From the IMG/VR virus record IMGVR_UViG_3300044825_002433, positions 1 to 59,195 of that record: DNA of 59,195 bases; one strand, given 5' to 3'. A program made the translations under genes and the position numbers. This DNA comes from a virus. The notes under the pieces were generated by a model. It searched no databases, was not told the origin of the DNA, and worked only from the letters and a program-made list of their open reading frames with translations. Shown here in pieces: positions 1-59,195 of the stretch; positions within the stretch are counted from its first letter, which is position 1; the number at the start of each line of letters is the position of its first letter.

Positions 1-1
1 A

Positions 2-721
2 CCGTTAGTTCAGGTTCCTTCGTACGCGGCTCAAACTATGCCTGCTCCTGCCGTTGCTGCCGCTGCTGCTCCCGCTGCCGCTGCGGGAACAAATGCGGTT
101 TTGGAAGGAATCATTGCAAACTTAGTAGCGGGGATCGCTACTCAAGGTGCCGAGAAACTACTTTTTAAACCTGGCGGAGATGCTCTCGGGCCTTCTTCGT
201 ACGCCACGGCAGATCCTGCAGGGCGCAGCAAATACTTTACTAGCACTACAGAACAGCTTGCTGTAGAGCAATATTTAAACAACGAGCGTTTCCGTCGGGG
301 TCTGCTTTCGTTGATTCCCGGCGTGGAAGGTAATCTTCCTCCCCTTCCTACTCGGGAAGATATTGTCGGCGGTTTCGTTGACGGGCAGTTTACGGGGGGC
401 GCTGCTCTTCGGGAAGCTCAAGCCGAAAGCCTGACTCGTCGTGAAATTGAGCGTATTCGCGCTGAGAAAGAATACGACTACGCCGCACGTTTAGCTGAGG
501 CTCAGGCAAGCATCCAACGCGAGAAAGTTAAGTCCTTGGCGGAGGCTCAAGCCCGCGTGGAATCTCAGAAAGTTTCGTCTCTGGGTGACGTTCAGCGTCA
601 GCGTCTGCAATCTCAGTACGGAACGGCTGGAAATCTCTTAGATGCAGCCATTAAAAACATTGCTTTCCGAGATAAGATTGAGTCAGCCGATACTCTTACT
701 GAGTTAGCGAGGGCAGTCTAA
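2..721 (+). CDS. Virion-module protein, probably cut by the left window edge
   Basis: The frame is open without a stop back to base 2 and reads as sensible protein (PLVQVPSYAAQT) before the first ATG at 38, which has no ribosome-binding site. The gene therefore probably starts outside the window; 38 is the alternative start. Visible parts are an Ala/Pro-rich stretch, a hydrophobic helix (GIIANLVAGIATQG), and a charged helical region in the second half with repeated AEAQA-type segments, likely a coiled coil. Only one base separates it from the next gene. I do not recognise the family; the position upstream of the terminase and the low-complexity start suggest a virion or assembly protein. Confidence 0.6.
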   Translation, partial: PLVQVPSYAAQTMPAPAVAAAAAPAAAAGTNAVLEGIIANLVAGIATQGAEKLLFKPGGDALGPSSYATADPAGRSKYFTSTTEQLAVEQYLNNERFRRGLLSLIPGVEGNLPPLPTREDIVGGFVDGQFTGGAALREAQAESLTRREIERIRAEKEYDYAARLAEAQASIQREKVKSLAEAQARVESQKVSSLGDVQRQRLQSQYGTAGNLLDAAIKNIAFRDKIESADTLTELARAV

Positions 722-722
722 G

Positions 723-1532
723 ATGGCGGACAACAACCTTGGACTGCGTCTAGCTGGAGCTTTTCTAGGTGCTCCCTTAGGTCCTCTCGGAATAGCTGCT
801 GGATATAACGCTGCTCCGTCTGTTGCTGGGTTTTTTGGTGGGGAGCAGAAAAAAGAACCAAAGATTGGTACTGTTCTTTCTTACCTAAACGGTAGACCTT
901 ACGAGGTTTATGCAGGTCCTTGGGGCAAACAAACTCTAGGATCTTACGAATCTTTGCGGGCCAAGGCTCCTGGGACTTTCCCAGCCGTGGGCGGAACCGC
1001 AGCTCCCGATAAAAAGCCTGCTCCTAAGGCTCCTTCAACTCCCGCCGCTCCCGTCACAACCCCGGATTGGGAGAGACCTCCAGAGGGTGCAGCTGCTGCT
1101 ATCGCAGAGCAGACAGAGGGGTGGGGAGGTCCTCAAAACATTGGCACCAAAGATTACCCAGCACAAGTTCAAACCACTGGGCAAGATCCTGTCCTAGAAC
1201 GTCTCTTAACTTTTTCCGAAAAAGCCCTCACCCCAGAGTTCTTAAAGCAGCGTACCGACGAAGCCATTCGGCAGTTCGTGGTTACATCCACGGTTGCTGA
1301 AGCTCTCGGGTCTGATAAAGCCGAACAACGTCGTCGCCGTGAAGTTGAATTAGAGAAGATTCGTCAGTGGACTGATCTCGCTAAGACGACTACTGCGGCC
1401 AACGTAATGTCTCAAGCTCTGTTGGGTCAGGCGATGATCGCGTCGCAACAACCTAGCGCTTCGATGGCTGAGGTTCTTGGTAAGGGGGCTTCCGCCGCCC
1501 AACAAGTTCTCGGTCCTCTTTCTTTGAGGTAA
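723..1532 (+). CDS. Unrecognised virion-module protein
   Basis: A 269-residue protein starting one base after the preceding stop. It has a Gly/Ala/Leu-rich N-terminus (residues 5-30) that could be a membrane-active or glycine-packed helix, a Pro/Ala linker (about residues 95-115), and a charged helical C-terminal half (KAEQRRRREVELEKIRQW). It shares the Gly/Ala-rich and helical style of its two neighbours, with which it forms one rightward operon. No catalytic motif is visible. An internal virion or connector-associated protein is a guess from context. Confidence 0.6.
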   Translation: MADNNLGLRLAGAFLGAPLGPLGIAAGYNAAPSVAGFFGGEQKKEPKIGTVLSYLNGRPYEVYAGPWGKQTLGSYESLRAKAPGTFPAVGGTAAPDKKPAPKAPSTPAAPVTTPDWERPPEGAAAAIAEQTEGWGGPQNIGTKDYPAQVQTTGQDPVLERLLTFSEKALTPEFLKQRTDEAIRQFVVTSTVAEALGSDKAEQRRRREVELEKIRQWTDLAKTTTAANVMSQALLGQAMIASQQPSASMAEVLGKGASAAQQVLGPLSLR

Positions 1533-1536
1533 TAAG

Positions 1537-2238
1537 ATGGCTGCCAAGTACGAAGGTTTAGCTAACGTTGGAAGTTTTTTGGGTGGTGTCGGGAGTTTTT
1601 TACCCGGTGTTGGTAGTCTTATCGGATCTTTAACGGGTGCCAACCAGCAGCCCGATTACGCTTCTTTATACGCCCAACTAGCGCCCGGTCAATCGCAGAT
1701 CACAACTCAGCAGTACATGCTGGGTGCTGCAATGCAGCCTGTGAGCCAAGCTCAAGGGCTGTTGACGCAGATTTATGGGCAGTCTGCATACGATCAATTT
1801 AAAAATGCGCGAGATAAAGATCAAACCGCTGCCGGTATGCTTGCCGGTATTGCGTCTCAGTACTCGAATGCGGCTATTGGTGCGCAGGATTTAACCAATA
1901 AAGCCAAGATTGCTACAGAGACCTTAGGTCTCGAAACAGCAAGCAAGATGGCTAATACCTATGCCACCGCTGCTGCAAATCTTCAAAATCAAATTTTGAC
2001 CGGTGAGCAAGGAATGCTCCTGCCTACTGCAACCGCAACTGCAGCCGCAGGTCAAACAGCACAGCAGGCTAAGAATCAGTTAGCCGCCAATATTGGCGCA
2101 ACCAACTTAGACATCCGTAAGCAACAGGAAAATACACGAAATGCTATGGCGTTGCAGCGTGCACAAGTTGAGGGCCAACTCGCGCTCAAGCGTTACGGGG
2201 CAGGAATGGCTCTTGCCGGTCAGGCAGCCTTCGCATGA
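1537..2238 (+). CDS. Gly-zipper and helical virion-module protein
   Basis: A 233-residue protein with an N-terminal glycine-zipper-like segment (SFLGGVGSFLPGVGSLIGSL, about residues 13-32), then an Ala/Gln-rich, almost wholly helical body. Glycine zippers occur in membrane-inserting and ejected phage proteins; that role here is inference. It follows the previous gene after four bases and overlaps the next start by four bases (ATGA), so the genes are probably translationally coupled. Family not recognised. Confidence 0.6.
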   Translation: MAAKYEGLANVGSFLGGVGSFLPGVGSLIGSLTGANQQPDYASLYAQLAPGQSQITTQQYMLGAAMQPVSQAQGLLTQIYGQSAYDQFKNARDKDQTAAGMLAGIASQYSNAAIGAQDLTNKAKIATETLGLETASKMANTYATAAANLQNQILTGEQGMLLPTATATAAAGQTAQQAKNQLAANIGATNLDIRKQQENTRNAMALQRAQVEGQLALKRYGAGMALAGQAAFA

Positions 2239-2765
2239 TTAAGTCCGTAATCGGCGATTCCACCACGGTTGCCTCGTGGTTAGATTCGCTCGATAAAGCT
2301 CAAAAAGACGCGTTTGTCTTTTACGCAAAAAACTCCACCAGTGACATTGAAGCTTACCTCTACGCTCGGTTTCTCCAACCAGGCTATGCGGGTAGCATCT
2401 CAGATTTGACCGCGTGGGTCCAAGAGAAGTACCCCAAAGAAGACCTCCGCAAAGTCTTGCTTAGGGAAATCGACTCCCTGCAGCAAGATATTGCAGAAGT
2501 TAGAGATATGGTAGTGAAGGGTATGTTAGACCCTGCTACGTCTGCTACTAAAGTTTCGGCTCTTCAGAAAGAGCTTCGCAGCCACATTCAAGCTGTTCGA
2601 GCTATTTCGGATGGTGTCGATCGCCGAGGATTGTTACTGGCTGGCGCCGATAGATGTCTGCGAGAGTTGATGCAAACATTCGACGGCCAGCCTACGCTTC
2701 AGTCTTTACTCGAAGACTCCTCGTTGATTGTCTGGTCAACGATCGAACGAGAAGAAAAAAGCTAA
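2235..2765 (+). CDS. Helical protein, candidate small terminase subunit
   Basis: A 176-residue helical protein. The first 80 residues look like a DNA-binding helical bundle (DIEAYLYARFLQPG, then a second helix pair), followed by a coiled-coil stretch (LLREIDSLQQDIAEVRDMV). That order, the size and the location 2.3 kb upstream of the large terminase fit a small terminase subunit, which binds the packaging site and feeds DNA to TerL. No sequence signature proves it, so it may be another assembly protein. Its 3' end overlaps the convergent gene at 2762 by four bases. Confidence 0.5.
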   Translation: MIKSVIGDSTTVASWLDSLDKAQKDAFVFYAKNSTSDIEAYLYARFLQPGYAGSISDLTAWVQEKYPKEDLRKVLLREIDSLQQDIAEVRDMVVKGMLDPATSATKVSALQKELRSHIQAVRAISDGVDRRGLLLAGADRCLRELMQTFDGQPTLQSLLEDSSLIVWSTIEREEKS

Positions 2766-3847
2766 GTCACTCGTTCCAATCGCTTCATAATTTGCTCTAA
2801 CGGACAGCGGAAAACACCCATATAGGCGTCATTAACTCCTAGAGGCATGACTAACTGGTCGTTCTCCAAATGGGCGCTGAACGGAAGGATGACCGCAGGC
2901 TGCGTGGACATCGGAGATCCTTGGTAATTGGTCCAGCTAATAAGTTTGTCGTTCAGAGATCCGCTGAACAAAGGTTCTTTAATTGTATATAAGACTTTTT
3001 TAAAGTCTTTATCTACGATATATGCCCCTAAATGGTATTGCAGGTATTGCATACCATCTGGTTTATATTGCATATGCTTCCAGTGGTAGAAGATCAAATG
3101 CCCGTAACCAAGGTTGATGGGCGCTGTCGAGTTGAATGTTGGTGTCTTACCAGTAGTCTCATCTAAGACTGATGTGTCTACTGTAAGAGCCTCGCCGGAT
3201 TCTCTTTCGATTATCAGCGGTCTTGTGGCATACAGACAATGGAGTGAGTCCTTATGTGAGAAAAAGCACCAGTTTTTCTCTGTAGCTTTCTTATTCCAGT
3301 TGTTGCCTATTGGAGGGATTGTTGCTTGAACTGCGTTTAGGTGTTCATCGACGTAGCAAACAACAACCTTGGGTTGCTGGAAGATGAAATTTTGTTTGGT
3401 GTCGAAACGACTTGCGTACGTCGAGGCTACAAATTGAACGTATAAATTGTTGTCTGGTCCGATAAACAGTCTCGGATCTTCGTAGCTCAACCGGTGTTTT
3501 TTAGGTCTTAGCTTTTTGGCGCCTAATATTGTGTCGTCTTCAGCCAGTATACCAATATAAATATCCGTAGGTTGGTCATTTAAGTAGAAATACTTGGAGT
3601 CGTATCGGAATCCAAAGGGCTCTGTTTGTCCGCGCCACGCGATGTATGTCGTTCCTTCGTGCCGCACCAAACTGGGGCTGAAGTTGAACAGCGTGCCCCG
3701 TGGCAACCCTTTTTTGATTCGAGTGAAGGTTCCGCCAAGCTTCTCTGCTTGAGCGTAGATATTGGGCACCCCCTCTTCTTCTCTCTTGTTGGGATACAGG
3801 ACGTCGCTATATGCGTACCAATAGCGGTGTGTCGTTTGCGTGCTCAT
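2762..3847 (-). CDS. Five-bladed beta-propeller glycosidase-like protein
   Basis: A 361-residue leftward protein with aromatic beta-strand repeats typical of the GH43/GH130 propeller fold: SPSLVRHEGTTYIAWRG, YEDPRLFIGPDNNLYVQF and a later QPAVILPF segment. The EDPR motif is characteristic of GH130-like mannoside phosphorylases and relatives. The substrate cannot be read from sequence, and it may be a non-catalytic carbohydrate-binding propeller. The start overlaps the stop of the glycosyltransferase at 3844 by four bases, so the two form a leftward operon between rightward virion genes. Confidence 0.55.
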   Translation of the reverse strand: MSTQTTHRYWYAYSDVLYPNKREEEGVPNIYAQAEKLGGTFTRIKKGLPRGTLFNFSPSLVRHEGTTYIAWRGQTEPFGFRYDSKYFYLNDQPTDIYIGILAEDDTILGAKKLRPKKHRLSYEDPRLFIGPDNNLYVQFVASTYASRFDTKQNFIFQQPKVVVCYVDEHLNAVQATIPPIGNNWNKKATEKNWCFFSHKDSLHCLYATRPLIIERESGEALTVDTSVLDETTGKTPTFNSTAPINLGYGHLIFYHWKHMQYKPDGMQYLQYHLGAYIVDKDFKKVLYTIKEPLFSGSLNDKLISWTNYQGSPMSTQPAVILPFSAHLENDQLVMPLGVNDAYMGVFRCPLEQIMKRLERVT

Positions 3848-5016
3848 TCTTGGAGGTCCGAAATGACTTGATTAAAACCGGCGGCCACGGATTCCCAACG
3901 ATATTCTGGCCGCTGGGTCACAGCGTAACATGCTGAAGCTACTTCATCATAGAGATTTTTGTTGTAGTACAGTCCGTTTAAAGCTTCTACAACTTTATCT
4001 ACGTCCACAAGTCCACGTTCAACGCCGAGGTCTTTTTCCACGATCCACGTGGACACATCGACGAGCTCAGCGGCGTCAGACCAAATGTCTCGACAGGCTG
4101 TGTGATTTGGAACCACTTGGGGTTTTCGGCAACTCGCGTGCTCAAAACTCACCAAGCCCCAACCTTCGCCATCAGCTGTGTTCAGACCTACGTCGGTCGC
4201 GTTATAGATCTTATTTAGGTATTCGTCTGGCGGTGCTGCCATGTAGTTCATGTGCTCATTCGTAATAATGAGCCTTTGTTGTTCTTTAATTCCGTTCAGC
4301 TCCATCTCGCGTTTAAACAGAGGGACGATGTCCCACCCCATATCTTTTGCACCCATGTGTGCGTAGAGCATCGCATCGGGTTTGTCTTTTGCGAACCTGG
4401 CAAATGCCTTAATGGTTAGATCGATTCGTTTGCGCGGCTGATTCCGATTTGCATTCAAGACTATGAATTTGTCTGTCGGGAGGCCGAGCTGTCGGCGGGC
4501 TTCGTCACGATCCATAGGCGTGAAGCGGCCCGTATCCACACCATGGGGGATGACCGCGAGTTTCGAAACCTCTGTTTTGTGCGCGAGGATTCGATTCGCA
4601 GACTCAGGTGTAAAAGTGATTGCTAAATCCCAGTATTTTAAGTTTTCAAACATGTCAGAAAAGTACATCTGACTGTCGATTGGGAAGTAGGCGACAAACT
4701 TAAATTTGTGCGTGTGCTTCTGGAATTGGCAGCGCTCCCAGAACTGGTTCACCATCCAGATGTCGTTTAGACAGAAAATAAAATCCGGGCGCTCTATATC
4801 GATAATCTCAGGCACACGTGGCAGACCGAATCGATCGGGGCAGTGCACTGTCCCTGCCGGATAGATCTTGTACGGATAATCGTGCGGGTCTCCTGCGTAG
4901 TTGATGCCTAAAACAACTACTTCGTGTTCTCGACTAAGATACTCCAGCACACTGTGTGTTACTCTTGCAAATCCTGTGTTGCTGCAGGCGTCTCCATACC
5001 AGAGAATTTTCGCCAT
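3844..5016 (-). CDS. Glycosyltransferase family 4 (GT-B)
   Basis: A 390-residue retaining glycosyltransferase that should move a sugar from a nucleotide donor. The N-terminal half starts with a Rossmann strand (MAKILWYGDACSNTGFARVT). The C-terminal half opens at about residue 185 (KFIVLNANRNQPRKRIDL) and holds the E-x7-E donor-binding motif in GEGWGLVSFEHAS. The length is usual for GT4. It is first in the leftward pair with the propeller gene and is transcribed divergently from terL. Phage GT4 enzymes act on DNA, capsid or cell-surface glycans; which one applies cannot be decided here. Confidence 0.8.
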   Translation of the reverse strand: MAKILWYGDACSNTGFARVTHSVLEYLSREHEVVVLGINYAGDPHDYPYKIYPAGTVHCPDRFGLPRVPEIIDIERPDFIFCLNDIWMVNQFWERCQFQKHTHKFKFVAYFPIDSQMYFSDMFENLKYWDLAITFTPESANRILAHKTEVSKLAVIPHGVDTGRFTPMDRDEARRQLGLPTDKFIVLNANRNQPRKRIDLTIKAFARFAKDKPDAMLYAHMGAKDMGWDIVPLFKREMELNGIKEQQRLIITNEHMNYMAAPPDEYLNKIYNATDVGLNTADGEGWGLVSFEHASCRKPQVVPNHTACRDIWSDAAELVDVSTWIVEKDLGVERGLVDVDKVVEALNGLYYNKNLYDEVASACYAVTQRPEYRWESVAAGFNQVISDLQE

Positions 5017-5070
5017 TCCTGAAGTAGCATTTAGGTACGGTCACTATAGCGACACTAGCAACTTACTAAC
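5017..5070. promoter_or_regulatory. Divergent intergenic control region with a T7-promoter-like word
   Basis: These 54 bases separate the leftward GT4 gene from rightward terL and must hold the start signals for both. On the + strand TACGGTCACTATAG resembles the T7 RNA polymerase promoter core, differing by one deletion and one change. Only one copy was seen and no single-subunit RNA polymerase gene is in the window, so the likeness may be chance. Confidence 0.35.
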
Positions 5071-6591
5071 ATGCCAAGCCGGGAAACCTTTGCTTATCGC
5101 CGTAACGCCCAAATGAAGGCATTACGTGCTCAAGAGAGTACAGGTTTGGCTATTGAGACTATATACACTAAAGCTGCTGATGATTTCCATACTTTCTGTA
5201 CGTTGCTAGATAAACCCCCAGCGCCCCATATGCTGGAGTGGCACGATCACTTGATAACACATGAGAGTAATAAGTATCTATTAGATATTGCTGGACCAAA
5301 CCTTGATATTCTAGCGCCGAGAGGTTCGGCCAAGTCTACCGTACTTAATATGTTCACTGCATGGTGTATAGGACGTCATACTAGTGCAAAACGACCGTTG
5401 CAGATTATTTATGTCAGTTACAACATCGCCACGGCAATTCCAAAGTCTCGGATCATTCGGCAGATCGTGGATTCCCCAGATTTCCGGAAGATTTTCCCCA
5501 TGTGCCGACTAAAGCCTGGAATGCAGTCGGACATCGGTTGGTCTATTGATTATGAGTACGCAGGTATCCCAAGACTAGGTGATGAAGAATTTACTCTCCG
5601 TGCCGCAGGATTGCGCGGCAGTATCACGAGTAAACGTGCTCACTTGGTATTAGTCGATGACCCTGTTAAGAGTTCTGCCGACATCAAGAACCCCACGATT
5701 AGAGCCGAAATGGATACTAACTGGAGTAGTGTCATCTCTCCCATTATTTTTGAAGGGGGTCGCGCGGTGTGCCTCGGCACTCGCTTCCATCCTTTAGATA
5801 TCCACCGGTCGATGTTTATTCCGGAAAAGGGTTGGAAACAGGTTACGCAAGAAGCGCTTACTTATGACGACAACGGAAATCCAAAAAGTTACTGGCCTTC
5901 GCAGTGGTCAGTTGACTACTTGCTGCAGCAGAAGGAATTAGATCCCGTTGCTTTCTGTTTTCAGTATCAGCAACAGCCCGTGGCGACTTCCGATCTTGTT
6001 GTCTCGCCAGATTTGCTCGTAAAAGGAGAGGTCGTTACTGAATTCGATTCGTTGGCTGTCGGTATTGACTTATCTGCTAGTAAAAACGAAACAAGCGACT
6101 ACACGGCGTTTGTGTTAGGTGGAAGGCTTAAGGATAAATACTACATTATCGATGCGCATCAGTGTCGTTCAATCGGTAATTTGGAGAAGATCGATTTATT
6201 GTGCGATATGTTGTTGGAGTGGGGTATCCTTACGCAACATGACGGGCAGCTGATGCCTACATACTCCACGGTGACCCTTGTGGTTGAATCTGTTGCGTAC
6301 CAAGCTTCGTTGGCTGCGGATCTCAGACGAGTCTTGGTTAACGAACGGGAATTAGGCAACCTCCACATCCACGAGATCAAAGGTTTCCGGGGAGATAAGA
6401 TTGCACGATTCCGAGGCACTCTAGGTCTACTGGAAAATAAGAAGGTTACGTTTAACAAATACCGTAAGTTTGATGCGTTGTTTGATCAGCTAATTAATGT
6501 GGGCGCTACGGCGCACGATGACCTGTTGGATGCGTACGTTTGGCTGGTCACGTTCCTCCAACGTCGAGGGGAGTTTTCAATTGAATACTGA
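5071..6591 (+). CDS. terL: Terminase large subunit
   Basis: A 506-residue packaging motor of normal length. The N-terminal ATPase carries Walker A LAPRGSAKST (residues 81-90) and Walker B LVLVDDP (192-198). After a linker, the RNase-H-like nuclease starts with AVGIDLSASKN (Asp333) and ends with the acidic pair region AHDDLLDAYVW near residue 490. It pumps DNA into the prohead through the portal and cuts the concatemer. It is flanked by glycan genes rather than by the small subunit, which is unusual. The ATG at 5071 is the first start in the frame after the divergent spacer. Confidence 0.93.
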   Translation: MPSRETFAYRRNAQMKALRAQESTGLAIETIYTKAADDFHTFCTLLDKPPAPHMLEWHDHLITHESNKYLLDIAGPNLDILAPRGSAKSTVLNMFTAWCIGRHTSAKRPLQIIYVSYNIATAIPKSRIIRQIVDSPDFRKIFPMCRLKPGMQSDIGWSIDYEYAGIPRLGDEEFTLRAAGLRGSITSKRAHLVLVDDPVKSSADIKNPTIRAEMDTNWSSVISPIIFEGGRAVCLGTRFHPLDIHRSMFIPEKGWKQVTQEALTYDDNGNPKSYWPSQWSVDYLLQQKELDPVAFCFQYQQQPVATSDLVVSPDLLVKGEVVTEFDSLAVGIDLSASKNETSDYTAFVLGGRLKDKYYIIDAHQCRSIGNLEKIDLLCDMLLEWGILTQHDGQLMPTYSTVTLVVESVAYQASLAADLRRVLVNERELGNLHIHEIKGFRGDKIARFRGTLGLLENKKVTFNKYRKFDALFDQLINVGATAHDDLLDAYVWLVTFLQRRGEFSIEY

Positions 6592-6601
6592 TCTGTCCCA
6601 C

Positions 6602-7528
6602 GTGGGCGGCACTAGAGTGCAAGAACCTCTCGGCTTGGCCGAGCCCGACATGCAGGACAAAAAGATTTGGGTTGCGATAACAGCGCACAATCCTTTGGCG
6701 CGTTTGGATTGTTTAATCGGTGTTATTAAGGAGTACTCTAGGTATCCTTGTGAGGTCTCTATTTATGTTTATATTGATTTTGAGTCTCAAGGTGTTGCGG
6801 ATCGGTTAAGCGACATTCTCAATCGTGTCTCTTTTAAGACTGTTGAGATAAAAATCGCACCCCCGGAATTCGAAAACTGGTATTTGACTTGGGCGCACAA
6901 GACGGACCTCGCGCTTGCAATTTTTAACCGCGCTGCAGATATTTATATTTATCAAGAAAATGATATGCACTTAACTTTTGAGAATTTTAAATATTGGTTT
7001 AAGTGGCGCCCTCGACTAAAACCGTTAGGGCTTGAACCGGGGTTTGTTCGGTTTGAAAACTATAAAAATAAGAAAGTGCCCTTCGATAATTATTTTCCGT
7101 ATTCTTTGACGTACCCCACACCTAATGTCTGGGGCAACCGTGGGTTTGAAGTCACCAAAACTTTGGTTATTGATCGAGATGTGGACTTCTTTGTGCAGCT
7201 TGCTAATCCCTACTACGGGGCAATGATTCTTGATCAGAAAGGTGGGGAGCGGTATATCCGATCAGCTAGTTTTGATCCGGAGCGAAGTTATGACCGCGTT
7301 GGTATTCGAAACTGGCCTATTGCCGACAGAAGTTCAATGGGCCTAGCTTTTGAAGATGTTCCTGCAGGGTGTGAGCACTCCCGCTGTGTCCCTGTTTCCC
7401 GCGTGGGGGATCAATACGTTCTATTAGATTCCGGTTTGATTTGGCATGAGGACGATAAATACTCGAAGGAATTAGAGAAACTTCATGGAAATCTGCGAGA
7501 TTGTGCTAATATACTTACACTTAATTAA
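6602..7528 (+). CDS. GT-A-like glycosyltransferase of phage type
   Basis: A protein of about 308 residues beginning its fold with KIWVAITAHNPLARL and a set of strand-helix units typical of a nucleotide-sugar GT-A fold. YIYQENDMHL holds an acidic cluster where the metal-binding motif would be. GTG 6602 lies ten bases after the terL stop and is my choice; ATG 6650 or TTG 6581 are possible. The family is not one I can name and the acceptor is unknown. With GT4, the propeller and the GT17-like gene it makes a carbohydrate set round the terminase. Confidence 0.6.
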   Translation: MGGTRVQEPLGLAEPDMQDKKIWVAITAHNPLARLDCLIGVIKEYSRYPCEVSIYVYIDFESQGVADRLSDILNRVSFKTVEIKIAPPEFENWYLTWAHKTDLALAIFNRAADIYIYQENDMHLTFENFKYWFKWRPRLKPLGLEPGFVRFENYKNKKVPFDNYFPYSLTYPTPNVWGNRGFEVTKTLVIDRDVDFFVQLANPYYGAMILDQKGGERYIRSASFDPERSYDRVGIRNWPIADRSSMGLAFEDVPAGCEHSRCVPVSRVGDQYVLLDSGLIWHEDDKYSKELEKLHGNLRDCANILTLN

Positions 7529-7534
7529 GGGTCT

Positions 7535-7798
7535 ATGACTGACGCAGTAAATCACCCAGCGCACTATACGCAGGGAGATATTGAGTGCATCGATGCTCTT
7601 AAGTCCGCTCTAGGTCATGAAGGTTTTAAGAGCTATTGCCGAGGTGCTTGTATCAAGTACTTATGGCGTACGGAACATAAAAATGGTTTGGAAGATCTTA
7701 AGAAGTGTGAGTGGTATTTGAGTCGGCTGATAAAAGAAATACAGTCTGAAGATTTGATAGAATATAAGCAGCTCGATCTTGGAATCTTATCTCGGTAA
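7535..7798 (+). CDS. DUF3310 family protein
   Basis: An 87-residue protein with the family hallmarks VNHPAHYTQGDIECIDAL, a central YCRGACIKYLWRTEHKNG, and the closing LEDLKKCEWYLSRLI. DUF3310 proteins are common in phages including cyanophages, sometimes annotated as nucleotide kinase-like, but the biochemical role is not settled. It follows the glycosyltransferase after six bases, and its stop is followed by the repeated ACGTTAAGTA element. Confidence 0.85.
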   Translation: MTDAVNHPAHYTQGDIECIDALKSALGHEGFKSYCRGACIKYLWRTEHKNGLEDLKKCEWYLSRLIKEIQSEDLIEYKQLDLGILSR

Positions 7799-7805
7799 GG
7801 TTTTA

Positions 7806-7844
7806 GGAAAATTACGTTAAGTACGGGCCTCTGAGGACTTTTTT
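7806..7844 (+). promoter_or_regulatory. Repeated control element, copy A
   Basis: GGAAAATTACGTTAAGTA (7806-7823) is followed by CGGGCCTCTGAGGACTTTTTT right up to the ATG at 7845. The same 18-base word is present at 34753-34770 on the minus strand, and a 16/18 match is at 34894-34911. All three are intergenic and directed towards a gene start. The core is an interrupted palindrome, TAC(G)TTAAGTA. GAGG at 7833 can serve as ribosome-binding site. Promoter or operator is inference. Confidence 0.5.
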
Positions 7845-8072
7845 ATGGCAGAGATCGCCAAAAAGCGGGATCCGGAGAAGTGGGCTCGCGCCAAAGCTAA
7901 GGCTCGCGCAAAGCTCGGTGGTCATTCTGCCCGTGCCATGCAGCTAGCAACTAAATACTATAAAGATGCTGGTGGCCGCTACGAAGGCGGTAAATCTTCT
8001 GAAAATCGCCTTCGGCGGTGGGGTAAAGAAGATTGGCAAACTCGCGAAGAATACGAAAAAGGTTCTAAGTAA
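7845..8072 (+). CDS. DUF5872-like small basic protein
   Basis: A 75-residue Lys/Arg-rich protein. GGHSARAMQLATKYYKDAGGRYEG and the following RLRRWGKEDWQT match my memory of the DUF5872 pattern seen in phages and large DNA viruses; the function is unknown, and binding to nucleic acid is a reasonable guess from charge. It is first after the control element and opens a run of four small genes joined by one-base or eight-base overlaps. Confidence 0.6.
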   Translation: MAEIAKKRDPEKWARAKAKARAKLGGHSARAMQLATKYYKDAGGRYEGGKSSENRLRRWGKEDWQTREEYEKGSK

Positions 8073-8299
8073 TGGCTTCTTACACCGCTTCGGATTTAGT
8101 TGCTGCTCTGACGGGGGAGTCCCCCTCTTTTCGGGATAGTCAACTTCTGACTTCTAAAGATTTGTTAAGTGAAATCTATAACCCTAAGTCTAAGGACGCA
8201 TTGCTTGAGCGTTTGATCAATCCGATGAAGGATGAACTCATTCAGCGAGCTTTAATTGATAAAGCTGTTATTTCTGGGCGAAATTCTGGATACGTCTGA
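8072..8299 (+). CDS. Unrecognised small protein
   Basis: A 75-residue mostly helical protein (LLSEIYNPKSKDALLERLINPMKDE). Its start overlaps the previous stop by one base (TAATG), and its stop overlaps the next start the same way, so it is translated as part of a coupled run. No family recognised. Confidence 0.6.
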   Translation: MASYTASDLVAALTGESPSFRDSQLLTSKDLLSEIYNPKSKDALLERLINPMKDELIQRALIDKAVISGRNSGYV

Positions 8300-8526
8300 T
8301 GGCGGATTTGGCTCGCGAAAAAGGTCGAACAGAACGGTATCTACCACGTCGAGCGTGGGCGGCCCTCAGCCCTGAAGAACGGCGTGCGACAGATGAGCGT
8401 AAAAAGCAAGCGACGTCTGGTAACAAGCCTGTAAATACTCAGGTTCCAAACACAGAAAAAGCTAGGCGGGCGCGCCGTCTTGCTTCAGAATACTTAAAGC
8501 GTAAACGGGCTGAGTCTGATGGCTGA
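8299..8526 (+). CDS. Small basic protein with RYLP and VPNTEKA motifs
   Basis: A 75-residue highly charged protein. ERYLPRRAWAALSPEERRATDERK followed by VPNTEKARRAR is a pattern I associate with small proteins of phages and algal viruses that accompany DUF5872-type proteins; no function is established. The coupling to both neighbours suggests a shared role, perhaps a DNA- or capsid-associated basic protein. Confidence 0.6.
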   Translation: MADLAREKGRTERYLPRRAWAALSPEERRATDERKKQATSGNKPVNTQVPNTEKARRARRLASEYLKRKRAESDG

Positions 8527-8836
8527 TTATTTCGGCGCTGCTGGTAACTACTTCGATAAGGCTTTTGCAGCTCAGACGCAGGCAGCTGCTATGCAGAAAG
8601 CTCGGACGTCGGGTCTGTCGGATGATGCTGAAATAAATCCGTATTCCACATCTTTAACTATTGGCGCTATTCCTCCTAACGTCAATCAGGCGGGTACGGA
8701 GCAGGGCGAGATCAACGATTACGTGTCGGACGTTAAAGAGGATTTGTTATCGCAAGCTAAGGAGAAGCGGCGTCCCGTCAATGGCGGTTTAACTGAACGG
8801 GCTTCTGGGGGTATCAATACCGCCGTAATGCGTTAA
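8519..8836 (+). CDS. Unrecognised small virion-module protein
   Basis: A 105-residue protein starting at an ATG eight bases before the previous stop (ATGGCTGA). It has an Ala/Gln-rich N-terminal helix and a central acidic stretch (EINDYVSDVKEDLL). No family recognised. It ends the coupled run of small genes before the GT17-like gene. Confidence 0.6.
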   Translation: MADYFGAAGNYFDKAFAAQTQAAAMQKARTSGLSDDAEINPYSTSLTIGAIPPNVNQAGTEQGEINDYVSDVKEDLLSQAKEKRRPVNGGLTERASGGINTAVMR

Positions 8837-8860
8837 TATGCTGGCAGCTTGTAAGCTGTC

Positions 8861-9697
8861 ATGCTTTTCGATTGCTTTTTATATTTTAACGAAAAAGAGC
8901 TTCTCGAACTTCGCATCGAGATGCTTAAAGATATTGTAGATGGTTTTATCATAACCGATGCTAACAGAACATTTAAGGGAGATCCCAAACCTTTTACGTG
9001 TGTAGATACCATTCGTGAGCTCGGCTTACCGGAGGACAAGATTCAAGTCCTTCACGTCGAGTTGCCTTCTGCTGAGGAAATCGCCAATCCGTGGGCACGA
9101 GAATACGCTCAGCGAGACGCCCTCGCCGTGGGTATGCGAATGACGCCACCCGATTCGGCGTTTTTCTTCAGCGACGTCGATGAGATTCCTAAACCTAGTG
9201 CGTTACTGCGGGCTGTAGATCTAGCTAAGGAAGATCCTGAACGCTGTGTTCGCCTCTCGATGCCCATGTTCTATGGACGCGGTGACCTTCGCGTGATTAA
9301 TCCTGATGGAAAACCTGACGAAGCTCCTAATAATTGGACCTGCGGGACGGTTGTTCTCCACGAGCACTTAACGAAAACTCTTTCCCAAATCCGGATGAAT
9401 CCGAATGATCTGGTTGTGGGAGATTGTGATGCTGGGTGGCACTTCAGCTGGATGGGTGATTCCGAACGTCTTAAGAAAAAAATAACATCGTTCTCTCACT
9501 GTTATGACGATATTCCTAATGCAGTAGCCCCAGCAAACAGTCATGAAATGATGGAGCACTTAGATAAATATGTTCCGGCTGAGGGTTCCACAGATCCCTT
9601 AGGACGTTCAGATCACATTTTGGTTTCTTACCCGCATGAGCTTTTGCCTGCGGAATTGTTTAAACTTGAGAGAGTTACGAAGTATTTGTTGCCGTGA
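8861..9697 (+). CDS. Glycosyltransferase family 17-like
   Basis: A 278-residue protein whose start, MLFDCFLYFNEKELLELRI then GFIITDANRTFKG, is the typical opening of GT17 (beta-1,4-N-acetylglucosaminyltransferase-like) proteins. FFSDVDEIPK near residue 107 supplies the DxD metal and donor motif. Bacterial and phage members usually act in surface polysaccharide or protein glycosylation; the acceptor here is unknown. Its stop overlaps the next gene's GTG by four bases. Confidence 0.8.
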   Translation: MLFDCFLYFNEKELLELRIEMLKDIVDGFIITDANRTFKGDPKPFTCVDTIRELGLPEDKIQVLHVELPSAEEIANPWAREYAQRDALAVGMRMTPPDSAFFFSDVDEIPKPSALLRAVDLAKEDPERCVRLSMPMFYGRGDLRVINPDGKPDEAPNNWTCGTVVLHEHLTKTLSQIRMNPNDLVVGDCDAGWHFSWMGDSERLKKKITSFSHCYDDIPNAVAPANSHEMMEHLDKYVPAEGSTDPLGRSDHILVSYPHELLPAELFKLERVTKYLLP

Positions 9698-10572
9698 AAA
9701 AAGCGCAGGCCGCTAAACGGAAAGCTCAAGTAGCTAAAGCTAAGATCTCGACGACTAAGCCTGCTGCAACTGCGCCTACTACGCAACAATCCCAGACTTC
9801 TGGCACCGTGACAACTGGCCCCCTCCCAACACAAGGCCAACGTGGGTACATGCCAGGTTTATTGCCGGGTACAGTAGCAAATTTTGACTCGCGACTGCCT
9901 GCAGGTGTTGCTTATAGCCGCCACAACCCTATGAGTCAAGGAGAGGCTAATTATATCGACGATTACATTAGCGGTAGAATAAGTGACGCTACATCTATAG
10001 GACAGTGGCGAGAAGGTGGCGGCTATCGCGGGCAGTCATCTATTGCAGCACAACCTTCTTCAATTACTGCAAAGCAGCCTCTTTCTGCACCTAAAAACGT
10101 TAAAAGTTTGAAAGGGGCGGGAGCTGTTGTGTCTAAGAAAGAGTTAGCAAATATTATGCGCGCACAGAATTTGACTGCACAACAAGTTCTGGAACGGGCC
10201 GGTCGGCGCGGCGTCTCTCTAGGAGCAGGTGTTGTAAACGCGGCCAATACAGGCAAACTCGATAGAAATCTTTTACTTTCGAATTTTGCAGGACAGACGA
10301 GTGACTTCGTTCAAGGCATGAAGGGTCTGACTCTCTCGCGAGGTCAGCAGTACTCTGGAACTTATGAGGCGGATGGTAAACAAGTTCCTATTGTTCAGGC
10401 CCGCCCCGGAGCTACCGGTCTGACTGGTTACAGTCGGCCCACGCAAGCCGGTACTGCTGGTGAATCTTCAGCGGTATCAGGAGGAAAAGTGCAGAAACTG
10501 CGCGCAAAACTTCAGAAAACAAAAGCACTGATAAAATCAAGTCAGTCGGAGCTCTCTGCTCGTGGCCTCTGA
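9694..10572 (+). CDS. Unrecognised protein upstream of the portal
   Basis: A 292-residue protein starting at GTG inside the previous stop (GTGA). It opens with a very basic segment (KKAQAAKRKAQVAKAKI), then a low-complexity Thr/Pro/Gln stretch to about residue 50, a middle part with Gly and Ser, and a basic C-terminal helix. This make-up suits a virion or nucleic-acid-associated protein, but there is no recognised domain. It is 19 bases from the portal start. Confidence 0.6.
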   Translation: MKKAQAAKRKAQVAKAKISTTKPAATAPTTQQSQTSGTVTTGPLPTQGQRGYMPGLLPGTVANFDSRLPAGVAYSRHNPMSQGEANYIDDYISGRISDATSIGQWREGGGYRGQSSIAAQPSSITAKQPLSAPKNVKSLKGAGAVVSKKELANIMRAQNLTAQQVLERAGRRGVSLGAGVVNAANTGKLDRNLLLSNFAGQTSDFVQGMKGLTLSRGQQYSGTYEADGKQVPIVQARPGATGLTGYSRPTQAGTAGESSAVSGGKVQKLRAKLQKTKALIKSSQSELSARGL

Positions 10573-10591
10573 CGCTTAAATATCGGACATC

Positions 10592-12826
10592 ATGGCGGAT
10601 AACTACGGCGTTCGGCAACGATTCAGTGAGATTCTGGAAGCCTCCCGGAATCAAGACCGTTCGCGGCAATCCGCCACGATGGTAGTTCTAGGTCATTTGC
10701 AGCAGATGGTGCTGTTAATGATCAAGAAAGGTTTGTTTTTCTACTGTGAGCAAGACACTTATAGAGCTAGAACTAAGTTCATTCAGGATCTTTTAGACCT
10801 AAACAAACTTGATATTCGATTTCCGTCGATCATCCGAAACTTCCTCATCGACGGTTGCGGACTTTTTTACTTTCGTCCCGACCCTAAATTAAAGTATCAG
10901 ATTTATTTCTTTAATAAAGAGCAGTATCGTGTGTATCACGATATCAATGGAAATATAGAAGAAGTTGTAATTATTTACAGCTATAAGATCCGTAACAGCA
11001 ACATAGGTCTTCCTTCAGATACTTATGGAATGAACGAACGCTATGTTCGTATTTCCATAACTACAGATACTATTTCGGAGTACGAGGCCAATAGTGAGCT
11101 CAGTTTTGAGCTAGAGCCTGGTGCAATCATCGCACCTAAGAGCTCCCGGCCAAACACGCTCGGATTTATTCCCGCTGTGGAGGTCCTCAACAAACCCAAC
11201 AGCAGCGGAACAGAGGGTGAAGGGGAGTTCGAACCCTTCATGGAACAAATTGTTCTGCACGATCAAATGATGCGGAACATTGCCAAGAACATCGAGTTCT
11301 TCGGCAATCCCACGCTGATTAGCTCCCGTCCCCGTAGCGATCTGGTCGAAGCTTCGGATGCCGATCGCACTTTCCGTCCGACTATTAGTAGTCAGAGCGG
11401 ATTTGGAGGAAGGGACACACCTTCGACGCGTGTGTCCGAACCTTTTGGGGCTAACTCCTCTATTGGTGGTTTAAAGGTTCCCCGCATTATTGCGAACGTA
11501 GAACCCAACGACCGCGTGGGCTACATGACGCCCGACCCAGTTAATGGCGACATGAATCGCTACGCGCTTCTGCTGCGGGAAGAAATTCGCACAGCTTTAG
11601 GCGGCGTTGATGAAATTTCAATTTCGGCGGGTGCGACAGCTACCGAAATTAAGGGTCTGATGGGTCGTGCTCAAGCCACGGCGCTGCGTAAGAACAAGAG
11701 TTTCTTGACTTACGGTTTCTGCAAGTTGCTTGAGATGATTATTTACCATCAAGAGCAGATCTTCCGTGAGAGTTTTATTTCGGTCGTTGATCTGAAAGCT
11801 CCTAAGGAACCTAAAGAGCAGACGCAGGAGGCTTTGGAGAAATACCAAGCCGCAATGGCTAAGTTTGATAACAAAGTTGATGTAGCTATTAAAGAGGCGC
11901 TTGACGCTGTTGCCGTACCCCCTGGTGTCTACGGCCTTCCTCCTGACGGCGAACGTACCGTTTCGTACCGATTCCAAGGGGATGTTTATGAAGACACGGC
12001 GTACGATTTAAACCAGAAGTCTATTGTCGTCCGGAACTTGCAGGAACTCGGCGTGGATAGCGTCGAAGCCATCAAGTATCTCTTCCCAGACAAAACCGAT
12101 TCTGAAAGAGCGGAAATGTTGAAAGGATTTCCTTTCCGCATGATTCAGCAAACACAAAGCGCATTTCAGCAATTTTTAGTATTATTAAGTCAGATGTTGC
12201 AGACGCCACATCCTCTTGCGCCGAATCAACCCTTAGCGGCTGATCCTCGGCTAAACCTCACGCCCCTGTTCTACAGGACGTTTGATCACCTCGCGCAAGA
12301 ACTGACTTACTCGGGCAGCTATGAGCCAGCAGATCCCAGCTTCGATCCCGAGCCCGGTCTCCCCGGCGGTAGCGGCCCCTCAGGCAGCTCCCTCGGCGGA
12401 TATGGGCTCAACAGCCTACCCACAATGGGTGGCAACTACCCAGGGGGCGCCTTCGGCAACTATGCCCCAAGCGCCGTCGCCGGCAACACCGGTTACGGCC
12501 CCTTCTATCAACAGCCAGTCCAACCAGTTTCCGTCAACCTCCTCCCCGTCCAACCCGTGGGAAGCGGCCCTGACCAGCCTGGATCGGGTGGTTTCGCGGA
12601 TTACCCCGTCCCTCAACCAGGCACCACAGTATCCTCAGTACCAGACGGCGCCGCAGGATACTCAACAGCTCGCGCTGACTTCACAGGCCCAGCCTTGGCT
12701 GTACCAAGCCCCTACGGATCAGCAGATCTCGTACAACAGCGCGTCTACAACCCAGACTTCTTATCCGACTTCTACGGCGCAGCAACAGGTTCCTCAGCTA
12801 AGCGAGGAAACCGCCGCCGTCGTTAA
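10592..12826 (+). CDS. Portal protein
   Basis: A 744-residue protein placed between terminase and capsid genes, as portals are. Residues about 1-520 have the alternating helical and beta character of portal stem and wing regions, including a long helical segment (LMGRAQATALRKNKSFLTYG) and a charged helix after it. The portal forms the dodecameric DNA channel, docks TerL and nucleates prohead assembly. The last roughly 168 residues turn into Gly/Pro/Ser-rich low complexity; this is exactly the part that overlaps another long frame from 12321. The portal call rests on position, size and general pattern rather than one motif. Confidence 0.75.
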   Translation: MADNYGVRQRFSEILEASRNQDRSRQSATMVVLGHLQQMVLLMIKKGLFFYCEQDTYRARTKFIQDLLDLNKLDIRFPSIIRNFLIDGCGLFYFRPDPKLKYQIYFFNKEQYRVYHDINGNIEEVVIIYSYKIRNSNIGLPSDTYGMNERYVRISITTDTISEYEANSELSFELEPGAIIAPKSSRPNTLGFIPAVEVLNKPNSSGTEGEGEFEPFMEQIVLHDQMMRNIAKNIEFFGNPTLISSRPRSDLVEASDADRTFRPTISSQSGFGGRDTPSTRVSEPFGANSSIGGLKVPRIIANVEPNDRVGYMTPDPVNGDMNRYALLLREEIRTALGGVDEISISAGATATEIKGLMGRAQATALRKNKSFLTYGFCKLLEMIIYHQEQIFRESFISVVDLKAPKEPKEQTQEALEKYQAAMAKFDNKVDVAIKEALDAVAVPPGVYGLPPDGERTVSYRFQGDVYEDTAYDLNQKSIVVRNLQELGVDSVEAIKYLFPDKTDSERAEMLKGFPFRMIQQTQSAFQQFLVLLSQMLQTPHPLAPNQPLAADPRLNLTPLFYRTFDHLAQELTYSGSYEPADPSFDPEPGLPGGSGPSGSSLGGYGLNSLPTMGGNYPGGAFGNYAPSAVAGNTGYGPFYQQPVQPVSVNLLPVQPVGSGPDQPGSGGFADYPVPQPGTTVSSVPDGAAGYSTARADFTGPALAVPSPYGSADLVQQRVYNPDFLSDFYGAATGSSAKRGNRRRR

Positions 12827-13241
12827 TCACTTCGGTCTGGAAGCTCCTGCTGTTCTGAACCAGTACGCCGTCACTTTAGAAGACGCACTGATTCAGCAGA
12901 ATGAGACCCTGGAAGCCCTCACCGCTCGTGCGGGTGCCATGGAGCACATTCTGACTGACCCTGAGCAGCTTGCTGATTACACCGATCGCTTCTTCACCGA
13001 AGTGTATCCCGTGGATGAGACTGAAGCTCTGGCCCCCAGCCAGACTTATCAGCCTCAGTATGACCAGATGCCCGCTGTTCCTGCTTCGGCTTCCACCGGC
13101 ACTCGTCCCGCGGATCCCGATTCCCAGTGGCAGGGTTTCTCTCAGACCATGGAACGCTCTCCTGAGCAGGCATGGCGCTATCTGAGCCAAATGGATCCCG
13201 GCGCTCTGCGTTCTAAGCTTCTCTTTATGGACAACGCCTGA
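12321..13241 (+). CDS. Candidate scaffold protein overlapping the portal 3' end
   Basis: A 306-residue frame that starts 506 bases inside the portal gene, in a different frame. Its first 168 residues, in the overlap, are Pro/Ser/Gln/Thr-rich; the unique part is acidic and helical (LEDALIQQNETLEALTARAGAMEHIL) and ends in AWRYLSQMDPGALRSKLL. Acidic helical proteins between portal and capsid genes are usually scaffolds, which guide prohead assembly and then leave. The unique 3' part is clearly coding; whether translation starts at ATG 12321 or further in is not certain. Confidence 0.7.
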   Translation: MSQQIPASIPSPVSPAVAAPQAAPSADMGSTAYPQWVATTQGAPSATMPQAPSPATPVTAPSINSQSNQFPSTSSPSNPWEAALTSLDRVVSRITPSLNQAPQYPQYQTAPQDTQQLALTSQAQPWLYQAPTDQQISYNSASTTQTSYPTSTAQQQVPQLSEETAAVVNHFGLEAPAVLNQYAVTLEDALIQQNETLEALTARAGAMEHILTDPEQLADYTDRFFTEVYPVDETEALAPSQTYQPQYDQMPAVPASASTGTRPADPDSQWQGFSQTMERSPEQAWRYLSQMDPGALRSKLLFMDNA

Positions 13242-13275
13242 TTTCAGGCTAGTCTGTCCTAGTGAAGGTTCGCTT

Positions 13276-13303
13276 GTCCCCGTCTTCTAGGCGGGGATTT
13301 TTG
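13276..13303 (+). terminator. Intrinsic terminator after the scaffold gene
   Basis: CCCCG and CGGGG form a stem round a nine-base loop and are followed by ATTTTTG, 35 bases after the scaffold stop. It would separate portal/scaffold transcripts from the next small genes. A start signal for the gene at 13350 could lie just downstream. Confidence 0.6.
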
Positions 13304-13349
13304 TATCTAGAGTTATTTGCGTTAAACTGGATTCAGATTTGTCAAGTAC

Positions 13350-13553
13350 ATGCCGTTTAAATCAGAAAGTCAGCGGCGAAAGTTTTACGCCATGGCCGAA
13401 CGTGGTGAAATTTCTAAAGGAAAAGTGCGCGAATACGAGAAAGAGACAAAAGGAGACCTCCCTGAGAAGGTAGAGAAAGCTAAAGAGGCCAAAAGAAAAG
13501 CCAAGAAATACAAACTTGGCAAAAAAATGACCAAAAACACCAACGAGGGTTGA
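13350..13553 (+). CDS. Small basic protein starting MPFKSESQRR
   Basis: A 67-residue Lys-rich protein. The N-terminus MPFKSESQRRKFYAMAERG resembles a widespread phage family of small proteins beginning MPFKSE-QRR; the rest is a charged helix. Function unknown. It sits alone between a terminator and the following GTG gene four bases away. Confidence 0.65.
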   Translation: MPFKSESQRRKFYAMAERGEISKGKVREYEKETKGDLPEKVEKAKEAKRKAKKYKLGKKMTKNTNEG

Positions 13554-13556
13554 TCC

Positions 13557-13733
13557 GTGGGCAACTTAAACCGCCGCCGCAGCGTTCCAGCCGGATCCAC
13601 GGCTGAAATCGAAGCTCTTAAGCAGGAATTGGCTGAACTCCGTGCCGCGTATGCTCGCGATATGGAGAATATCAGCATCGATATGCAGACTTTGAACTCA
13701 AAAATTCAACCTCCGGCTGAATCGGATACCTGA
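13557..13733 (+). CDS. 58-residue coiled-coil protein
   Basis: A short frame from GTG 13557 (GTGGGCAAC) to TGA 13733. The product is basic at first (NLNRRRSVPAGS) and then one amphipathic helix (EIEALKQELAELRAAYARD) with clear heptads. It begins three bases after the preceding stop, and the neighbouring gene uses the same strand. Small coiled-coil proteins beside the capsid gene may be assembly factors; this is not proved. Confidence 0.5.
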   Translation: MGNLNRRRSVPAGSTAEIEALKQELAELRAAYARDMENISIDMQTLNSKIQPPAESDT

Positions 13734-13772
13734 GTTAAAGAGATTTATACTATTTTTAGTCGCCTAGCTTAA

Positions 13773-14765
13773 ATGTACGTACCTTTAAGCAATTGGCGAT
13801 ACGACACTAATCCCCATCGATTAGGTAGTGGACCTAATCACGAATCTTTTGTAGTTGTTACCTTTCCTGAGGAGGACCCCTCGGGTTTTGCTTACTTTAT
13901 TTCGGAAGACGACTCAAACGGTATTTTACTTTTTTCTTCCGAGTCTTCTAGTCCTTTTGTTTCCGAGACCGCGGGTATTGCAGAGGTCTACAGCCGTTGG
14001 GGGACGTCTCCATTAAACACATATAAAGGCCTGTACTTTGGTGTTAATGATGTCGGTTTGGATTCCGGGGTGAAGACTCCGGGTCCTCCGACTCTTTACG
14101 ACTATTTGGTCTTCGGTTTGGAGAATGGTGACATTCTCGGAACGGAAGATTTTAACGAGTTAGGGCTTTACCCTCTTTGGGGCATCACCACAGCGTGGCG
14201 GCAAGTCCCCCCTGCACCTGCTGGTTTTTGGACTAATTATCAGAATGTCGATTACGATCCCACGAATGCGTTAAGTAGTTACGAGGGGTACCGAGGGTTA
14301 ACAACTACCCGGATTAACAACGCCAAGGTTTCGACATCCTTTGGTCCGCAGTACGGTCTACGAACATCCGGAAAATATACCTATTTTAATGGGGTTGCGC
14401 CTTCGTCTCAGAATTACACACCGTATAACACGCCTGACAGCAACACAAGTGCTCAAGGGTACACCGGAGGTGGGGTTACTCATGGGCGCTTGGAAGGCGG
14501 CATCCTTACAAACCCCACTGGAGATACGTCAGGTTCCCGTGCTTCGTGGGTTTATAACCCGCCTGTGTACTGTAAAACCTTCACCGAGACCGTTCGAGCG
14601 GCTTCGCCTGGTGTGATGGGCCCTGCGCTCCGGTATATCTATCGAGGTAAAGCGGGTTCTTATGTATCTAACTTCGGTTCCATTTATCACCAAGCTCCTG
14701 AAGGTGTTCGCAGTATGGTTCGGACCTTTAGTGCGTCTGTTAATTCCAGTAATCAGAGAAGTTAA
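13773..14765 (+). CDS. Unrecognised virion protein upstream of the capsid gene
   Basis: A 330-residue beta-rich protein with many Tyr, Gly and Ser residues, for example TYNP-type turns, and very little helix, as in phage head or fibre proteins. It stands alone between two short spacers, upstream of the capsid gene. TATACT in the 40-base leader (13746-13751) may be a -10 box. No family recognised. Confidence 0.6.
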   Translation: MYVPLSNWRYDTNPHRLGSGPNHESFVVVTFPEEDPSGFAYFISEDDSNGILLFSSESSSPFVSETAGIAEVYSRWGTSPLNTYKGLYFGVNDVGLDSGVKTPGPPTLYDYLVFGLENGDILGTEDFNELGLYPLWGITTAWRQVPPAPAGFWTNYQNVDYDPTNALSSYEGYRGLTTTRINNAKVSTSFGPQYGLRTSGKYTYFNGVAPSSQNYTPYNTPDSNTSAQGYTGGGVTHGRLEGGILTNPTGDTSGSRASWVYNPPVYCKTFTETVRAASPGVMGPALRYIYRGKAGSYVSNFGSIYHQAPEGVRSMVRTFSASVNSSNQRS

Positions 14766-14856
14766 CAGTCTATTTATCGCTAAGAATGCGACAAGTTACT
14801 GTTCATTCTCTGTTTATCCAGTTAAATTAAGTATGTAGTTTTCGGAGGTTGGCGCT

Positions 14857-14907
14857 TTGTTCGTCGACAACGATTTTCCGAAGCTGCTCGGTGCAGAGCT
14901 CTATCGT
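14857..14907 (+). CDS. Capsid gene exon 1
   Basis: This exon encodes the first 17 residues, ending AELYR. Reading on into the intron gives PHQ and a stop, so without splicing only a 20-residue peptide would form. The alternative split inside the shared CC dinucleotide gives the same protein. Confidence 0.65.
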
Positions 14908-17900
14908 CCGCATCAATAGGTGCCTAGATAATTAAAGTTATCTAGAAAACCTCGTGAATTGCTGGAACCCTTCTTCCAGTGCTCGCTAACCCTTCGGGGG
15001 AACCTTGAAAATTAGACCCAGTAACTTCTGGGCGTTATGTAAGACCTCTTCTGAGCACGCAGAGGTCGAGGGAATCAGCAGCGAAGCCGTGTGGGAACAT
15101 ACGGAACGTTCAGAGACTAGATGAAGTAATCCAGAACGGATGAAACATCCAAGAGCGCGAGGCTCCTAAACAGGTAATGCTGTAGGAGATGATATAGTCC
15201 GAGCTTACGCGATAGCAAAGCGTAAGAGCTGGAAGATAAAGAGCTTCCAGGATAACAAACTGCCTGCGTACGTTGTAGAGATGGCTGCTGAGCCTGTAGT
15301 TGTTCACGATTTTAGTAAACAACCAGGCCAAACTGTGCAGCTGGACAGATATCGCTTCTGGGGTAATCCCGGTAGCAAGGAGTCACGCGAGCGTACTGCT
15401 GAGCAGACCATTGGTACTGCAAACAGCAGGAACATCGTAAAGGATAAAGTTCTTGTGACTCTTCGTGAGTACACAGGTCCTGCAGATCCTAGTGATCCTA
15501 CACAGCCTAGTACTTTTAAGATTGCTAAAACCTTGGCCCTCGCTTGAGAAATCAGGTGATGCGCACTCCGTGAATTGCTGGAACCCCTCCTGACGTTTTA
15601 TTATGTCCGGGAAATCAGCAGCCGAGCTTGATGAGTAATCATCTTGAAGGTTCAACGACTAGGGTTGGCGGTTGTACGCTTGACCTGTTGCCTAGTGCGG
15701 ATCAGGCTTTTCTAAAAGCCTGTCTCTTTGGGGACGGTTGGTTAGGTCTTCAACGCAAAAAATACGTACACCTACGTATAGGTCACTCAGCTAAACAACT
15801 TAACTGGCTGACCTACAAAGCTAAGAAGATAAACCAAATACTAAATAAAGATAGAAAAATTTTAGGGCCTTATAAACAATCCGACGGTTCTAATAAAGAT
15901 AAGATTCACTACTCTTATCTCTATTGTGTTGATGACCACGAATTATTTTCACCGTGGTTTGATCGTTGGTATGAGGTTCCTTCAGTCGGGAAAGTAATAA
16001 AACACGTTACTCCCGATTTTCTATCTGGATTAGGTCTCCCAGAGTTAGCCGTCCTGTGGTGTGATGATGGCTCTGTCAGTTCATCTGATCGAGTTACAAA
16101 ACATTACCTTAAAGATGGAACTCTTAGAGAATATCCGTACGTAGAAGCGCAAGGTCAGATTGCCCTATGCTCTTTAGATTATGAAGAGCACCAGCTTGTA
16201 AGAGAGTGGCTTTATTCCATAACAGGCGTAAAGTGGCGCTACTCTCCTAGAAGCAAGGAAAATAGGGCTACCTTAAACATTGGAAAAAGGGCTTTACGCG
16301 AATTTCTACCGCTCATCGCCCCTCATATTCCTTCGTTTATGGCGTATAAAGTCGATTCCTCCCACTGCCGGATACGGTAAAGGAGGAGACCCCACGAGCG
16401 CGGAGCATCCAAACAGGTGAAGCTGTGGATGATGATATAGTCTGAACTTACGGGATGGTAAACCGTAAGATCTAGAGGATAAAGAGCCTCTAGGGTAACA
16501 ACTTGAGGGAAACTCTGATTACCGCCCAACGTTTACTGTTGGATACAGGTAATCTGACTGCTTTCCATCAATCCATCGGGTCTCTGACTCTTTTGGATGA
16601 CTACACACCTGTGGTCGCTTAGCTAGAAACAGTTAAGGCAATTTAGGGTGAATTGCTGGAAGCCCTTCCCCCTTCAGCAAGGGAAAAGGATTGTGCACCA
16701 CAACGTAATCGGTAACGATAGGCGTGACGGTTTAAAAAACACAACTCCGCATGGGTAATCAGCAGCCAAGCCGGAGAATATACGCTCTGGAAGGTTCAAC
16801 GACTAGATCCCGAGAGGAAACTCAGTAACGGATCCACGAGTGCCCTATACCTGACCTTCGACAACAAAAAAGAGATCCCTCTTTCGAAGTAAACAAGGAA
16901 CATCTTCACTGGCGTTAGCGTAAATAAGCTCACCGAAGTGTAAGGCGTTCTTAGAATACATTCGAAGGTTATACTCTTTATCTACTCCATCTAGAGTGGG
17001 GTAGATATGTTCCTTGTTTAAGAATTCTTTTAATTGTTCGGCTAACAGCTTGCTGCCTGTCGTTATTTTTGCTTCTATAGAGTTTTTCCTTTTGGAAATA
17101 GAACCGTTTCCATCGAAATACCCTCGAAGCCAAAAAATAAAAAGGCTGTGCGGCAGTTTAGGAGCTTCAACAATTAAAGATTTTTTCGGAGGAACTCCGG
17201 CTTTCATTAGATGAACTGCAGCATTTTTTGCTGTTAGTTTTATTTGCCATAAGTTATTTGTTTCGCGCTCTTTGCGGAGTAAACCAGGGTAACCTAAGTC
17301 TTCTGCAAAATGTTCAAGCAAGTAGCTGTCTGCTTCTTTTAAAGCTATGGCAAATCCTTTTGGCTCATTATGTTCCCGGACGATCCAACCGTCTGCGGCT
17401 ATCAGCCCCAACCAATAAGCTTTACGAGGACTGTCGATGTCCGAAAAAAAGTTTTCATTAGCTCCGCTCTTTCGGTAGCTAAAGACTCTTTTTGCTCCGG
17501 GCTTTGCCTCGTAAACATCGCTATACTTTCGTTCGCCTTTCTTCTGCGCGTATGAGAGTACTCCGTGCTTCTTACGAGCATGGGTGGCGGCTGTTCTGGA
17601 CAAGCCAAAAGATCTAGAAATTTCCGCGTCTGAATACAAAGAAGTCAACTCATCCAGTTCCTCTTTTGTCAGATCGGTTAGAGCCCGCTCAGTCACGTCG
17701 AAGAAGGTAAAGATATAGTCTAACACTGCTCGATGATAAAGAGCAGTCGATCGGATAAAGAGCCGATTGGTCTCTTATGAGATTTTTGAGACAGGCGCTG
17801 GCGTGATCGGGTGTTCATTAATGAACTCCTGAAAGCCGTATCTAAGGGTCAGTCTTCTGACTCTCAGGGTGGTTACTACTATCCTGGTGACCTCGCTGTT

Positions 17901-19607
17901 GGTGCTTTAACCTACAGCAACGCCGAACAAGCCAAGTTCGACGTCAAGGACGACCTGCTGCGTGTGGTCAAGAGCCTCCGCAAACGGAACGTCCCCACCT
18001 ACCAAGACGGGTTCTATCGCTGCGTTTGCGATCCAACCTTCTTGCTGCACCTGCGCCAAAACAGCGACTTCCGTGAAGTTGCTCGTTATCCCGGCAATGG
18101 GCAGATCAACCCGCTCATGTCTTCGATGCAGCCTAACGCTGCCATCTACATGGGCCAAGGTTTCGGCCAAGCCACTTTCGTGGCGGGCGAACCCATCATG
18201 CCTAAACAAACCTGGGCCTGCGCGGCGTGAGTCGCGTAGCAAACGGGGTGAATTCAGGGAACCCCTCCTTAAATAAAGGGGAATCCTGAGCCAAGCCGAC
18301 TGAGGAATCGGTCGGAAGGTGCAACGATCAGGAGTCGAGTCCAGACCGGACAGTAATACTCCCACGAGCGCCCCGCTACTCAGATGCGTTTAGCCACAGC
18401 AAAGCTTCTACTCGCTTTCTAGGGATACATACTTCTTGGTTAATCTCATACAACCAAGATAGTACTTCTTTCGGTTTTTTCCCGAAAGTGATTGTATAAA
18501 AAGGTTTCTGAGATTTCAGAAGTTTTTCTGTAATCGAGCAAGAAACTTTAAACTCTTCGGATACCCAGCTATTCCAGATAGCTATAAGGTCCATTGAGCA
18601 AGAACCAAAATTTAATGTTTTGGTTTGGTTTTTTATACAACCATCTCCATCTAAAAGTCCTCTCAAATAATGAGGACGCAATTCCTTGGAAAGACCAGTG
18701 TAAGCTTTATTTTTTGTTGTGTCTTCTGTTATTCCAAAACGTCTTAAACAATCTACTAATACACGGTTGTATACTCTCAACCGTCCGTAACTGGTGTTGT
18801 TTTTGTCTCCTCTGGAATATATAGCTACTTTAGAAGCACTTTTGAGTTCCACAGCTAGTGTTTCGAGGACACAATAATCAGGTTCTTTAAGTTCTATGCT
18901 CAAAAATTTATTTTTGTCATAGCTCAAACAACCGTCTGTGGCTATTAATCCAAGGAAATATGCTTTTCTTGGTGTATCTATCTCGGCAAAATACAAACTT
19001 TCGGGTGAATCTAAATTTTTGTGAGGAGTTCCTTCTCCTGGCAGTAGTATCTCGCCCGTAAGCCGACCTTGACGACTTTCTGTTTTTTCGGTAAAGGACC
19101 GTATCCCGTATTTTTTCCTTAGAGAAAAAACCGTGGATACAGCCAAATTTAGTTGTTTGGCAATCTGAGTATCTGAAAATTGGAAAGTTAAAGTTTCTAA
19201 AACTTTTGGGTCGACTGTAACTTTTTTGCCTTGAGCCATGTGAGTAGATGAGATGATCTGAGCTGCATCAATGGGAAAGATGCAGATCTAGGGGATAAAG
19301 AGCCCCTAGGATAACACACCTGACGGGTTTCGTGTTCGAAGGAGTGCGCTTTTTCGAGTCCACCAACATGCCTTCGCAGTCTCAGACTGCAACTATCGGT
19401 GGTTCTGCCGCTTCTTACGAAGCTGCAATTGGTATGTTCTTCGGTCCTCAGAGTGTTGGCGTCGGCATCGGCGGTAACAACGCTCAGGTTCTTTTGAACA
19501 ACAATGACGACTTCAGCCGTTTCATCATGATGATTTGGAGCCTGTACGCAGGTTTCGAACTTCTGAACGCTGATTTCGCCACCATCGCTTACTCCTTTAA
19601 CGCTTGA
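14857..19607 (+). CDS. Major capsid protein, five exons split by four group I introns
   Basis: The proposed join is 14857-14907, 15263-15544, 16506-16619, 17796-18203 and 19323-19607, giving 379 residues (17+94+38+136+94), a normal size for an HK97-fold capsid protein. Each junction keeps frame, follows a U at the exon end and a G at the intron end, and restores protein sense: ELYR/PAYVVEMAAEP, TLALA/RETLITAQ, TPVVA/RWRDRVF, EPIMP/TGFVFEGVRFF. The start is TTG 14857, with GGAGG eight bases before it and an in-frame stop just upstream. Position after portal and scaffold fits the capsid gene. Unspliced, every exon hits a stop within a few codons. Splice points are inferred. Confidence 0.82.
14908..15262 (+). 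ncRNA. Group I intron 1 (no endonuclease gene)
   Basis: A 355-base intron with the core strings GTGAATTGCTGGAAC, AATCAGCAGCGAAGCC, GTTCAGAGACTAGA and GATATAGTCC in order. Near the 3' end is a hairpin with GGAA/TTCC paired round the loop ATAAAGAG that all four introns share. CTAGATAA/TTATCTAG makes a perfect hairpin near the 5' end. It contains no long frame, so it is the minimal form of this intron family. The P1 pairing is poor by eye, so the 5' boundary is the least certain of the four. Confidence 0.8.
15263..15544 (+). CDS. Capsid gene exon 2
   Basis: This exon encodes 94 residues from PAYVVEMAAEP to TLALA, including DRYRFWGNPG. It meets TGA directly after the proposed splice site, at 15545-15547. 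An isolated 88-residue gene from ATG 15281 would be a misreading. Confidence 0.8.
15545..16505 (+). ncRNA. Group I intron 2, with a sense-strand endonuclease gene
   Basis: A 961-base intron. P1 can be drawn between the exon end TCGCT and GGTGA ten bases into the intron, with the usual U-G pair at the splice site. The core holds GTGAATTGCTGGAAC, AAATCAGCAGCCGAGC, AAGGTTCAACGACTAG and GATATAGTCTG. The terminal hairpin is GAGG-ATAAAGAG-CCTC. The intron ends AACTTG before exon 3. A LAGLIDADG gene occupies most of its length. Confidence 0.85.
15628..16380 (+). CDS. LAGLIDADG homing endonuclease (intron 2)
   Basis: A 250-residue frame on the sense strand. The two helix motifs are KACLFGDGWLG (about residue 30) and LAVLWCDDGSV (about residue 145), as in the LAGLIDADG_2 style, with tracts between that would form the DNA-contacting saddles. 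Such enzymes cut intronless alleles and spread the intron. The first ATG lies within the intron core: its first dozen codons overlap AAGGTTCAACGACTAG, so a later start is possible. It is read from the same strand as the capsid gene, unlike the other two intron genes here. Confidence 0.82.
   Translation: MMSNHLEGSTTRVGGCTLDLLPSADQAFLKACLFGDGWLGLQRKKYVHLRIGHSAKQLNWLTYKAKKINQILNKDRKILGPYKQSDGSNKDKIHYSYLYCVDDHELFSPWFDRWYEVPSVGKVIKHVTPDFLSGLGLPELAVLWCDDGSVSSSDRVTKHYLKDGTLREYPYVEAQGQIALCSLDYEEHQLVREWLYSITGVKWRYSPRSKENRATLNIGKRALREFLPLIAPHIPSFMAYKVDSSHCRIR
16506..16619 (+). CDS. Capsid gene exon 3
   Basis: This exon encodes 38 residues, RETLITAQRLL to DDYTPVVA. It is the shortest internal exon and too short to look like a gene alone. 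A TAG follows one base after its end. The codons stay in frame with exons 2 and 4 only if both neighbouring introns are removed. Confidence 0.75.
16620..17795 (+). ncRNA. Group I intron 3, with an antisense endonuclease gene
   Basis: A 1176-base intron. The exon end TCGCT can pair with GGTGA just before GAATTGCTGG. Core strings GTGAATTGCTGGAAG, TAATCAGCAGCCAAGCC, AAGGTTCAACGACTAG and GATATAGTCTA match introns 1 and 2. The shared hairpin is ATCGG-ATAAAGAG-CCGAT. It ends GAGACAGG before exon 4. The endonuclease gene lies on the opposite strand between the conserved CACGAG string and GATATAGTC. Confidence 0.85.
16845..17726 (-). CDS. LAGLIDADG homing endonuclease, antisense in intron 3
   Basis: A 293-residue leftward protein. 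An N-terminal helix-turn-helix (LTSLYSDAEISRSFGLSRTAATHARKK split over residues 28-54) precedes two LAGLIDADG helices: AYWLGLIAADGWI with Asp112 and FWLRGYFDGNGSI near residue 210. Both acidic residues are present, so cleavage activity is plausible. Because it is antisense to the capsid gene, it cannot be translated from the capsid pre-mRNA and needs its own promoter on the minus strand. Confidence 0.85.
   Translation of the reverse strand: MLDYIFTFFDVTERALTDLTKEELDELTSLYSDAEISRSFGLSRTAATHARKKHGVLSYAQKKGERKYSDVYEAKPGAKRVFSYRKSGANENFFSDIDSPRKAYWLGLIAADGWIVREHNEPKGFAIALKEADSYLLEHFAEDLGYPGLLRKERETNNLWQIKLTAKNAAVHLMKAGVPPKKSLIVEAPKLPHSLFIFWLRGYFDGNGSISKRKNSIEAKITTGSKLLAEQLKEFLNKEHIYPTLDGVDKEYNLRMYSKNALHFGELIYANASEDVPCLLRKRDLFFVVEGQV
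17796..18203 (+). CDS. Capsid gene exon 4
   Basis: This is the largest exon, 136 residues from RWRDRVFINELL to EPIMP. If unspliced it would run on through KQTWACAA to a stop at 18230. The proposed 5' splice site after ATGCCT allows a four-pair P1 with GGGC ten bases downstream, the same spacing as in intron 2. Confidence 0.8.
18204..19322 (+). ncRNA. Group I intron 4, with an antisense endonuclease gene
   Basis: A 1119-base intron. Where introns 1-3 have GCTG paired with CAGC, this one has CAGG (GTGAATTCAGGGAAC) with CCTG (AATCCTGAGCCAAGCC), a compensatory change that supports the pairing. AAGGTGCAACGATCAG is the variant of the core string. The shared hairpin is GGGG-ATAAAGAG-CCCC. It ends CACACCTG before exon 5. 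The endonuclease gene is again on the opposite strand. Confidence 0.85.
18376..19239 (-). CDS. LAGLIDADG homing endonuclease, antisense in intron 4
   Basis: A 287-residue leftward protein related in layout to the intron 3 enzyme: an N-terminal helix-turn-helix (FSDTQIAKQLNLAVSTVFSL, residues 21-40), then AYFLGLIATDGCL (Asp102) and HYLRGLLDGDGCI near residue 200. Both catalytic Asp positions are kept. The phrase DTPRKAY before the first motif matches DSPRKAY in the other enzyme, so the two share recent ancestry. It too needs a minus-strand promoter. Confidence 0.85.
   Translation of the reverse strand: MAQGKKVTVDPKVLETLTFQFSDTQIAKQLNLAVSTVFSLRKKYGIRSFTEKTESRQGRLTGEILLPGEGTPHKNLDSPESLYFAEIDTPRKAYFLGLIATDGCLSYDKNKFLSIELKEPDYCVLETLAVELKSASKVAIYSRGDKNNTSYGRLRVYNRVLVDCLRRFGITEDTTKNKAYTGLSKELRPHYLRGLLDGDGCIKNQTKTLNFGSCSMDLIAIWNSWVSEEFKVSCSITEKLLKSQKPFYTITFGKKPKEVLSWLYEINQEVCIPRKRVEALLWLNASE
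19323..19607 (+). CDS. Capsid gene exon 5
   Basis: The C-terminal 94 residues, TGFVFEGVRFFESTN through FATIAYSFNA, then TGA. The hydrophobic strand-rich end and GGNNAQVLLN region suit the capsid core. It is followed after 14 bases by the next virion gene with GAGGAG as ribosome-binding site. Confidence 0.8.
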   Translation, partial: TGFVFEGVRFFESTNMPSQSQTATIGGSAASYEAAIGMFFGPQSVGVGIGGNNAQVLLNNNDDFSRFIMMIWSLYAGFELLNADFATIAYSFNA

Positions 19608-19621
19608 GGAGATAACTAACG

Positions 19622-20494
19622 ATGGCTATCAACCCTAATCAGATTTCGGTTGCCAAGATTTATCCTGGTAACTACACCAACGTCCTGCGTTATTGGCACG
19701 ACCCTAAGTCCGTTACTTATCTCAATGAGAACGGGACTAGCGAAACGCTGATCAACCAGCCCGTTGGCGGCCCCGTGGGCGCAGTTGTTCGCCCCGGTTG
19801 GATTGCTCAACAAGCCATTGGGTATGTTGATCTGTCTTACCAAGCTCTGGGCACCAGCAACCAGCTGGATTACTACGCCACGCCTTACGGCTCTGGCCTG
19901 AACAACGATAACGTTGCGTTCACCAACGCCAACGTCATCATCCCTTCGCCCGACGCCTACAAGGATGTTCGTGCTGACATCACCAACGGTATCACCGTGC
20001 CTTCGGGTGCTTTTGTGTACCGTCTGAGCCTCCGTGTTGACGGCGGTGATGTGGTGTCTAGCGGTGTTGGCGGCGGTTCTGCCACTCCGACTCTGGGTCT
20101 CGGCCCTGCTGTCGGCGTGGGTCTGAACACCACCCCCACCCCCAGCGGTTTCTTTGCAACCGTTGTTGGCGCAAGCAGCCGCATCGAGAACGGTTCGTTC
20201 AATTCCAGCAATGCCTGGAACATGGCGAACGCACATCGTGTGACTGCCGACACCACCTACAGGCTTTTCGCTGTGGGTAATCTTGGCGGTGCTGCCGCTT
20301 CCGGCCTCGCTCAGGCTTCTGGTGTGTACGATCCTCGTGCTCGTGCCGGTCGTCTTAGCGGTAAGGACAAGGCACTCGCTATTTGCGAAGTGTGTTGGCT
20401 GGTTCCCGACGAAGCTCCTACTCGTTCCGATCTGGCTCTGCAGCCTGCCGGCATCATCGAGTCCAACGTGTACACCTCGACCAGTCCTTCCTGA
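19622..20494 (+). CDS. Capsid-associated or decoration-type protein
   Basis: A 290-residue protein immediately downstream of the capsid gene, preceded by GAGGAG and ended by a strong terminator. It is rich in Gly, Asn, Ser and Thr, beta-rich, with a Gly/Pro linker near residues 155-180. Its codon use (many GCC, GGC, ACC) looks like that of the capsid exons, as expected for an abundant protein. A head decoration or second capsid protein is inferred from position; no family is recognised. Confidence 0.65.
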   Translation: MAINPNQISVAKIYPGNYTNVLRYWHDPKSVTYLNENGTSETLINQPVGGPVGAVVRPGWIAQQAIGYVDLSYQALGTSNQLDYYATPYGSGLNNDNVAFTNANVIIPSPDAYKDVRADITNGITVPSGAFVYRLSLRVDGGDVVSSGVGGGSATPTLGLGPAVGVGLNTTPTPSGFFATVVGASSRIENGSFNSSNAWNMANAHRVTADTTYRLFAVGNLGGAAASGLAQASGVYDPRARAGRLSGKDKALAICEVCWLVPDEAPTRSDLALQPAGIIESNVYTSTSPS

Positions 20495-20512
20495 CGGTTG
20501 GGATACACAACT

Positions 20513-20541
20513 AAGCCCCTCTTCGGAGGGGCTTTTTTTTA
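20513..20541 (+). terminator. Strong intrinsic terminator after the capsid operon
   Basis: AAGCCCCTC and GAGGGGCTT pair perfectly round the tetraloop TTCG and are followed by a run of T. It lies 19 bases after the stop at 20494 and ends the capsid transcript before the leftward gene at 20552. Confidence 0.92.
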
Positions 20542-20551
20542 TGGGGTTATG

Positions 20552-21070
20552 TTATTTTTTTAGAGTTTCCTGAATTTTATCTTCAAGTAGTTTCAGTTTT
20601 ATTTGAGTTAATCTTTCGTCAGGATCTAAACTGAACGCTCTGTTTCCTGTTTGTGGATCTAATATGTCCACAGCGCGGCGTGCCCAAGCTTCTGGGTTTA
20701 TTTGATCTAACATTTTTGCTGTTCGTCCCAGAGCTCCCACCGTGGGAGGAGCCGCCACTCCCAAGCCCCGCATCAACTCATACGACCGGCGGACATCAGG
20801 AGATCCAGTCTGAGTTGCTGCAGATGCTCGAATAACTCCGGGAGCGTAGGTAGCTACATCAGCCGGAAATAACGCAGACGCTGCAACACCAGCTCCTCCC
20901 ACGGCTGCGGCTCGGCGTGCAGCTGCTTCCCTCTCTAACCCCGCTTTTCTATTAGCTGCGTATTCCCCAACCATGTTGAGAACATCTCCCAGGAAAGGAA
21001 CGGCTCGCGCTCCTTTCTGCAGGAACCTGGGGACTCGGAAGGGAAAATCCATCAGCGTGGGTTGACACAC
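20552..21070 (-). CDS. Unrecognised helical protein
   Basis: A 172-residue leftward protein rich in Ala and Arg. It has a hydrophobic Gly/Ala segment (AAAVGGAGVAASALFP, about residues 54-69) after a basic helix (ANRKAGLEREAAARR), and a charged C-terminal helix (RLTQIKLKLLEDKIQETLKK). ATG 21052 (MDFPFRVPRF) is an alternative start. It lies antisense between two rightward virion genes; membrane association is possible from the hydrophobic stretch. Confidence 0.55.
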   Translation of the reverse strand: MCQPTLMDFPFRVPRFLQKGARAVPFLGDVLNMVGEYAANRKAGLEREAAARRAAAVGGAGVAASALFPADVATYAPGVIRASAATQTGSPDVRRSYELMRGLGVAAPPTVGALGRTAKMLDQINPEAWARRAVDILDPQTGNRAFSLDPDERLTQIKLKLLEDKIQETLKK

Positions 21071-21113
21071 CCTATTGACATCCTACTGTAATATACACAC
21101 AGATCCTGTTCAC

Positions 21114-21551
21114 ATGATGACTGCGACTCAGATCAAAGAGTTCACTTTTAAACCCAATGGCGTAAAGATTGAAGTTTTAAATAGTCACGACGAAGGTGAA
21201 TATTTTATGGTTCGGTCTTACACGACCGGTAAGGTTTTCTTCGCGCACAAGAGTCAGATTCTCGAAGAGCTTAAAGAGAAAGAAGAAACAGGAGACAAAC
21301 CCAAACAGCGCCGTGGGCGGCAGATCGTTAAGCCCGAAGTTCAGGCGTTTAATCGAATTAACTTGAATTCTGCTACGCCCGAGTTACTTACTCAAATTCT
21401 TAAAGGTGTTGGTCTTAAAACTGCGATTCAAATTAAGGAACTTCAGCAGAGCCTTCCTGGTGAACGTTTCAGCAAATTGGATCAACTGAAAGCTATTACT
21501 CAAGTTGATTGGGATTCCGTTCTGGAAAACGGAAATGTGTATGTTGAATGA
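21114..21551 (+). CDS. Protein with C-terminal helix-hairpin-helix domain
   Basis: About 145 residues. The first half is beta-rich (KIEVLNSHDEGEYFMVRSY), a basic linker follows (KPKQRRGRQIVK), and the last 60 residues, INLNSATPELLTQILKGVG then IKELQQSLPG, form a ComEA-like helix-hairpin-helix that contacts DNA backbone non-specifically. The adjacent ATG at 21117 is equally possible as start. Its end overlaps the convergent HNH gene by 56 bases. The role in the phage is unknown; DNA handling near the head is a reasonable guess. Confidence 0.7.
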   Translation: MMTATQIKEFTFKPNGVKIEVLNSHDEGEYFMVRSYTTGKVFFAHKSQILEELKEKEETGDKPKQRRGRQIVKPEVQAFNRINLNSATPELLTQILKGVGLKTAIQIKELQQSLPGERFSKLDQLKAITQVDWDSVLENGNVYVE

Positions 21552-22053
21552 CGTTTAAATTAGCAAATTCTCCGAAATATTTTTTGGCCGCTTCGTTATA
21601 TGCGTTAGCGGCCTCTTCTTTTTTGTTGTAATACCCTAAAGACACTTGTTTTTCATTTATTTTTATGTAGGCGTGCCATTTTCCTTTTGTGTGTCTGCGA
21701 ACTCCTTTATATCCTGATTTGTTATTTCTTTTTTTACTGCTATTTTGATTTTGCTGTGTTTGCGTAGCCTTTCTGAGATTTTTTATATCGTTATTAGTTC
21801 TGTTTCTATCTACGTGATCTATTTGAAGTTCTCCAGGATCCTCGCCGTAAAAAATATACCAGATTAATCTGTGAGCTAAATACAGTTTATTATCTATTCT
21901 TACGTAATAATATCCAGTTTTCTTATTCAAACATCCTGCTCGACTTCCTTTTTGTGCACGTGGACCTTTATCCACCCTCCACACCAGGTTGCTTGGGGAT
22001 CTGCCATCAATAGTTAGTTCTTCTTTTACGATGCTAGGAATTGTTAATTTCAC
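21496..22053 (-). CDS. HNH endonuclease with AP2 domain
   Basis: A 185-residue free-standing homing-type nuclease. The HNH_3 region runs about residues 60-110 (LAHRLIWYIFYG, then QIDHVDRNRTNNDIKNLR with the His-Asn-His residues). An AP2 DNA-binding domain follows (SGYKGVRRHTKGKWHAYI, then YYNKKEEAANAYN). The length is normal. It is antisense to its neighbours and overlaps the 3' end of the helix-hairpin-helix gene, as for a recent insertion. AT-rich base use differs from the capsid genes. Confidence 0.9.
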   Translation of the reverse strand: MKLTIPSIVKEELTIDGRSPSNLVWRVDKGPRAQKGSRAGCLNKKTGYYYVRIDNKLYLAHRLIWYIFYGEDPGELQIDHVDRNRTNNDIKNLRKATQTQQNQNSSKKRNNKSGYKGVRRHTKGKWHAYIKINEKQVSLGYYNKKEEAANAYNEAAKKYFGEFANLNVIQHTHFRFPERNPNQLE

Positions 22054-22090
22054 GTAAACTAGGTTTAATAAGATTCGAGGACTCTAGCAC

Positions 22091-22711
22091 GTGGCTCAGC
22101 TCACACAACAAGAGCTAGAACAAATTCAGAGTTATTTAGCTCAACAGGGTGTTGTATTTCAAGCTACAACAACAGATGCAACTAAAAGAGAAGTAATTTA
22201 CGCAGCGATAAATCAGATAACCAGAAACCCTGCGCAGGTTTTTGGGTATCGTCTTGACGACTTTAACTTCAGTAGGGTTTCATATTTCCTTGGATATAAT
22301 ATAGCAACTGTACCTGCTGGAGACTACGCCAGATTAGTTGAAGCGTGTAACAGCGTTCCTAGTGAATTTTACTACGATAAAATTATTGCACAAATCGAAC
22401 GGTGTGAAGAAGCAGAGCGTTTAACTGAATTAGCTACTGGAAGAGCTACGAGCCGTCAGGAGACGATTTTAGGGGACGTCAGTCGTTCTATTAATATTCA
22501 AGATAAAAAAGAAACGGCTAAGATCTGGAGAGATAATTTTTTATATGAGTGCGATCGTTTAGCGCACATGCTTTACATACCCAACTACAGGGACCCCGTG
22601 GCAGCTCGGTACAGGTTCGAACGTAGCGGAGGCGAGTTTATTCAAGCTCTACCTGGGCCTCCTGACGTTTCTCGTGCTGACAGGTTGTATTTTTACGCAA
22701 ACTGGCGATAA
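22091..22711 (+). CDS. Unrecognised, possible head-completion protein
   Basis: A 206-residue mainly helical protein from GTG 22091 (ACGTGGCTCAG). It begins with TQQELEQIQSYL and ends with an aromatic-rich tail (RADRLYFYANWR). The order capsid, decoration, small gene, this gene would suit a neck or connector protein, but there is no motif to prove it. Confidence 0.55.
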   Translation: MAQLTQQELEQIQSYLAQQGVVFQATTTDATKREVIYAAINQITRNPAQVFGYRLDDFNFSRVSYFLGYNIATVPAGDYARLVEACNSVPSEFYYDKIIAQIERCEEAERLTELATGRATSRQETILGDVSRSINIQDKKETAKIWRDNFLYECDRLAHMLYIPNYRDPVAARYRFERSGGEFIQALPGPPDVSRADRLYFYANWR

Positions 22712-22743
22712 ACGCTATATTTATTAAAGACTGGTATAACTTC

Positions 22744-24492
22744 ATGGGCCTATCCAACTACGGCGAAGGGCTTAAAGCAGTATTAAATCTGATCAATAAT
22801 CCTGCAGCTGTTCGTCAAATCCAGGCCCTTCCAGAATCCGTTGCTGGTAGCGTCGGAGATCTGTTACGTACGTTCGAACAAGCAGGTAAATCTGGACTTT
22901 TAGGTGATGCTGCTAAGCAGAAACTCCTGTATGGTGGGCAACCCCCTAAAGCTGGCCCTATTCCGACGAAGGCTCTGGAGGCCACGCAACTTCCCCTCCC
23001 CCTAAAATCTCGGACCGGTCGCCCCGTTACAAGTTCGGTCCCACGACCGACGGCACGTAACACAGAGACTCTTCAAAACCTTTCGCGTACCCGCGTGGCT
23101 GATATGCCGCGTGTGCCTCGTTTCGGAGAGGTTCCCGGTCAGCTTCCCTTGAATGCTGCTCCTATTCCTGAGTTTAGTTACTCTGGACCTTATGTTTCCC
23201 CGCGTCCTGAATGGGGTCCTTCGGCTCTTCCCCTCTCCGTTCGGGAAGCTGATCCTGAAACTTTAGGTCTTTTGAAGTCTCTTGAACCCGGAACTGTCGA
23301 CAGTCTTGCTCGTTTAGCTGACGACCTTGCCAACGAGTATGGAGTCTCTGCCGGCGAAGCTCTCAAAAACATTACCGGCCCCGGCGGTACTGATTACTTA
23401 GCTTATTTAAATACATCCCGTAAGCTTGCGGCAGTTCCCGAAGCTCGTTCGGGTGCGACTGTCGTCGGTGATTCCGGAGTTATTCCTCCGGCAACTCCAG
23501 CCGGCGCTATTCCGAGTGGCCCTGGCGGAGCTCTTGTTCCGTCTCCCGCAGGTGGTGTCTCTATGCGCACGGAGCGTCTCGTAGGTCCTGAGACAATCGA
23601 TGCAGAGTTTCGTATTATCCGAGACCTTCCGTCTGGCAGTCAGCGAGGCGCCGTTCCTTCGGCGACTCAAGATTTGAATGCTGCGGCTGCGCGTGCCGGT
23701 TTAAGCCGTGGGCAGTTGGCGGCAATTGTCGGAGGAGCCGGCGCTGTCGGTCTAGCTGCCGGTATGCCTCTTTTCCGCGAGCGCGAACCAGATCCCTCCT
23801 TGCGTTTAACGGATGAGCAGCTTTATCCCCCAGGTCAAGTCCCCTCCGCCATTACGTCGGTTCCTTCTAGAGGCGCAGAAAGATCTGATTCTCCTGTATT
23901 ACCTGGGCGTAGTGTTTCTTCTCCCATGGGTGCTGCTGGTCGCGGCCGCTCCGTGGTTGGCCAAACAGGCAGCGGACAAGTGGTGGTCGCTCAAGATGAT
24001 CAAGACAGCAACTATCGTCAAGCCCGAGCCAACGCTTTAGCTGGTATTCCTAAAACTCCTGGTGAGTTCTCGAAGATCGCTGATTATTACAAAGCTCGGG
24101 AAGCTTACGCAGCCCAGCCCGAAGTTCGCGCTCAATTAGCTCGTGAAGCTTCGATGCTCCCAGGTGCGGCTCCTCAAACTCCAACTTGGGCTGCCTCTAA
24201 CCCCACGCTGGCTTATGAGATGATCCAGCGAGCTAAAGCCCGCCCCGATCTGTCCCAACAGACACCCCAAGCACAGGGGATGACCATGGGTGCTCAGATG
24301 GGTGATAACTCGAACAACAACTTCATCGGTAATGTTGAGTCAGCCGGTAGCGCGGTCATCGATCGTAGTTCGGGTGCTGCGGATCTCGAGGATGCCACAC
24401 GTCCTCTGATTCGTCCGACCTTGAACCGGATTCCTCTTGGTGGTCGGATGATTCCTCTGGGCGGCGGGTATCCCACCGTTCCTATGGGCTGA
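22744..24492 (+). CDS. Large Pro/Gly-rich virion protein
   Basis: A 582-residue protein with an N-terminal helical part, long Pro/Gly/Ser-rich regions (about residues 70-150 and 235-275), one hydrophobic glycine-packed segment (LAAIVGGAGAVGLAAGMPLF, about residues 325-344) and a flexible C-terminus. One possible membrane helix in a disordered virion protein recalls ejected internal proteins, but this is inference. The spacer before it holds GGTATAACTT, a possible -10 box. Confidence 0.6.
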   Translation: MGLSNYGEGLKAVLNLINNPAAVRQIQALPESVAGSVGDLLRTFEQAGKSGLLGDAAKQKLLYGGQPPKAGPIPTKALEATQLPLPLKSRTGRPVTSSVPRPTARNTETLQNLSRTRVADMPRVPRFGEVPGQLPLNAAPIPEFSYSGPYVSPRPEWGPSALPLSVREADPETLGLLKSLEPGTVDSLARLADDLANEYGVSAGEALKNITGPGGTDYLAYLNTSRKLAAVPEARSGATVVGDSGVIPPATPAGAIPSGPGGALVPSPAGGVSMRTERLVGPETIDAEFRIIRDLPSGSQRGAVPSATQDLNAAAARAGLSRGQLAAIVGGAGAVGLAAGMPLFREREPDPSLRLTDEQLYPPGQVPSAITSVPSRGAERSDSPVLPGRSVSSPMGAAGRGRSVVGQTGSGQVVVAQDDQDSNYRQARANALAGIPKTPGEFSKIADYYKAREAYAAQPEVRAQLAREASMLPGAAPQTPTWAASNPTLAYEMIQRAKARPDLSQQTPQAQGMTMGAQMGDNSNNNFIGNVESAGSAVIDRSSGAADLEDATRPLIRPTLNRIPLGGRMIPLGGGYPTVPMG

Positions 24493-24514
24493 TCGCTAAC
24501 TCAGGAGAACCCCC

Positions 24515-25033
24515 GTGGCTAATTACTTCACCGGCGCAACCTCGATCAAGCAACCCTATCCGATGACTTCAGTTCCTGAAGGTCAGTTTGGATCAACGGG
24601 TTCCTTGGAATCTCCCCTATATCTCTCCGGTAATAGAGCTCTTTTTGAGCCTCTGCCGGGTTTGAGCGGTATATCCGGCCCTCGTGGAGCTAGCCCCGTT
24701 ATGGCTGGTTCTGAACCTCCCACTAAGTCTGTCGGTTGGGGTGAGCAAGTCGGCTCTCTTTTACAAGGTATTGGAAAACTAGGTGCTGGGTTGGGGGCCG
24801 GTATTGCCGCGGCACGTGGGCTTCCTATGGCGGGGCAGATGCTCTCTGGTTACTACGAGGAAAAAACCGGAGATCGCGACCAAAGCGAAGAAAGTTCTTT
24901 GGAGAAGGCTTTAAAAGCCCTTCGTGAGGCTGGTCTTATTTCAGCACTTAGCCTGGATACTGGAGACTCTGCTCCTATAGGTAGCGGAGCCGGTTTCGAG
25001 GTTCCGTCCTATGAAGGCCTGAAACTCAGCTGA
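24515..25033 (+). CDS. Gly-rich virion-module protein
   Basis: A 172-residue protein from GTG 24515, with CAGGAG eight bases upstream. The centre is a glycine-rich hydrophobic stretch (LLQGIGKLGAGLGAGIAAAR, residues 83-102), followed by a charged helix (SSLEKALKALREAGLI). It resembles in style the glycine-zipper proteins at 1537 and 22744, and they may act together at a membrane. Not recognised. Confidence 0.55.
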   Translation: MANYFTGATSIKQPYPMTSVPEGQFGSTGSLESPLYLSGNRALFEPLPGLSGISGPRGASPVMAGSEPPTKSVGWGEQVGSLLQGIGKLGAGLGAGIAAARGLPMAGQMLSGYYEEKTGDRDQSEESSLEKALKALREAGLISALSLDTGDSAPIGSGAGFEVPSYEGLKLS

Positions 25034-25075
25034 TTCCCTCAGCTAACTCCACCCCTATCGCTCTGGTGTGCACTT

Positions 25076-25630
25076 ATGGCATCTACTTCAACTAACAAGT
25101 CTCCGTGTCTGATCGACCGCCCTTTTTTACGAGGCGCCCGCATCACCAGCGCATCAACGACTTGCGATCCAACTAATCCGAACCTTACGGATCTCATCCA
25201 GTTGGTCCGCGTGGGTGACCTCCCGTCCGAAGATGCTGCCCTTGTCGAAGATCTTACGATTGTTAGCAACGAAGGTTTTCCTGATACCAGCGGTCGGCGT
25301 ACTTGTGAGTTAGGGTTCTACGTATACGCTCCTAACCAATCAGCCCCATCTACGTCTTCGGCGCTGATGGTCAGTCGAGTGGAGGTTGGTCTTAGCGGGT
25401 CCACCCGCGGTATTCCGCAAAGCGTGCAGCTATTTGCTGTAAACGCTCCGGTCCCCCAAGCCGGCGACACCAACCTGGTTGCTCCGATTCAAATTGGTAA
25501 GGGTGAAGGTTTGTACCTTGAGAAAGGGTACATCCTCGCCGTGGGCTATCTCGGTACAGGCGGTGCTGCTGTGTCCGGCGGCCTAAGTCCCTCCGGTATC
25601 ACTGTATTCGCTCAGGGCGGGTTCTATTAA
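25076..25630 (+). CDS. Unrecognised beta-rich virion protein
   Basis: A 184-residue beta-rich protein with Ser/Thr-rich strands and a hydrophobic, Gly-rich C-terminal half (GLYLEKGYILAVGYLG). It lies in a rightward run of virion genes, four bases before the GTG of the next one. Jelly-roll type head or fibre component is a guess from composition. Confidence 0.55.
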   Translation: MASTSTNKSPCLIDRPFLRGARITSASTTCDPTNPNLTDLIQLVRVGDLPSEDAALVEDLTIVSNEGFPDTSGRRTCELGFYVYAPNQSAPSTSSALMVSRVEVGLSGSTRGIPQSVQLFAVNAPVPQAGDTNLVAPIQIGKGEGLYLEKGYILAVGYLGTGGAAVSGGLSPSGITVFAQGGFY

Positions 25631-25633
25631 TCA

Positions 25634-27166
25634 GTGGCCCGCAGAAAAGGCTCTGATAACTTCGGGTTCAGGTCTTTAAAAGGTGCTAAAGGCGTTGAAC
25701 TTCCGAAAACAATTAAGGGTGCGGATAACACAAACGAGTTGTCCTCACCTTTATCTTTCGATCGCCGTTTTAGACCGGCGCTAAACACAAAAGATTTTAG
25801 TTTAGTTAGCGATTACGACTACGCTTCTCTCTGGGCTCGTTGGCGCCGCGGCTACGAACTCAGTATGTATTCGCAAGAAGCATACGGCGGCCTAACGTAT
25901 TCTTTTAAATATTATGTTTCCGGCACTCCTGGATTTGGAGTTTTTCTGCCGGGAATGTGCTTCATGTATCCGACTACGCGTACGGATATGCGGATGCACA
26001 TGGTGGGCATTAGACCTAGGGATTCTTTTAATTTTTTGAATTTTGGATACTCCATCACGTCTGTAACTGATTACGACGCAAATACTTATGCTGTTCGATT
26101 GAACTCCAACTTCGGAGCTCCTATTTCTTTTTTCGCCGGTGAGGTTTTATCTAACCGATTTAATGCAGACGGAACAGCAAAGACTTACGGATTTAACAAC
26201 TACACAGTTACCGCTGTGGGGATAAACGGAGTTCCAGCAAATCCGTCATATCTTCCGATTTTTAATACGTTATTTTTATCTCATAGTGCTCAAACGAGCT
26301 GGTCTGTCGTAGACGCTAATACATTAGCTGTGCCTGCCACGGGGCCTCCGGCTGTTGGAGAATATCTAACAACCGAAATGCGATCTCAGTGCACGTGTCC
26401 TGACTTTTTGGCACGTGAGAATTTTAATCTTTACGACGTTTCTCTTCGGCGTAGATATCCATACACGAAGACTCAAAATATAGATCCTGGTTTTTATGAC
26501 GCGGGTCCTGATGGAAGCACTCGACGCGTTCCCGCCATGGACAATCCAGGCTTTGCTAGGACCTTCGGTTTTATATATTTAAATGAGATTTATAACATTC
26601 CTAGAATTACGGAGAGCGTTTATTCTGATCCAAACCTTTATTACTACCAACCACGCTGGTGTAAGCACATTTACGCAGCTATGTGGGATTTACAGCGTAA
26701 ATACAATCAAGAATCAGTAACTAGCTCGTGGCTTCCGCAACCTAACGACGAACCGCTAAATGAATACTACCGAGAATATTTTGATAAAAATTTAGCTAAG
26801 CAAACTGACTTCTTGAAACGGGAGAAAGATCTTGTGTGGTGGGAGCGTTACAGCCCGAAGAAAGACGACATGCCGACACACATGATGTATCCGGATATGT
26901 ACAACATGATGACAAAAACATTAAACGCAGGTGGATTGTCTAGTTTCGCAACGTTACAAGCTCCAAGCTTCGAGATGTTCACTACGGCGGAGTTTGATCC
27001 GTTCGACCCCGCTTCCTTTGTAGTAAATACCTATGACGGCGGTACGTACCAGAATGGTATCTTAGTAACACAACCGACTAACATACTCGATGGAGGTTCC
27101 TACCTAAATGGTGCGCTGATACCTCCAACTGGTTTCCCTTCCTTGATAAACGGCGGTGTGTACTAA
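25634..27166 (+). CDS. Virion protein with SWIM-like zinc motif
   Basis: A 510-residue protein from GTG 25634. It has the pattern CTCPDF near residue 253 and CKHIYA near residue 342, that is C-x-C ... C-x-H, the SWIM-type zinc signature, with an unusually long insert. The surrounding region is Tyr-rich and beta-rich. Similar CxCPDF and CKH pairs occur in phage structural proteins as I recall them. The C-terminus has two related motifs, DGGTYQNGILV and DGGSYLNGALI, probably short repeat units. The stop overlaps the next ATG by one base. Confidence 0.6.
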   Translation: MARRKGSDNFGFRSLKGAKGVELPKTIKGADNTNELSSPLSFDRRFRPALNTKDFSLVSDYDYASLWARWRRGYELSMYSQEAYGGLTYSFKYYVSGTPGFGVFLPGMCFMYPTTRTDMRMHMVGIRPRDSFNFLNFGYSITSVTDYDANTYAVRLNSNFGAPISFFAGEVLSNRFNADGTAKTYGFNNYTVTAVGINGVPANPSYLPIFNTLFLSHSAQTSWSVVDANTLAVPATGPPAVGEYLTTEMRSQCTCPDFLARENFNLYDVSLRRRYPYTKTQNIDPGFYDAGPDGSTRRVPAMDNPGFARTFGFIYLNEIYNIPRITESVYSDPNLYYYQPRWCKHIYAAMWDLQRKYNQESVTSSWLPQPNDEPLNEYYREYFDKNLAKQTDFLKREKDLVWWERYSPKKDDMPTHMMYPDMYNMMTKTLNAGGLSSFATLQAPSFEMFTTAEFDPFDPASFVVNTYDGGTYQNGILVTQPTNILDGGSYLNGALIPPTGFPSLINGGVY

Positions 27167-27777
27167 TGACATCTACTCCTAGTATTCTCCTTTTAAAACG
27201 GAGTGGTCAAGCCTCTGATCGTCCGAATACATCCGTCGTACAGAACGGTGAGTTGGCTTTGGCCGTGGGCGCAGCGGATCCGGGGCTATATTTTGAAGAT
27301 TCGGCTGGCGCTGTTCGGAAGATCGGGCCTTCCGCATACGGAACCACGGCTCCTAACGCAACGCCTGTAGGTCTTGCTGGAAATTCTGTTGGGGAAACCT
27401 GGACTGACAGCTCGACCGGGAATTACTTCTTTAAAGTTTGGACTGGGGCATCTTGGCAGACGATTGGATCTGCTTACGCTACAGTTGCGGGTACTGCCAC
27501 AACGGCGACTACAGCAACCACTGCGCTTAGTGCGTCAACAGCAGTTTTAGCCTCTGGAGCTGTTTTAGCTTCGGGAGCTGTTCAAGCACAAACAGCAGTT
27601 TTAGCTTCTGGAGCTGTTTTAGCTTCGGGAGCTGTTCAATCCGCCACCGTGGTTCTTAGTGGCCTGCCTGCCGCTTCTACCAGTTTGTCAGGAACCCTAG
27701 TTTATCAAGTGCAGACGTCGGGTTCCTTTAGTGCTGGATTGTATGTTCGAGCGACTAATACTTGGTTGCTTGTTTAA
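27166..27777 (+). CDS. Tail-fibre-like protein with 18-residue repeats
   Basis: A 203-residue protein. The opening LLKRSGQASDRPNTSVVQ then GELALAVGAADPGLYFED is the typical N-terminal anchor of phage tail fibres. A Thr/Ala-rich stalk follows, with two copies of an 18-residue unit (TAVLASGAVLASGAVQAQ), and a short C-terminal strand domain (SGSFSAGLYVRATNTWLLV). It is short for a complete fibre, so it may be a connector to a receptor-binding protein. Its end overlaps the Dps-like gene on the other strand by four bases. Confidence 0.7.
   Translation: MTSTPSILLLKRSGQASDRPNTSVVQNGELALAVGAADPGLYFEDSAGAVRKIGPSAYGTTAPNATPVGLAGNSVGETWTDSSTGNYFFKVWTGASWQTIGSAYATVAGTATTATTATTALSASTAVLASGAVLASGAVQAQTAVLASGAVLASGAVQSATVVLSGLPAASTSLSGTLVYQVQTSGSFSAGLYVRATNTWLLV
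27537..27644 (+). repeat. 54-bp tandem repeat, two copies, in a fibre gene
   Basis: AACAGCAGTTTTAGC begins copies at 27537 and 27591. The units differ by only a few bases over 54 bp and encode 18 residues each. The period of whole codons lets copy number change without frameshift, giving a stalk of variable length. Confidence 0.75.
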
Positions 27778-28307
27778 GGGCGAAGCGTGCTCTTCAAGAA
27801 CCAAGAAGCTTTAAACATCGCTTTCACCAGATCGGCTGCATAGTTCTCCACATCCGGAGCCCCAACTTCGTCGGCAAGTTTTCCTAAATCCTTAGCCATA
27901 AAGCCGCAGGTTTCTAAGTTTTTTAAATATACAGTCAGCGATTCCCGAGTTTCGTAAGATTTAGTGTGTTTGAAACCTTTGTATGCGTTTAAAAGACCTC
28001 GCTGACACATCGGCAGCAAGAAATCCATAGTCCGAACAAACTCAGCCAGCGTGTCGAACTGATCGATGTGGGACTCGTACTGCTCTTTGAGGAACTCGTG
28101 GATGGGCAAAAACAAAGGCCCTTCGATATTTAGATGAATTAAGTGACTCTGAACGTACAGCTGATGTACATACGAAGACAGGGACACCAGTCCAGAAATT
28201 AAATCCTGGATTGACGCCCCCGTAGCTTCCTGTTCCAACTCTTCTAACGGATTCTCGGACTCCTCGGAGGGAATCGACGCAGTGTTAAAAGAGCCGGAGA
28301 AAGTCAC
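27774..28307 (-). CDS. Dps-like ferritin
   Basis: A 177-residue four-helix protein. VQSHLIHLNIEGPLFLPIHE and HIDQFDTLAEFVR match the Dps signature. By alignment with E. coli Dps in my head, His58, His70, Asp85 and Glu89 sit at the ferroxidase positions, while the fifth (Asp67 in E. coli) is Lys74. Dps proteins form 12-mers that oxidise and store iron, remove peroxide and often bind DNA. An acidic N-terminal tail of about 28 residues does not look DNA-binding. It is the second gene of a leftward pair with an excisionase-like gene, inside a rightward virion block. Confidence 0.8.
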   Translation of the reverse strand: MTFSGSFNTASIPSEESENPLEELEQEATGASIQDLISGLVSLSSYVHQLYVQSHLIHLNIEGPLFLPIHEFLKEQYESHIDQFDTLAEFVRTMDFLLPMCQRGLLNAYKGFKHTKSYETRESLTVYLKNLETCGFMAKDLGKLADEVGAPDVENYAADLVKAMFKASWFLKSTLRP

Positions 28308-28325
28308 TTTCTTAGTTTCGATAGA

Positions 28326-28577
28326 TCACACCGCACAAGCGGCTTCACTTTCCACTTTAGCGTTAGAGGAGGTTTTCAGATATTCCTGCAGCGCGGCTTT
28401 ATCCACGCGATACAGAGATTTAGCGCCATTCGGCTGAAGATTCAGGTACACAGTCTTAGGCCAACCGCCGGGTTGGTTGGATTCAGAGAGCGCGATACGC
28501 TTGCGGACAAAACCAGAGCTGCAGTTGAGCAGTTCTGCGGTTTCAGCAATCGTGAGCAGGGTTTTACCGTCCGACAT
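28326..28577 (-). CDS. Excisionase-like helix-turn-helix protein
   Basis: An 83-residue protein with a MerR/AlpA-like winged helix: LLTIAETAELLNCSSGFVRK is the HTH of the excisionase (HTH_17) type and SLYRVDKAALQEYLK is the closing strand-helix. Such proteins bend att DNA to direct excision or act as small repressors. It lies 18 bases upstream of the Dps-like gene, so it could regulate that gene instead of the distant integrase at 39662. Confidence 0.75.
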   Translation of the reverse strand: MSDGKTLLTIAETAELLNCSSGFVRKRIALSESNQPGGWPKTVYLNLQPNGAKSLYRVDKAALQEYLKTSSNAKVESEAACAV

Positions 28578-28705
28578 CAGGTATGCGAGGAGAGGGTGGC
28601 GGCTACATATTACCTTTATTTCTTCTGTGAGCGTGACCTACTTGTGTTCCCTAATGTGTTTTTAAGATTTTGCTTGGTAACATTAAGGGGTGCTGTAGGA
28701 CTCAA
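28578..28705. promoter_or_regulatory. Divergent spacer between excisionase-like gene and rightward gene
   Basis: This AT-rich 128-base spacer separates genes going both ways and must hold their start signals. TAACAT near 28677 could be a -10 box for the rightward gene. No repeat element of the 7806 type is present. An HTH-gene operator here is likely but not visible by eye. Confidence 0.3.
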
Positions 28706-28951
28706 ATGATCCGGATTGCAGGAGAGATTTTTAAAAACTATAACTCTCCGAAACGGGACGTTCAGGGAGGCAAGGAATTTTCCGTGGCGGCTAAGGAAAA
28801 CGGGAGAGTCCGCCTAGTGCGTTTTGGAGATCCCAATATGGAAAACCGTAGCGACGATCCCAAACGTCGTGCCGCATTTAGATCCAGACATAGCTGTGAC
28901 GAGAAGAAAAGTAAGTTAACTCCAGGGTATTGGAGCTGCCGAGCTTGGTGA
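28706..28951 (+). CDS. Conserved phage protein with VRFGDPNME motif
   Basis: An 81-residue protein starting at ATG 28706. KENGRVRLVRFGDPNMENR, RRAAFRSRHSCD and KLTPGYWSCRAW are motifs I know from an unnamed small protein family found in many phages near head genes. Two Cys and a His could bind zinc. The function is not established. Confidence 0.7.
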   Translation: MIRIAGEIFKNYNSPKRDVQGGKEFSVAAKENGRVRLVRFGDPNMENRSDDPKRRAAFRSRHSCDEKKSKLTPGYWSCRAW

Positions 28952-29058
28952 TTCTATGCTCTCTGTGCGTTCCTAGCTAATTATTAAAACTATCTCGGAA
29001 CGTTGCTCGTTACGGTTAGGTGTAGTAAAGCTAGACTTTAGTTAGTCGACTCACTGAC

Positions 29059-29316
29059 ATGGGATCTCGCAAATCACGGGGTGATTACAGTAACATTCAG
29101 TGCGGCTTAACGCTAGAGGATGAGTTTGTTCTGACTAGGATCCGAGCCAAAGCTCATTCTCTCCACAACAAGGAACGGGACGCCTACTTGTGGCAAACAG
29201 TGTTAAAACTCGTATGCCGCGAGCGTGCGTATAAAACAGTGATGAGTGAAATCGGGGTTGTTGTAGATACAAATCTGAGTTTATTTGATGAAGAGGAGCC
29301 GAAAACTGACGATTGA
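29059..29316 (+). CDS. Unrecognised small protein
   Basis: An 85-residue charged protein, helical in the middle (LTRIRAKAHSLHNKERDAYLW). It stands between spacers of 107 and 26 bases. No family is recognised and no conserved residues stand out, apart from a basic start and an acidic end (DEEEPKTDD). Confidence 0.5.
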   Translation: MGSRKSRGDYSNIQCGLTLEDEFVLTRIRAKAHSLHNKERDAYLWQTVLKLVCRERAYKTVMSEIGVVVDTNLSLFDEEEPKTDD

Positions 29317-29342
29317 TTGTTTACAATTGAGAAAAAGACACC

Positions 29343-30710
29343 GTGGCTCCTCTAACTCCGCAAGAAAAACAATGGTTATCGGCCATTAGTTTTGCGGAAG
29401 GAACTTACCGTAAAGGTTTAGGGCCGCAGTACAACATTATGTTTGGAGGCGGCACTTTTTCGGATCTGTCGCGCCATCCAGACACCGTAGTTAAAAAACC
29501 AGGTATAGCCAGTGCAGCAGCGGGCGCGTATCAGTTTATGCCCGGAACTTGGTCTGCTGTTTCCAAGAAGCTTGGCTTAAAGGGATTTGGTCCGGCTGAG
29601 CAAAACCAGGCTGCTCTCGAACTAATCCGTCAGCGTGGAGTAGATCCTCGTAAAGATCCCATAACTCCAGAGACGATTTCAAAACTTGCTCCTGAGTGGG
29701 CTGGGTTGCCCACGTTGCAAGGTAAAAGCTACTACGCGAACCAGTCTGTTAAGAGATTCGCGGATATTCAAAACTTTTTAAAAACTACAGGCGGCGCCAT
29801 CCCTTCGGGATCTTCTGTTCAAAATCCCGCGAGTCCAGCGGCCGCTCGGGTATCCCTTCCTCGATTCGATTTCAAAGATGCGGTCAAGAAATTATTGCTT
29901 AGATCATCCTTAGAAAATGTTGGAGCACCTGTTGCTGTAGGCGGTCAAGCCTTAGCTATCCAACAGCAAGCCAACGCTTTACGAGAGGAAGGGAAAGACG
30001 ACGAGGCTGAGATTCTTGAATCTCAAATGACTGCCAGTCTGGCTGCAGACGCCCAAACACCAGCCGCAGATCCAACTAGTCTGGTTCGAAACATCTTGGA
30101 AATTCGAAAGCAGGCTGCTGATTACGACGCTCAAGTATCTCAAATTGAGAAATCTGTAAATGACGTTGCAATAAATCAAACCGCACAAGAGGTTGGAACT
30201 AATCTGCGTACCGCGGCTCGTCCTGCTCAGGGGTTTGCGCGGACGGCTAGCGGGGGGATCGCTTATCCCAATGCCGTAGTTACGTCAGCGGTAGACGCCT
30301 CGGGTGAACCCGGTCTCGATTTTGCTTTGGCTGGCGGACGCGGTGCGGCTTTTGCTCTCCCTTTTAAAGCTCAGGTTTTAAAAGTCGTTAAAGAACCGAA
30401 TGCTGGTAATCGCGGCCCTGGCGGCCGTGGTTATGGTAATTATGTTGAGCTTCGCGGTGTTTCTCCCGAAGGTAAGCAATTTGATGCTCTAGTCGCTCAC
30501 TTCGATGCGGTTAATCCGAATTTGAAGCCAGGGATGGTATTGAATCCTGGAGCAATTATCGGTAAACAAGGTGAAACCGGCCGAGCTACGGGTCCTCATA
30601 TTTCGTTAGACTTTTTCGATCCAGGTAAAACGACAGCCAGTCGGGATATATTACGTATAAGGGACATAGTTGCTAGTAGAATAGCCAAAGGACTGCCTCC
30701 GTTTGGATAG
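29343..30710 (+). CDS. Virion lysin: GH104-like domain plus degenerate M23-like domain
   Basis: A 455-residue protein from GTG 29343 (CCGTGGCT). Residues about 1-145 follow the lambda-endolysin (GH104 transglycosylase) pattern: SFAEGTYRKG, YNIMFGGGTFSDLSRHP and AGAYQFMPGTWSAV, Glu19 being the probable catalytic acid. A helical linker follows. Residues about 325-445 resemble a LytM/M23 peptidase: GLDFA, LVAHFD and TGPHISLDFF. Of the M23 positions, Asp, AHF His and PHI His remain, but the first ligand His is Glu and the last is Ser, so zinc binding is doubtful. It probably cuts peptidoglycan during entry; it has no signal peptide. Confidence 0.8.
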   Translation: MAPLTPQEKQWLSAISFAEGTYRKGLGPQYNIMFGGGTFSDLSRHPDTVVKKPGIASAAAGAYQFMPGTWSAVSKKLGLKGFGPAEQNQAALELIRQRGVDPRKDPITPETISKLAPEWAGLPTLQGKSYYANQSVKRFADIQNFLKTTGGAIPSGSSVQNPASPAAARVSLPRFDFKDAVKKLLLRSSLENVGAPVAVGGQALAIQQQANALREEGKDDEAEILESQMTASLAADAQTPAADPTSLVRNILEIRKQAADYDAQVSQIEKSVNDVAINQTAQEVGTNLRTAARPAQGFARTASGGIAYPNAVVTSAVDASGEPGLDFALAGGRGAAFALPFKAQVLKVVKEPNAGNRGPGGRGYGNYVELRGVSPEGKQFDALVAHFDAVNPNLKPGMVLNPGAIIGKQGETGRATGPHISLDFFDPGKTTASRDILRIRDIVASRIAKGLPPFG

Positions 30711-30715
30711 AAAAA

Positions 30716-31243
30716 ATGTTCGGACCGTCTCCTCAACAGGTTGCTAACCGAGCTGTATCTTCTGCTAAGAAATCTCAACAGCAGACTATCCGAGCTCTGC
30801 GTCGGCAGGTTCAGAATCAGCGTCAGAAGTTAGGTCGTGTACAAGATAAGTTGTCCACGCTGACTGGTTCCACCCCTCAGCAAGCGACTCAAAGCTATTC
30901 TCAGGACTTTTACGGCACCGTAGGTAACATCGGACAACAATATGCCAAACAACTAGCTTCTTTTGATCCGAACATTATTGCTTCGCAGTCTGCCAAAAGG
31001 TTTGCTGGTGTTCTGTCGGCAAGCATGAAAGACTACACGAATCGTTTAAATGCTTTGAGTCAGCAAGGCAGCGCTCGTATGTATCAAGCTTTGGCTGCTC
31101 CAATCACACAGTTCCGTCAGATCTCGGAAGATCCCGCTTTCAACAACTTAGTGAACTCCACCTTTATGGAGTACGCTACCAATCCTCCCACGGTTCGTAG
31201 CGACGTTGAATCGATGAAGCAGTTGTATACGTACAATGTCTGA
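30716..31243 (+). CDS. Helical virion-module protein
   Basis: A 175-residue, Gln/Ser/Lys-rich protein; residues 14-45 form a basic coiled coil (QQQTIRALRRQVQNQRQKLG). The rest is helical and polar. It lies six bases after the virion lysin, and its stop overlaps the next start by eight bases, so all three are likely co-translated. Not recognised. Confidence 0.6.
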   Translation: MFGPSPQQVANRAVSSAKKSQQQTIRALRRQVQNQRQKLGRVQDKLSTLTGSTPQQATQSYSQDFYGTVGNIGQQYAKQLASFDPNIIASQSAKRFAGVLSASMKDYTNRLNALSQQGSARMYQALAAPITQFRQISEDPAFNNLVNSTFMEYATNPPTVRSDVESMKQLYTYNV

Positions 31244-31529
31244 GGAAATAAAAGAATCTAAACACGAACGAAAAGTACGGTTTCACACCGACGCTCCGGC
31301 CGCTAAACACGACTATCGCTATCGAACTAGGCCGAACATACGTATGGCCGGTAAAGTTTGGAGCGAGAGTCCTCGGGAGCGTCAGCAACGACTAGCTCGT
31401 GAGCGCTTGTCTGGCAAATCGAAGTCAATTCCCGTCGGCGTGGGCTTCGGCGAAAGAGACTCCTTTGGCCCAGATAACGATTATTACACCGTAGAATCAC
31501 TCAATAATATACGCGGCCCAATTCGCTAA
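31236..31529 (+). CDS. Small charged protein
   Basis: A 97-residue, strongly basic, probably disordered protein (KHERKVRFHTDAPAAKHDYR, then RERQQRLARERLSGKSKS). It ends the rightward operon beginning at 29343 and overlaps the convergent Dam-like gene by 29 bases. Nucleic-acid binding is possible from charge only. Confidence 0.55.
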   Translation: MSEEIKESKHERKVRFHTDAPAAKHDYRYRTRPNIRMAGKVWSESPRERQQRLARERLSGKSKSIPVGVGFGERDSFGPDNDYYTVESLNNIRGPIR

Positions 31530-32079
31530 AACTTTCATTAAATTTATAAACTCTCTCATTCATGTTATTATAGTCTGGAAAGTAGTATATAAAACCATAA
31601 CATCTGGAGTTTTTTACTTTGTTTAAGTCGGGCTCGTCTATTAGGAGCGCGGGCCTAGTTTTAAGAATACACAAGGGAAAATCTATCTTAAGCGCCTGCG
31701 TGGTGAGCAAAGCAACTTCAGAAGAAGTCAAAAATACGATGGCTTCATTAAATTCTTTCCGTATGTACCGCCTATAGCATTCTTCTAGCCAAACTCGTTG
31801 TGCTGACTTCTGAAATCGTCTTTTTCGCCTAAATAATATCGGATCTTCCGGTTGTTCCCCGTGCGTTAAAAATTCTCTGGGAGGGTATAGATAAACGTTA
31901 TTAGCTTTCCACTTTTGTTTGAGTCCGTTTTCGGCTGGAGTGAAATACTTATAAGCGTTTACGAGAGTATTTGCAGCGTGGCTTGATGCGGGATCTAGTT
32001 CTATCTGTCCACCGAAAAATGAAGTTACCGTCCCTATAACTTCTGGAGGGGATACAAAGTCGAAATCAGCTTGCGGCAT
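31501..32079 (-). CDS. Dam-like adenine methyltransferase with altered NPPY motif
   Basis: A 192-residue protein of the phage N6-adenine methyltransferase type. Motifs are FVSPPEVIGTVTSFFGG, IELDPASSHAAN (AdoMet region) and YFTPAENGLKQKW. The catalytic motif IV, normally NPPY or DPPY, reads VYLYPPREF, with Tyr in place of Asn/Asp. It may therefore be inactive, or a divergent enzyme. It is last in the leftward set from 34664 and overlaps the previous gene by 14 bases. Confidence 0.7.
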   Translation of the reverse strand: MPQADFDFVSPPEVIGTVTSFFGGQIELDPASSHAANTLVNAYKYFTPAENGLKQKWKANNVYLYPPREFLTHGEQPEDPILFRRKRRFQKSAQRVWLEECYRRYIRKEFNEAIVFLTSSEVALLTTQALKIDFPLCILKTRPALLIDEPDLNKVKNSRCYGFIYYFPDYNNMNERVYKFNESFSELGRVYY

Positions 32080-32482
32080 CCGATATCTCGTTAATCCGAT
32101 CTTCGATCTGATTTAGATCTAAAACGTGCACGGACATTCCTTTGTCACTCAGCATCACCACGATCGGTTTATTATCCTCGCTGTTTTTACCGATAAGGTT
32201 TATTAGTTTATTTAGGAAATCTGCCGTAGGCTCGTCGCACATTTCTTCAGCTACAGCTTTATCGCTACTCAGGTCTTTTACAGTCATGTATGAGCTTTGA
32301 TCCGGCTTAACCGGATTGAAAAACAAAGCTCCGAGACCCTTATATTTATAAAATTCCTCATACAGAGTTACTACATCCCCCGCAATCATTTTGACTGTAT
32401 TTTTAGCCATTCGGCGCTGTGCTTCTGATTTGCCGAACAGAGTTGCACTCATTTTCTTTATTTTGTTGTTCATACTAGTCAT
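32066..32482 (-). CDS. Unrecognised small protein
   Basis: A 138-residue protein taken from ATG 32482 (MTSMNNKIKKMS); the frame is open further upstream, but that part overlaps the better HTH gene and reads as non-protein. It is helical, with an acidic middle (EEMCDEPTADFLNKLI) and a beta-like end (PIVVMLSDKGMSVHVLDL). ATG 32473 is the alternative start. No function recognised. Confidence 0.6.
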   Translation of the reverse strand: MTSMNNKIKKMSATLFGKSEAQRRMAKNTVKMIAGDVVTLYEEFYKYKGLGALFFNPVKPDQSSYMTVKDLSSDKAVAEEMCDEPTADFLNKLINLIGKNSEDNKPIVVMLSDKGMSVHVLDLNQIEDRINEISDAAS

Positions 32483-32807
32483 TAGCGTAACCTGTGAAGT
32501 TTGACCAAGCTGCCTGAAGTACTTTAGTCGAGTCGAATAGAAATCGACTTGTGTTGGTTTCCGAAGGATCCAGCTTCGCGTAATGGATTCCCTCAACCAA
32601 ACCAGAAGTGCCACCAGATGCAACACCAGTATGAATGAGTTTATCGATGACCACAGGAGCCACGCCGAGGCGCGCCGCCATAGCTTTACGACTAATGAAG
32701 GCCGTGGCGACGTTGTGTGACTTCGCATTTGCAAGAATTTGTAAACTAGTGTCGATACGTTCTAAGACTTCTGTAAGTTTTCTCAAATCTCTGGTGTAAT
32801 CGATCAT
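32475..32807 (-). CDS. Probable DNA-binding (HTH-like) protein
   Basis: A 110-residue protein. After a helical start (LRKLTEVLERIDTSLQ), residues 40-62 (RKAMAARLGVAPVVIDKLIH) look like a helix-turn-helix, then GIHYAKLDPSETNTSRFLF and a closing helix, the shape of phage excisionase or terminase-like DNA binders. It is coupled to the next gene by a short overlap. Confidence 0.6.
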   Translation of the reverse strand: MIDYTRDLRKLTEVLERIDTSLQILANAKSHNVATAFISRKAMAARLGVAPVVIDKLIHTGVASGGTSGLVEGIHYAKLDPSETNTSRFLFDSTKVLQAAWSNFTGYAND

Positions 32808-32951
32808 GTGTTTTGTTTTGAAGTGGGAGGCCGCCCCATCACCCGGATCCAGGCAATGGGGGTCGCTTGCGGCACCGAGGAAAAGGCTAAAACTCGGAGC
32901 ACCTCACCTTACTACGCGACGGCCTTTCTTACGTCGCCTAGCTCCTCGATT

Positions 32952-33377
32952 TTAGGTATATCTACACCATTGATCATCGGTCAATTCGTCTAAGTTTTTA
33001 AATTTCCTGTTGAATCCCGTCCGAACCCGTTTTGTTATCGCAGGTGTCTCAAAACGAGACACAAGATGATTCGGATTTACGCAGGCGGGGATTCCGCAAG
33101 TTCGTTTCAATCTGAAATTTCCGATATCAGCTTTGAAGAAGGCGTAATAAACGTTTTCTATTTTCAGACGTTTGCCGTAAATCGTGAGTGTGGTGTAAGA
33201 AGACTTCCAGCACTCACACAGATTCGTATTTTGAACCGTAAGCTGCGTCAGTAAAGGCCGCAGCTCTGGATCGATCTTATTTAAGTCTGGAAAAAGAACT
33301 TCGTCATCTATGTTTTTTAAACACTCCTCACATACAGTGTTAGTTTTTATGTGATTTTCGTTATGTATGCACTTCAC
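32952..33377 (-). CDS. Zinc-binding HNH-like protein
   Basis: A 141-residue protein with an N-terminal CIHNEN then CEECLK pair (likely zinc knuckle), and TCGIPACVNPNHLVSRF (about residues 93-109), the C-x4-C-V-N-P-x-H-L pattern of HNH_3-type nucleases or their zinc-binding relatives. It may be a homing nuclease or a DNA-binding regulator. The same pattern occurs in the gene at 34008. A 144-base spacer without a visible gene separates it from the HTH gene to the left. Confidence 0.6.
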   Translation of the reverse strand: MKCIHNENHIKTNTVCEECLKNIDDEVLFPDLNKIDPELRPLLTQLTVQNTNLCECWKSSYTTLTIYGKRLKIENVYYAFFKADIGNFRLKRTCGIPACVNPNHLVSRFETPAITKRVRTGFNRKFKNLDELTDDQWCRYT

Positions 33378-33793
33378 AGGAGTTTTTCTAAATCTGAAAC
33401 AAATGTATCTGGTTCTTCGATAAGGAGATTGATAACTTTGTTTAGTTTTTCGTTTAAGTTTGTCGGATTTTTTTCCCGAGTGTTGAAGATCAGCCAGTAC
33501 TTATAGGCATTGAGTAGATATAGGTGTGTTTGTTTTGCCCTAAGTGCCTGAACTTTCCATTTTTCGTACTCAAAGTTACTTGTGTGTCTAGAACTTCCTG
33601 TTTTTAACTCAAGTTCACGGATTTCGATCTGCATATCGATGTCACGCAGGGTGTATTCGATAGACGAAATCTTTGCTTCACATTCGGCTGTATCTTTCGG
33701 CTGCGGTGAATCTGTATAAATCCAGCTAGGCAGGTTTTCGATTACGTATTCGGCGTCCCAAAGGACAGGTTTCGAAATAGGAAGCGTGGTCAT
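33374..33793 (-). CDS. Unrecognised helical protein
   Basis: A 139-residue protein with a central long charged helix (TAECEAKISSIEYTLRDIDM, then QIEIRELELK), probably a coiled coil. It overlaps both neighbours by four bases (ATGA type), so it belongs to the same leftward transcript. No function recognised. Confidence 0.6.
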   Translation of the reverse strand: MTTLPISKPVLWDAEYVIENLPSWIYTDSPQPKDTAECEAKISSIEYTLRDIDMQIEIRELELKTGSSRHTSNFEYEKWKVQALRAKQTHLYLLNAYKYWLIFNTREKNPTNLNEKLNKVINLLIEEPDTFVSDLEKLL

Positions 33794-34203
33794 AAATCTA
33801 AAATCTCAAAAATTAGAGAATTGAATTCCCCGTTTATGCAGTACAGAACGTGATGCTCAAAAGAAACTCGCTTAACTAAGTTGTACCTCATTAAGCGTGT
33901 TAAATCTTTTAAGATTCTGGGCTTGGAGAATCCTAAAAGAGGAACCAGTTCTTGTGCAGAAATAGGTTGCTCAGATATTAGCAAATTCAAGATATCTGAA
34001 AAGTGTGCTACACAGGCACAGAGTTTTTTATGTTCGTAATCGTTCGTAGAGACAGTTTGCGGTTGTATTTGGTCTCCACTAGTTCTTGAATCCGACGGCG
34101 TGATACGTGTCTGGCTATCCAAGTTTTTACATCCTCCCGAATGGCTGGTGTGACTTTTGTAGCTGGGCTTGCGGCCAGCATCATGTGATGGGGGTTGACG
34201 CAC
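33790..34203 (-). CDS. Winged-helix regulator candidate, start uncertain
   Basis: The last 90 residues form a winged-helix pattern: FSDILNLLISEQPISAQELV, LLGFSKPRILKDLTRLMRYN as recognition part, and VKRVSFEHHVLYCING as wing. It would bind DNA as an early repressor or activator. The first 65 residues overlap the preceding gene in another frame and look unlike protein, so the true start is probably further in; no ATG or GTG is available there, and TTG (LDSQTR) is one option. Confidence 0.5.
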   Translation of the reverse strand: MRQPPSHDAGRKPSYKSHTSHSGGCKNLDSQTRITPSDSRTSGDQIQPQTVSTNDYEHKKLCACVAHFSDILNLLISEQPISAQELVPLLGFSKPRILKDLTRLMRYNLVKRVSFEHHVLYCINGEFNSLIFEILDL

Positions 34204-34664
34204 TCGGCGTCGCCACAGATTGTAAGGATTTTGTCCTTATCTGACAAAGTTAAATTGTTGAACTTGGCGAATACGAAGCGGCGTGGCCGCATCACAGTTT
34301 TTTCAGTGGCGTCAATAAGGCGGGCGAAAGAACAAGGAAGATAAATGTGCTGATCTGGGGTTAGGCATGGGCGGTTCTGTCGGAACCACACCGCGACTTT
34401 ATCCGATGGGCTGCGGGCTTGCTTGAGCTCCTCCAAGCAGAGGGGGCAGGCATACAGCCCTTGGACCCTGTGAGCTCGCTCCAGGTCCGCCACGGCGAGG
34501 TGGAAGGGCCGAGAGCGCCCGCACTTGCAGACCAGCGTGGCGACGTCTCCGCGTTCCTCGACAGAAAATGAGTCTAGTGAGTATCGGTTTGAGATTGGGC
34601 CATCTGGCTTGGTTATAGAGGTCTGGTTCAAGAGCCCAAAGACCGAAATCAGCGCAGGATCCAT
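34008..34664 (-). CDS. Zinc-binding protein with HTH-like C-terminus
   Basis: A 218-residue protein from ATG 34664, chosen because GGAGGAG lies eight bases before it. Features are a Cys pair cluster (LVCKCGRSRP and YACPLCLEE), the HNH-like zinc pattern TICGDAECVNPHHMM, and a C-terminal helix-turn-helix (RRRIQELVETKYNRKLSLRT). It is the first gene of the leftward set downstream of control element B and may be its main regulator or a homing nuclease derivative. Confidence 0.6.
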   Translation of the reverse strand: MDPALISVFGLLNQTSITKPDGPISNRYSLDSFSVEERGDVATLVCKCGRSRPFHLAVADLERAHRVQGLYACPLCLEELKQARSPSDKVAVWFRQNRPCLTPDQHIYLPCSFARLIDATEKTVMRPRRFVFAKFNNLTLSDKDKILTICGDAECVNPHHMMLAASPATKVTPAIREDVKTWIARHVSRRRIQELVETKYNRKLSLRTITNIKNSVPV

Positions 34665-34752
34665 TGCGAAAGCTCCTCCAGTGTCATGGTGCTCACCTAA
34701 GGATAGCACGGTAAACCCTGTCTATTGAAACAACTTTTTCTCTTAAGAGGTT

Positions 34753-34770
34753 TACTTAACGTAATTTTCC
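34753..34770 (-). promoter_or_regulatory. Repeated control element, copy B
   Basis: On the minus strand this reads GGAAAATTACGTTAAGTA, identical over 18 bases to copy A at 7806. Downstream comes CTCTTAAGAG, a palindrome, and then a long leader to the gene starting at 34664. Its orientation faces the leftward genes. Confidence 0.5.
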
Positions 34771-34893
34771 CTACTCATTTGAGTCTCAGGGTGAGACTGG
34801 CCCTTGGCGGCGTCCCTATTCGCAGCGCAATTCGCGACAAGGTCCAGTTTATTATAATTTAATTTTAAATTAGTTATCTAGCACGATTTAATA

Positions 34894-34935
34894 GGCAAAT
34901 CACGTTAAGTACAGGCCCGGAGAAAACTTTTTTCT
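34894..34935 (+). promoter_or_regulatory. Repeated control element, copy C
   Basis: GGCAAATCACGTTAAGTA matches copy A at 16 of 18 bases. The similarity goes on: both are followed by C-x-GGCC, a purine-rich stretch and ACTTTTTT. It faces the 54-residue gene at 35037 and the adhesin operon. The AT-rich tract lies just upstream. Confidence 0.5.
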
Positions 34936-34974
34936 CGAAATTTCGTGCGAGAGTGCAGGCGTGGGTTCTCCGGG
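34916..34974 (+). ncRNA. Possible structured leader RNA
   Basis: CCCGGAGAA (34916-34924) and TTCTCCGGG (34966-34974) are perfectly complementary. Inside them TCTCG and CGAGA pair again, round CGAAATTTCG-like sequence. A nested two-stem fold of about 59 bases directly after control element C would be at the start of the transcript. Leader, attenuator or small RNA cannot be told apart. Confidence 0.35.
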
Positions 34975-35036
34975 ACAACCACATAATTTAAGAATCCGTG
35001 TTACCTTTGGGTTATTAGATATTTTCCTGAAGTCAA

Positions 35037-35201
35037 ATGGCTGTAGTACAACCTGTAACCCTTAAAACCGAATCACCTGATACTGACTTCTGGCAAGAGT
35101 GTCGTCGTCTTGCTGCGATCTTAAATATCCCAGCTTGGCAACTCGCTGAAGAGGGTTTTAAACACGAGGACAAAAGTTCGGTTTCGAATAAAACCTCTTA
35201 A
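35037..35201 (+). CDS. 54-residue protein after the control region
   Basis: ATG 35037 to TAA 35201. The product begins AVVQPVTLKTESPDTDFW and has one amphipathic helix (ECRRLAAILNIPAWQLAEEG), then a polar tail. It is the first gene downstream of element C; CTGAAG before the ATG is a weak ribosome-binding site. No family recognised. Confidence 0.5.
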   Translation: MAVVQPVTLKTESPDTDFWQECRRLAAILNIPAWQLAEEGFKHEDKSSVSNKTS

Positions 35202-35227
35202 AATTAAGTGAGTGTAGTGCTCGTTTG

Positions 35228-36064
35228 ATGACGTATACCAAGTTTTCAAGTTTGCCGCTGGAGGTAGCTCCTAGCGGCTACATGTATGTTCCTATTGTTG
35301 ATCCTAATGAAGCTTCTGTAACTAATAGAAATAAACGTGTTTTATTATCGTCTTTATCCGCTGTTCCGGCTAGTGTAAATTACGTAAATACTTTATATCT
35401 AGGATCTACAGCGTCCGCACCTAATATTCAATCTGGAAATGGAAATCCGGACGGTAGCGTTTCGGCCGCTGTTGGTTCGGTTTATTTAAGGACTGATGGC
35501 GGTCCTTTAACATCTATATATTTTAAGGAAACTGGTACTGGTAATACGGGTTGGGTTGCTAACGCCGCTGTGAGTTCTGGCGTTTTTTACTCACCCCTCA
35601 CGTACGTTGGCAATAACTCGACTTCACCTAGTATTACGGCAGGTTCCGGAGTACCGGAAGGTTCCGTCAGCGCCTCCGTGGGATCTATTTATCTCCGGTC
35701 GGATGGTGGCGCTACGACCTCTATTTATTACAAAGAAACTGGTTCGAGTAATACTGGATGGGTTTCTAATTCTGCTATTAGTTCCGGTGAGCTATATACT
35801 TATACGGTTATTTCTGGCAATAAGACACTAACCAACCGGGAACGCACAACAGTTATTTCCTCTGGTATTATTGTTACGTTACCTTCTGGACCTACCTCGG
35901 GTTTTGAGGTGAGCGTAATGACGGCCTCTGGTGTTACGGATGCTGTTGTTTCGGGCAATGGACAACGCATCATGAGTCTTGCCGAAAATCTAAGTTTAGA
36001 TTTTGAAAATAACGGCACGACACTTGTTTATGTAAATTCTTCTTTAGGTTGGAGGGTTTTATAA
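35228..36064 (+). CDS. Modular tail-fibre-like adhesin 1
   Basis: A protein of about 278 residues from ATG 35228. The N-terminus GYMYVPIVDPNEASVTNRNK is a shared anchor also seen at 37345. Two copies of a unit of about 55 residues follow (VYLRTDGGPLTSIYFKETGT then NTGWV), and a C-terminal domain from YTVISGNKTLTNRERTTVIS to the end that is again shared with 37345. Such proteins form trimeric fibres that bind host receptors. The stop overlaps the next ATG by one base. Confidence 0.75.
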   Translation: MTYTKFSSLPLEVAPSGYMYVPIVDPNEASVTNRNKRVLLSSLSAVPASVNYVNTLYLGSTASAPNIQSGNGNPDGSVSAAVGSVYLRTDGGPLTSIYFKETGTGNTGWVANAAVSSGVFYSPLTYVGNNSTSPSITAGSGVPEGSVSASVGSIYLRSDGGATTSIYYKETGSSNTGWVSNSAISSGELYTYTVISGNKTLTNRERTTVISSGIIVTLPSGPTSGFEVSVMTASGVTDAVVSGNGQRIMSLAENLSLDFENNGTTLVYVNSSLGWRVL

Positions 36065-36942
36065 TGAGTCGGTTATCTCAATTTATTCCCAATGTTACTA
36101 ATGTCGCTTTAACAACATTTAGTGGCACTGGCACTTTTACTAAAAATTCCTCAGATTTAGCTTACGTTGTTCAAGTTTGGGGCGGCGGCGGCAGCGGATC
36201 GGCAGGCTCAGGTAATGCATTTCGCTCAAGCTCTGGTGGAGGCGGCGGCGCATATAACGAAGTTTTTCTATACGCATCTGGAGTGCCTACAACCGTTTCC
36301 GTAGTTGTTGGGGCTGGCGGTTTGCCCGTTTCGGGAGCCATTACCCCTGGTAATTCCGGAGGCACATCTTCTTTCGGTTCTTATGTAACAGCGTATGGAG
36401 GAGCCGGAGGGGGTCCAATAGTATCAAACCAATACGCTCTCGGGGGAGGTGGCGGCGGGACTCTTAGCGGACCTTCCGCAAATACTGGTGGTTCTCCTAA
36501 AAGTATATATAATGGTGTTACCGTAAATAGTACTGTCTCAAGTAGTGATAATTCTATGGGAGGGGGTTCATCCTATATTCCTACTTTTACTTATCCAAAT
36601 AGTGGAATCACAGGATCTTCATATTTTGGCGGAGGCGCCGGCGGTTCAAGCACTATATCATCTGCATCAACTCCTACTGCTGTATGTAGTGGAGGCTTCT
36701 CTATTTATGGAGGTGGAGGAGGAGGCTCTTCCTATAACGGCTCAGGTGCGATAGCTCCTAGTGGTACTAGTTTTTACGGCGGCGCTGGCGGTGCTGGTTC
36801 TATAACTTTGAGTGGGAATCCGGGTTCTGTGCCTGCCGGAGGGGGAGGTGGTGTATCTGAAACATTAAATGTTGACGCGTTTTCTGGCGCAGGCGCCCGC
36901 GGAGAGGTTCGCATTTATGCTTTCCGAGGTAAGCCCCAATGA
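36064..36942 (+). CDS. Glycine-rich fibre tip protein
   Basis: A 292-residue protein from ATG 36064. After an N-terminal sandwich strand set (LTTFSGTGTFTKNSSDLAYV, then VQVWGGGGSG) the chain is dominated by poly-glycine runs, the pattern of the phage tail glycine-rich domain in which polyglycine II helices make a receptor-binding tip. The related gene at 43179 has the same design. It is followed by a fibre chaperone. Confidence 0.75.
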   Translation: MSRLSQFIPNVTNVALTTFSGTGTFTKNSSDLAYVVQVWGGGGSGSAGSGNAFRSSSGGGGGAYNEVFLYASGVPTTVSVVVGAGGLPVSGAITPGNSGGTSSFGSYVTAYGGAGGGPIVSNQYALGGGGGGTLSGPSANTGGSPKSIYNGVTVNSTVSSSDNSMGGGSSYIPTFTYPNSGITGSSYFGGGAGGSSTISSASTPTAVCSGGFSIYGGGGGGSSYNGSGAIAPSGTSFYGGAGGAGSITLSGNPGSVPAGGGGGVSETLNVDAFSGAGARGEVRIYAFRGKPQ

Positions 36943-37289
36943 TTTACGCTGTTATAGATCACGAACGTGTCGTTAATGTTGTCGAAGCAGACGCTGCTTT
37001 TGCTGAATCACAAGGATGGCCTCTTTTAACCGGTAGTGCCGGAATTGGTTGGGGGTATGTAAACAACCAGTTCATCCCTCCGCCTAGAAACATTGAAGCC
37101 GAATGGGCTCGGGTTCGACAGTTGCGAGATCAGAAACTAAGCGCATCTGATATTTATACCCTATCTGATCGTTGGGAGACCCTAACCCCAGAACAACAAT
37201 CAGCGTGGGCCACATACCGCCAAGAGCTCCGCGATATCCCGCAAACCTACTCGGATCCAGCCGATGTAATTTGGCCAACGGAGCCTTGA
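36939..37289 (+). CDS. Tail fibre assembly chaperone
   Basis: A 116-residue protein. The C-terminal part, RVRQLRDQKLSASDIYTL, SAWATYRQELRDIPQTY and VIWPTEP, is the usual ending of the phage tail assembly chaperone family, which helps fibres trimerise. It overlaps the glycine-rich fibre gene by four bases, as these pairs generally do, so it probably serves that fibre. Confidence 0.85.
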   Translation: MIYAVIDHERVVNVVEADAAFAESQGWPLLTGSAGIGWGYVNNQFIPPPRNIEAEWARVRQLRDQKLSASDIYTLSDRWETLTPEQQSAWATYRQELRDIPQTYSDPADVIWPTEP

Positions 37290-37344
37290 CTCTTTATCTT
37301 TCCTAACAACTCTTGTTTAGACTTAACTAAACCCACAACCACCG

Positions 37345-38391
37345 ATGGCTGAAGTTCGACGGATTTCGGAATTAACACCCATAACCGTCGTGACCAGCGG
37401 TGCATATATGCCCGTTGTCGATCCAACAGAAGCGTCCGTACAAAACCAGAACAAACGGATTCAAATATCTGATTTAGACAATAGAGCTTCTAATCTTCGT
37501 TACATTACCACTAATTATTTTGGTAGTAACACCAGCGCTCCTAAAGTAACGGCGGGAACCGGATCTCCCGAAGGCGTCGTGGATGGGGCTATCGGCTCCA
37601 TGTACTTGCGCAGCGATGGAGGCTCTACCACATCCGTATATTTTAAAGAATCAGGAACTGGTAACACCGGCTGGATTTCCAACACCCCGGTTCGGGCTAG
37701 CGGTCTTCCCATCCCAATTGTTTACGTCGGTCCCACGACATCGGATCCCAGCCTTCGTTCTGGTTCCGGCACCCCAGAGGGATCCATCACGGCCCCCGTG
37801 GGCTCCGTCTACCTCCGGACGGATGGCGCATCGACTACTTCTATTTACTTTAAAGAAGCTGGCGTCGGCAACACTGGTTGGGTTTCAAACGCGGCTGTTA
37901 GTTCTGGCGTCTTCTATTCCCCGTTAACTTACGTTGGGTCTAACAATAATGCGCCGAAAATACTCGCTGGATCCGGTGTTCCAGAGGGTGTTATTTCGGG
38001 TGTTGTCGGTTCTGTTTATTTAAGGACTGATGGCGGCGCTACCACTTCTATTTATTTCAAAGAGTCTGGTTCTCTAAGTACGGGTTGGGTTTCTAACTCG
38101 GCGGTTAGTTCTGGTGATTTGTTTACGTATACCGTTATTTCAGGTAATAAGACGTTAAGTAATCGTGAGCGGACTACGGTCATTAATTCGGGTTTGATTC
38201 TGACACTCCCCGCGTCTCCTTCGGCTGGATTTGAAGTGGGAATTTCTGTTAGTAGCGGTATTGTGGATACTGTTGTTTCGGGTGCCGGTCAGCCTATAAT
38301 GGGTTATGCTCAAAACCTTACTTTAAATCTCCAGAACGTTGCTACGACTCTGGCTTATGTTAACGCTACGCAAGGTTGGAGGTTATTCTAA
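37345..38391 (+). CDS. Modular tail-fibre-like adhesin 2
   Basis: A 348-residue paralogue of the 35228 protein. It has the same anchor (GAYMPVVDPTEASVQNQNK), three rather than two copies of the unit ending NTGWV or STGWV, and the same C-terminal domain (YTVISGNKTLSNRERTTVIN). The extra unit shows that unit number varies between the copies. It overlaps the next gene by one base. Confidence 0.75.
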   Translation: MAEVRRISELTPITVVTSGAYMPVVDPTEASVQNQNKRIQISDLDNRASNLRYITTNYFGSNTSAPKVTAGTGSPEGVVDGAIGSMYLRSDGGSTTSVYFKESGTGNTGWISNTPVRASGLPIPIVYVGPTTSDPSLRSGSGTPEGSITAPVGSVYLRTDGASTTSIYFKEAGVGNTGWVSNAAVSSGVFYSPLTYVGSNNNAPKILAGSGVPEGVISGVVGSVYLRTDGGATTSIYFKESGSLSTGWVSNSAVSSGDLFTYTVISGNKTLSNRERTTVINSGLILTLPASPSAGFEVGISVSSGIVDTVVSGAGQPIMGYAQNLTLNLQNVATTLAYVNATQGWRLF

Positions 38392-38663
38392 TGAGCTCTT
38401 TAACTGATTTCGTTGGTGGCGGGATTAAGAGTGTTCAGAGAGGAACTATTACCGTTTTAACTACCGCTACCGCTACTGTTTCAGCAGTAAACACAGCTAA
38501 ATCCGTCTTGCACTATTTAGGCATTACTGGAATATACGTTTCAGCTAGCTGGGATGGTCCAGCTAACGCCAGAATTGCATTGACGAATTCTACAACCATC
38601 ACCGCAACTGGACTTGGTTATACCAATGTTGACGTATCTTACGAACTAGTGGAGTATTATTAA
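38391..38663 (+). CDS. Small beta-rich fibre-module protein
   Basis: A 90-residue protein from ATG 38391 (TAATG overlap). It is almost all strand-forming, Thr/Ala/Val-rich (TVLTTATATVSAVNTAKS), with a short aromatic end (VSYELVEYY). It lies at the place the glycine-rich fibre gene has after adhesin 1, so it may be a fibre tip or attachment piece. No family recognised. Confidence 0.6.
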   Translation: MSSLTDFVGGGIKSVQRGTITVLTTATATVSAVNTAKSVLHYLGITGIYVSASWDGPANARIALTNSTTITATGLGYTNVDVSYELVEYY

Positions 38664-38664
38664 G

Positions 38665-38844
38665 ATGATTTACTACTACGCTCAAGTAAATTCTGATGCT
38701 ATCTGCTACGCTGTGCTACAAACGTATGCAGAAATTGTTCAAACAAATATGATTTCTATCCCAGCCTACGATGAGTCTTATTTAGGCATGGAGTGGACTG
38801 GTTCTGAGTGGATTACACCACCTCCCCCGGAACCCCCAGCCTAA
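38665..38844 (+). CDS. 59-residue fibre-associated protein
   Basis: ATG 38665 to TAA 38844, one base after the previous stop. The product starts MIYYYAQVNSDAICYAVLQT, like the N-terminus of fibre chaperones (compare MIYAVIDHERVVN at 36939), and ends in a Pro-rich tail (TPPPPEPPA). It may be a shortened chaperone for adhesin 2. Confidence 0.55.
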   Translation: MIYYYAQVNSDAICYAVLQTYAEIVQTNMISIPAYDESYLGMEWTGSEWITPPPPEPPA

Positions 38845-38881
38845 ATCCTGCTATCCTCCACACGCCTGACATCACACCCAA

Positions 38882-39010
38882 ATGGCTAAACCCAAATCCA
38901 ACATCGATAAAATTGAGTCCAAACCTAAGACAACCTCAATCGGCCATGGCCTGAGGTCGCGCCCCGAGCGGCGTGGCAAGAAGCGCTACCGAGGACAGGG
39001 TAAGGGTTGA
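38882..39010 (+). CDS. Small basic protein ending KKRYRGQGKG
   Basis: A 42-residue protein (ATG 38882, TGA 39010) with SIGHGLRSRPERRGKKRYRG. Small proteins with SIG-x-S/L-R-x-RP and a terminal K-x-YRGQG are, from memory, widespread in cyanophage genomes, which supports this as a real gene. Function unknown; nucleic acid binding is likely from charge. Confidence 0.65.
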   Translation: MAKPKSNIDKIESKPKTTSIGHGLRSRPERRGKKRYRGQGKG

Positions 39011-39416
39011 GTTATTGACAACCGCACCGAGGTTCCTTAGTATCTCGGTGCATCACTTGAATTTTGTGCCTCCTCACCTCTCCTCCACGCAACGCCGCGA
39101 GCGATTTGAAAAGATCTACAAACTGTATCTTGAAGGCTACAGTTATCGTGCTTTAGGGCGACAGTTCGGGATTTCGGCTGAACGCATCAGCCAAATCCTT
39201 CGTCAAAACGCCACACCAGAGGAACTTAAGATTCTCGACGAGGCGATCCTTAGTCGCTGCACACCCTCTTACATATTTACAAAGATCGACGAAATGTTGG
39301 AAGCGGGTGCCCAACATAAGGTTATTGCTGAATCGCTTAAAGTTTCCATCAACACCGTCAAGAAAGCCAGCGCTCGCCGTAACCGCCTCTTAACAAAATC
39401 CTGTAAAGCCGCGTAA
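38973..39416 (+). CDS. Double helix-turn-helix regulator
   Basis: A frame of up to 147 residues with two HTH units: LEGYSYRALGRQFGISAERI (about residues 53-72) and GAQHKVIAESLKVSINTVKK (about residues 111-130). It looks like a sigma-region or transposase-type DNA binder that recognises a two-part site. GTG 38973 lies within the preceding small gene; the first 30 codons look unlike protein and GTG 39048 or 39066 may be the true start. Confidence 0.6.
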   Translation: MARSATEDRVRVELLTTAPRFLSISVHHLNFVPPHLSSTQRRERFEKIYKLYLEGYSYRALGRQFGISAERISQILRQNATPEELKILDEAILSRCTPSYIFTKIDEMLEAGAQHKVIAESLKVSINTVKKASARRNRLLTKSCKAA

Positions 39417-39425
39417 ACTTAGGGC

Positions 39426-39665
39426 ATGAACAAAGTCGTTCAATTCTTAGCTGCGGCCCTGGGCGTTGTAATTACAGTTGTCGGAACCACCGTGGCTGTA
39501 GATAATCGCTATGCGAAAAGCCAGGAAGTTCAGCAGCAATTGAACGACTTTTACGACAAACAACTCAAACTTAAGATTCTGGAAATCGATTTAAAGCCCA
39601 ATCCGACTCCTGCGGATCAGGCTATGAAGCAGTATTTGCTGCAGGAACTCAATCGAAAGAATTAG
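39426..39665 (+). CDS. Small membrane-anchored protein
   Basis: A 79-residue protein with one N-terminal hydrophobic helix (VVQFLAAALGVVITVVGTTV, residues 4-23), then a polar coiled-coil domain (QQQLNDFYDKQLKLKILEID). It could be a signal anchor with the helix outside, as in spanin- or holin-like accessory proteins, but the lysin gene is far away. It overlaps the integrase gene end by four bases. Confidence 0.6.
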   Translation: MNKVVQFLAAALGVVITVVGTTVAVDNRYAKSQEVQQQLNDFYDKQLKLKILEIDLKPNPTPADQAMKQYLLQELNRKN

Positions 39666-40507
39666 AGAACCGGCATCTCATATTCTTTCGTCACGTTTAC
39701 GTAGTGTTTCCAAATAACTTCTGAGGAATTCCCTGCCCAGTTGGCAATCTGTGCCACGGGAATACCAGCTTCGACCCAGCGACTCAGAGCTGTGTGCCTG
39801 AAGTCGTAGGGTCTATATCTGTAACTAATTAGATCCGCCTCTTTCAGTTTTTTCATCCGTTTGTACACGAAACTCTGGTAGGAATTCCTGTTTCCTGTGA
39901 AGATAAATTCTCCAGTTTGCGGGGTCTCGTTCAGGATGTCCAGACAGCGCTTGTTAAGAGGAACCCAGCGCTTCTTGTTTGTTTTTGTTGAATTTTTAAG
40001 CCCGTGGGTGAGGGTGAAATTGCTGTGAACCAGCACTTTTTCACCTTTTATGTCGTCCCATTTGAGTGCGCGCACTTCGCCCGTCCTCATTCCGGTCTGG
40101 AGCATGAACTCTGAGTAGTTCGCCCAGTTTGTCCCTTTAAGGTTGCTCTCTAACCCAACTAAAACCAAGGCTGTCTCAACCCTGGGAATCACGATAATGT
40201 CCTCATCCTCTTGAGGCGCCTTAGGCATCCTGTATGTAGCTACAGGGTTTTTATCTAGCAGGCCAATATCCTCACTTGATGCCCATCTGTACAGCGATTT
40301 GACGTACATCGCCATCCGTCGACTCGCTTTGACGGGTTTCTGCTGCAGGACCCAGGTTAATACCAATCTGCCGTCTTTAAAATCCTGAATTGGGCACCGG
40401 GCTAGCCATTTGTCGGCCTGGGCGTAATCCGTAACGACACTCGTGGGCGACAAAGAGATCTCCCTTTCGGCCTTGAACTGGTGCCAAGCCTCGATCAGTT
40501 TGAGCAC
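39662..40507 (-). CDS. int: Tyrosine recombinase (integrase)
   Basis: A 281-residue protein with a SAM-like N-terminal DNA-binding part (about residues 1-90) and a catalytic domain: Arg141 in QTGMRTGEVRALKW, a Lys in the 175-180 beta turn (TKTNKKRWVPL), Arg237-His238 in YDFRHTALSRW and nucleophile Tyr269 in WKHYVNV. It is short, lacking an arm-binding domain of lambda type. It could integrate the phage into the host genome. No att core next to the gene could be identified by eye; the tRNA-like sequence at 44752 is a candidate. Confidence 0.9.
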   Translation of the reverse strand: MLKLIEAWHQFKAEREISLSPTSVVTDYAQADKWLARCPIQDFKDGRLVLTWVLQQKPVKASRRMAMYVKSLYRWASSEDIGLLDKNPVATYRMPKAPQEDEDIIVIPRVETALVLVGLESNLKGTNWANYSEFMLQTGMRTGEVRALKWDDIKGEKVLVHSNFTLTHGLKNSTKTNKKRWVPLNKRCLDILNETPQTGEFIFTGNRNSYQSFVYKRMKKLKEADLISYRYRPYDFRHTALSRWVEAGIPVAQIANWAGNSSEVIWKHYVNVTKEYEMPVL

Positions 40508-40695
40508 GGTCTTAGTCTGATTGACTACGAGTATATCACTAACTACTGTCTGCCGCTTATTGTTTTTTAGGTTTTTGTATCTTTCTTAGTTTTACATTTT
40601 GTTTTATGTGTTTTCAGTTCTGGGTCTAGTGTTCCTATAAGCTTGGTTTTGATCTAAAGTGCTTTTAGAATAGTCTTACGCTGAAGGGTTTTTCG
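40508..40695. other. 188-base spacer between integrase and rightward adhesin gene
   Basis: An AT-rich spacer with TTTTTTAGGTTTTTGTATC and TTTTACATTTTGTTTTATG tracts. Such bent T-rich DNA is common at phage attachment sites and promoters, and this one is just upstream of the divergent integrase. I see no gene and no convincing inverted repeat. Confidence 0.3.
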
Positions 40696-40929
40696 ATGCC
40701 TCTCACTAAAATCGATAACCAGTTGTATGAGGAATATGCTATTGCGGGTAACGTTAATGTACTTGCCGGCCTGAGTGTTCCCGAGCACGATTATATCTCG
40801 CTGAGTTATACCGGGGCTAACCTTACCGGCGTTGTTTATAAGACTGGCGGCTCTGGCGGCACCACGGTTGCGACCTTGACACTCGCTTACGACGGCAGCA
40901 GCAATCTGATTTCCGTTACCAAGAGCTGA
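40696..40929 (+). CDS. Small beta-rich fibre-module protein
   Basis: A 77-residue protein, strand-rich, with Gly/Thr-rich loops (TGGSGGTTVATLTLAYDG). It starts the adhesin operon downstream of the integrase spacer and ends three bases before the next ATG. This fits a small structural cap or connector in the fibre, though no family is recognised. Confidence 0.6.
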   Translation: MPLTKIDNQLYEEYAIAGNVNVLAGLSVPEHDYISLSYTGANLTGVVYKTGGSGGTTVATLTLAYDGSSNLISVTKS

Positions 40930-40932
40930 ATC

Positions 40933-42087
40933 ATGGGGTACAAGTTTAATCCCTTTACTGGGACTCTCGACGAAGTCAGCGCAGGCGGTGGGGGCGGCAC
41001 TCCTGGTGGTTCTACTACACAAGTTCAGTTCAACGACGGCGGCGCATTTGGCGGCGACGCTGACCTTACCTGGGATAAGACTACTAACGTCCTCACCAAC
41101 CGAGGGGACATCAACCTTGATGACGGCGGTAGTTTTACTACTACCGTTCAGTGCGTCACTCCAACCCAAAATCGCACTATCAGCTTCCCAGATGCAACTG
41201 GTACGGTCGCATTAGTTGCTGGGTCTAGTGGGCAACTTGTTTATAACAATGCTGGTGCTCAAGCTGGTGCTACTGGTAGCGTCGTTGATTCCAGCGGTAA
41301 TGTCACTATTGGTGGACTGACTACGCTTGCTGGTTCACCTAGTGCAAATAACACAAGCGGTGTACTAATTAACGGTACGTGGCGAACTGGAGCTAGTAGC
41401 AACAACCCTCAGCTACTTCTGAATCCGACTGGTACTACGCTTTCAACCACTTGGAGCCCGAGTGGTACAGGCATTGGTGTTAATGCACCGAGTACGTTTG
41501 GTGGGAACCTGCTGGATCTGCAGGTGAATGGGACGAGTCAGCTTAGTGCTAGCAACGCAGGCGCCTTAAGGTTTACAACTGGATCAAAAACCTCGACAAG
41601 GGTTCAGTTACTAACAGGTAGCGCAGCTGGAATATACGCAAGGGCAGGTACTCTTTTCTGCGCATCGGATGGCAACACGGAGGGCTTCCAGGCATCTTTA
41701 TCTGGGGTGATTATTCGTTCTGTCGCTGAATTCAGTTGGTCAGCTGGTGATCCAGATGTTTTCACTGGAGATGTTCGTCTGTTCCGCGATGCCGCAGGCA
41801 TTCTCGCCCAACGCAACGGCACCAACGCCCAAACCTTCCGCCTCTACAACACCTTCACCGACGCATCCAACTACGAGCGTGGCTTCCTCCGCTGGAGTAG
41901 CAACGTCTTTGAAGTTGGCCCCGAAGCTGCTGGTACGGGCACTGCTCGCCCCATGCGGATCACTGCAGCAACCCTGAAGCTGCCCAACTTGCCCACTTAC
42001 GCCGACAACGCTGCTGCTACCACTGGCGGCTTGGTTGCCGGTGACGTTTACAAAACCGCCACTGGCGAACTCCGTATCACCGTCTAA
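40933..42087 (+). CDS. Tail-fibre-like protein with Gly-rich neck
   Basis: A 384-residue protein. The opening MGYKFNPFTGTLDEV followed by a Gly-rich neck and TTQVQFNDGGAFGGDADLTW is a widespread opening in phage tail fibres. The body is a beta-helix-like series of short strands, and the end (YKTATGELRITV) is a typical short terminus. TQVQFNDGG recurs as TQIQFNDGG in the leftward fibre at 49277. Confidence 0.75.
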   Translation: MGYKFNPFTGTLDEVSAGGGGGTPGGSTTQVQFNDGGAFGGDADLTWDKTTNVLTNRGDINLDDGGSFTTTVQCVTPTQNRTISFPDATGTVALVAGSSGQLVYNNAGAQAGATGSVVDSSGNVTIGGLTTLAGSPSANNTSGVLINGTWRTGASSNNPQLLLNPTGTTLSTTWSPSGTGIGVNAPSTFGGNLLDLQVNGTSQLSASNAGALRFTTGSKTSTRVQLLTGSAAGIYARAGTLFCASDGNTEGFQASLSGVIIRSVAEFSWSAGDPDVFTGDVRLFRDAAGILAQRNGTNAQTFRLYNTFTDASNYERGFLRWSSNVFEVGPEAAGTGTARPMRITAATLKLPNLPTYADNAAATTGGLVAGDVYKTATGELRITV

Positions 42088-42092
42088 CCATC

Positions 42093-42344
42093 ATGGCTTC
42101 TTTCACTATTGACATCGACGATTCTCTCGTCCCCGGCATCATCGCTATCGGCTATGCCGAATCTAAAACCCCAGAAGAGGTGGTTTCCTCTTACGCCGTG
42201 GCAGCAGCTACTAAGGCGTGTCAAGACCTCAAAGTAGGACCGTTTTATGTTGGTCCTATCCCTCCTGAGTTCAACGCTGACGGTACACCCTACGTAGCCC
42301 CAGTAGTCAACGACACTACTCAGCCAGTTGAGGAGGGCGTATGA
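42093..42344 (+). CDS. Small fibre-module protein
   Basis: An 83-residue acidic protein (FTIDIDDSLVPGIIAIGYAE, then a Pro-rich end). It lies between two fibre genes and overlaps the next start by four bases. A role as fibre adaptor is suggested only by position. Confidence 0.55.
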   Translation: MASFTIDIDDSLVPGIIAIGYAESKTPEEVVSSYAVAAATKACQDLKVGPFYVGPIPPEFNADGTPYVAPVVNDTTQPVEEGV

Positions 42345-43132
42345 CGCTTGTCATCCAGAAGCCGACAGGGGCGAAGCTTAACCTGCGTAAAACCTGGCAG
42401 CCGATGGATGCTGACGCTGCTGCTTACATCACTGCTGTAGAAACGGCAGACGGTCAAGCACTGGAGGAGAAGGTCAAGATTGCCATTGATAACTTCGTCC
42501 TTGGTTGTAAGGCGGATGGTATCTGGTCTGCGATTAAAGCGAGTTGCATCCTCGCTGGTGCCCGGACGTTGGCTGGAGCGCTGGTTCCGTTGGTGGGAAC
42601 TGCGCCAACAAACGTTGGCAGTTTATTTGGGTCTGGAGACTACAACAGAAAAACCGGCCTAGCGGGAAACGGAAGTAATAAATATTTAGACGCAAATAGG
42701 GCTAGCAATGCAGACCCCCAGAATAATCATCATTTATCTGCTTTTGTAACCAGCCAAGGAGTTAATCTTATTATTGGCTCATTGGGCGGTTTGGACTATA
42801 CGGAGCTTTTGGTGGCGGGCGGAAATGCAAATGGACGCTCTAGAAATGCTGCTAACAATCAAGTTGCTTCGCAGTCAATTGCTTCATTTCATGGCGTTGC
42901 AAGATCAGCGAGCACCAATTACACAGCCCGAAAATATGGCTTAAACCAGATAGTGTCTGCAACAAGTCAAACACCAACAAGCACTTCTTTCAAAGTGTTT
43001 GCTCGTGGTGATGGCACTCTGCTAGGTACTCACCGAATTGCCTTCTACTCCATCGGTGAATCCCTAGATCTTGCCCTCCTCGACGCCCGAGTAACCGACC
43101 TTATCAACGCCTTCGGAGTGGCAATCCCATGA
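42341..43132 (+). CDS. Fibre tip or receptor-binding protein
   Basis: A 263-residue protein. An N-terminal helical part (AAAYITAVETADGQALEEKV) precedes a beta-rich body with a lectin-like look (GSLFGSGDYNRKTGLAGNGS, and SFKVFARGDGTLLGTHRIAF). The arrangement resembles tip proteins of cyanophage fibres. It is coupled to the preceding gene by ATGA. Confidence 0.6.
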   Translation: MTLVIQKPTGAKLNLRKTWQPMDADAAAYITAVETADGQALEEKVKIAIDNFVLGCKADGIWSAIKASCILAGARTLAGALVPLVGTAPTNVGSLFGSGDYNRKTGLAGNGSNKYLDANRASNADPQNNHHLSAFVTSQGVNLIIGSLGGLDYTELLVAGGNANGRSRNAANNQVASQSIASFHGVARSASTNYTARKYGLNQIVSATSQTPTSTSFKVFARGDGTLLGTHRIAFYSIGESLDLALLDARVTDLINAFGVAIP

Positions 43133-43182
43133 AACACCTACTAGACACTGCCACTACTAACCACGGGAGGATGATGCGATGA
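43129..43182 (+). CDS. Possible 17-residue linking peptide
   Basis: A tiny frame whose ATG overlaps the preceding stop (ATGA) and whose TGA overlaps the next ATG (ATGA). It may exist only to carry ribosomes from one gene to the next. GGGAGGATG within it is the ribosome-binding site of the 43179 gene. Confidence 0.25.
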   Translation: MKHLLDTATTNHGRMMR

Positions 43183-44012
43183 GTTGGGTCGTTTCTGCCA
43201 AATCAAGCACCTGGGCCGAAGGCGGCGATCTGGTCTACACCATTGTTGTTGGCGGCACCACTTATCGCGTCCACGAATTTAAGACTGTTGGCACGTCATC
43301 GCTAAATGTGATGAAGGGTGGCAACGTTGAGTATCTCGTTGTTGCTGGTGGCGGCGGTGGTGGAGGTGGTATGCAAAACCAACGAGGCGGCGGCGGTGGT
43401 GCCGGCGGGCTTCTGTCTGGTTCAACTACCTTTACATCCGGATTGCTATCCATTGCTGTTGGATCTGGCGGCGCTGGTGGCACTGGAATTCCCACCGTGG
43501 GCCCTGGAGGCGACGGATCCTCCGGCGGTAATAGTTCCATTTCTGGATTAACCGCAGCGATTGGTGGCGGACGTGGTGGCGGGGCGGGGGGATCTATAGG
43601 ATCTACGCTTAATGGAGGCTCCGGGGGAGGTTGTGGAAGCCGAACCAATACGCCAGGGGTTGGTGGTGCAGCTACTGCTGGACAAGGAAATAAAGGAGGC
43701 GACAGATCAGTCGTAACAACTAGCAGTCCTATTTTTGGCCCTGGTGCTGGTGGCGGCGGTGCTGGTGGGGCGGGCCAAGACATCACAGCGGAAGGCGTAA
43801 TCGGAAGAGCTGGCGGGGCTGGTTTGTCTTTGTTAATAACAGGCACGTCTGTTACTTATGCAGCAGGGGGTAACGGCGGTTCAGATTCAACTACCGGGGC
43901 AACAGCAGGATCGAGCACTGGATCCGGTGGAGTTGGTGGAGGCTTCACCGCAAACGGCGGCTCCGGCGGCTCCGGTATCGTCATCGTGAGGTACGCGCTT
44001 ACTCTGCCCTGA
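43179..44012 (+). CDS. Glycine-rich fibre tip protein 2
   Basis: A 277-residue protein with the same layout as the one at 36064: an N-terminal strand domain (TTYRVHEFKTVGTSSLNVMK, then VEYLVVAGGGGGGGG) followed by poly-glycine runs to a short hydrophobic end (GSGIVIVRYALTLP). IVIVRY before the stop is typical for glycine-rich fibre domains. The antisense Pro-rich frame over this gene is a shadow of the Gly codons. Confidence 0.75.
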   Translation: MSWVVSAKSSTWAEGGDLVYTIVVGGTTYRVHEFKTVGTSSLNVMKGGNVEYLVVAGGGGGGGGMQNQRGGGGGAGGLLSGSTTFTSGLLSIAVGSGGAGGTGIPTVGPGGDGSSGGNSSISGLTAAIGGGRGGGAGGSIGSTLNGGSGGGCGSRTNTPGVGGAATAGQGNKGGDRSVVTTSSPIFGPGAGGGGAGGAGQDITAEGVIGRAGGAGLSLLITGTSVTYAAGGNGGSDSTTGATAGSSTGSGGVGGGFTANGGSGGSGIVIVRYALTLP

Positions 44013-44056
44013 GCCCTCGTAGTGTCCCCGGTTAATTACTCAGGCATAATTGTTGC

Positions 44057-44641
44057 ATGACAGCTCAGACCTCTGTTACTTACATAAGCGAGCTTGGACG
44101 CCGATCCCGTTCGCTGGAGTTTGCAGAATGGCAGCCTACCGCTTGCATGCCTTGCCCAATTATCAATAAATGTGCCCGCTGTAAAGAGTTTAAAAGCATT
44201 TTTGATTTTTACTTTCTTAAAACACAAGGCAGATCAGGCAGGCGGACAACAAATGGTAAACGCGTTGGCATTTATTGCAAACAATGCCAATCAAATCAAT
44301 ACAAGGAAAGCTCTACTGAATCTAAAATTTTTCATGCGTGCAAAAAGCGCGCCAAGGAAAAGGGGCTTGAGTTTACCCTAGAGCTTGCTGACATTAAGAT
44401 TCCTTCCCACTGCCCAATGCTTGGAATACCGCTGTACCCCACTAGCGGCCAAGCTGCTCATGCTAACTCCCCTAGTCTTGATCGCCTAGATCCGCGCAAA
44501 GGCTATACACCTGAAAATACGGCAATCATTTCTCATAGGGCAAACACCATCAAAAACAATGCCACTCCAGAAGAGCTGCGACTGATAGCGGACTATACAG
44601 AACGCGCGCTTGAAGAGCGGAGCAATGCAGAAGCTGCATAG
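44057..44641 (+). CDS. HNH-type homing nuclease, copy 1
   Basis: A 194-residue protein. N-terminal zinc-binding Cys pairs (CARCKEF and CKQCQSNQY) precede a nuclease region: CPMLGIPLYP, SPSLDRLDPRKGYTPENTAI and ISHRANTIKNNATPEELRL. This is the phage HNH family with a zinc ribbon; a paralogue sits at 48804. Both lie next to fibre genes and probably move as selfish elements. Confidence 0.8.
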   Translation: MTAQTSVTYISELGRRSRSLEFAEWQPTACMPCPIINKCARCKEFKSIFDFYFLKTQGRSGRRTTNGKRVGIYCKQCQSNQYKESSTESKIFHACKKRAKEKGLEFTLELADIKIPSHCPMLGIPLYPTSGQAAHANSPSLDRLDPRKGYTPENTAIISHRANTIKNNATPEELRLIADYTERALEERSNAEAA

Positions 44642-44751
44642 CTATTCCCCGACTAGGATGGGTGTGTTCCCGCTCTGCTTCGGCATCGGGCTGCAACATC
44701 CCCTATGCCTAGCTCCGGGACGCCGGATGACGCACAAACCTGGGGGTCACT

Positions 44752-44821
44752 GGGTTGAAAGCCAAAGGGAAAGGCACGCGGATAACGCACTCAGTAGCTG
44801 GTTCGAGTCCAGCTCAACCCC
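44752..44821 (+). tRNA. tRNA-like element, degenerate or partial
   Basis: GGGTTGA (44752-44758) pairs with TCAACCC (44814-44820) as acceptor stem, and GCTGG-TTCGAGT-CCAGC makes a perfect T arm. GCC/GGC can form a short D stem. The anticodon arm does not close properly: CGGATAA could be a GAT loop, but position 33 is G and the stem is weak. At 69-70 bases it is short. It may be a decayed tRNA or the tRNA part of an attachment site. Confidence 0.4.
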
Positions 44822-44887
44822 TGAACGACACAGCGGGCGCCGCGTGGTATAAGGTGGTGGAGCAGCGCAGTCTCACCTGCCTGCCCC

Positions 44888-45274
44888 GTGACCAATCCGT
44901 TGGAGGACGGACTGATGACCCAAGATTACAGGCATCCCGCTACCCCACCGCCGGAGCTGGTGCAGCAGTGGATCAACGAAGAGCCAGGCATCTTTGCTGA
45001 GCACATCGCCACCCGCGCCGCCCAGTGGGGCGCAGACCAGGAGCTGGAGGCGTGTTGTAAAGTTATTTGGAATAGTGCAGCTAACTTTTCAGCAACCGCT
45101 CATCTTGCAGCACAACGCAGGAGCGATAAACTCCGCGCCACCCGCCGCCCCAAGCCGTTGAGCTTGAAGGAGCAGGCGCTTGCTGTGCTGACGCAGTACA
45201 TGACTGGTGAGACAATCCTCACCAACGACTCTGTTGACACCATCCGCCGCGCCCTGGAGGCTCTCAATGACTGA
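44888..45274 (+). CDS. PPPELVQQW family small protein, copy 1
   Basis: A 128-residue protein from GTG 44888 (ATG 44915 is the alternative). It has the family signature PPPELVQQWINE, AAQWGADQELEACC, a basic RRPKPLSLKEQALAVL and the end IRRALEALND. Such proteins are familiar from marine cyanophages as unassigned small proteins. Two more copies lie at 45964 and 47219. GC-rich codon use differs from the virion genes. It ends ...AATGACTGA, overlapping the next start by eight bases. Confidence 0.75.
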   Translation: MTNPLEDGLMTQDYRHPATPPPELVQQWINEEPGIFAEHIATRAAQWGADQELEACCKVIWNSAANFSATAHLAAQRRSDKLRATRRPKPLSLKEQALAVLTQYMTGETILTNDSVDTIRRALEALND

Positions 45275-45755
45275 TTACAAAGCAACGTCCGATCAATGGA
45301 ATCAAGTTCAGAAATGCGCCGATGTAGTTGGCAGCTCTGATTGCTCTGCAATTCTTGAACTCCGCGCCAGGATTGAAACACTAGAGAATGCTGCTCACAA
45401 GCATATCGTTGAAACCAATTCCAACATCGTGGCTTTGGCAAGCCGAGTCGAGTCGCTGGAAGCTGCTGAACGTCAAGCCTCAAAGGTTTACGAAATCAGC
45501 AAACCGCTAAAACTCACAGCAATACAACAGGAACAGTTGAACGCATTGCTACGACCTGGCTCCAGGCCATCTCCTAATTCCTCCCAAATTAGGAGTTCGC
45601 TGGTGGAGCGGGTAAGAAAAGCCATCTTTAACAATGGCGATGACGATGATTACAACGACGAAGCCCGTGCTGCAATCCGCGAGGTGGCCTTGTGGCTTGA
45701 CGAAAACACTGGTGGTGACGCCGCTTGGATGCTTAACCAGGAGGCCGAGCGATGA
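45267..45755 (+). CDS. YKAT-type cyanophage small protein
   Basis: A 162-residue protein from ATG 45267. The opening MTDYKATSDQWNQVQKCAD, a heptad-rich middle (ILELRARIETLENAAHKHI) and the end EARAAIREVALWL then AAWMLNQEAER are a pattern I know from cyanophage genomes; the function is unknown. Start and stop overlap its neighbours. An internal Ser/Pro-rich linker (PGSRPSPNSSQI) splits the coiled coil from the C-terminal domain. Confidence 0.7.
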   Translation: MTDYKATSDQWNQVQKCADVVGSSDCSAILELRARIETLENAAHKHIVETNSNIVALASRVESLEAAERQASKVYEISKPLKLTAIQQEQLNALLRPGSRPSPNSSQIRSSLVERVRKAIFNNGDDDDYNDEARAAIREVALWLDENTGGDAAWMLNQEAER

Positions 45756-45967
45756 CTGAAATCACCCGCTACAAACTCGACGCTGCATTTGCACAGTTGC
45801 GCACGTTTGACCACCTTGCCAAGCCCGATGACTTCATCGAAGTGTCCCTATGGCACAACGGCGAAGGCTTCGATGCTCACCTGAGCACCCACGCCGAACA
45901 AAGCATCAAGCTGTCGTGGGGAGAGTTCAAGGCCCTAAAGAAACTTGTTAAGGAGCTGGATCAATGA
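45752..45967 (+). CDS. Unrecognised small protein of the cassette
   Basis: A 71-residue protein (TRYKLDAAFAQLRTFDHLAK, then FIEVSLWHNGEGFDAHLS). It looks like a compact alpha/beta domain. It overlaps the preceding gene by four bases and the next start by four. No function recognised. Confidence 0.65.
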   Translation: MTEITRYKLDAAFAQLRTFDHLAKPDDFIEVSLWHNGEGFDAHLSTHAEQSIKLSWGEFKALKKLVKELDQ

Positions 45968-46326
45968 CTAACCCGATCACCCCACCGCCGGAGCTGGTAC
46001 AGCAGTGGGGGCACGATGCAAACCTGTTAGGCGTGCCACACAACGATGAAAACTGGGCGTACGAACAGCACATCGCCAACCGCGCCGCCCAATGGGGCGC
46101 CGACCAGGAGCTGGAGGCGATTCAAAAAGAGATCATTACGCAAGCCTGGTTTGCAGATCCAAGGCATCGCCTTGCTCAGCTCCGCGCCGCCCGACGCCCT
46201 AAGCCACCGAGCTTGAAGGAGCAGGCGTTAGCAGCGCTTAGAAGGTACGAAGCAGAAGAGTGGTGTGAAGAGATGACATTTGATAGCAGCATTATCCGCC
46301 GCGCACTGGAGGTGCTTCCCGAATGA
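45964..46326 (+). CDS. PPPELVQQW family small protein, copy 2
   Basis: A 120-residue paralogue of the 44888 protein: PPPELVQQWGHD, AAQWGADQELEA, RRPKPPSLKEQALAALRR and IIRRALEVLPE. The middle differs from copy 1, while both ends are kept. It overlaps the next ATG by four bases. Confidence 0.75.
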   Translation: MTNPITPPPELVQQWGHDANLLGVPHNDENWAYEQHIANRAAQWGADQELEAIQKEIITQAWFADPRHRLAQLRAARRPKPPSLKEQALAALRRYEAEEWCEEMTFDSSIIRRALEVLPE

Positions 46327-46502
46327 TCAACATCGACTCCAATCAAGGCCGCATCGGTGAACTGTGGTGGATCAACTCTGAGCAATCAAGGAAGATCTAC
46401 GGCGGCAACATCGTCCAAGGCTTACGGCAAACATTCGTCCTGTGGGGCACCTGCGGCTATGGCCGCGACATCAAAATTTCAATGGAGCCCATCAATGACT
46501 GA
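46323..46502 (+). CDS. 59-residue cassette protein
   Basis: ATG 46323 to TGA 46502. The product, IDSNQGRIGELWWINSEQSR then an aromatic and Gly-rich part (LWGTCGYGRDIKI), is beta-rich and ends PIND. The start overlaps the previous stop (ATGA) and the end overlaps the next start as ATGACTGA. No function recognised. Confidence 0.6.
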   Translation: MINIDSNQGRIGELWWINSEQSRKIYGGNIVQGLRQTFVLWGTCGYGRDIKISMEPIND

Positions 46503-46683
46503 TTTTTCTTTCTGGGCCGGCCCCGGTGTGATCTGCCCTAAGCATGGAACACACCCGCACACCATTGCAAGCAACATCAAAGGTCACGAAGGGCACTGGT
46601 GCATGATCTGCGCCCTTGAAGCACTTGGTGATCCACTGCCAACGATTTCACAAGAGGAGTATCTCAATGGCGTCAATGACTGA
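46495..46683 (+). CDS. Small Cys/His-containing cassette protein
   Basis: A 62-residue protein from ATG 46495 with CPKHGTHPHTI and HEGHWCMICALEAL, a likely zinc finger of Cys/His type with two C-x2-H/C pairs. It may bind nucleic acid or protein. It begins and ends with the ATGACTGA-like overlap of this cassette. Confidence 0.65.
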   Translation: MTDFSFWAGPGVICPKHGTHPHTIASNIKGHEGHWCMICALEALGDPLPTISQEEYLNGVND

Positions 46684-46837
46684 CTTTCGAGAGCTGTGTG
46701 CCGAGCTGCTAGAAATTGCCGAGTTGTATTCCGACGGTGGCCCAGTTTACGAGCCCTTCGAGCAAATCTTAAATAAAGCCCGCGCCGTCCTTGCTCGCTG
46801 GGGCACATCCAATAACACTATTAACCAGGAGGACTAA
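46676..46837 (+). CDS. Small helical cassette protein
   Basis: A 53-residue protein, MTDFRELCAELLEIAELYSD..., from ATG 46676; ATG 46667 would add three residues. It is acidic and helical (YEPFEQILNKARAVLARWG). It is the fourth gene of the run beginning MTD. No function recognised. Confidence 0.6.
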   Translation: MTDFRELCAELLEIAELYSDGGPVYEPFEQILNKARAVLARWGTSNNTINQED

Positions 46838-46842
46838 TCACC

Positions 46843-47004
46843 ATGAAAAGCCTTGACGACTACACAGCACTTGGCGCCATCGTCCTAGTGCTTTTACTGA
46901 TGACTGCAACAGCCTGGTGGTGGTTCCCCCAAAAGTGGCAGGCATGTGAACGGCTTTATGACAACAAGCCAGCGCAGGTCTTCTGCCTGCTGGCATCGAA
47001 GTGA
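46843..47004 (+). CDS. 53-residue single-pass membrane protein
   Basis: ATG 46843 to TGA 47004, with CAGGAGGAC as an excellent ribosome-binding site. After LDDYTAL comes a transmembrane helix (GAIVLVLLLMTATAWWWF, residues 11-28) and a short outer domain with two Cys (ACERLYDNKPAQVFCLLASK). A membrane peptide with a possible disulphide loop; function unknown. Confidence 0.65.
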   Translation: MKSLDDYTALGAIVLVLLLMTATAWWWFPQKWQACERLYDNKPAQVFCLLASK

Positions 47005-47013
47005 GGAGAGCTA

Positions 47014-47226
47014 ATGACTAACCTCTCCCCCGCCGCACAAGCGGTGCTGGATGCGTTTCTCAAAGCGCCCATGGGGCAAAGCCATGTGGACGATGACCTA
47101 ATTGCCATTGCCGCCGCCCTGCGAGCTGTAGCTGAACACTGTAAATGTGACGATGGCGAAGGTTATTGGATCTACCGACCAAACATTCTTGCCATCGCCG
47201 CCGAGCTGGAGGGCAGCAATGACTGA
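47014..47226 (+). CDS. Small cassette protein, AIAAELEG type
   Basis: A 70-residue protein: SPAAQAVLDAFLKAP, then DDDLIAIAAALRAVAEHC and ILAIAAELEGSND. Similar short proteins occur in marine cyanophages next to PPPELVQQW genes, from memory. It starts MTN and ends ...AATGACTGA, overlapping the next start. Confidence 0.7.
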   Translation: MTNLSPAAQAVLDAFLKAPMGQSHVDDDLIAIAAALRAVAEHCKCDDGEGYWIYRPNILAIAAELEGSND

Positions 47227-47548
47227 ATTATCACCACAAGCCCCGGCGGTGCTGGTGCAGCAGTGGATCCAACAATCAACCACTACTGAATGCACCGCTT
47301 CTCAAGTGGCCACCCTTGCCGCCCAATGGGGCGCAGACGCTGAGCTGGAGGCGTGCTGTGAGTGGGTTGACTCATTCCAAAACAAATTTGTTCATGCCCA
47401 TGATCTTCGTCTTGTCCGCCGCCCCAAGCCGCCGAGCTTGAAGGAGCAGGCGCTAGAGGCGTTAGCTCACATTCTCAATAACAGCTCTACTCAACTTGGT
47501 GCAGACACCATCCGCCGCGCCCTTGAACAACTCCCTGACAACGAGTAG
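47219..47548 (+). CDS. PPPELVQQW family small protein, copy 3
   Basis: A 109-residue paralogue: PAVLVQQWIQQS, AAQWGADAELEACCEWV, RRPKPPSLKEQALEALAHI and TIRRALEQLPDN. Compared with copies 1 and 2, the N-terminal PPPEL is changed to APAVL. It is the last gene of the cassette; 220 bases without a gene follow. Confidence 0.75.
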   Translation: MTELSPQAPAVLVQQWIQQSTTTECTASQVATLAAQWGADAELEACCEWVDSFQNKFVHAHDLRLVRRPKPPSLKEQALEALAHILNNSSTQLGADTIRRALEQLPDNE

Positions 47549-47767
47549 TCGCTTCCCCTAAATGTTCTGCCCCTCTTACTGCTGCCAGGATTGCGGTGAA
47601 CAGATCGGGTGGCTCGGTCGGTTCTTTCAACTGATCCGCCTTCCATTGCATCGCTGCCAGGCATAGAAGACACCTCAACTAAAAGCCCCCCGCGTGGCAT
47701 CTAAGACGTAAACCCCCATACGGCCAAGCACGGTGTAGTATGGTTTGGTTTTTAATTCACCTTGAAC
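47549..47767. other. Gene-poor 219-base spacer
   Basis: No good gene is seen. Short antisense frames here have no ribosome-binding site and odd composition. Bases near 47735-47750 (GTAGTATGGTTTGG) could hold start signals for the next gene. GC content falls from the cassette level to that of the virion genes across this spacer. Confidence 0.35.
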
Positions 47768-47989
47768 ATGCTAGACCCCTCTTTGGAATCCAGTCTTATG
47801 GAATCTTACATTACCAGACGAGAGGAGAGACTCAAAGAAGCAATTAACGACTATCTAGATGAGGATTTAAACGAGGAGTTCATAGAGGTTATTTTGAACC
47901 ATCTTAAGAATGAGTATGAGTTTCACTCTAGGAAATGCGGGATGTTGAAAAAGACCCTAGAACTTATTCAAAAAGGGAACATTCAGTAG
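47768..47989 (+). CDS. Small acidic helical protein
   Basis: A 73-residue acidic protein from ATG 47768 with charged helices (RREERLKEAINDYLDED, then EFIEVILNHLKNEYEFH). It stands alone before a leftward group. No function recognised. Confidence 0.6.
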   Translation: MLDPSLESSLMESYITRREERLKEAINDYLDEDLNEEFIEVILNHLKNEYEFHSRKCGMLKKTLELIQKGNIQ

Positions 47990-48004
47990 AGGCACACAAG
48001 TGAC

Positions 48005-48169
48005 TTAAACTTGTGACTCCGCTATTTTCTTAGAGTTTGCTGCTTTTAACTGTTTTTCTTTTTCAGCAACTAAATGATGACTAGATACAAAACAGCAAGA
48101 AGTTACTTCTCCTTCTGTTAAACAGACTCGAATCGTTTCGGCTTCAAGGCATTCTACTGAGAGTGCCAT
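48005..48169 (-). CDS. 54-residue leftward protein
   Basis: ATG at 48169, TAA at 48005. The product is MALSVECLEAETIRV then CLTEGEVTSCCFVSSHHLVA and a Lys-rich helix. It has four Cys and two His, so it may bind a metal. It is convergent with the gene at 47768. No family recognised. Confidence 0.45.
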   Translation of the reverse strand: MALSVECLEAETIRVCLTEGEVTSCCFVSSHHLVAEKEKQLKAANSKKIAESQV

Positions 48170-48191
48170 TTTTTTTGTCTTTAATTCTGCG

Positions 48192-48278
48192 CTAGTTTAA
48201 AGCAGCAGCTGTATAAAAAGCTGCGATTATTACGGCCCCTAAGACACAAAATGTGACGGCGATAGCGTCGTCGGTCAT
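48192..48278 (-). CDS. 28-residue transmembrane peptide
   Basis: ATG 48278 to TAG 48192. The product MTDDAIAVTFCVLGAVIIAA then FYTAAALN is one hydrophobic helix with an acidic start, like the very small membrane proteins of phages and of cyanobacterial photosystems. No ribosome-binding site stands out (AAAAAAAAATTTCAG is not one), so expression is uncertain. Confidence 0.35.
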   Translation of the reverse strand: MTDDAIAVTFCVLGAVIIAAFYTAAALN

Positions 48279-48311
48279 AGCAAAAAAAAATTTCAGCGTG
48301 GGCACCCAAAT

Positions 48312-48344
48312 AAAAAAGTAGCCAGCATGTTACTGCCGACTACT
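48312..48344 (-). terminator. Intrinsic terminator for the leftward 48363 gene
   Basis: On the minus strand AGTAGTCGGCA and TGCTGGCTACT form an 11-pair stem (with G-U pairs) round a six-base loop, followed by TTTTTT. It lies 19 bases beyond the stop of the gene at 48363. Confidence 0.75.
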
Positions 48345-48362
48345 TCTCTGTTTTTAAATATT

Positions 48363-48674
48363 TCAGTTTGCCCAAGGCACACCGGCAGCCTTAGTTGGAT
48401 TTCTTTGTTCGTCAATTTGGGTTTGCAAGGCAGCCTCAATTTCAGCTACTTTTTCGGGACCGAAGTGCTCTTTAACCCACCCAACAACAATTTCTTCTGT
48501 CAGTTCGGCGTATGGAACTAAATTATCCGGGCGTTCGAACCCAAGACTGCCATACGCTCCCGAGGAGTAGGTGCCATCGTTAGCGGTTACAGTATAGTGT
48601 GCTGTGTATACGAATCCATCTGCAGTTTCTCTCTCGAGATTTACAATAGCCCAAACGAAAGTGGTGTCGGCCAT
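48363..48674 (-). CDS. Conserved cyanophage protein of the ERETADG type
   Basis: A 103-residue protein with WAIVNLERETADGFVYTAHY, YSSGAYGSLGFERPDN and LTEEIVVGWVKEHFGPEK. From memory this matches a family found in very many marine cyanophages with no assigned function. The N-terminal half is a beta domain, the rest is a helix with a flexible end (NPTKAAGVPWAN). It has its own terminator. Confidence 0.75.
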   Translation of the reverse strand: MADTTFVWAIVNLERETADGFVYTAHYTVTANDGTYSSGAYGSLGFERPDNLVPYAELTEEIVVGWVKEHFGPEKVAEIEAALQTQIDEQRNPTKAAGVPWAN

Positions 48675-48749
48675 TAGAAAGTAAGCAATAGTTGAATTTT
48701 AAGCTTGATTTAGCTTGTTGAGTAGGCGGTTACCCACCTCCGTACGAAT

Positions 48750-48780
48750 AAAAAAAAGCCTGCCGGGAGCGTGGCAGGCT
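48750..48780 (-). terminator. Intrinsic terminator for the leftward HNH gene
   Basis: On the minus strand AGCCTGCC and GGCAGGCT form an eight-pair stem round an eight-base loop, followed by a run of T (the A run at 48750-48757). It lies 24 bases downstream of the HNH stop. Confidence 0.8.
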
Positions 48781-48803
48781 GAAGAGCGTATTAGAGAGTA
48801 GGG

Positions 48804-49286
48804 TTATTGGCTCTGGCTCGATTCAATGTAAGCGACAATCGCTTTTAGTTCATCAAGCGTTGCGTTGTTTTTGATCATGTTGGCTCGCATTGAGATAACG
48901 GCAATGTTGCCAGGCACATAACCTTTGCTGTTGTCGATACGATCCAAGCTGGGCGAGTTCTCTACTTGATCACGGTTTGACCTGCCAGCACCAACACGAG
49001 CAAACAATGGGATTCCCAGCACCGGGCAAGTTTCGGGAATTTCAATGTCATCTTTAGTGATGGTGCATTCCAATTCGGCAATACGAGCGCGGTTGCGAGC
49101 CGCGTAGACCATTTTCTGTCGCGGATCAAGCTCCATGTATTTTTGCATTTCACACTGGCGGCAACGGGAAATACGAGGCACGCCAAGAATGTCTCTCTTT
49201 GCTCGCTTGACCTTGTAAAAGTCAGTCTGCGGTTTGTGCTCCTTGCAGATATTGCACTGACGGAGCGCGGGGCAGGTCAAGGCCAT
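48804..49286 (-). CDS. HNH-type homing nuclease, copy 2
   Basis: A 160-residue paralogue of the 44057 nuclease, taken from ATG 49286 (MALTCPALRQCNICKEH). It keeps the zinc Cys pairs (CNICKEH, CRQCEMQKY), CPVLGIPLFA, SPSLDRIDNSKGYVPGNIAV and SMRANMIKNNATLDEL. It lies immediately downstream of a fibre gene, whose stop it overlaps by ten bases, the same relation as copy 1 to its fibre. Confidence 0.8.
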   Translation of the reverse strand: MALTCPALRQCNICKEHKPQTDFYKVKRAKRDILGVPRISRCRQCEMQKYMELDPRQKMVYAARNRARIAELECTITKDDIEIPETCPVLGIPLFARVGAGRSNRDQVENSPSLDRIDNSKGYVPGNIAVISMRANMIKNNATLDELKAIVAYIESSQSQ

Positions 49287-50452
49287 GTGCTGATTGCGGT
49301 GCGCTTCCAAGTGTTCGTTGCAGTGCAAACGTAGATGTAGTTGGCATCCCAGCAGATCTCGCCAGCCACGCCAGTATCGGTAGCCGATGCCGGTGTTTTT
49401 GCAGTCGCAATTCTAATACGATTACCGTTCACCTGTAAGAGTGCGCCACCAGAGTCTGAAGCCGTGCCAACTAAAAGGCGTCGGCTGGAGTCAATGGTTA
49501 CGGCAGGAGAGCCTGCCGTTCCAATGCCGAGGGAATCATTTGCGTGATAATACTCAATGTAGCCGCGATAAGCCTCATTTCCCGATGTGCCATCTGCGAA
49601 ATAAATAGAGCCTACGCGATCCGCTACTCCTGTGGCACCTGATCTAATTGAGATGCCAGAATTTGCAGTTGTCGATCCGACGACAAGATTTGCTGCAGCC
49701 GAGCTATACGAGCCAGGGTCAGTAACGCCAATCCCTACGTTGCCTGTAGAAGTAATGTGCAGTTTATCGTCATTCGACGCTCCTGCACTAATTGCAAAAC
49801 TGGTGCCGTTATTACCACTAAGTCCTACTTTCCATTTAACTGCAGTTAAAGCGCTGCTATCGAAGCATACTGCAGGCGCAGCGTTGCCGTTGACAAGAAT
49901 CCCTTGGTAAGTTGTAGATGAGCTCACGTGAAGAGTTTGTCCAGGGCTACTAATCCCCAGACCTACTCTGTTATTGGTGGCATCGACGTAGAGCGTATTG
50001 CTATCGATGTTGACGTTGCCACTTGCGTCAATCAGTAGGCGCTGAACCCCACTAGACGAGATGGCTACGTTGTTTGCAGATGGCAGATAAACACCATTTG
50101 TCGGCACCGCGGAAGAACTCGGTATAAAACTTCCAGCAGTTAAGGCATCCGTTGTTTTATTAAAAGTTAAACCGGCATCACCTCCGAGATATCCGCCGTC
50201 GTTAAATTGAATCTGGGTGTTGGATCCAGCTGCGGCGATGCTTGCTGGCGGCAGTAAAGGAGCCACCACATTGGCCACTCCTTGCAAAGTTATCTTTTTA
50301 GGTTGAGCGTCTGCTTGTACTTCGTTTACATCTAATATCGCAAATGTACTCTGACCATCAGCAGCTCCGGCCTCCGCTTGCAGATCGTGCGTGGGCTGGA
50401 GACTCCGCCCAAATTGCCGCGCTTCGTCAAGACTACGCTTAGTCACAATCAA
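49277..50452 (-). CDS. Leftward tail-fibre-like protein
   Basis: A 391-residue fibre. The N-terminus has DVNEVQADAQPKKITLQGV, shared with the 50557 protein (DLEEKDADAQPKQITLSGI), probably a virion anchor. Then TQIQFNDGGYLGGDAGLTF, a beta-helical body with TIDSSGN-type repeats (DASGNVNIDSNTLYVDATNN), and a C-terminal domain (RIRIATAKTPASATDTGVAG, then ICWDANYIYVCTATNTWKRT) widespread in phage fibres. It is the only fibre gene read leftwards. Confidence 0.8.
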   Translation of the reverse strand: MIVTKRSLDEARQFGRSLQPTHDLQAEAGAADGQSTFAILDVNEVQADAQPKKITLQGVANVVAPLLPPASIAAAGSNTQIQFNDGGYLGGDAGLTFNKTTDALTAGSFIPSSSAVPTNGVYLPSANNVAISSSGVQRLLIDASGNVNIDSNTLYVDATNNRVGLGISSPGQTLHVSSSTTYQGILVNGNAAPAVCFDSSALTAVKWKVGLSGNNGTSFAISAGASNDDKLHITSTGNVGIGVTDPGSYSSAAANLVVGSTTANSGISIRSGATGVADRVGSIYFADGTSGNEAYRGYIEYYHANDSLGIGTAGSPAVTIDSSRRLLVGTASDSGGALLQVNGNRIRIATAKTPASATDTGVAGEICWDANYIYVCTATNTWKRTAISTWP

Positions 50453-50556
50453 TCCGAGGAAGTATTTTTATTATAAAGTCTTTTTCTGTTGGTAAATCTA
50501 GAGCACAGCGCAACACTATCTTGCGTACTAAACTGAACCGTTAGTGGGATTTTTTA

Positions 50557-51267
50557 GTGTCTCGTAAAAACTGGGTCAAGGCCCTTGAATTTAACCGTTT
50601 AGTCTCTTCTTTAACGTATTTACAAAAAACTACGCGTGTTACGGATAACGATGCTTTTTTGGTTCTTGATTTAGAGGAAAAAGACGCAGACGCTCAGCCT
50701 AAACAAATCACCCTTAGTGGAATTCAGAATTCATTAAATCAAAGTGTCGGATTTACGACGGCTGTTAGCGGTATCGCCACCGCTGTAGTTAACACTATCG
50801 GTAGTGGTGTAACCCCGTACTACGGAAGCTTTTACGATACAACTATACAAACTAATCCGAGTGGGAACGGTTATTACAACCTCATGCGTTTAAATTCCAC
50901 AGCGGAGTCGCGTGGAGTCAGTGTGGTGTCTGGCGGCTTACTTCAAGTAGCTAATTCCGGTGTTTATAACGTCCAGTTTTCCGCTCAGATCGACAAAACA
51001 GATGCCGGCACCGATGACGCTGAGATTTGGATCGCTAAAAACGGTCAGAACGTCCCTTGGTCGGCGACACAGCTGACCTTAGATAAAAACAATGCTCGTG
51101 TCGTCGCTGCTTGGAATTGGGTTTTGACTATGGATACTGAAGAGTACGCAGAAATTCGGTGGCACGCCTTGGATACTAGTATTCGTCTGTACGCCACTGG
51201 CGTCGCCACTTCTCCTGACCGCCCCGGCGTACCTTCCGTTATTGTTACCGTAAATCGTGTAGCTTAG
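50557..51267 (+). CDS. Adhesin with C1q/TNF-like head
   Basis: A 236-residue protein from GTG 50557. N-terminal anchor DLEEKDADAQPKQITLSGI (residues 33-51), a short stalk, and a C-terminal jelly roll: TIQTNPSGNGYYNLMRLN, GLLQVANSGVYNVQFSAQID and RWHALDTSIRLYATGV. This looks like the trimeric C1q/TNF fold used in many phage receptor-binding tips. It is divergent from the leftward fibre across a 104-base spacer. Confidence 0.7.
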   Translation: MSRKNWVKALEFNRLVSSLTYLQKTTRVTDNDAFLVLDLEEKDADAQPKQITLSGIQNSLNQSVGFTTAVSGIATAVVNTIGSGVTPYYGSFYDTTIQTNPSGNGYYNLMRLNSTAESRGVSVVSGGLLQVANSGVYNVQFSAQIDKTDAGTDDAEIWIAKNGQNVPWSATQLTLDKNNARVVAAWNWVLTMDTEEYAEIRWHALDTSIRLYATGVATSPDRPGVPSVIVTVNRVA

Positions 51268-51309
51268 GTTTGTAATGGATATAAAATAGATCTTGTTTGG
51301 GCGCTTTCG

Positions 51310-51666
51310 TTGGCTGGAAAACACTGCGTCCAAGAATTGTACAAAGCAGATTCCTATCTTTTAAACGATGAGGCTTTCGTACGGGAAGCCCTCGTGGGGG
51401 CCGCTTCCGTTGCAAACGCAACCCTCTTGGACGTTAGTACACACCTTTTCGAACCTCAAGGAGTTACGGGGTTTGTGTTACTGGCTGAGAGTCACATCTC
51501 TATCCACACTTGGCCCGAATTAGGGTATGCCGCTGTGGATGTGTATACCTGCGGAACATCCACCGTGCCTGAGAAAGCTTGTGAGTATTTATATGAGCGG
51601 TTTAATGCTAAGAAACAACAAATACAAACTATACTTCGACCTGTTCCAAAGTTTACTTGTGTTTAA
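51310..51666 (+). CDS. speD: S-adenosylmethionine decarboxylase
   Basis: A 118-residue protein from TTG 51310. It makes decarboxylated AdoMet for spermidine synthesis. The self-cleavage site Glu60-Ser61 in LLAESHISIHTWPE would yield the pyruvoyl group from Ser61; the processing His66 and the catalytic Cys81 (DVYTCGT) are present. The length fits the bacterial class 1B enzyme. speD is known from several marine cyanophages, where polyamine may help DNA packaging or redirect host metabolism. Confidence 0.92.
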   Translation: MAGKHCVQELYKADSYLLNDEAFVREALVGAASVANATLLDVSTHLFEPQGVTGFVLLAESHISIHTWPELGYAAVDVYTCGTSTVPEKACEYLYERFNAKKQQIQTILRPVPKFTCV

Positions 51667-51717
51667 AGATTCCCGTTTTTGCCCTAGTTAGAATATTTTC
51701 AAGCCGCTCCACTTCTT

Positions 51718-52104
51718 GTGGTCGAGGGTGATCTCCTTTTTGAGCTCCATTGTTTACAGAAAGGTACAGCCCGTAAGCGATTCAGAAAAGATATTCTCGA
51801 GGCGTGGGGACATCGATGCGCCTATTGCCATCGAGAGCGGGCTACTACATTAGATCATGTAGTCCCTAAGTCCCGCGGAGGTCCGACAACTAAAGCTAAT
51901 CTTGTTGCTTGTTGCGGTGATTGCAACATCAGCAAAAACCATGAAAATGTTCTCGCTTGGTGGAGAGCCCAGACGTTTTGGACGTTAGAGCGAGAGCGCG
52001 GGTTGTTTCTTTGGTTATCTAAATACCATCCTGCGACTGTCAGCAGAGCCCAGGAGTTAAACAAATTAATGAGTTATAAGGGTCTGCCCCCAGCCGCAGC
52101 TTGA
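51718..52104 (+). CDS. HNH endonuclease
   Basis: A 128-residue nuclease from GTG 51718. The classic HNH core is RCAYCHRERATTLDHVVPKS, NLVACCGDCNISKNHENVL with both zinc Cys pairs and the His-Asn-His set. It may be a homing endonuclease or a packaging-linked nuclease. The C-terminal helix region is normal for the family. Confidence 0.88.
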   Translation: MVEGDLLFELHCLQKGTARKRFRKDILEAWGHRCAYCHRERATTLDHVVPKSRGGPTTKANLVACCGDCNISKNHENVLAWWRAQTFWTLERERGLFLWLSKYHPATVSRAQELNKLMSYKGLPPAAA

Positions 52105-52114
52105 GGACAGACCC
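52080..52114. terminator. Hairpin between convergent genes
   Basis: GGGTCTG and CAGACCC pair perfectly, with partial pairing continuing inward, at the point where the HNH gene and the leftward 52125 gene meet. No T run follows on either strand, so it may act only as a weak or factor-helped stop. Confidence 0.35.
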
Positions 52115-52124
52115 CATCCAGGAA

Positions 52125-52301
52125 TCACTTCTTGGCAAGTTTGCTTACGATGCCAGCCAGGATTTCAATAATTCGGTAGTACTTAGCGAGGGCTGCATCA
52201 TCTTTTGGCGTCGGGGTCATGTTTACGATCAACAAAGCCACCGCGTGGATGGCGATGAGGATCTCGATGATGTTTTTGGCGTTGTCCAAAAGGTTGTCCA
52301 T
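52125..52301 (-). CDS. 58-residue holin-like membrane protein
   Basis: ATG 52301 to TGA 52125. The product has a hydrophobic helix (IIEILIAIHAVALLIVNM, residues 11-28), then TPTPKDDAALAKYY and a second amphipathic helix (IIEILAGIVSKLAKK). Small proteins with the phrase NMTPTPKDD after a membrane helix are, from memory, frequent in cyanophages near lysis genes. Holin activity is inference; the endolysin lies 1.1 kb away on the other strand. Confidence 0.55.
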   Translation of the reverse strand: MDNLLDNAKNIIEILIAIHAVALLIVNMTPTPKDDAALAKYYRIIEILAGIVSKLAKK

Positions 52302-52329
52302 GGTTCGATTAACTCTATCTCTAGTTTAC

Positions 52330-52644
52330 CTATTTTGTTTCGAAGTTACCGCGGATGCGCATTTCGCCTCCTAATAAGTCTTGAGCTTTGGATCCGTCGG
52401 GCGGCAGTTCTGAATATATAGTTTTAGGCTTTTCTTGTTTGTCCCACTCTTTGGTTATTCTCTCAACGTCTTTATCGACGGAGATAAGGGTGGATTCGAT
52501 TTTCCACAGAACCCAATCGTGTTTACAGTAATGTAAAATTAATTTTACTATTTTGTATTTTCTTATACTTTTGTAGTTTTCTGCTATAGCTTTAACTACT
52601 TCGTAAAGCAGAGCTAACCATATGTTGTATTTATTGTTTTTCAT
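52330..52644 (-). CDS. Unrecognised protein, Lys-rich
   Basis: A 104-residue protein with an amphipathic or peripheral helix at the start (NIWLALLYEVVKAIAENYKS), a charged middle and a Pro/Gly-rich end. Its start overlaps the stop of the 52631 gene by 14 bases, so the two are co-expressed. Function unknown; the pair lies in the lysis area. Confidence 0.55.
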   Translation of the reverse strand: MKNNKYNIWLALLYEVVKAIAENYKSIRKYKIVKLILHYCKHDWVLWKIESTLISVDKDVERITKEWDKQEKPKTIYSELPPDGSKAQDLLGGEMRIRGNFETK

Positions 52645-52906
52645 CTGCTCTGCTCATAATTAGACGATCTAGTTTATCGTTTATACTTCGTAACCAAATT
52701 CGAATGTCTCCTAATTCTGTATTAAGATCTGATTTTAAGACGTACTTTATCGGTAATTCTTCAATCTTATCTTCCACAATTTCTACTCTCTTTTTTATAG
52801 ATTCAAAACGGGAGTTTATTACAGACTGCCGCTGTTGGTGCGACCAGGTGAACAGCCCTAGCACCGTGGCTAAACCAGCAATTAGAGCTTCCAAACCCAC
52901 GACCAA
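52631..52906 (-). CDS. Membrane-anchored coiled-coil protein
   Basis: A 91-residue protein with one N-terminal membrane helix (LEALIAGLATVLGLFTW, residues 5-21), then a charged coiled coil (RFESIKKRVEIVEDKIEEL) and a second helix (LGDIRIWLRSINDKLDRLI). Holin partner or i-spanin-like roles suit this topology and the neighbourhood of an endolysin, but neither is proved. Confidence 0.6.
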   Translation of the reverse strand: MVVGLEALIAGLATVLGLFTWSHQQRQSVINSRFESIKKRVEIVEDKIEELPIKYVLKSDLNTELGDIRIWLRSINDKLDRLIMSRADEKQ

Positions 52907-52992
52907 CTTTTTACCTAGTTAAATTTTACTGTTTCTCGCGCTGTTAAAGGATAAATTTATCGTTTAAACTAAAGCTACTTGGACCGCTAGCT

Positions 52993-53430
52993 GTGAGCCA
53001 ATTCACCAAAAATTTAGAGTTAAACAACATTTTGGCTAGTGGAGTTTCTACCACTAATCAGCGCTCCACGTCGACTCATTTTGATCAGCGTCGTCAGCTG
53101 AATGCCAGCGGAGTAGTGGTTAATACCGCTCAGTCTCGCACTTACGCCGCTGATGGTCTTTACGGCATTGCTGACTATTATCCATTAGCCGTTAATGGTA
53201 CTGGTATTCTTCAGGTTGATATTCGCGATCACAATAATTGCGGTGATGTAATCATTCTTAACGCCTCTGGAGTTGAGGTCATGACTGCATCGCCTTCTAA
53301 ATTAAGCAGCCGTAAGACCACCATTACGCAACAGCGCATCTCCGCCAGCGGCACGCACTATGCGTACATCCAGGTTAAAGGTCGTTCCGGTTGCGAGTAT
53401 CGTGTGGGCATCGATTTGCAAGTTCGGTGA
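52993..53430 (+). CDS. Small beta-rich adhesin or fibre-module protein
   Basis: A 145-residue protein from GTG 52993. ASGV-type turns recur (ILASGVSTT, LNASGVVVN, LNASGVEVM, ISASGTHYA), and the chain is strand-rich, like a short fibre head. The C-terminus (YAYIQVKGRSGCEYRVGIDL) looks like a jelly-roll edge. Its stop overlaps the endolysin GTG by four bases. Confidence 0.6.
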   Translation: MSQFTKNLELNNILASGVSTTNQRSTSTHFDQRRQLNASGVVVNTAQSRTYAADGLYGIADYYPLAVNGTGILQVDIRDHNNCGDVIILNASGVEVMTASPSKLSSRKTTITQQRISASGTHYAYIQVKGRSGCEYRVGIDLQVR

Positions 53431-54653
53431 AACTTTCGGAAAACGGTCTCAACCTTCTTAAACGGTTTGAAGGCTGTCGGTTACGCGCGTATCGAGATAT
53501 TGCAAATGTTCTTACGATCGGATACGGGCACACTGGTCCTGATGTAGTCGAGAACCTTTTAATTACATCCGAGGAGGCTGAGAATCTCCTTCGCTCGGAT
53601 GTTCAGAGATTTGAGTTTGGTGTAAGTAATTCTTTAAAAGTTAAAGTAAATCAAAACGAGTTTGATGCTTTAGTTAGCTTTTCGTTCAATATTGGATTAG
53701 GGGCTTTCAGTTCGTCCACTCTTTTGAAGCTTCTTAACGACAACACAGATCGAACCATCGTCGCATCTGAATTCTTAAAGTGGTGTAAAGCAGATGGTGT
53801 TGTTGTAGAAGGTTTAAAAAGACGCCGGGAAGCCGAGAAAGGGTTATTCTTAGCCAAAGTCTTACACCCTCTCTTGACGACCTCCATTCTGGCTAAGAAG
53901 GACACGTGGCTGAAGCGAGAGCCCAAGCAATCGTCAGAGCTACCTGCTGAGCGGAAACTGTTTGTTCCTAAGGGGTCTGCCCATGAGTGGGCTGAGATCA
54001 CCATGCTTTCTGGGGAGCCCCATTATCGGGTAACTCTGAAAGCTCAACCCTCACAGCCTTGGTGGATTTGGCCCGCCGATTTCAAAATAATTAACGATAT
54101 AGAATCCACTGAGTCTCCCGCTGTTCCTCGTGTTTTAAACGTTCCTTATTATTCTCAGCGGGATAACTATGTGAACGCGCTGTCTACTTGCTACAGCAGT
54201 GCCAATGCGATGTTAGTTAAATATTTAAAACCCGATGCCATAGCGTCTGACGACCAGTATTTAAGAACTGTTTATAAATACGGAGAATCTGAGGAAGCTT
54301 CCGCCCAGCTGAGCGCCCTTCGAGAATACGGAATCCCTGCCACGTTCCAACAAAATGGCTCGTGGAGCTCCTTAGATGCGCAACTTGCTGCTGGTATCCC
54401 TGTTCCTATCGGTATTCTCCACAAAGGTCCTGTGTCGTCTCCTACTGGAAACGGGCATTGGATCGTTGTGATTGGTAAGTCGCAAGACGGTAAAGGATAT
54501 GTAGTGAATGATCCCTTCGGTGATCTAGACCTAGTCTCCGGCACTTACATTAGTACAAACGGCAAAGGGCTTACCTACTCCAAAAAGAACCTAGGACCTC
54601 GCTGGCTGGTTGAAGGCCCCAACAGCGGCTGGTACATAAAGGCATCTAAATGA
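53427..54653 (+). CDS. Endolysin: GH24 lysozyme plus C39-like peptidase
   Basis: A 408-residue protein from GTG 53427 (GTGA overlap). Residues 1-145 are T4/P21-type lysozyme (GH24): LKRFEGCRLRAYRD with Glu15, then LTIGYGHTG, ALVSFSFNIGLGAF and GLKRRREAEKGLFL. A middle domain (about 155-220) with PWWIWPADF looks SH3-like and may bind the wall. Residues 230-408 resemble a C39-type papain-fold peptidase: Cys in STCYSSANAML, His in GNGHWIVVIG and Asp in VVNDPFGD. It would cut both the glycan and the peptide part of peptidoglycan. No signal peptide, so a holin is needed. Confidence 0.85.
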   Translation: MKLSENGLNLLKRFEGCRLRAYRDIANVLTIGYGHTGPDVVENLLITSEEAENLLRSDVQRFEFGVSNSLKVKVNQNEFDALVSFSFNIGLGAFSSSTLLKLLNDNTDRTIVASEFLKWCKADGVVVEGLKRRREAEKGLFLAKVLHPLLTTSILAKKDTWLKREPKQSSELPAERKLFVPKGSAHEWAEITMLSGEPHYRVTLKAQPSQPWWIWPADFKIINDIESTESPAVPRVLNVPYYSQRDNYVNALSTCYSSANAMLVKYLKPDAIASDDQYLRTVYKYGESEEASAQLSALREYGIPATFQQNGSWSSLDAQLAAGIPVPIGILHKGPVSSPTGNGHWIVVIGKSQDGKGYVVNDPFGDLDLVSGTYISTNGKGLTYSKKNLGPRWLVEGPNSGWYIKASK

Positions 54654-54871
54654 AGAACACTTCCATCAACCTGCCCCCTGCAGCGTGGCTCAATATTGCG
54701 CGTTGCGCTGACGAAAGAGCCAATTCGAAAACCTTTAATTGGGATGAAGATGACAGTCCTCTCGGAGATTTGATAACCCGAGAAATGGCTCGCATGTTAG
54801 CCTACCGCTGCGCTTTGATTCAAAATCTCTTACAAGATGTCCGCTGTGAAAAGTGTCAAGGATTTCAGTGA
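54650..54871 (+). CDS. Unrecognised small protein
   Basis: A 73-residue protein (INLPPAAWLNIARCADERAN, then a helix and an RCEKC pair at the end). It overlaps the endolysin stop by four bases and the next gene start by 35 bases. The closing C-x2-C might bind zinc. No family recognised. Confidence 0.6.
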   Translation: MKNTSINLPPAAWLNIARCADERANSKTFNWDEDDSPLGDLITREMARMLAYRCALIQNLLQDVRCEKCQGFQ

Positions 54872-55127
54872 AGCTGAGCTTCAAGCAGTCCTTCTTAATT
54901 GGGACGTCAAAGCTGAACAGGACAAGGCAGATTTTATAGAGGCTCTTTATCAGTTTTATTTGCCTTCTAACCACTCATATACTGGGCTGTATCAGCAGTT
55001 TGCTCAAGATCTCTTATTATCTTTTAAGTCTATGATTTTGTCTGGTGAATTTAAACTAAAACCCGCGTCAGCAGAAGATGATTCCACCAAGATCGATAAC
55101 TCTAATGCTCCTTTATGCGACATCTAG
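54837..55127 (+). CDS. Unrecognised small protein
   Basis: A 96-residue protein from ATG 54837, helical at first (FSEAELQAVLLNWDVKAEQD) and acidic at the end. It begins within the preceding gene. It has no recognised motif. Confidence 0.55.
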   Translation: MSAVKSVKDFSEAELQAVLLNWDVKAEQDKADFIEALYQFYLPSNHSYTGLYQQFAQDLLLSFKSMILSGEFKLKPASAEDDSTKIDNSNAPLCDI

Positions 55128-55174
55128 ATCTTTTCTTTTATCTTTTCTAGACTGGGATAAGTTCTTAATTCGTC

Positions 55175-55396
55175 ATGTCTCGAGATTACGACAGAGAATA
55201 TAAGACGTACCACGGTAAACCAGAACAGATAAAAAGGCGTGCTGCTCGTAACAAAGCGCGCGCTTATATGGTCAAAAACGGTAAAACTCATAAGGGAGAT
55301 CCGCGCGAAGTGGATCACAAAAACAAGAATCCCTTAGATAATTCACCGGATAATATTAGAATGAGGGACAAGAGTGCAAACAGGCGGGATCAGTAG
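55175..55396 (+). CDS. Small HNH-like protein
   Basis: A 73-residue basic protein: KRRAARNKARAYMVKNGKTH, then REVDHKNKNPLDNSPDNIRM and SANRRDQ. The VDHK, N and N-x-R-M positions match the minimal HNH proteins of cyanophages, sometimes thought to be nicking or packaging nucleases. No N-terminal zinc pair is present. It overlaps the next GTG by one base. Confidence 0.7.
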   Translation: MSRDYDREYKTYHGKPEQIKRRAARNKARAYMVKNGKTHKGDPREVDHKNKNPLDNSPDNIRMRDKSANRRDQ

Positions 55397-55890
55397 TGGC
55401 CGTTATTCCAGGCGCAGCCAGCCCCAACAACCCTGATGCTGCCGGGCAGCCCCGGTTTATGCCGGGTTTTATGGGTTACAACCGTGAGCCCGAGCTGTCT
55501 CTCCGGCGAACGTTCACTCTCGATGGATCCAACCGGATTGCTTCGCAACTCGAACACAACCGTGGGACTTACTCCCGCCCTCCGGTTCAGCCCGTCGAGT
55601 ACGCTCCCGGGAACATCAAAACCAGTCATTATGTGACTGGTGCTGTCGGCTATAACCAGCGGTCTATTGCCGCTCCTGACAGCGCTGACGACATGAGTCA
55701 GGCCCAATACATGATGTCGTTAGCTCAGGATAAACCTGAACAGCGCCTTCGAATGCAGGAAGAACTGCTGCTCAACGCTAAGCAGAATTTCTTGAATACT
55801 CGCGTAATCCCTACGGATTATGCAGCCATGACGCACAACACCGTCAACAACCTTATGTCCTTAGCTAAAGCTAAGAAGGAGGCCAAATGA
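55396..55890 (+). CDS. Unrecognised protein
   Basis: A 164-residue protein from GTG 55396 (AGTGGCC). The first half is Pro/Gly/Asn-rich with little structure (NNPDAAGQPRFMPGFMGYN), the second half helical (AQDKPEQRLRMQEELLLNAK) with a basic end. It looks like a virion-associated protein. It overlaps the next start by four bases. Confidence 0.55.
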   Translation: MAVIPGAASPNNPDAAGQPRFMPGFMGYNREPELSLRRTFTLDGSNRIASQLEHNRGTYSRPPVQPVEYAPGNIKTSHYVTGAVGYNQRSIAAPDSADDMSQAQYMMSLAQDKPEQRLRMQEELLLNAKQNFLNTRVIPTDYAAMTHNTVNNLMSLAKAKKEAK

Positions 55891-56021
55891 TGCGCGATTC
55901 GGATTTCCCCATCCGCATGGCGGGCGCTCGTCTTAATTTCGATTCCACCCGGTTAGCTGGCATTACACCTTCAGAGGTGACTCGGCGTTTACGTTATCAG
56001 GCGGCAAATCCTGCCACTTGA
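55887..56021 (+). CDS. 44-residue protein
   Basis: ATG 55887 to TGA 56021, joined to the preceding gene by ATGA and with AAGAAGGAGG as ribosome-binding site. The product is MMRDSDFPIRMAGARLNFDS then a short basic helix (PSEVTRRLRYQAANPAT). Good translation signals support it, though no family is known. Confidence 0.55.
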   Translation: MMRDSDFPIRMAGARLNFDSTRLAGITPSEVTRRLRYQAANPAT

Positions 56022-56051
56022 AGTAATATCAAGGGCAATTGAACTGCCCCC

Positions 56052-56762
56052 GTGGCTGAGTACACCCTTCCCGAAGTTCAGCTTGATTGGATTACTCCGT
56101 CGGCTGAGCAGGTTATGGCCCGTCATGCTCGTGTGTCTACGAGTAATCCGGATCGAGATGACTTCGAGAAGTTGCTGGCGTATTGCATAAAGCACTCACA
56201 CTGGAGTGTTTTTGAGCAAGCTTGTGCTTCTTTTGAGATCACGACGACCCGAGCTATCTCGCAGCAAATAATTCGCCATAAATCATTTAATTTTCAAGAA
56301 CTTAGTCAGCGTTATTCGGATCCTACGGACGTTTTAAAACAACACACGGAGTTCGCAGCTAACTTTGAACTACGAGCTCAAGATCATAAGAACCGTCAGA
56401 ACAGCATCGAATACGCCAACTCCGACATTGAAGAACGGTTTCGGCCTCGTATTAACCAACTGTTTTCGGATATTCAAGAGCTATACGCTGACATGCTCTC
56501 AGCCTCCGTGGCTAAGGAGTGCGCTCGCAATATTCTCCCTGTCGCAATGCCCACGCGGCTTCATATGACCGGCAGTATCCGCAGTTGGGTGTTTTACGTT
56601 GGGCTGCGTTCTGCTCCTGGAACTCAGAAAGAGCACAAACTTGTATCAGATTCTATCGGGAGATCTCTAGTCGAGCTGCTCCCTGTAACTATTTCTGCGG
56701 TGTTATCGCAAGCCAAATCAGGTTCTAACCAAGGGTTGACTGGTTGGAATTTCATCCAATAA
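56052..56762 (+). CDS. thyX: Flavin-dependent thymidylate synthase
   Basis: A 236-residue ThyX from GTG 56052 (CCGTGGCTG). It makes dTMP from dUMP using FAD and methylene-tetrahydrofolate. The ThyX signature R-H-x7-E-x-S-x-R-Y is seen as RHKSFNFQELSQRY (residues 75-88), and HSHWSVFEQACASFEI upstream is typical. The C-terminal part carries a conserved RSWVFYVGLRS. ThyX is well known in cyanophages. A terminator follows at once. Confidence 0.93.
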   Translation: MAEYTLPEVQLDWITPSAEQVMARHARVSTSNPDRDDFEKLLAYCIKHSHWSVFEQACASFEITTTRAISQQIIRHKSFNFQELSQRYSDPTDVLKQHTEFAANFELRAQDHKNRQNSIEYANSDIEERFRPRINQLFSDIQELYADMLSASVAKECARNILPVAMPTRLHMTGSIRSWVFYVGLRSAPGTQKEHKLVSDSIGRSLVELLPVTISAVLSQAKSGSNQGLTGWNFIQ

Positions 56763-56791
56763 AAAAGGGGCCTCAGGCCCCTCTTCTTTCA
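56761..56791. terminator. Bidirectional intrinsic terminator
   Basis: AGGGGCC and GGCCCCT form a stem with a TCA loop; the A run before and CTTCTTTC after give a U tract in each direction. It ends thyX from the left and the 56789 gene from the right. Confidence 0.85.
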
Positions 56792-57370
56792 GCGAATAAG
56801 GTTTTGCCAAGGGTCTTCGTTGGACCCACCTGCGGGCGCCGCCATTGCCGGAGTTGGTGTAGCAGCTTTGACAGCCGCCGATTGAATCATTAACAGTTGT
56901 TGCTTTAAAGCACTATTTTCTTTGATGATTGGTTCGACCCGGCTGTCAGCCCAAGCAGCGGCGTTTGCCGTTAAGCGATCGAGAATGTGATCTGTGTGGG
57001 GGAAGCGGAAGAACACGCCTTCTTGGAGCTCAATCCGTTGACCGTTTTGATTTGCTGCCAAAGCTTCTAAGAACATCAGACCCTTAGAGAGATCTATGTT
57101 GCTTCGCACGCACAGCTGCTCCGGATTTATTACGCCTTTATATTGTTCGTAAAGCTCAGAAAAAACGGCGGATACCCGTGCGGCCTCGGCTACTTCTTGC
57201 TCCTTCTTAGAAGATGCTTCCTTCGCAATAGATGCACCGGCCAGAAGGGATCCAGCGCCAGCGAGCGCCACAGGAAGAGTACTAGGGTTCGCGACCGCAG
57301 AAGAAATGACGACAAGAGCACTGACTCCAGTAAGGGAACTAATTAGATGGTGTTTCAGCAGGTTTGTCAT
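56789..57370 (-). CDS. Unrecognised membrane-associated protein
   Basis: A 193-residue protein taken from ATG 57370 (MTNLLKHHLISSLTG). Two hydrophobic segments lie at residues about 13-27 and 33-50 (SALVVISSAVANPS and LPVALAGAGSLLAGAS), so it is probably a double-pass membrane protein, with a helical cytoplasmic part (AEAARVSAVFSELYEQYKGV) and a Pro/Ala-rich tail. It overlaps the primase-helicase end by 32 bases, hence is co-expressed with it. It might tether replication to the membrane; this is inference. Confidence 0.55.
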   Translation of the reverse strand: MTNLLKHHLISSLTGVSALVVISSAVANPSTLPVALAGAGSLLAGASIAKEASSKKEQEVAEAARVSAVFSELYEQYKGVINPEQLCVRSNIDLSKGLMFLEALAANQNGQRIELQEGVFFRFPHTDHILDRLTANAAAWADSRVEPIIKENSALKQQLLMIQSAAVKAATPTPAMAAPAGGSNEDPWQNLIR

Positions 57371-59195
57371 GAGTGTCGAAAGCTGTTTTCCAAACAAGAG
57401 GGTCTGGGTTGGATGCCCACTCCACAGGAGAAGGCAGTCTGGTATCCCCGTGGGAGGCTCGATCCGTAGTCGGATCATAAGGCTTCAAGCGTAGACCAGT
57501 GAACACGGATTTGCCTTGAACAAATTTGGGTCCCACACCTTCGATTTTCAATACGTTGCGGGTTGTTTCCCTGAGTCGATCGACGAATCGAGGTTTGGCT
57601 GAGTGCTTGTACCCGTTCGATTTGCAGAAGTTTACATAGCTCGCATAGAGCTCGCTGTGTGCGTTTTTGACGAACAACCCGCGCTCGCTCTCATCTGTGT
57701 TGGGCCTGAAAGCGCCCCCACCGATAATGTTGTAGCTGTTTGGAGCATACAGAGTGCACTCAGCCAGCCAAGCGACGTATGGGTTGTTGAAGATGAGAGC
57801 TTCGAGGTTCGTTGCGTTGAGCGTGGGAACATGCTTAACCGGGTTCGCCAGCACGTCACGCATTTCCTCAAAAGGCATATCGAGAGCCCAGGTGACCACT
57901 CCGCTGAGTTCCGGGACAAGCTCCCCTTCGACTCGATCTTGGTAGATGTTTAGGAGATCGCGGCGCTGAGATGGAGGCACAACGCGGTCCATGATGATTG
58001 TTAGGCGGCGGCGCTCAAGACCGCTGCTGATGTCTGAGCTTGTGATGTGCTCGTTCGACGCAATACAAACCAGAACCTCAGGCTTAAAGCTGATGACCTC
58101 TTTTCCGTACTTTCGCTCAGCCCGCAGTGTGTCTGAGGCTGATGTGATTTTCTTTAGAACGTCGAGTCGCTTATTGAAGTTTGCTTCGTCTGTCAGCAAC
58201 AGAAGTCGCTTACCGATGAGGTTATGGCACTCGAACTTATTTGTCTCGATGATTTCAAGGTTGCTAGTGTGCGTCGCGGCGAATCCAGCCAAGGCGATCA
58301 GCAGTTGCTGCAGCGTGGATTTGCCGGTACCTCCCGGTCCTACCAAATGCAAGAAGCGCTCCCCGGTTGTGTATCCCGTGAGCAATGCCCGGCAGAATGC
58401 TCGAATGATGATGACTCGCTCTGTGCCTACACAAGAGTCAATCCACTGCAGAAACTTCGGACACTTCGCCGTTTTGTCGTAGGGATACGCGAGGCGGCTA
58501 CGCAGATACAGTTCTTTTTGATTGGCTTCGTCAAACTCGAAAGTCTCTGCGTCCAGCACCCCGTTGGTGAAAGCGATTTTCCCTCGGTTCTTACTCCAGA
58601 TCGACGTGCGTCCGCCGTCGATGGATTTAAGCAGCTTCGCTTTCAGGATGTGGTAGACCGAGCTCACCGTGGATGAGTTGTACCTCGGCAGCACGCCTGC
58701 TGTTACAAACGTATCTAGTGTTTTTACAATCCTACGCTTGATGTGTTGTTCGTCTTGCAGATACCATATTTTCTTATCGGAGTCGTATGTAAAGAACTCA
58801 TCTAGAGACGAATCGAATAAAAATTCTCCTCCGTAGTTATTTACGATAATGTCTGCTACATCGTTCTCTGAGAACTGTCTGTTGTTTTGCTGGATTTGAA
58901 CTAGCTGAGCCGGTGTGTTCGGCACTTCTTTTTCCTCGGTTGCTGTTGTTGATGTTGGTGTTGATGTTGTGTTGCCCGAGTTTGAGATATCAAACTCTGA
59001 AAGCTCTTCGAAAGACAAAACCGAATTAGTCGGTTTGGGCTTCGTGGTCTTGATCTGATCCTTGATTTCCTCAGAGCACAAAGCGTCGAAAGCACGACGG
59101 TTCGTTTTTTTGATTCGTTTCCAACCGGCCAGGTCGCCGTCTTCCGAGGCGATGGCGATGGCTGGCTTTAATTGGCTTGGATCAGTGATGCTGTT
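57339..59195 (-). CDS. SF3 primase-helicase, partial at the right edge
   Basis: The frame is open to the last base of the window (NSITDPSQLKPAIAI... upstream of a false TTG start at 59081), so the gene continues beyond it. The visible 618 residues contain a D5-like N-terminal region (DVADIIVNNYGGEFLFDSSL, then TYDSDKKIWYLQDEQHIKRR) and an SF3/P4-type ATPase: Walker A LVGPGGTGKST, Walker B LLLLTDEANF and sensor VLVCIASNEH. A Ser/Thr-rich linker precedes these. It would unwind and perhaps prime the phage genome. The missing N-terminus may hold a primase-polymerase domain. Confidence 0.88.
   Translation of the reverse strand, partial: NSITDPSQLKPAIAIASEDGDLAGWKRIKKTNRRAFDALCSEEIKDQIKTTKPKPTNSVLSFEELSEFDISNSGNTTSTPTSTTATEEKEVPNTPAQLVQIQQNNRQFSENDVADIIVNNYGGEFLFDSSLDEFFTYDSDKKIWYLQDEQHIKRRIVKTLDTFVTAGVLPRYNSSTVSSVYHILKAKLLKSIDGGRTSIWSKNRGKIAFTNGVLDAETFEFDEANQKELYLRSRLAYPYDKTAKCPKFLQWIDSCVGTERVIIIRAFCRALLTGYTTGERFLHLVGPGGTGKSTLQQLLIALAGFAATHTSNLEIIETNKFECHNLIGKRLLLLTDEANFNKRLDVLKKITSASDTLRAERKYGKEVISFKPEVLVCIASNEHITSSDISSGLERRRLTIIMDRVVPPSQRRDLLNIYQDRVEGELVPELSGVVTWALDMPFEEMRDVLANPVKHVPTLNATNLEALIFNNPYVAWLAECTLYAPNSYNIIGGGAFRPNTDESERGLFVKNAHSELYASYVNFCKSNGYKHSAKPRFVDRLRETTRNVLKIEGVGPKFVQGKSVFTGLRLKPYDPTTDRASHGDTRLPSPVEWASNPDPLVWKTAFDTHDKPAETPSN

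Follow-up and report, generated by a model that had tools for sequence, protein, structure and literature searches.

Scaffold genes that begin inside an upstream head gene are known from phage lambda, in which the scaffold Nu3 starts within the protease gene C, nested and in the same frame, and overlapping genes in which interleaved stretches are each held mainly for one of the two proteins are known from tat and rev of HIV. The locus described here resembles the lambda pair in that a probable scaffold start lies within an upstream head gene, but its frames differ and its proteins have no common sequence; it resembles tat/rev in its functional segregation, whereas those are spliced genes of an RNA virus and the partners here are disordered tails of phage head proteins. 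Viral overlaps in general are short: one survey of 12,609 virus genomes gives a median +1 overlap of 14 nt (IQR 8–26), with +1 more frequent than any other relation if overlaps of 1 and 4 bases are disregarded (PMC8903798), and another puts 84% of viral overlaps below 50 nt and the largest common to several families at 185 nt (PMC7017920). As far as these surveys describe them, published overlaps share with ours the same strand and the +1 relation, but ours measures about 450–700 nt, is kept in four groups of phages and is absent from the one annotated record.

That record is Synechococcus phage S-EIV1 (KJ410740). Among 50,697 annotated phage records, it was the only match at E ≤ 1e-5 to the portal protein of our window (the whole stretch of DNA that was analysed, a virus record of 59,195 bases), at 42.5% identity over 99% (AHV82224); beyond it there were just three matches, at E of about 6–8. 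As in the window, the +1 frame of the S-EIV1 portal gene is open, for 557 bases with an ATG 554 bases before the portal stop, and its second protein (AHV82225) is 34% identical over residues 160–304. S-EIV1 differs in having a strong Shine-Dalgarno sequence where the window has none, and in being annotated without the overlap: GenBank starts AHV82225 at 10312, after the portal stop, which leaves out 192 of the 325 residues encoded by the complete frame (L002:9736–10713), overlap included. Our search of the literature on S-EIV1, overlapping genes, portals and scaffolds, which stopped short of the original S-EIV1 description, found no such portal–scaffold overlap. Long overlaps are known elsewhere; as far as the sources covered go, we did not find one of ~0.5 kb between portal and scaffold described in four cyanophage-like groups.

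In the window, two open reading frames share 506 bases, portal stop included, the second lying on the same strand as the first and shifted to its +1 frame:

10592–12826, + strand: portal protein gene, 744 aa, with its body at 10592–12319 and a predicted disordered tail at 12320–12826 (open reading frame, PHROG match, predicted fold, pLDDT)
12321–13241, + strand: gene of the probable scaffolding protein (306 aa), read at +1 to the portal gene (open reading frame, relatives in all groups, pI 4.07, helices in the unique part)
12321–12826, + strand: the overlap, both frames constrained and apparently coding (frame, codon differences, selection ratios, open frame in relatives)

The coordinates of the overlap are exactly those proposed in an earlier sequence-only reading of the window, which had called the shared stretch an overlap of two real genes and judged it large for a dsDNA phage; both points are borne out, the second as far as the surveys cited above place typical overlaps far below 500 nt. 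The same reading had both proteins becoming Pro/Ser/Gly/Gln-rich only within the overlap. Composition is as it described, the portal tail being rich in G, P and S and the scaffold N-terminus in Q, S, A and P, both unlike the portal body, but ‘only’ was slightly too strong, as the unique part of the scaffold is likewise Q- and A-rich. Its suggestion that the shared tails are disordered agrees with the predicted structures for the most part: in the portal model, residues 570–744, essentially the overlap, have pLDDT <50 almost throughout, and residues 1–161 of the second-protein model are mostly disordered, except for a conserved predicted helix at residues 79–94, which refines that reading, and a short low-confidence helix at 114–120.

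Assignment of the first gene as a portal is secure, and here too the earlier identification held. It matches phrog_20475 (E=5.6e-165) and the portal family phrog_64 (E=9.7e-10), and its predicted fold aligns with solved portals over model residues of about 9–468 (best Foldseek E 2.2e-9; VIA Z 14–17.5 over the 50 rows shown); PDB profile searches with the portal and the second protein gave nothing useful. A large terminase gene (5071–6591; phrog_38, E=4.5e-73) lies upstream with a few genes between, placing the portal in a head module. A glycosyltransferase family 17 gene (8861–9697; Pfam E=1.7e-17) sits inside this module between terminase and portal. The module has another +1 overlap, of 95 bases, between the terminase end and an open reading frame at 6497–7528, which is probably just a start placed too early by mechanical gene calling.

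The second protein probably is the scaffold. It is acidic (pI 4.07), helices are modelled in its unique part within residues 162–226 and 266–305 (mean pLDDT 48.8), and the order portal, second gene, major head protein is found in the window and in the relative L134, as well as in L172, where the head protein was judged by eye. A position between portal and head protein, an acidic pI, and helices with a C-terminal helical segment after a disordered arm are all usual for scaffolds. Searches against PHROG, Pfam and PDB found no match above chance level, and the assignment draws on the order of the genes, the acidic pI and the modelled helices; scaffolds diverge fast. The absence of any known scaffold family among the matches, together with the low confidence of the predicted structure, would also suit a different head protein, be it minor head, portal-associated or internal, encoded by a real and coding overlap. 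We regard this as unlikely in view of where the gene lies, with the portal on one side and the major head protein on the other, the acidic pI and the long helix and C-terminal three-helix segment that follow the disordered arm in the model.

The major head protein gene of the window itself appears to be split in five (14857–14913, 15263–15529, 16506–16604, 17793–18203 and 19323–19598), its pieces, within a region spanning 14857–19598, having been matched to an intact 393-aa homologue (L134:9385–10563). All four gaps contain group I intron matches, at 14891–15221 and 16593–17741 above the Rfam cut-off and at 15516–16469 and 18241–18376 below it. LAGLIDADG endonuclease reading frames lie in the gaps at 15628–16380 (+) and 16845–17726 (−), the latter antisense to intron and head gene.

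Relatives of the locus were sought with the window portal, the S-EIV1 portal, a nine-sequence alignment (against genome contigs), a Nodosilinea portal and a marine portal, yielding 251 loci and, with the window and S-EIV1, 253 in all; as the best 80 loci were kept per search in the large collection, these are a sample and not a census. Loci were grouped by search and identity, without a tree, into A (window-like, 81), B (S-EIV1-like, 82), C (88) and D (2), the last comprising a contig of Nodosilinea nodulosa PCC 7104 (L172) and L173. Portal bodies of group representatives are 37–52% identical between groups. The L172 module, a divergent portal–scaffold–head module, sits in a contig of 792,599 bases, and the family may therefore include prophages. 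Group C members were seen by eye to encode, downstream of their scaffold, proteins resembling photosystem II D1 (L164:9410–10498) and a sigma factor (L188:9229–10182), which are consistent with cyanobacterial hosts.

The portal stop lies within 222 of the 253 loci, the other 31 portals running off the end, and in 221 of these 222 the +1 frame is open for 452–698 bases before that stop (A 72/72, B 69/70, C 78/78, D 2/2). The sole exception, L105 in group B, loses the frame 9 bases short of where its locus ends, at a contig end. By comparison, the same +1 frame in the portal body has a mean of 6.8–9.7 stops per 170 codons, and the +2 frame of the overlap has 4.8–6.2. The figure of 222 counts loci and not independent phages, L168/L247 (18,101 bases each) and L170/L174 (100% identical over the query) being likely duplicates. 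A search from the most divergent portal (L172) for relatives in an overlap-free state returned one, L173, which overlaps too. When synonymous codons within the overlap were reshuffled, the +1 frame stayed open in 2.2% of cases for the window and 0–14.7% across 11 sequences, and when codons were drawn from portal-body usage it did so in 0–21.7% (11 sequences). An open frame in a single sequence is thus merely mildly improbable, and it is conservation across divergent groups, together with the codon differences given below, that rules out a chance open frame.

Where the second frame begins, the portal gene carries what looks like a start site:

12296–12326, + strand: candidate scaffold initiation region within the portal gene, with constraint from about 8 codons before the ATG and TAT-GAG in 49/49 distinct group A sequences

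All 49 distinct sequences of group A have the ATG fixed within TAT GAG, against body usages of 0.49 for TAT and 0.44 for GAG; TAT is likewise found at the start in 56/56 group B sequences, Tyr being encoded about equally by TAT and TAC in the bodies of A and B. Every group B locus listed with a portal stop has CAAAAGGAGATGAGTTATG or a one-base variant of it, and all of them read alike in CAAAAGGAGATGAG(T/C)TATG, with the Shine-Dalgarno sequence 7 bases before the ATG. In C1 (group C without its ATG-start subset L164–L167; L173 was also left out), AAG GAG ... TAC AGT GGA, with its GTG start, occurs in 61/61. No recognisable Shine-Dalgarno-like sequence precedes ATG 12321 in the window or elsewhere in group A, and in the window the start site showed no unusual lack of structure compared with shuffles (z +1.09).

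Start codon (ATG or GTG) and position differ between groups while the start always lies close to the overlap's 5′ end, and independent initiation therefore fits better than programmed +1 frameshifting from the portal gene, which would yield a portal–scaffold fusion instead of, or besides, free scaffold. Frameshifting of the release-factor-2 type is +1 and uses an internal Shine-Dalgarno-like sequence, and the relation between the frames here is also +1, with a Shine-Dalgarno-like AAAGGAG inside the portal gene. That sequence, however, is followed 7–10 bases downstream by a start codon at a conserved site, no slippery codon or zero-frame stop was evident by eye in the start contexts, the start persists even as its codon varies and its position shifts by codons, and no such purine site is left in group A. 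We consider frameshifting very unlikely.

Selection at the codon level was assessed after merging identical sequences, leaving 49 distinct sequences in A (from 68), 56 in B (from 64) and 61 in C1. L105 was excluded from all codon counts, and loci with a run-off portal or truncated second reading frame from shuffles and codon tests. At unchanged residues, the proportion of different codons in portal body, overlap and scaffold-only region was 0.496, 0.178 and 0.445 in A, 0.447, 0.132 and 0.375 in B, and 0.522, 0.262 and 0.456 in C1. In 20-codon blocks of A and B, codon differences drop from the last codons before the start and recover directly past the portal stop; in B the drop sets in somewhat earlier, to about 0.3, and group C is noisier at these edges.

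A simplified version of the OLGenie approach, in which sites are sorted by their effect in both frames over at most 400 random pairs, gave portal ratios (dNN/dSN) within the overlap of 0.38 [0.28–0.52] in A, 0.61 [0.46–0.81] in B and 0.60 [0.52–0.69] in C1, and scaffold-frame ratios (dNN/dNS) of 0.38 [0.29–0.49], 0.28 [0.23–0.35] and 0.44 [0.37–0.51], respectively. The unused +1 frame at two stretches of the portal body gave 0.71–0.79; because pairs are non-independent and this control falls short of 1, the ratios carry weight by comparison with the control. A small first set from C (8 sequences, 13 pairs) agrees with C1, at 0.63 for the portal and 0.44 for the scaffold frame. The alternative ratios using SS sites had just 1–3 such sites per pair and were left unused. 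As read from these sequence comparisons, both frames of the overlap are under purifying selection in A, B and C1, and the codon-level conservation that the sequence-only reading had proposed as a check on overprinting is clear in all three. In neither frame does the overlap use codons as the body does. Which frame fits better depends on the group and on the training set, and we therefore claim neither as ancestral; that dN/dS in B and C is lower for the scaffold frame might point to the portal tail as the more recent of the two, an indication on which we do not rely.

These results bear on whether translation here yields the portal alone, with the second gene starting after 12826 and the open +1 frame being a by-product of Gly/Pro/Ser-rich, GC-rich codons. 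Such an account would fit the GenBank annotation, which starts the S-EIV1 gene 23 bases past the portal stop, the GC-rich low-complexity tails and the 0–15% of synonymous shuffles in which a single sequence stays open. It is largely refuted, and in our view highly improbable, given the open frame in 221 of 222 loci, the two- to threefold fall in synonymous differences over the overlap, a scaffold-frame dN/dS of 0.28–0.44, the conservation of Shine-Dalgarno sequence and start, and tblastn homology to S-EIV1 that already sets in at residue 160, before the point at which that phage's gene is annotated to start.

Constraint is distributed unevenly along the overlap. In 15-codon blocks, the codon position that is free to vary changes along its length, and three stretches stand out:

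12491–12535, + strand: portal-led stretch GYGPFYQQPVQPVSV, portal residues 634–648; portal third position varies in group A
12552–12602, + strand: scaffold-led stretch, the NPWEAALTSLDRVVSRI helix, scaffold residues 78–94; helix predicted at 79–94, scaffold third position varies
12713–12739, + strand: portal-led motif YGSADLVQQ, portal residues 708–716; portal third position free in A and B

Across GYGPFYQQPVQPVSV in group A, variation at portal positions 1, 2 and 3 is 0.02, 0.03 and 0.28, so the portal is held and the scaffold loose. The pattern is reversed in the stretch encoding the scaffold NPWEAA helix, at 0.25, 0.13 and 0.07 and then 0.25, 0.13 and 0.05, indicating that the scaffold is held; the same is seen at the corresponding place in B (columns 90–120) and C1 (columns 75–120). 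Scaffold residues N78, P79 and W80 are nearly invariant and A83 invariant among 55 sequences; portal G709 and D712 are invariant among 33 portals. The remaining blocks, and most of C1, have no clear leading frame. Judged from these patterns of variation, each disordered tail seems to contain short motifs, placed so that those of one partly sidestep those of the other. Freezing of synonymous sites by an element in the RNA or DNA (packaging site, structured RNA or promoter) would suit the strong constraint and the nearly invariant first 15 overlap codons of A and B, but its probability is very low against a codon periodicity that switches register between two frames, constraint that spans the overlap, survives indels keeping both frames and ends at the portal stop, and the lack of any Rfam match in the overlap at gathering thresholds, where the only matches were group I introns elsewhere.

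We therefore return to two overlapping genes, and consider it very probable that two genes of capsid assembly overlap here at their ends on one strand, that this overlap is old, and that the scaffold initiates independently inside the portal gene. Ribosomes would translate the portal gene right through to 12826, while others would initiate at the internal site, which is ATG 12321 in the window and, in groups B and C, an ATG or GTG that mostly has a Shine-Dalgarno sequence; reading in +1, they would produce the protein encoded next, most probably the scaffold, presumably in its own and probably higher amount. The shared half kilobase would encode two intrinsically disordered tails, short stretches serving mainly one protein, with those in between given over mainly to the other, which is how one DNA could suffice for both. 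Both tails would then be carried into procapsids or virions, where they may act via short motifs in head assembly, and the arrangement may confer an advantage. Space saving is an unlikely reason for it in phages of 60–80 kb. The overlap could instead help to set the ratio of the two products, or act as a genetic lock, making portal and scaffold, partners in procapsid nucleation, inseparable by recombination, with their tails meeting in the complex, either directly or on a common partner. We think such a lock quite unlikely; if true, it would explain why the overlap persists in four groups though genomes of 60–80 kb need not save 500 bases.

Long conserved overlaps of structural genes are rare, as far as surveys show (PMC8903798), and the S-EIV1 record is an example of annotation dropping one. 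Here, the overlap persists over environmental phage contigs and a cyanobacterial genome contig, in a set of 222 natural sequences that offers a system for testing how one code can serve two disordered proteins, as well as the fixing of ratios between few portals and many scaffolds and the blocking of module exchange. For the widespread cyanophage family around S-EIV1, it corrects the gene model.

Follow-up and report, generated by a model that had tools for sequence, protein, structure and literature searches.

Introduction

Three group I introns within a single phage gene, orf142 of Staphylococcus phage Twort, were reportedly described by Landthaler and Shub in 1999. Among the Bastillevirinae, individual polymerase and terminase genes contain two or three introns of group I, mostly IA-like (PMC11878797). 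The major capsid protein (MCP) gene has also been found interrupted. Mycobacteriophage LittleE carries in its major capsid gene a group I-like intron of 819 bp, which is preceded by U, ends in G and holds a LAGLIDADG homing endonuclease gene (HEG) on the bottom strand; RT-PCR together with N-terminal sequencing proved that it is spliced (Pope et al. 2013, PMC3706429). In the crAss-like Zeta group phage cMAG OLRF01000054, which is of metagenomic origin, the MCP gene is in five fragments, and three of the four gaps contain group I intron-type domains (Yutin et al. 2021, PMC7886860).

The gene described here lies in the virus record IMGVR_UViG_3300044825_002433 of IMG/VR, the whole of which (positions 1-59,195; 59,195 bases) is referred to as the window. 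Its MCP gene contains four group I introns, whereas Twort and the Bastillevirinae have at most three per gene, in genes other than the major capsid gene, and LittleE has one capsid intron. An antisense LAGLIDADG gene within a capsid intron is common to LittleE and to introns 3 and 4 of the window. The crAss-like Zeta phages come from the gut and many of their genes contain introns and inteins, while for the lineage of the window the records searched yielded intron matches in the capsid gene only; intron sites and HEGs also differ between the two. The window introns belong to a known kind, and capsid-gene introns have precedents in LittleE and the crAss-like Zeta group. In the open-access literature searched, no description was found of a lineage whose capsid gene has up to five introns at a total of 17 sites, other genes seemingly being spared. 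The original prediction, made from the letters of the window, called four introns in a single gene exceptional, which seems fair; its view of the capsid gene as an unusual target needs to be qualified, given that capsid introns have been published (PMC3706429, PMC7886860), although this gene is the only target found in the lineage.

It is considered very probable that the MCP gene of this S-EIV1-like phage carries four group I introns, that their self-splicing restores the protein, and that homing by HEGs has made the gene a hot spot.

The virus and its interrupted capsid gene

From its gene content, the window is assigned to a partial genome of an S-EIV1-like cyanophage. Synechococcus phage S-EIV1 (KJ410740) matches its TerL, portal and head protein (MCP) with 51%, 43% and 68% identity, respectively, and further genes around the head protein match S-EIV1 as well; in the window, the terminase and portal genes are followed by that of the major head protein. 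The latter is encoded in more than 590 IMG/VR stretches, and S-EIV1 has the sole matching head protein among 50,697 phage records searched. All 12 of 12 homologues matched PHROG 1357 (major head protein). No Pfam model matched the window MCP, a PDB sequence search returned chance matches only, and the AlphaFold model of an intact MCP, that of the nearest relative L006, had a pLDDT of 30, too low to be used for recognition of an HK97 fold.

In contrast to the window, S-EIV1 has a capsid gene without introns, and a scan of its genome with the Rfam group I model (RF00028) gave zero matches. The intact S-EIV1 gene has 383 codons and a GTG start (L001 6001-7152, equal to KJ410740 60859-62010); in GenBank, a CDS on the minus strand (AHV82227.1) and a fragment at the 3' end (AHV82228.1) are annotated over it instead of the intact gene. 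Introns help to explain why the capsid genes of phages such as that of the window can escape standard annotation.

Two lines of evidence define the five exons, all on the plus strand: gapless homology to a first sample of 80 intact, intron-free MCP homologues, and a purpose-written spliced-alignment program, with a mild preference for U before an intron and G at its end, which independently gave exactly the same four introns. Exon 1 (14857-14913), placed by the gapless homology, opens with TTG, ends in CGT CCG CAT and covers codons 1-19. Homologues and spliced alignment together place exon 2 (15263-15526; codons 20-107), exon 3 (16506-16602; codons 108-139 and the first base of codon 140), exon 4 (17791-18203; from the remainder of codon 140 through codon 277) and exon 5 (19323-19607; codons 278-371 and the stop codon). 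The joins are therefore 14913/15263, 15526/16506, 16602/17791 and 18203/19323, and the resulting protein of 371 residues aligns without gaps over at least 369 residues with the 80 intact relatives.

That a single open protein emerges only after excision of four segments, with the frame kept across each join, had been proposed in the original prediction and is borne out once the joins are corrected. The intronless homologues uphold its four-intron model and refute the exact coordinates of three joins: 18203/19323 was placed to the base, whereas 14907, 15544, 16619 and 17796 were wrong, the first ending exon 1 6 nt too early. The exons as first drawn do join into an open protein of 379 residues, which lacks the residues PH at join 1 and includes intron-derived residues at joins 2 and 3.

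The gene might alternatively be a decaying pseudogene with four insertions, the protein being supplied by another, intact capsid gene of the phage. Splicing is indeed inferred, and a second copy might lie outside the window, which is a fragment; none is found within it. Against decay, the protein is 98.9% identical to that of L006 at a DNA identity of just 87.6%, with a dN/dS of 0.015 for the joined exons and below 0.03 in each exon, so that purifying selection acts strongly on the interrupted gene, in all five exons; moreover, in other phages the set of introns differs while the exons are just as open. A pseudogene is thus very improbable.

Group I features of the four introns

Of the four introns, all on the plus strand, intron 1 (14914-15262; 349 nt, after codon 19) is the smallest and contains no HEG, while introns 2 (15527-16505; 979 nt, after codon 107), 3 (16603-17790; 1188 nt, phase 1, in codon 140) and 4 (18204-19322; 1119 nt, after codon 277) each contain one. 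RF00028, searched over 5 kb, matches all four, with 56.5, 25.2, 50.2 and 33.2 bits and E-values of 9e-13, 0.002, 7e-11 and 8e-6, respectively. These scores, like the introns present at the same sites in independent contigs, speak against a chance resemblance. Two of them exceed the Rfam gathering score; introns 2 and 4, as whole matches, remain below it because of the HEG inserted inside. At the site of intron 4, a sibling in L089 that lacks the HEG reaches 57.5 bits, relatives of intron 2 at its site score 24.7-34 bits, and those of intron 1 are present in L087 and L103. The MCP introns of all relatives scanned with Rfam match RF00028 too.

The same core strings recur in the same order in all four segments, as originally noted, and P3, P7 and P9 are paired in each. 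Pairings found further include P1, P2, P4, P5 and P9.1 in intron 1, P9.1 and a 4-bp P10 in intron 2, and P1 and a 5-bp P10 with the corrected 3' exon ACAGG in intron 3. P10 is seen in introns 2 and 3 with the corrected 3' exons and is weak or absent in introns 1 and 4, and a P1 with a U.G pair can be drawn at every corrected 5' site. The long-range P3 differs in sequence among the four introns but is paired in every one of them; across 35 introns, 15 distinct P3 strand pairs are 96% paired, as compared with 74% (maximum 87%) with shuffled partners, the sole failure, in L113, being probably due to a misplaced motif. P7 occurs in three fully compensated versions (GACUA/UAGUC, GAUCA/UGAUC and GCAUA/UAUGC), of which intron 4 has the second. 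The spacing of P7 and P3 (the P7.1/P7.2 region) and the presence of P9.1 resemble subgroup IA.

The four segments follow an exon U and end in G, as had been stated, and so do 36 of the 36 introns collected, the boundaries of which were chosen partly by this very rule. An in-frame stop lies 6-27 nt into each of the four introns, ahead of the core; in 33 of the 36 it precedes P3 (20.9 expected). The assignment to group I, also part of the original prediction, is supported by Rfam, the covarying P3 and P7, the U...G boundaries, the HEGs and the intronless homologues.

Removal by another route, namely as inteins, group II introns or segments bypassed in translation, is even less probable than a pseudogene. 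Bypass segments of the type of phage T4 gene 60, with a stop codon in a hairpin, do exist, and two relatives of the window have an oddly short insert of 50 nt (see below). Inteins are excluded by the early in-frame stops, no group II family matched the insertions at the Rfam gathering threshold, and all four segments have group I cores.

Homing endonuclease genes and proposed mechanism

The HEGs of introns 2-4 all encode LAGLIDADG proteins, in two arrangements. That of intron 2 (15628-16380, plus strand; Pfam LAGLIDADG_2, 6e-11; PHROG 11023) starts within the P6/P7 core and occupies the interval between P7-5' and P3-3'. Its dN/dS is 0.08-0.15, and its six relatives in IMG/VR all occupy this very position of the MCP gene, in genes that contain further introns elsewhere. 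The HEGs of introns 3 (16845-17726; Pfam LAGLIDADG_3, 2e-13; PHROG 4645, 3e-32) and 4 (18376-19239; PHROG 4645, 2e-32; Pfam LAGLIDADG_3, 5e-9) are on the minus strand, in P8. The former is less than 60% identical to any phage protein, and none of the relatives sought in IMG/VR was confirmed; the relatives of the latter reach only 28% and are located outside MCP genes. Among the relatives examined, HEGs are in the sense orientation at codons 18, 22, 36/37, 48, 52 and 107, and antisense at 31, 140 and 277.

In the proposed mechanism, each intron RNA would fold into a P3-P9 ribozyme, the guide of which pairs with the 5' exon (P1, with U.G at the cleavage site); exogenous guanosine would then be used and the exons joined, to yield a normal capsid protein. 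The early in-frame stops may serve to keep ribosomes off the ribozyme core. The endonucleases of introns 2-4 would cut, at conserved codons, the capsid gene of co-infecting relatives that lack the intron, and repair of the cut alleles would spread it; both occupied and empty alleles are present in the lineage. Intron 1 and many of the relatives' introns have presumably lost their HEG, leaving small introns, since introns at the same site in divergent phages occur with and without it.

The capsid gene as an intron hot spot among relatives

The distribution of introns among relatives was assessed in a second sample of 80 loci, retrieved with 136 residues of exon 4, a stretch whose sole observed intron is that at codon 144 of L179. 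Of these loci, 47 are intron-free, 30 have one or more introns and three are truncated; being the loci nearest to the window in that exon, they do not make 30/77 a population frequency. Relatives contain one to five group I introns per capsid gene. Five were found by pattern scan in L179, at codons 3, 37, 48, 144 and 277, each matching RF00028, and in L330 (3618-4965) two group I introns flank a capsid exon of 17 nt. Altogether 17 sites are occupied (codon.phase): 3.2, 4.0, 6.0, 18.0, 19.0, 22.1, 31.2, 36/37, 48.0, 52.1, 53.0, 89.1, 107.0, 140.1, 144.0, 277.0 and 285.2. Eleven are within the first 60 codons, and intron 3 is the only example found at codon 140. Local conservation at the sites, which are in part interdependent, is 0.88 versus 0.785 at random positions (P 0.00025). 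An Rfam scan of 15 related records, S-EIV1 included, gave no RF00028 match outside the capsid gene, which appears, in these records, as the intron hot spot of the lineage.

Assembly of unrelated pieces into an artefactual gene, conceivable for a metagenomic contig, is the least probable explanation of all, as homologous introns occupy sites 19, 107 and 277 in independent contigs from other samples and the junctions are exact to the base.

In a tree of the intron cores, introns cluster mainly by site (107, 36/37, 19, 31, 4 and 277), with some low support values, a pattern compatible with inheritance, or with homing, at fixed sites. Two exceptions, a codon-48 intron that groups with one from codon 52 and an intron of codon 22 placed inside a codon-48 group, suggest occasional relocation between sites. 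Wholesale intragenic duplication as the main process was rejected, because the core tree groups mostly by site and not by genome. Serial homing into conserved capsid codons, together with occasional relocation, would have built up the hot spot. The 17 sites, several with empty, HEG-less and HEG-bearing alleles, offer a natural series for homing, HEG loss, relocation and possible phage interference.

A broader reading, which we put forward tentatively and hold to be rather doubtful, is that the capsid gene is a specialised landing gene for two HEG lineages (sense in P7-P3; antisense in P8), with at least 17 conserved sites, relocation, and endonucleases used as weapons that would attack, in mixed infections, the capsid gene of competitors lacking the introns. 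The intron endonuclease gp210 of PhiPA3 has been shown to disable virion production of the competitor PhiKZ, a precedent that makes interference testable in this lineage.

Some candidate introns were discarded: the spliced-alignment calls at the unrelated loci L092-L094, L165 and L241, which were meaningless, with scores near zero; a call at codon 33 in L088 and L089, on inspection of the sequence; and, as a would-be fifth intron, one at codon 367 of L090 and L091.

A structured insert of 50 nt, confined to contigs L088 (3093-3160) and L089 (1806-1873), is found at the codon-31 intron site. It follows a U, ends in G, has an in-frame stop within a hairpin, shows a fold z-score of -6.1 and is followed by a coding island of approximately 17 nt and then by the codon-37 group I intron; the two copies show few differences, two compensatory pairs among them. 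The insert may be an intron that has lost its core, or else a bypass element. In the intron-bearing capsid gene of L113 (2940-2960), approximately 7 nt are missing before codon 33, a frameshift due to mutation or assembly error. Sub-threshold Rfam matches to anti-hemB RNA 3' of the capsid gene in L087 (3366-3432; 29.3 bits) and L131 (6551-6630; 27.9 bits; gathering score 49.5) are probably due to chance. Finally, the P9.1 motif GATAAAGAGCNNNNAGGRTAACA is also present in many viral contigs with no matching capsid gene found, so that related introns probably reside in other genes of other phages.

Follow-up and report, generated by a model that had tools for sequence, protein, structure and literature searches.

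Within a block of virion genes in a 59,195-nucleotide stretch of viral DNA (IMG/VR record IMGVR_UViG_3300044825_002433, positions 1 to 59,195; here called the window), one short open reading frame is transcribed against its neighbors and resembles the Dps-type mini-ferritins, small protein cages that bind iron and limit oxidative damage. As phage Dps genes have usually been reported as occasional extras, the locus raises the question of whether this gene is a passing acquisition or a retained function of its phage lineage and, in the latter case, what a Dps protein with an altered ferroxidase center might do in an infected cell.

A Virus-encoded Dps-type Ferritin

The gene, dps, occupies positions 27774–28307 on the minus strand, begins with a GTG codon, and encodes 177 amino acids. 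Its product matches the Pfam family Ferritin, PF00210 (5.4e-11, 43 bits, against a curated cut-off of 24.5 bits), PHROG 3636 (7.8e-25), and Dps proteins of the PDB with E-values down to 3.8e-9. An AlphaFold2 model of the single chain, for which 68 phage sequences served as input, shows a Dps-like arrangement, a bundle of four helices in which a short BC helix separates helices 2 and 3 (mean pLDDT 79.9, pTM 0.73, with residues 1–28 below a pLDDT of 50). Dps proteins are the top Foldseek matches of this model among solved structures (PA0962, 2.9e-6), and a structural aligner superimposes it on MrgA of Bacillus subtilis (Z 20.9, rmsd 1.8 over 145 residues) and on Thermosynechococcus Dps (Z 20.8, rmsd 1.9 over 147 residues). 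Because bacterioferritins rank only slightly below the Dps proteins in the list of structural matches, the fold alone cannot split these two groups; the sequence matches do split them. A first-pass annotation, made from the nucleotide sequence without database searches, had named the product a phage-encoded Dps-like ferritin. That assignment is borne out by a ferritin profile match well clear of its cut-off, by a predicted four-helix Dps-type fold with Z values of about 20 against solved Dps, and by conservation across a family, and on this sequence and model evidence the reading frame is a genuine virus gene for a Dps-type ferritin.

The family to which the protein belongs is large. Scanning a virus collection with the single protein recovered 42 relatives, and scanning with an alignment recovered 343 stretches encoding a relative, of which 80 were kept; residue conservation was counted over 68 distinct family sequences. 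Purifying selection on dps is strong, with a median core dN/dS of 0.045 (36 usable pairs). In a phylogenetic tree, a long branch with support of 100/100 splits the family from the sampled Dps proteins of other phages and bacteria; the order among these other proteins is unsure, and the bacterial sequences come from the PDB. Two pattern-based scans of genome contigs (84,980 species), which reach close relatives only, found no close bacterial relative of dps, and for that reason no bacterial donor is named.

Fixation in a Cyanophage Lineage

The large terminase of the window is 52% identical over its full length to that of Synechococcus phage S-EIV1, the next phage record reaching 25%, and many further window genes match S-EIV1 as well, so that the window is best regarded as a fragment of an S-EIV1-related cyanophage. 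From this relation, its host would be a cyanobacterium. To avoid bias toward genomes found through dps, a synteny scan was anchored on a neighboring virion gene (25076–25630). Among the 80 contigs recovered, 19 end before the site of interest, and every one of the 61 that reach it carries dps, although these 61 are not all independent. The small helix-turn-helix (HTH) gene that lies upstream of dps is also present at 60 of these sites, the remaining contig ending inside dps. In the large records tested, dps is single-copy (17 of 17). Its location is not the same throughout the wider group: in S-EIV1 itself and in the relatives L035, L038, L039, L040, and L041, it lies elsewhere in the genome and without the HTH gene of the window.

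The gene is a core gene of the S-EIV1-like cyanophage lineage. The antisense placement within the virion block, which the first-pass annotation had called unusual, is indeed so, yet it is fixed wherever the site could be assessed. An account of dps as a passenger (moron) gene was considered and is rejected for the lineage, as none of the assessable contigs, interdependent as some of them are, lacks dps at the site.

A Ferroxidase Center Altered at Site B

Equivalences to E. coli Dps residues are read from alignment, with the E. coli numbering used in PMC6150300. The residues predicted to build the inter-subunit center, two histidines of one subunit and the acidic pair of its neighbor, are all kept and are invariant in 68 of 68 sequences: H58 (E. 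coli H51; codon 28134–28136, minus strand, as are those that follow), H70 (H63; 28098–28100), D85 (D78; 28053–28055), and E89 (E82; 28041–28043). At the fifth position, K74 (D67, in ferroxidase site B; 28086–28088), neither Asp nor Glu, the canonical residues of that site, occurs in any of the 68, which instead have Lys (64), Asn (2), Gly (1), or Arg (1). The earlier description of four retained ferroxidase positions with Lys at the fifth thus holds for the window protein. Three further residues are unexpected from the canonical center, with E62 and C101 invariant and H80 kept in 66 of 68 sequences. Also invariant is D152, whose segment aligns with the part of bacterial Dps that forms the acidic pore.

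In one alignment of nine other phage and bacterial Dps proteins, the residue at E. coli position 67 is Asp or Glu in six and Gln or Gly in three. A non-acidic residue at this position occurs outside the window family too; among the sequences compared, what is peculiar to the family is Lys and its near-fixation. Nor does the family fall within the His-type Dps proteins as defined in PMC6675082, since E. coli position 78 is Asp (D85) in all 68 members.

In canonical centers, residue 67 contributes, via a water molecule, to keeping the site-B iron in place (PMC6675082), and in E. coli Dps a salt bridge between Lys48 and Asp67 lowers access to the second site (PMC6150300). We infer that Lys at this position most likely leaves site B weakened or blocked and the remainder of the center, with its invariant residues, in place. 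The change probably alters iron handling by the phage protein, and it could abolish ferroxidase activity, in which case the cage would be catalytically dead and kept for partner binding or for passive holding of metal. Consistent with such a loss are the family-wide absence of the carboxylate and the appearance of the new invariant residues E62 and C101 along with the near-invariant H80. The invariance of the four other center residues, however, is difficult to account for if the protein binds no metal, and the cyanobacterial protein NpDps4, with a non-coordinating Asn at position 67, still oxidizes iron with O2 (PMC6675082), so that we consider a dead cage quite unlikely and prefer a center that would still bind iron.

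An Acidic N-terminal Tail

The first 31 residues (28215–28307, minus strand) form an acidic tail without Lys or Arg that is predicted from the low pLDDT values to be disordered, its composition being taken from counts of the alignment columns. The motif at its start, MT[FY]S..F, is conserved in part of the family and is not universal. In the window protein, no Lys or Arg precedes residue 74, and the pI is 4.9 (family median 5.2). DNA binding of the E. coli type needs a positively charged N-terminal tail, and acidic tails free of Lys are also seen in Dps-like proteins whose protective effect does not involve DNA binding (PMC7762939).

Since a basic tail is absent and the protein is acidic overall, DNA binding of the E. 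coli type is unlikely. Where the first-pass annotation had suggested that the protein might protect host or phage DNA, the direct route through DNA binding is accordingly made less likely. A classical Dps, coating the DNA of phage or host by means of its N-terminal tail, could be argued from the Dps homology and from the name of PHROG 3636, “DNA binding protein,” but it runs against the charge of both the tail and the family as a whole and is very improbable.

An Antisense Cassette with a Winged-helix Partner

The HTH gene (28326–28577, minus strand, 83 amino acids) precedes dps by 18 bases on the same strand and is conserved with it, the pair being transcribed against the late genes. Its scores fall just under the cut-offs of the families it resembles (HTH_17, 4.9e-5 and 23.9 bits against 27; TIGR01764, 4.2e-6 and 27.0 against 28.8), and it matches the excisionase family PHROG 2907 at 8.8e-4. 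The protein is modeled as a winged helix (mean pLDDT 76), with structural matches to BldC, a regulator (Z 7.4), and to RdfS, an excisionase (Z 7.3), values in a range where a common arrangement may suffice to produce the match. In many of its relatives, the HTH protein has a short C-terminal tail with a Cys placed 2–4 residues from the terminus (ACAV, ACSF, ACTF), and some are without it; judging from these endings, a redox role for the Cys tail is conceivable.

An intact-looking gene for a tyrosine-type integrase (39662–40507; PHROG 1, 5.5e-36) is located 11 kb from the HTH gene and invites the idea that the HTH protein is its excisionase. Of 17 large relatives, however, only 1 has a full-length match to this integrase, two others matching its last 46 residues only, so that a partnership with the far more widely retained HTH gene is unlikely, and an excisionase role toward this integrase is unsupported. 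The pairing with dps in the earlier description stands; its excisionase-like member we prefer to regard as a regulator that acts locally, on the divergent intergenic region at 28578–28705.

This divergent region contains a TAATAT-like box (28607–28612, minus strand) that, in an alignment of 44 relatives, is conserved in many of them. A sigma-70 scan of 28578–28705 gave nothing beyond chance, as did scans with promoter and terminator consensus sequences, and the putative promoter of dps is the conserved box alone, which the sigma-70 scan did not find. Beyond the cassette, a divergent plus-strand gene (28706–28951) encodes 81 amino acids that match PHROG 7595 (unknown function; 1.4e-15) and are 60–94% identical in most relatives, and farther on lies a plus-strand gene (29343–30710) matching a PHROG named “endolysin” (3.3e-26).

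On its other side, dps faces a convergent plus-strand tail gene (27166–27777; PHROG 356, minor tail protein, 4.8e-19), with a 4-base overlap at the two stop codons; by gap counts, stops that nearly touch are the rule throughout the lineage. Direct repeats (LASGAVLASGAVQ) occur inside this tail gene at 27540–27640, in its C-terminal part. The plus-strand virion block also includes minus-strand genes at 16845–17726, 18376–19239, and 21496–22053 that are possible homing endonucleases, two of them matching the endonuclease family PHROG 4645 and the third having an HNH-like appearance.

Possible Association with the Virion

Because members of the family adjoin virion genes in several different layouts, the main rival to a role inside the infected cell is a Dps cage that is enclosed in the virion or bound to it, where it might carry iron, shield packaged or entering DNA, or serve as a structural or ejected protein, with the disordered tail acting as a docking signal. 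Besides the position of dps in the virion block of the window, this proposal draws on L039, in which dps directly follows a gene for a virion structural protein (PHROG 1645, 4.9e-143), on S-EIV1, L038, and L040, in which the stop of dps overlaps the start of the next gene, and on uncultured phage “prohead protease” proteins that contain Dps-like domains. It is weakened by transcription of dps in the window lineage against the late genes, from a divergent region of its own, and by the N-terminal motif not being universal in the family. On balance, we judge it unlikely, though a serious contender.

The proteins named prohead protease for which a Dps-like fold was seen are BFVD entries A0A6J7WPK9, A0A6J7XDU5, and A0A6J7WIS1; these predicted folds hint that Dps domains are delivered into procapsids in other phages. 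A more specific proposal joins the lineage-wide core mini-ferritin, its Lys-occupied site B, and the tail into a cage with one iron per center that enters the virion via its N-terminal tail. We hold this to be decidedly improbable; if it were true, each new host would receive from the phage a particle active toward iron and in redox chemistry.

Relation to Known Dps Systems

Phage Dps proteins are, as a kind, already known. Dps genes are carried by Lactobacillus phages (PMC6669764) and by the Gratiaviridae (PMC8008677) and are also found in Campylobacter phages and in cyanophage S-SRM01, and the S-EIV1 homolog had been annotated. Those of Lactobacillus herelleviruses, CP220-like Campylobacter phages, Synechococcus phage S-SRM01, Bacteroides phages, and Gratiaviridae are likewise phage-encoded, but they share only 16–20% identity with the window protein, lie outside its clade, and, where aligned, have Asp, Glu, Gln, or Gly at position 67. 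What is new is the fixation of dps in a lineage as an antisense cassette, the divergent clade, the loss of the site-B carboxylate throughout the family, and a tail that is acidic and devoid of Lys and Arg.

The closest known system is the DNA-binding ferritin-like protein of S-EIV1 (KJ410740, AHV82153), a member of the same family with 48–52% identity in which the four center residues are kept and position 67 is also non-acidic, from a phage that the terminase places in the same lineage. It differs in having Gly rather than Lys at position 67, and its gene differs in genome location, in lacking the HTH partner, and in being start/stop-coupled to another gene. That coupled gene (KJ410740 17153–18619; L044 20441–21907) is annotated as a sulfate adenylyltransferase, likely a misannotation; it has no Pfam or PHROG match, and for want of such support the name is not used as a clue to function. 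Relatives in the same place are very variable. Where the window has the HTH gene and dps, following the gene at 25634–27166, S-EIV1 has after the counterpart of that gene a small antisense gene (KJ410740 69314–69535; L210 30315–30536; AHV82239) with a weak HTH_17 match (0.023). A profile comparison of AHV82239 with the window HTH protein gave no support for homology.

Canonical Dps proteins (E. coli, Listeria, B. subtilis MrgA, P. aeruginosa PA0962) share with the window protein the predicted fold and four of five center residues, whereas Lys at site B, the acidic tail without Lys or Arg, HLN in place of HWN, and the invariant C101 and E62 set it apart. The His-type Dps of cyanobacteria (NpDps4, TeDpsA; PMC6675082) resemble it in lacking a coordinating carboxylate at position 67, in their cyanobacterial setting, and in fold (Z about 20). 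In NpDps4, however, His78 replaces Asp and position 67 is Asn, whereas the window family has Asp at 78 (D85) and Lys at 67 (PMC6675082).

Proposed Role and Implications

The reading that we favor, and hold with moderate confidence, is that of a Dps-type mini-ferritin, encoded by a core gene of the S-EIV1 lineage and expressed with its HTH regulator, whose cage binds Fe(II) at the intact part of its center during infection. Expression probably takes place within the infected cyanobacterium, driven by a promoter of its own and alongside the small winged-helix regulator, and the protein would assemble as a 12-subunit cage. Fe(II) would be bound by H58 and H70 of one subunit together with D85 and E89 of its neighbor; with Lys in place of the carboxylate for the second iron, site B is probably weak or blocked, and the center is probably slow or mononuclear. 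During replication of phage DNA in a photosynthetic host, such a cage would withdraw iron from reactions with peroxide, and its most likely role is to clear Fe(II) and peroxide in the course of infection.

In a widespread cyanophage lineage, dps and the small gene upstream of it are fixed and strongly constrained, and this fixation suggests that infection of these photosynthetic hosts constantly requires control of free iron or of peroxide. With its uniform change at site B, the family poses a direct chemical question: whether a Dps protein with only its first iron site can oxidize iron and can protect.
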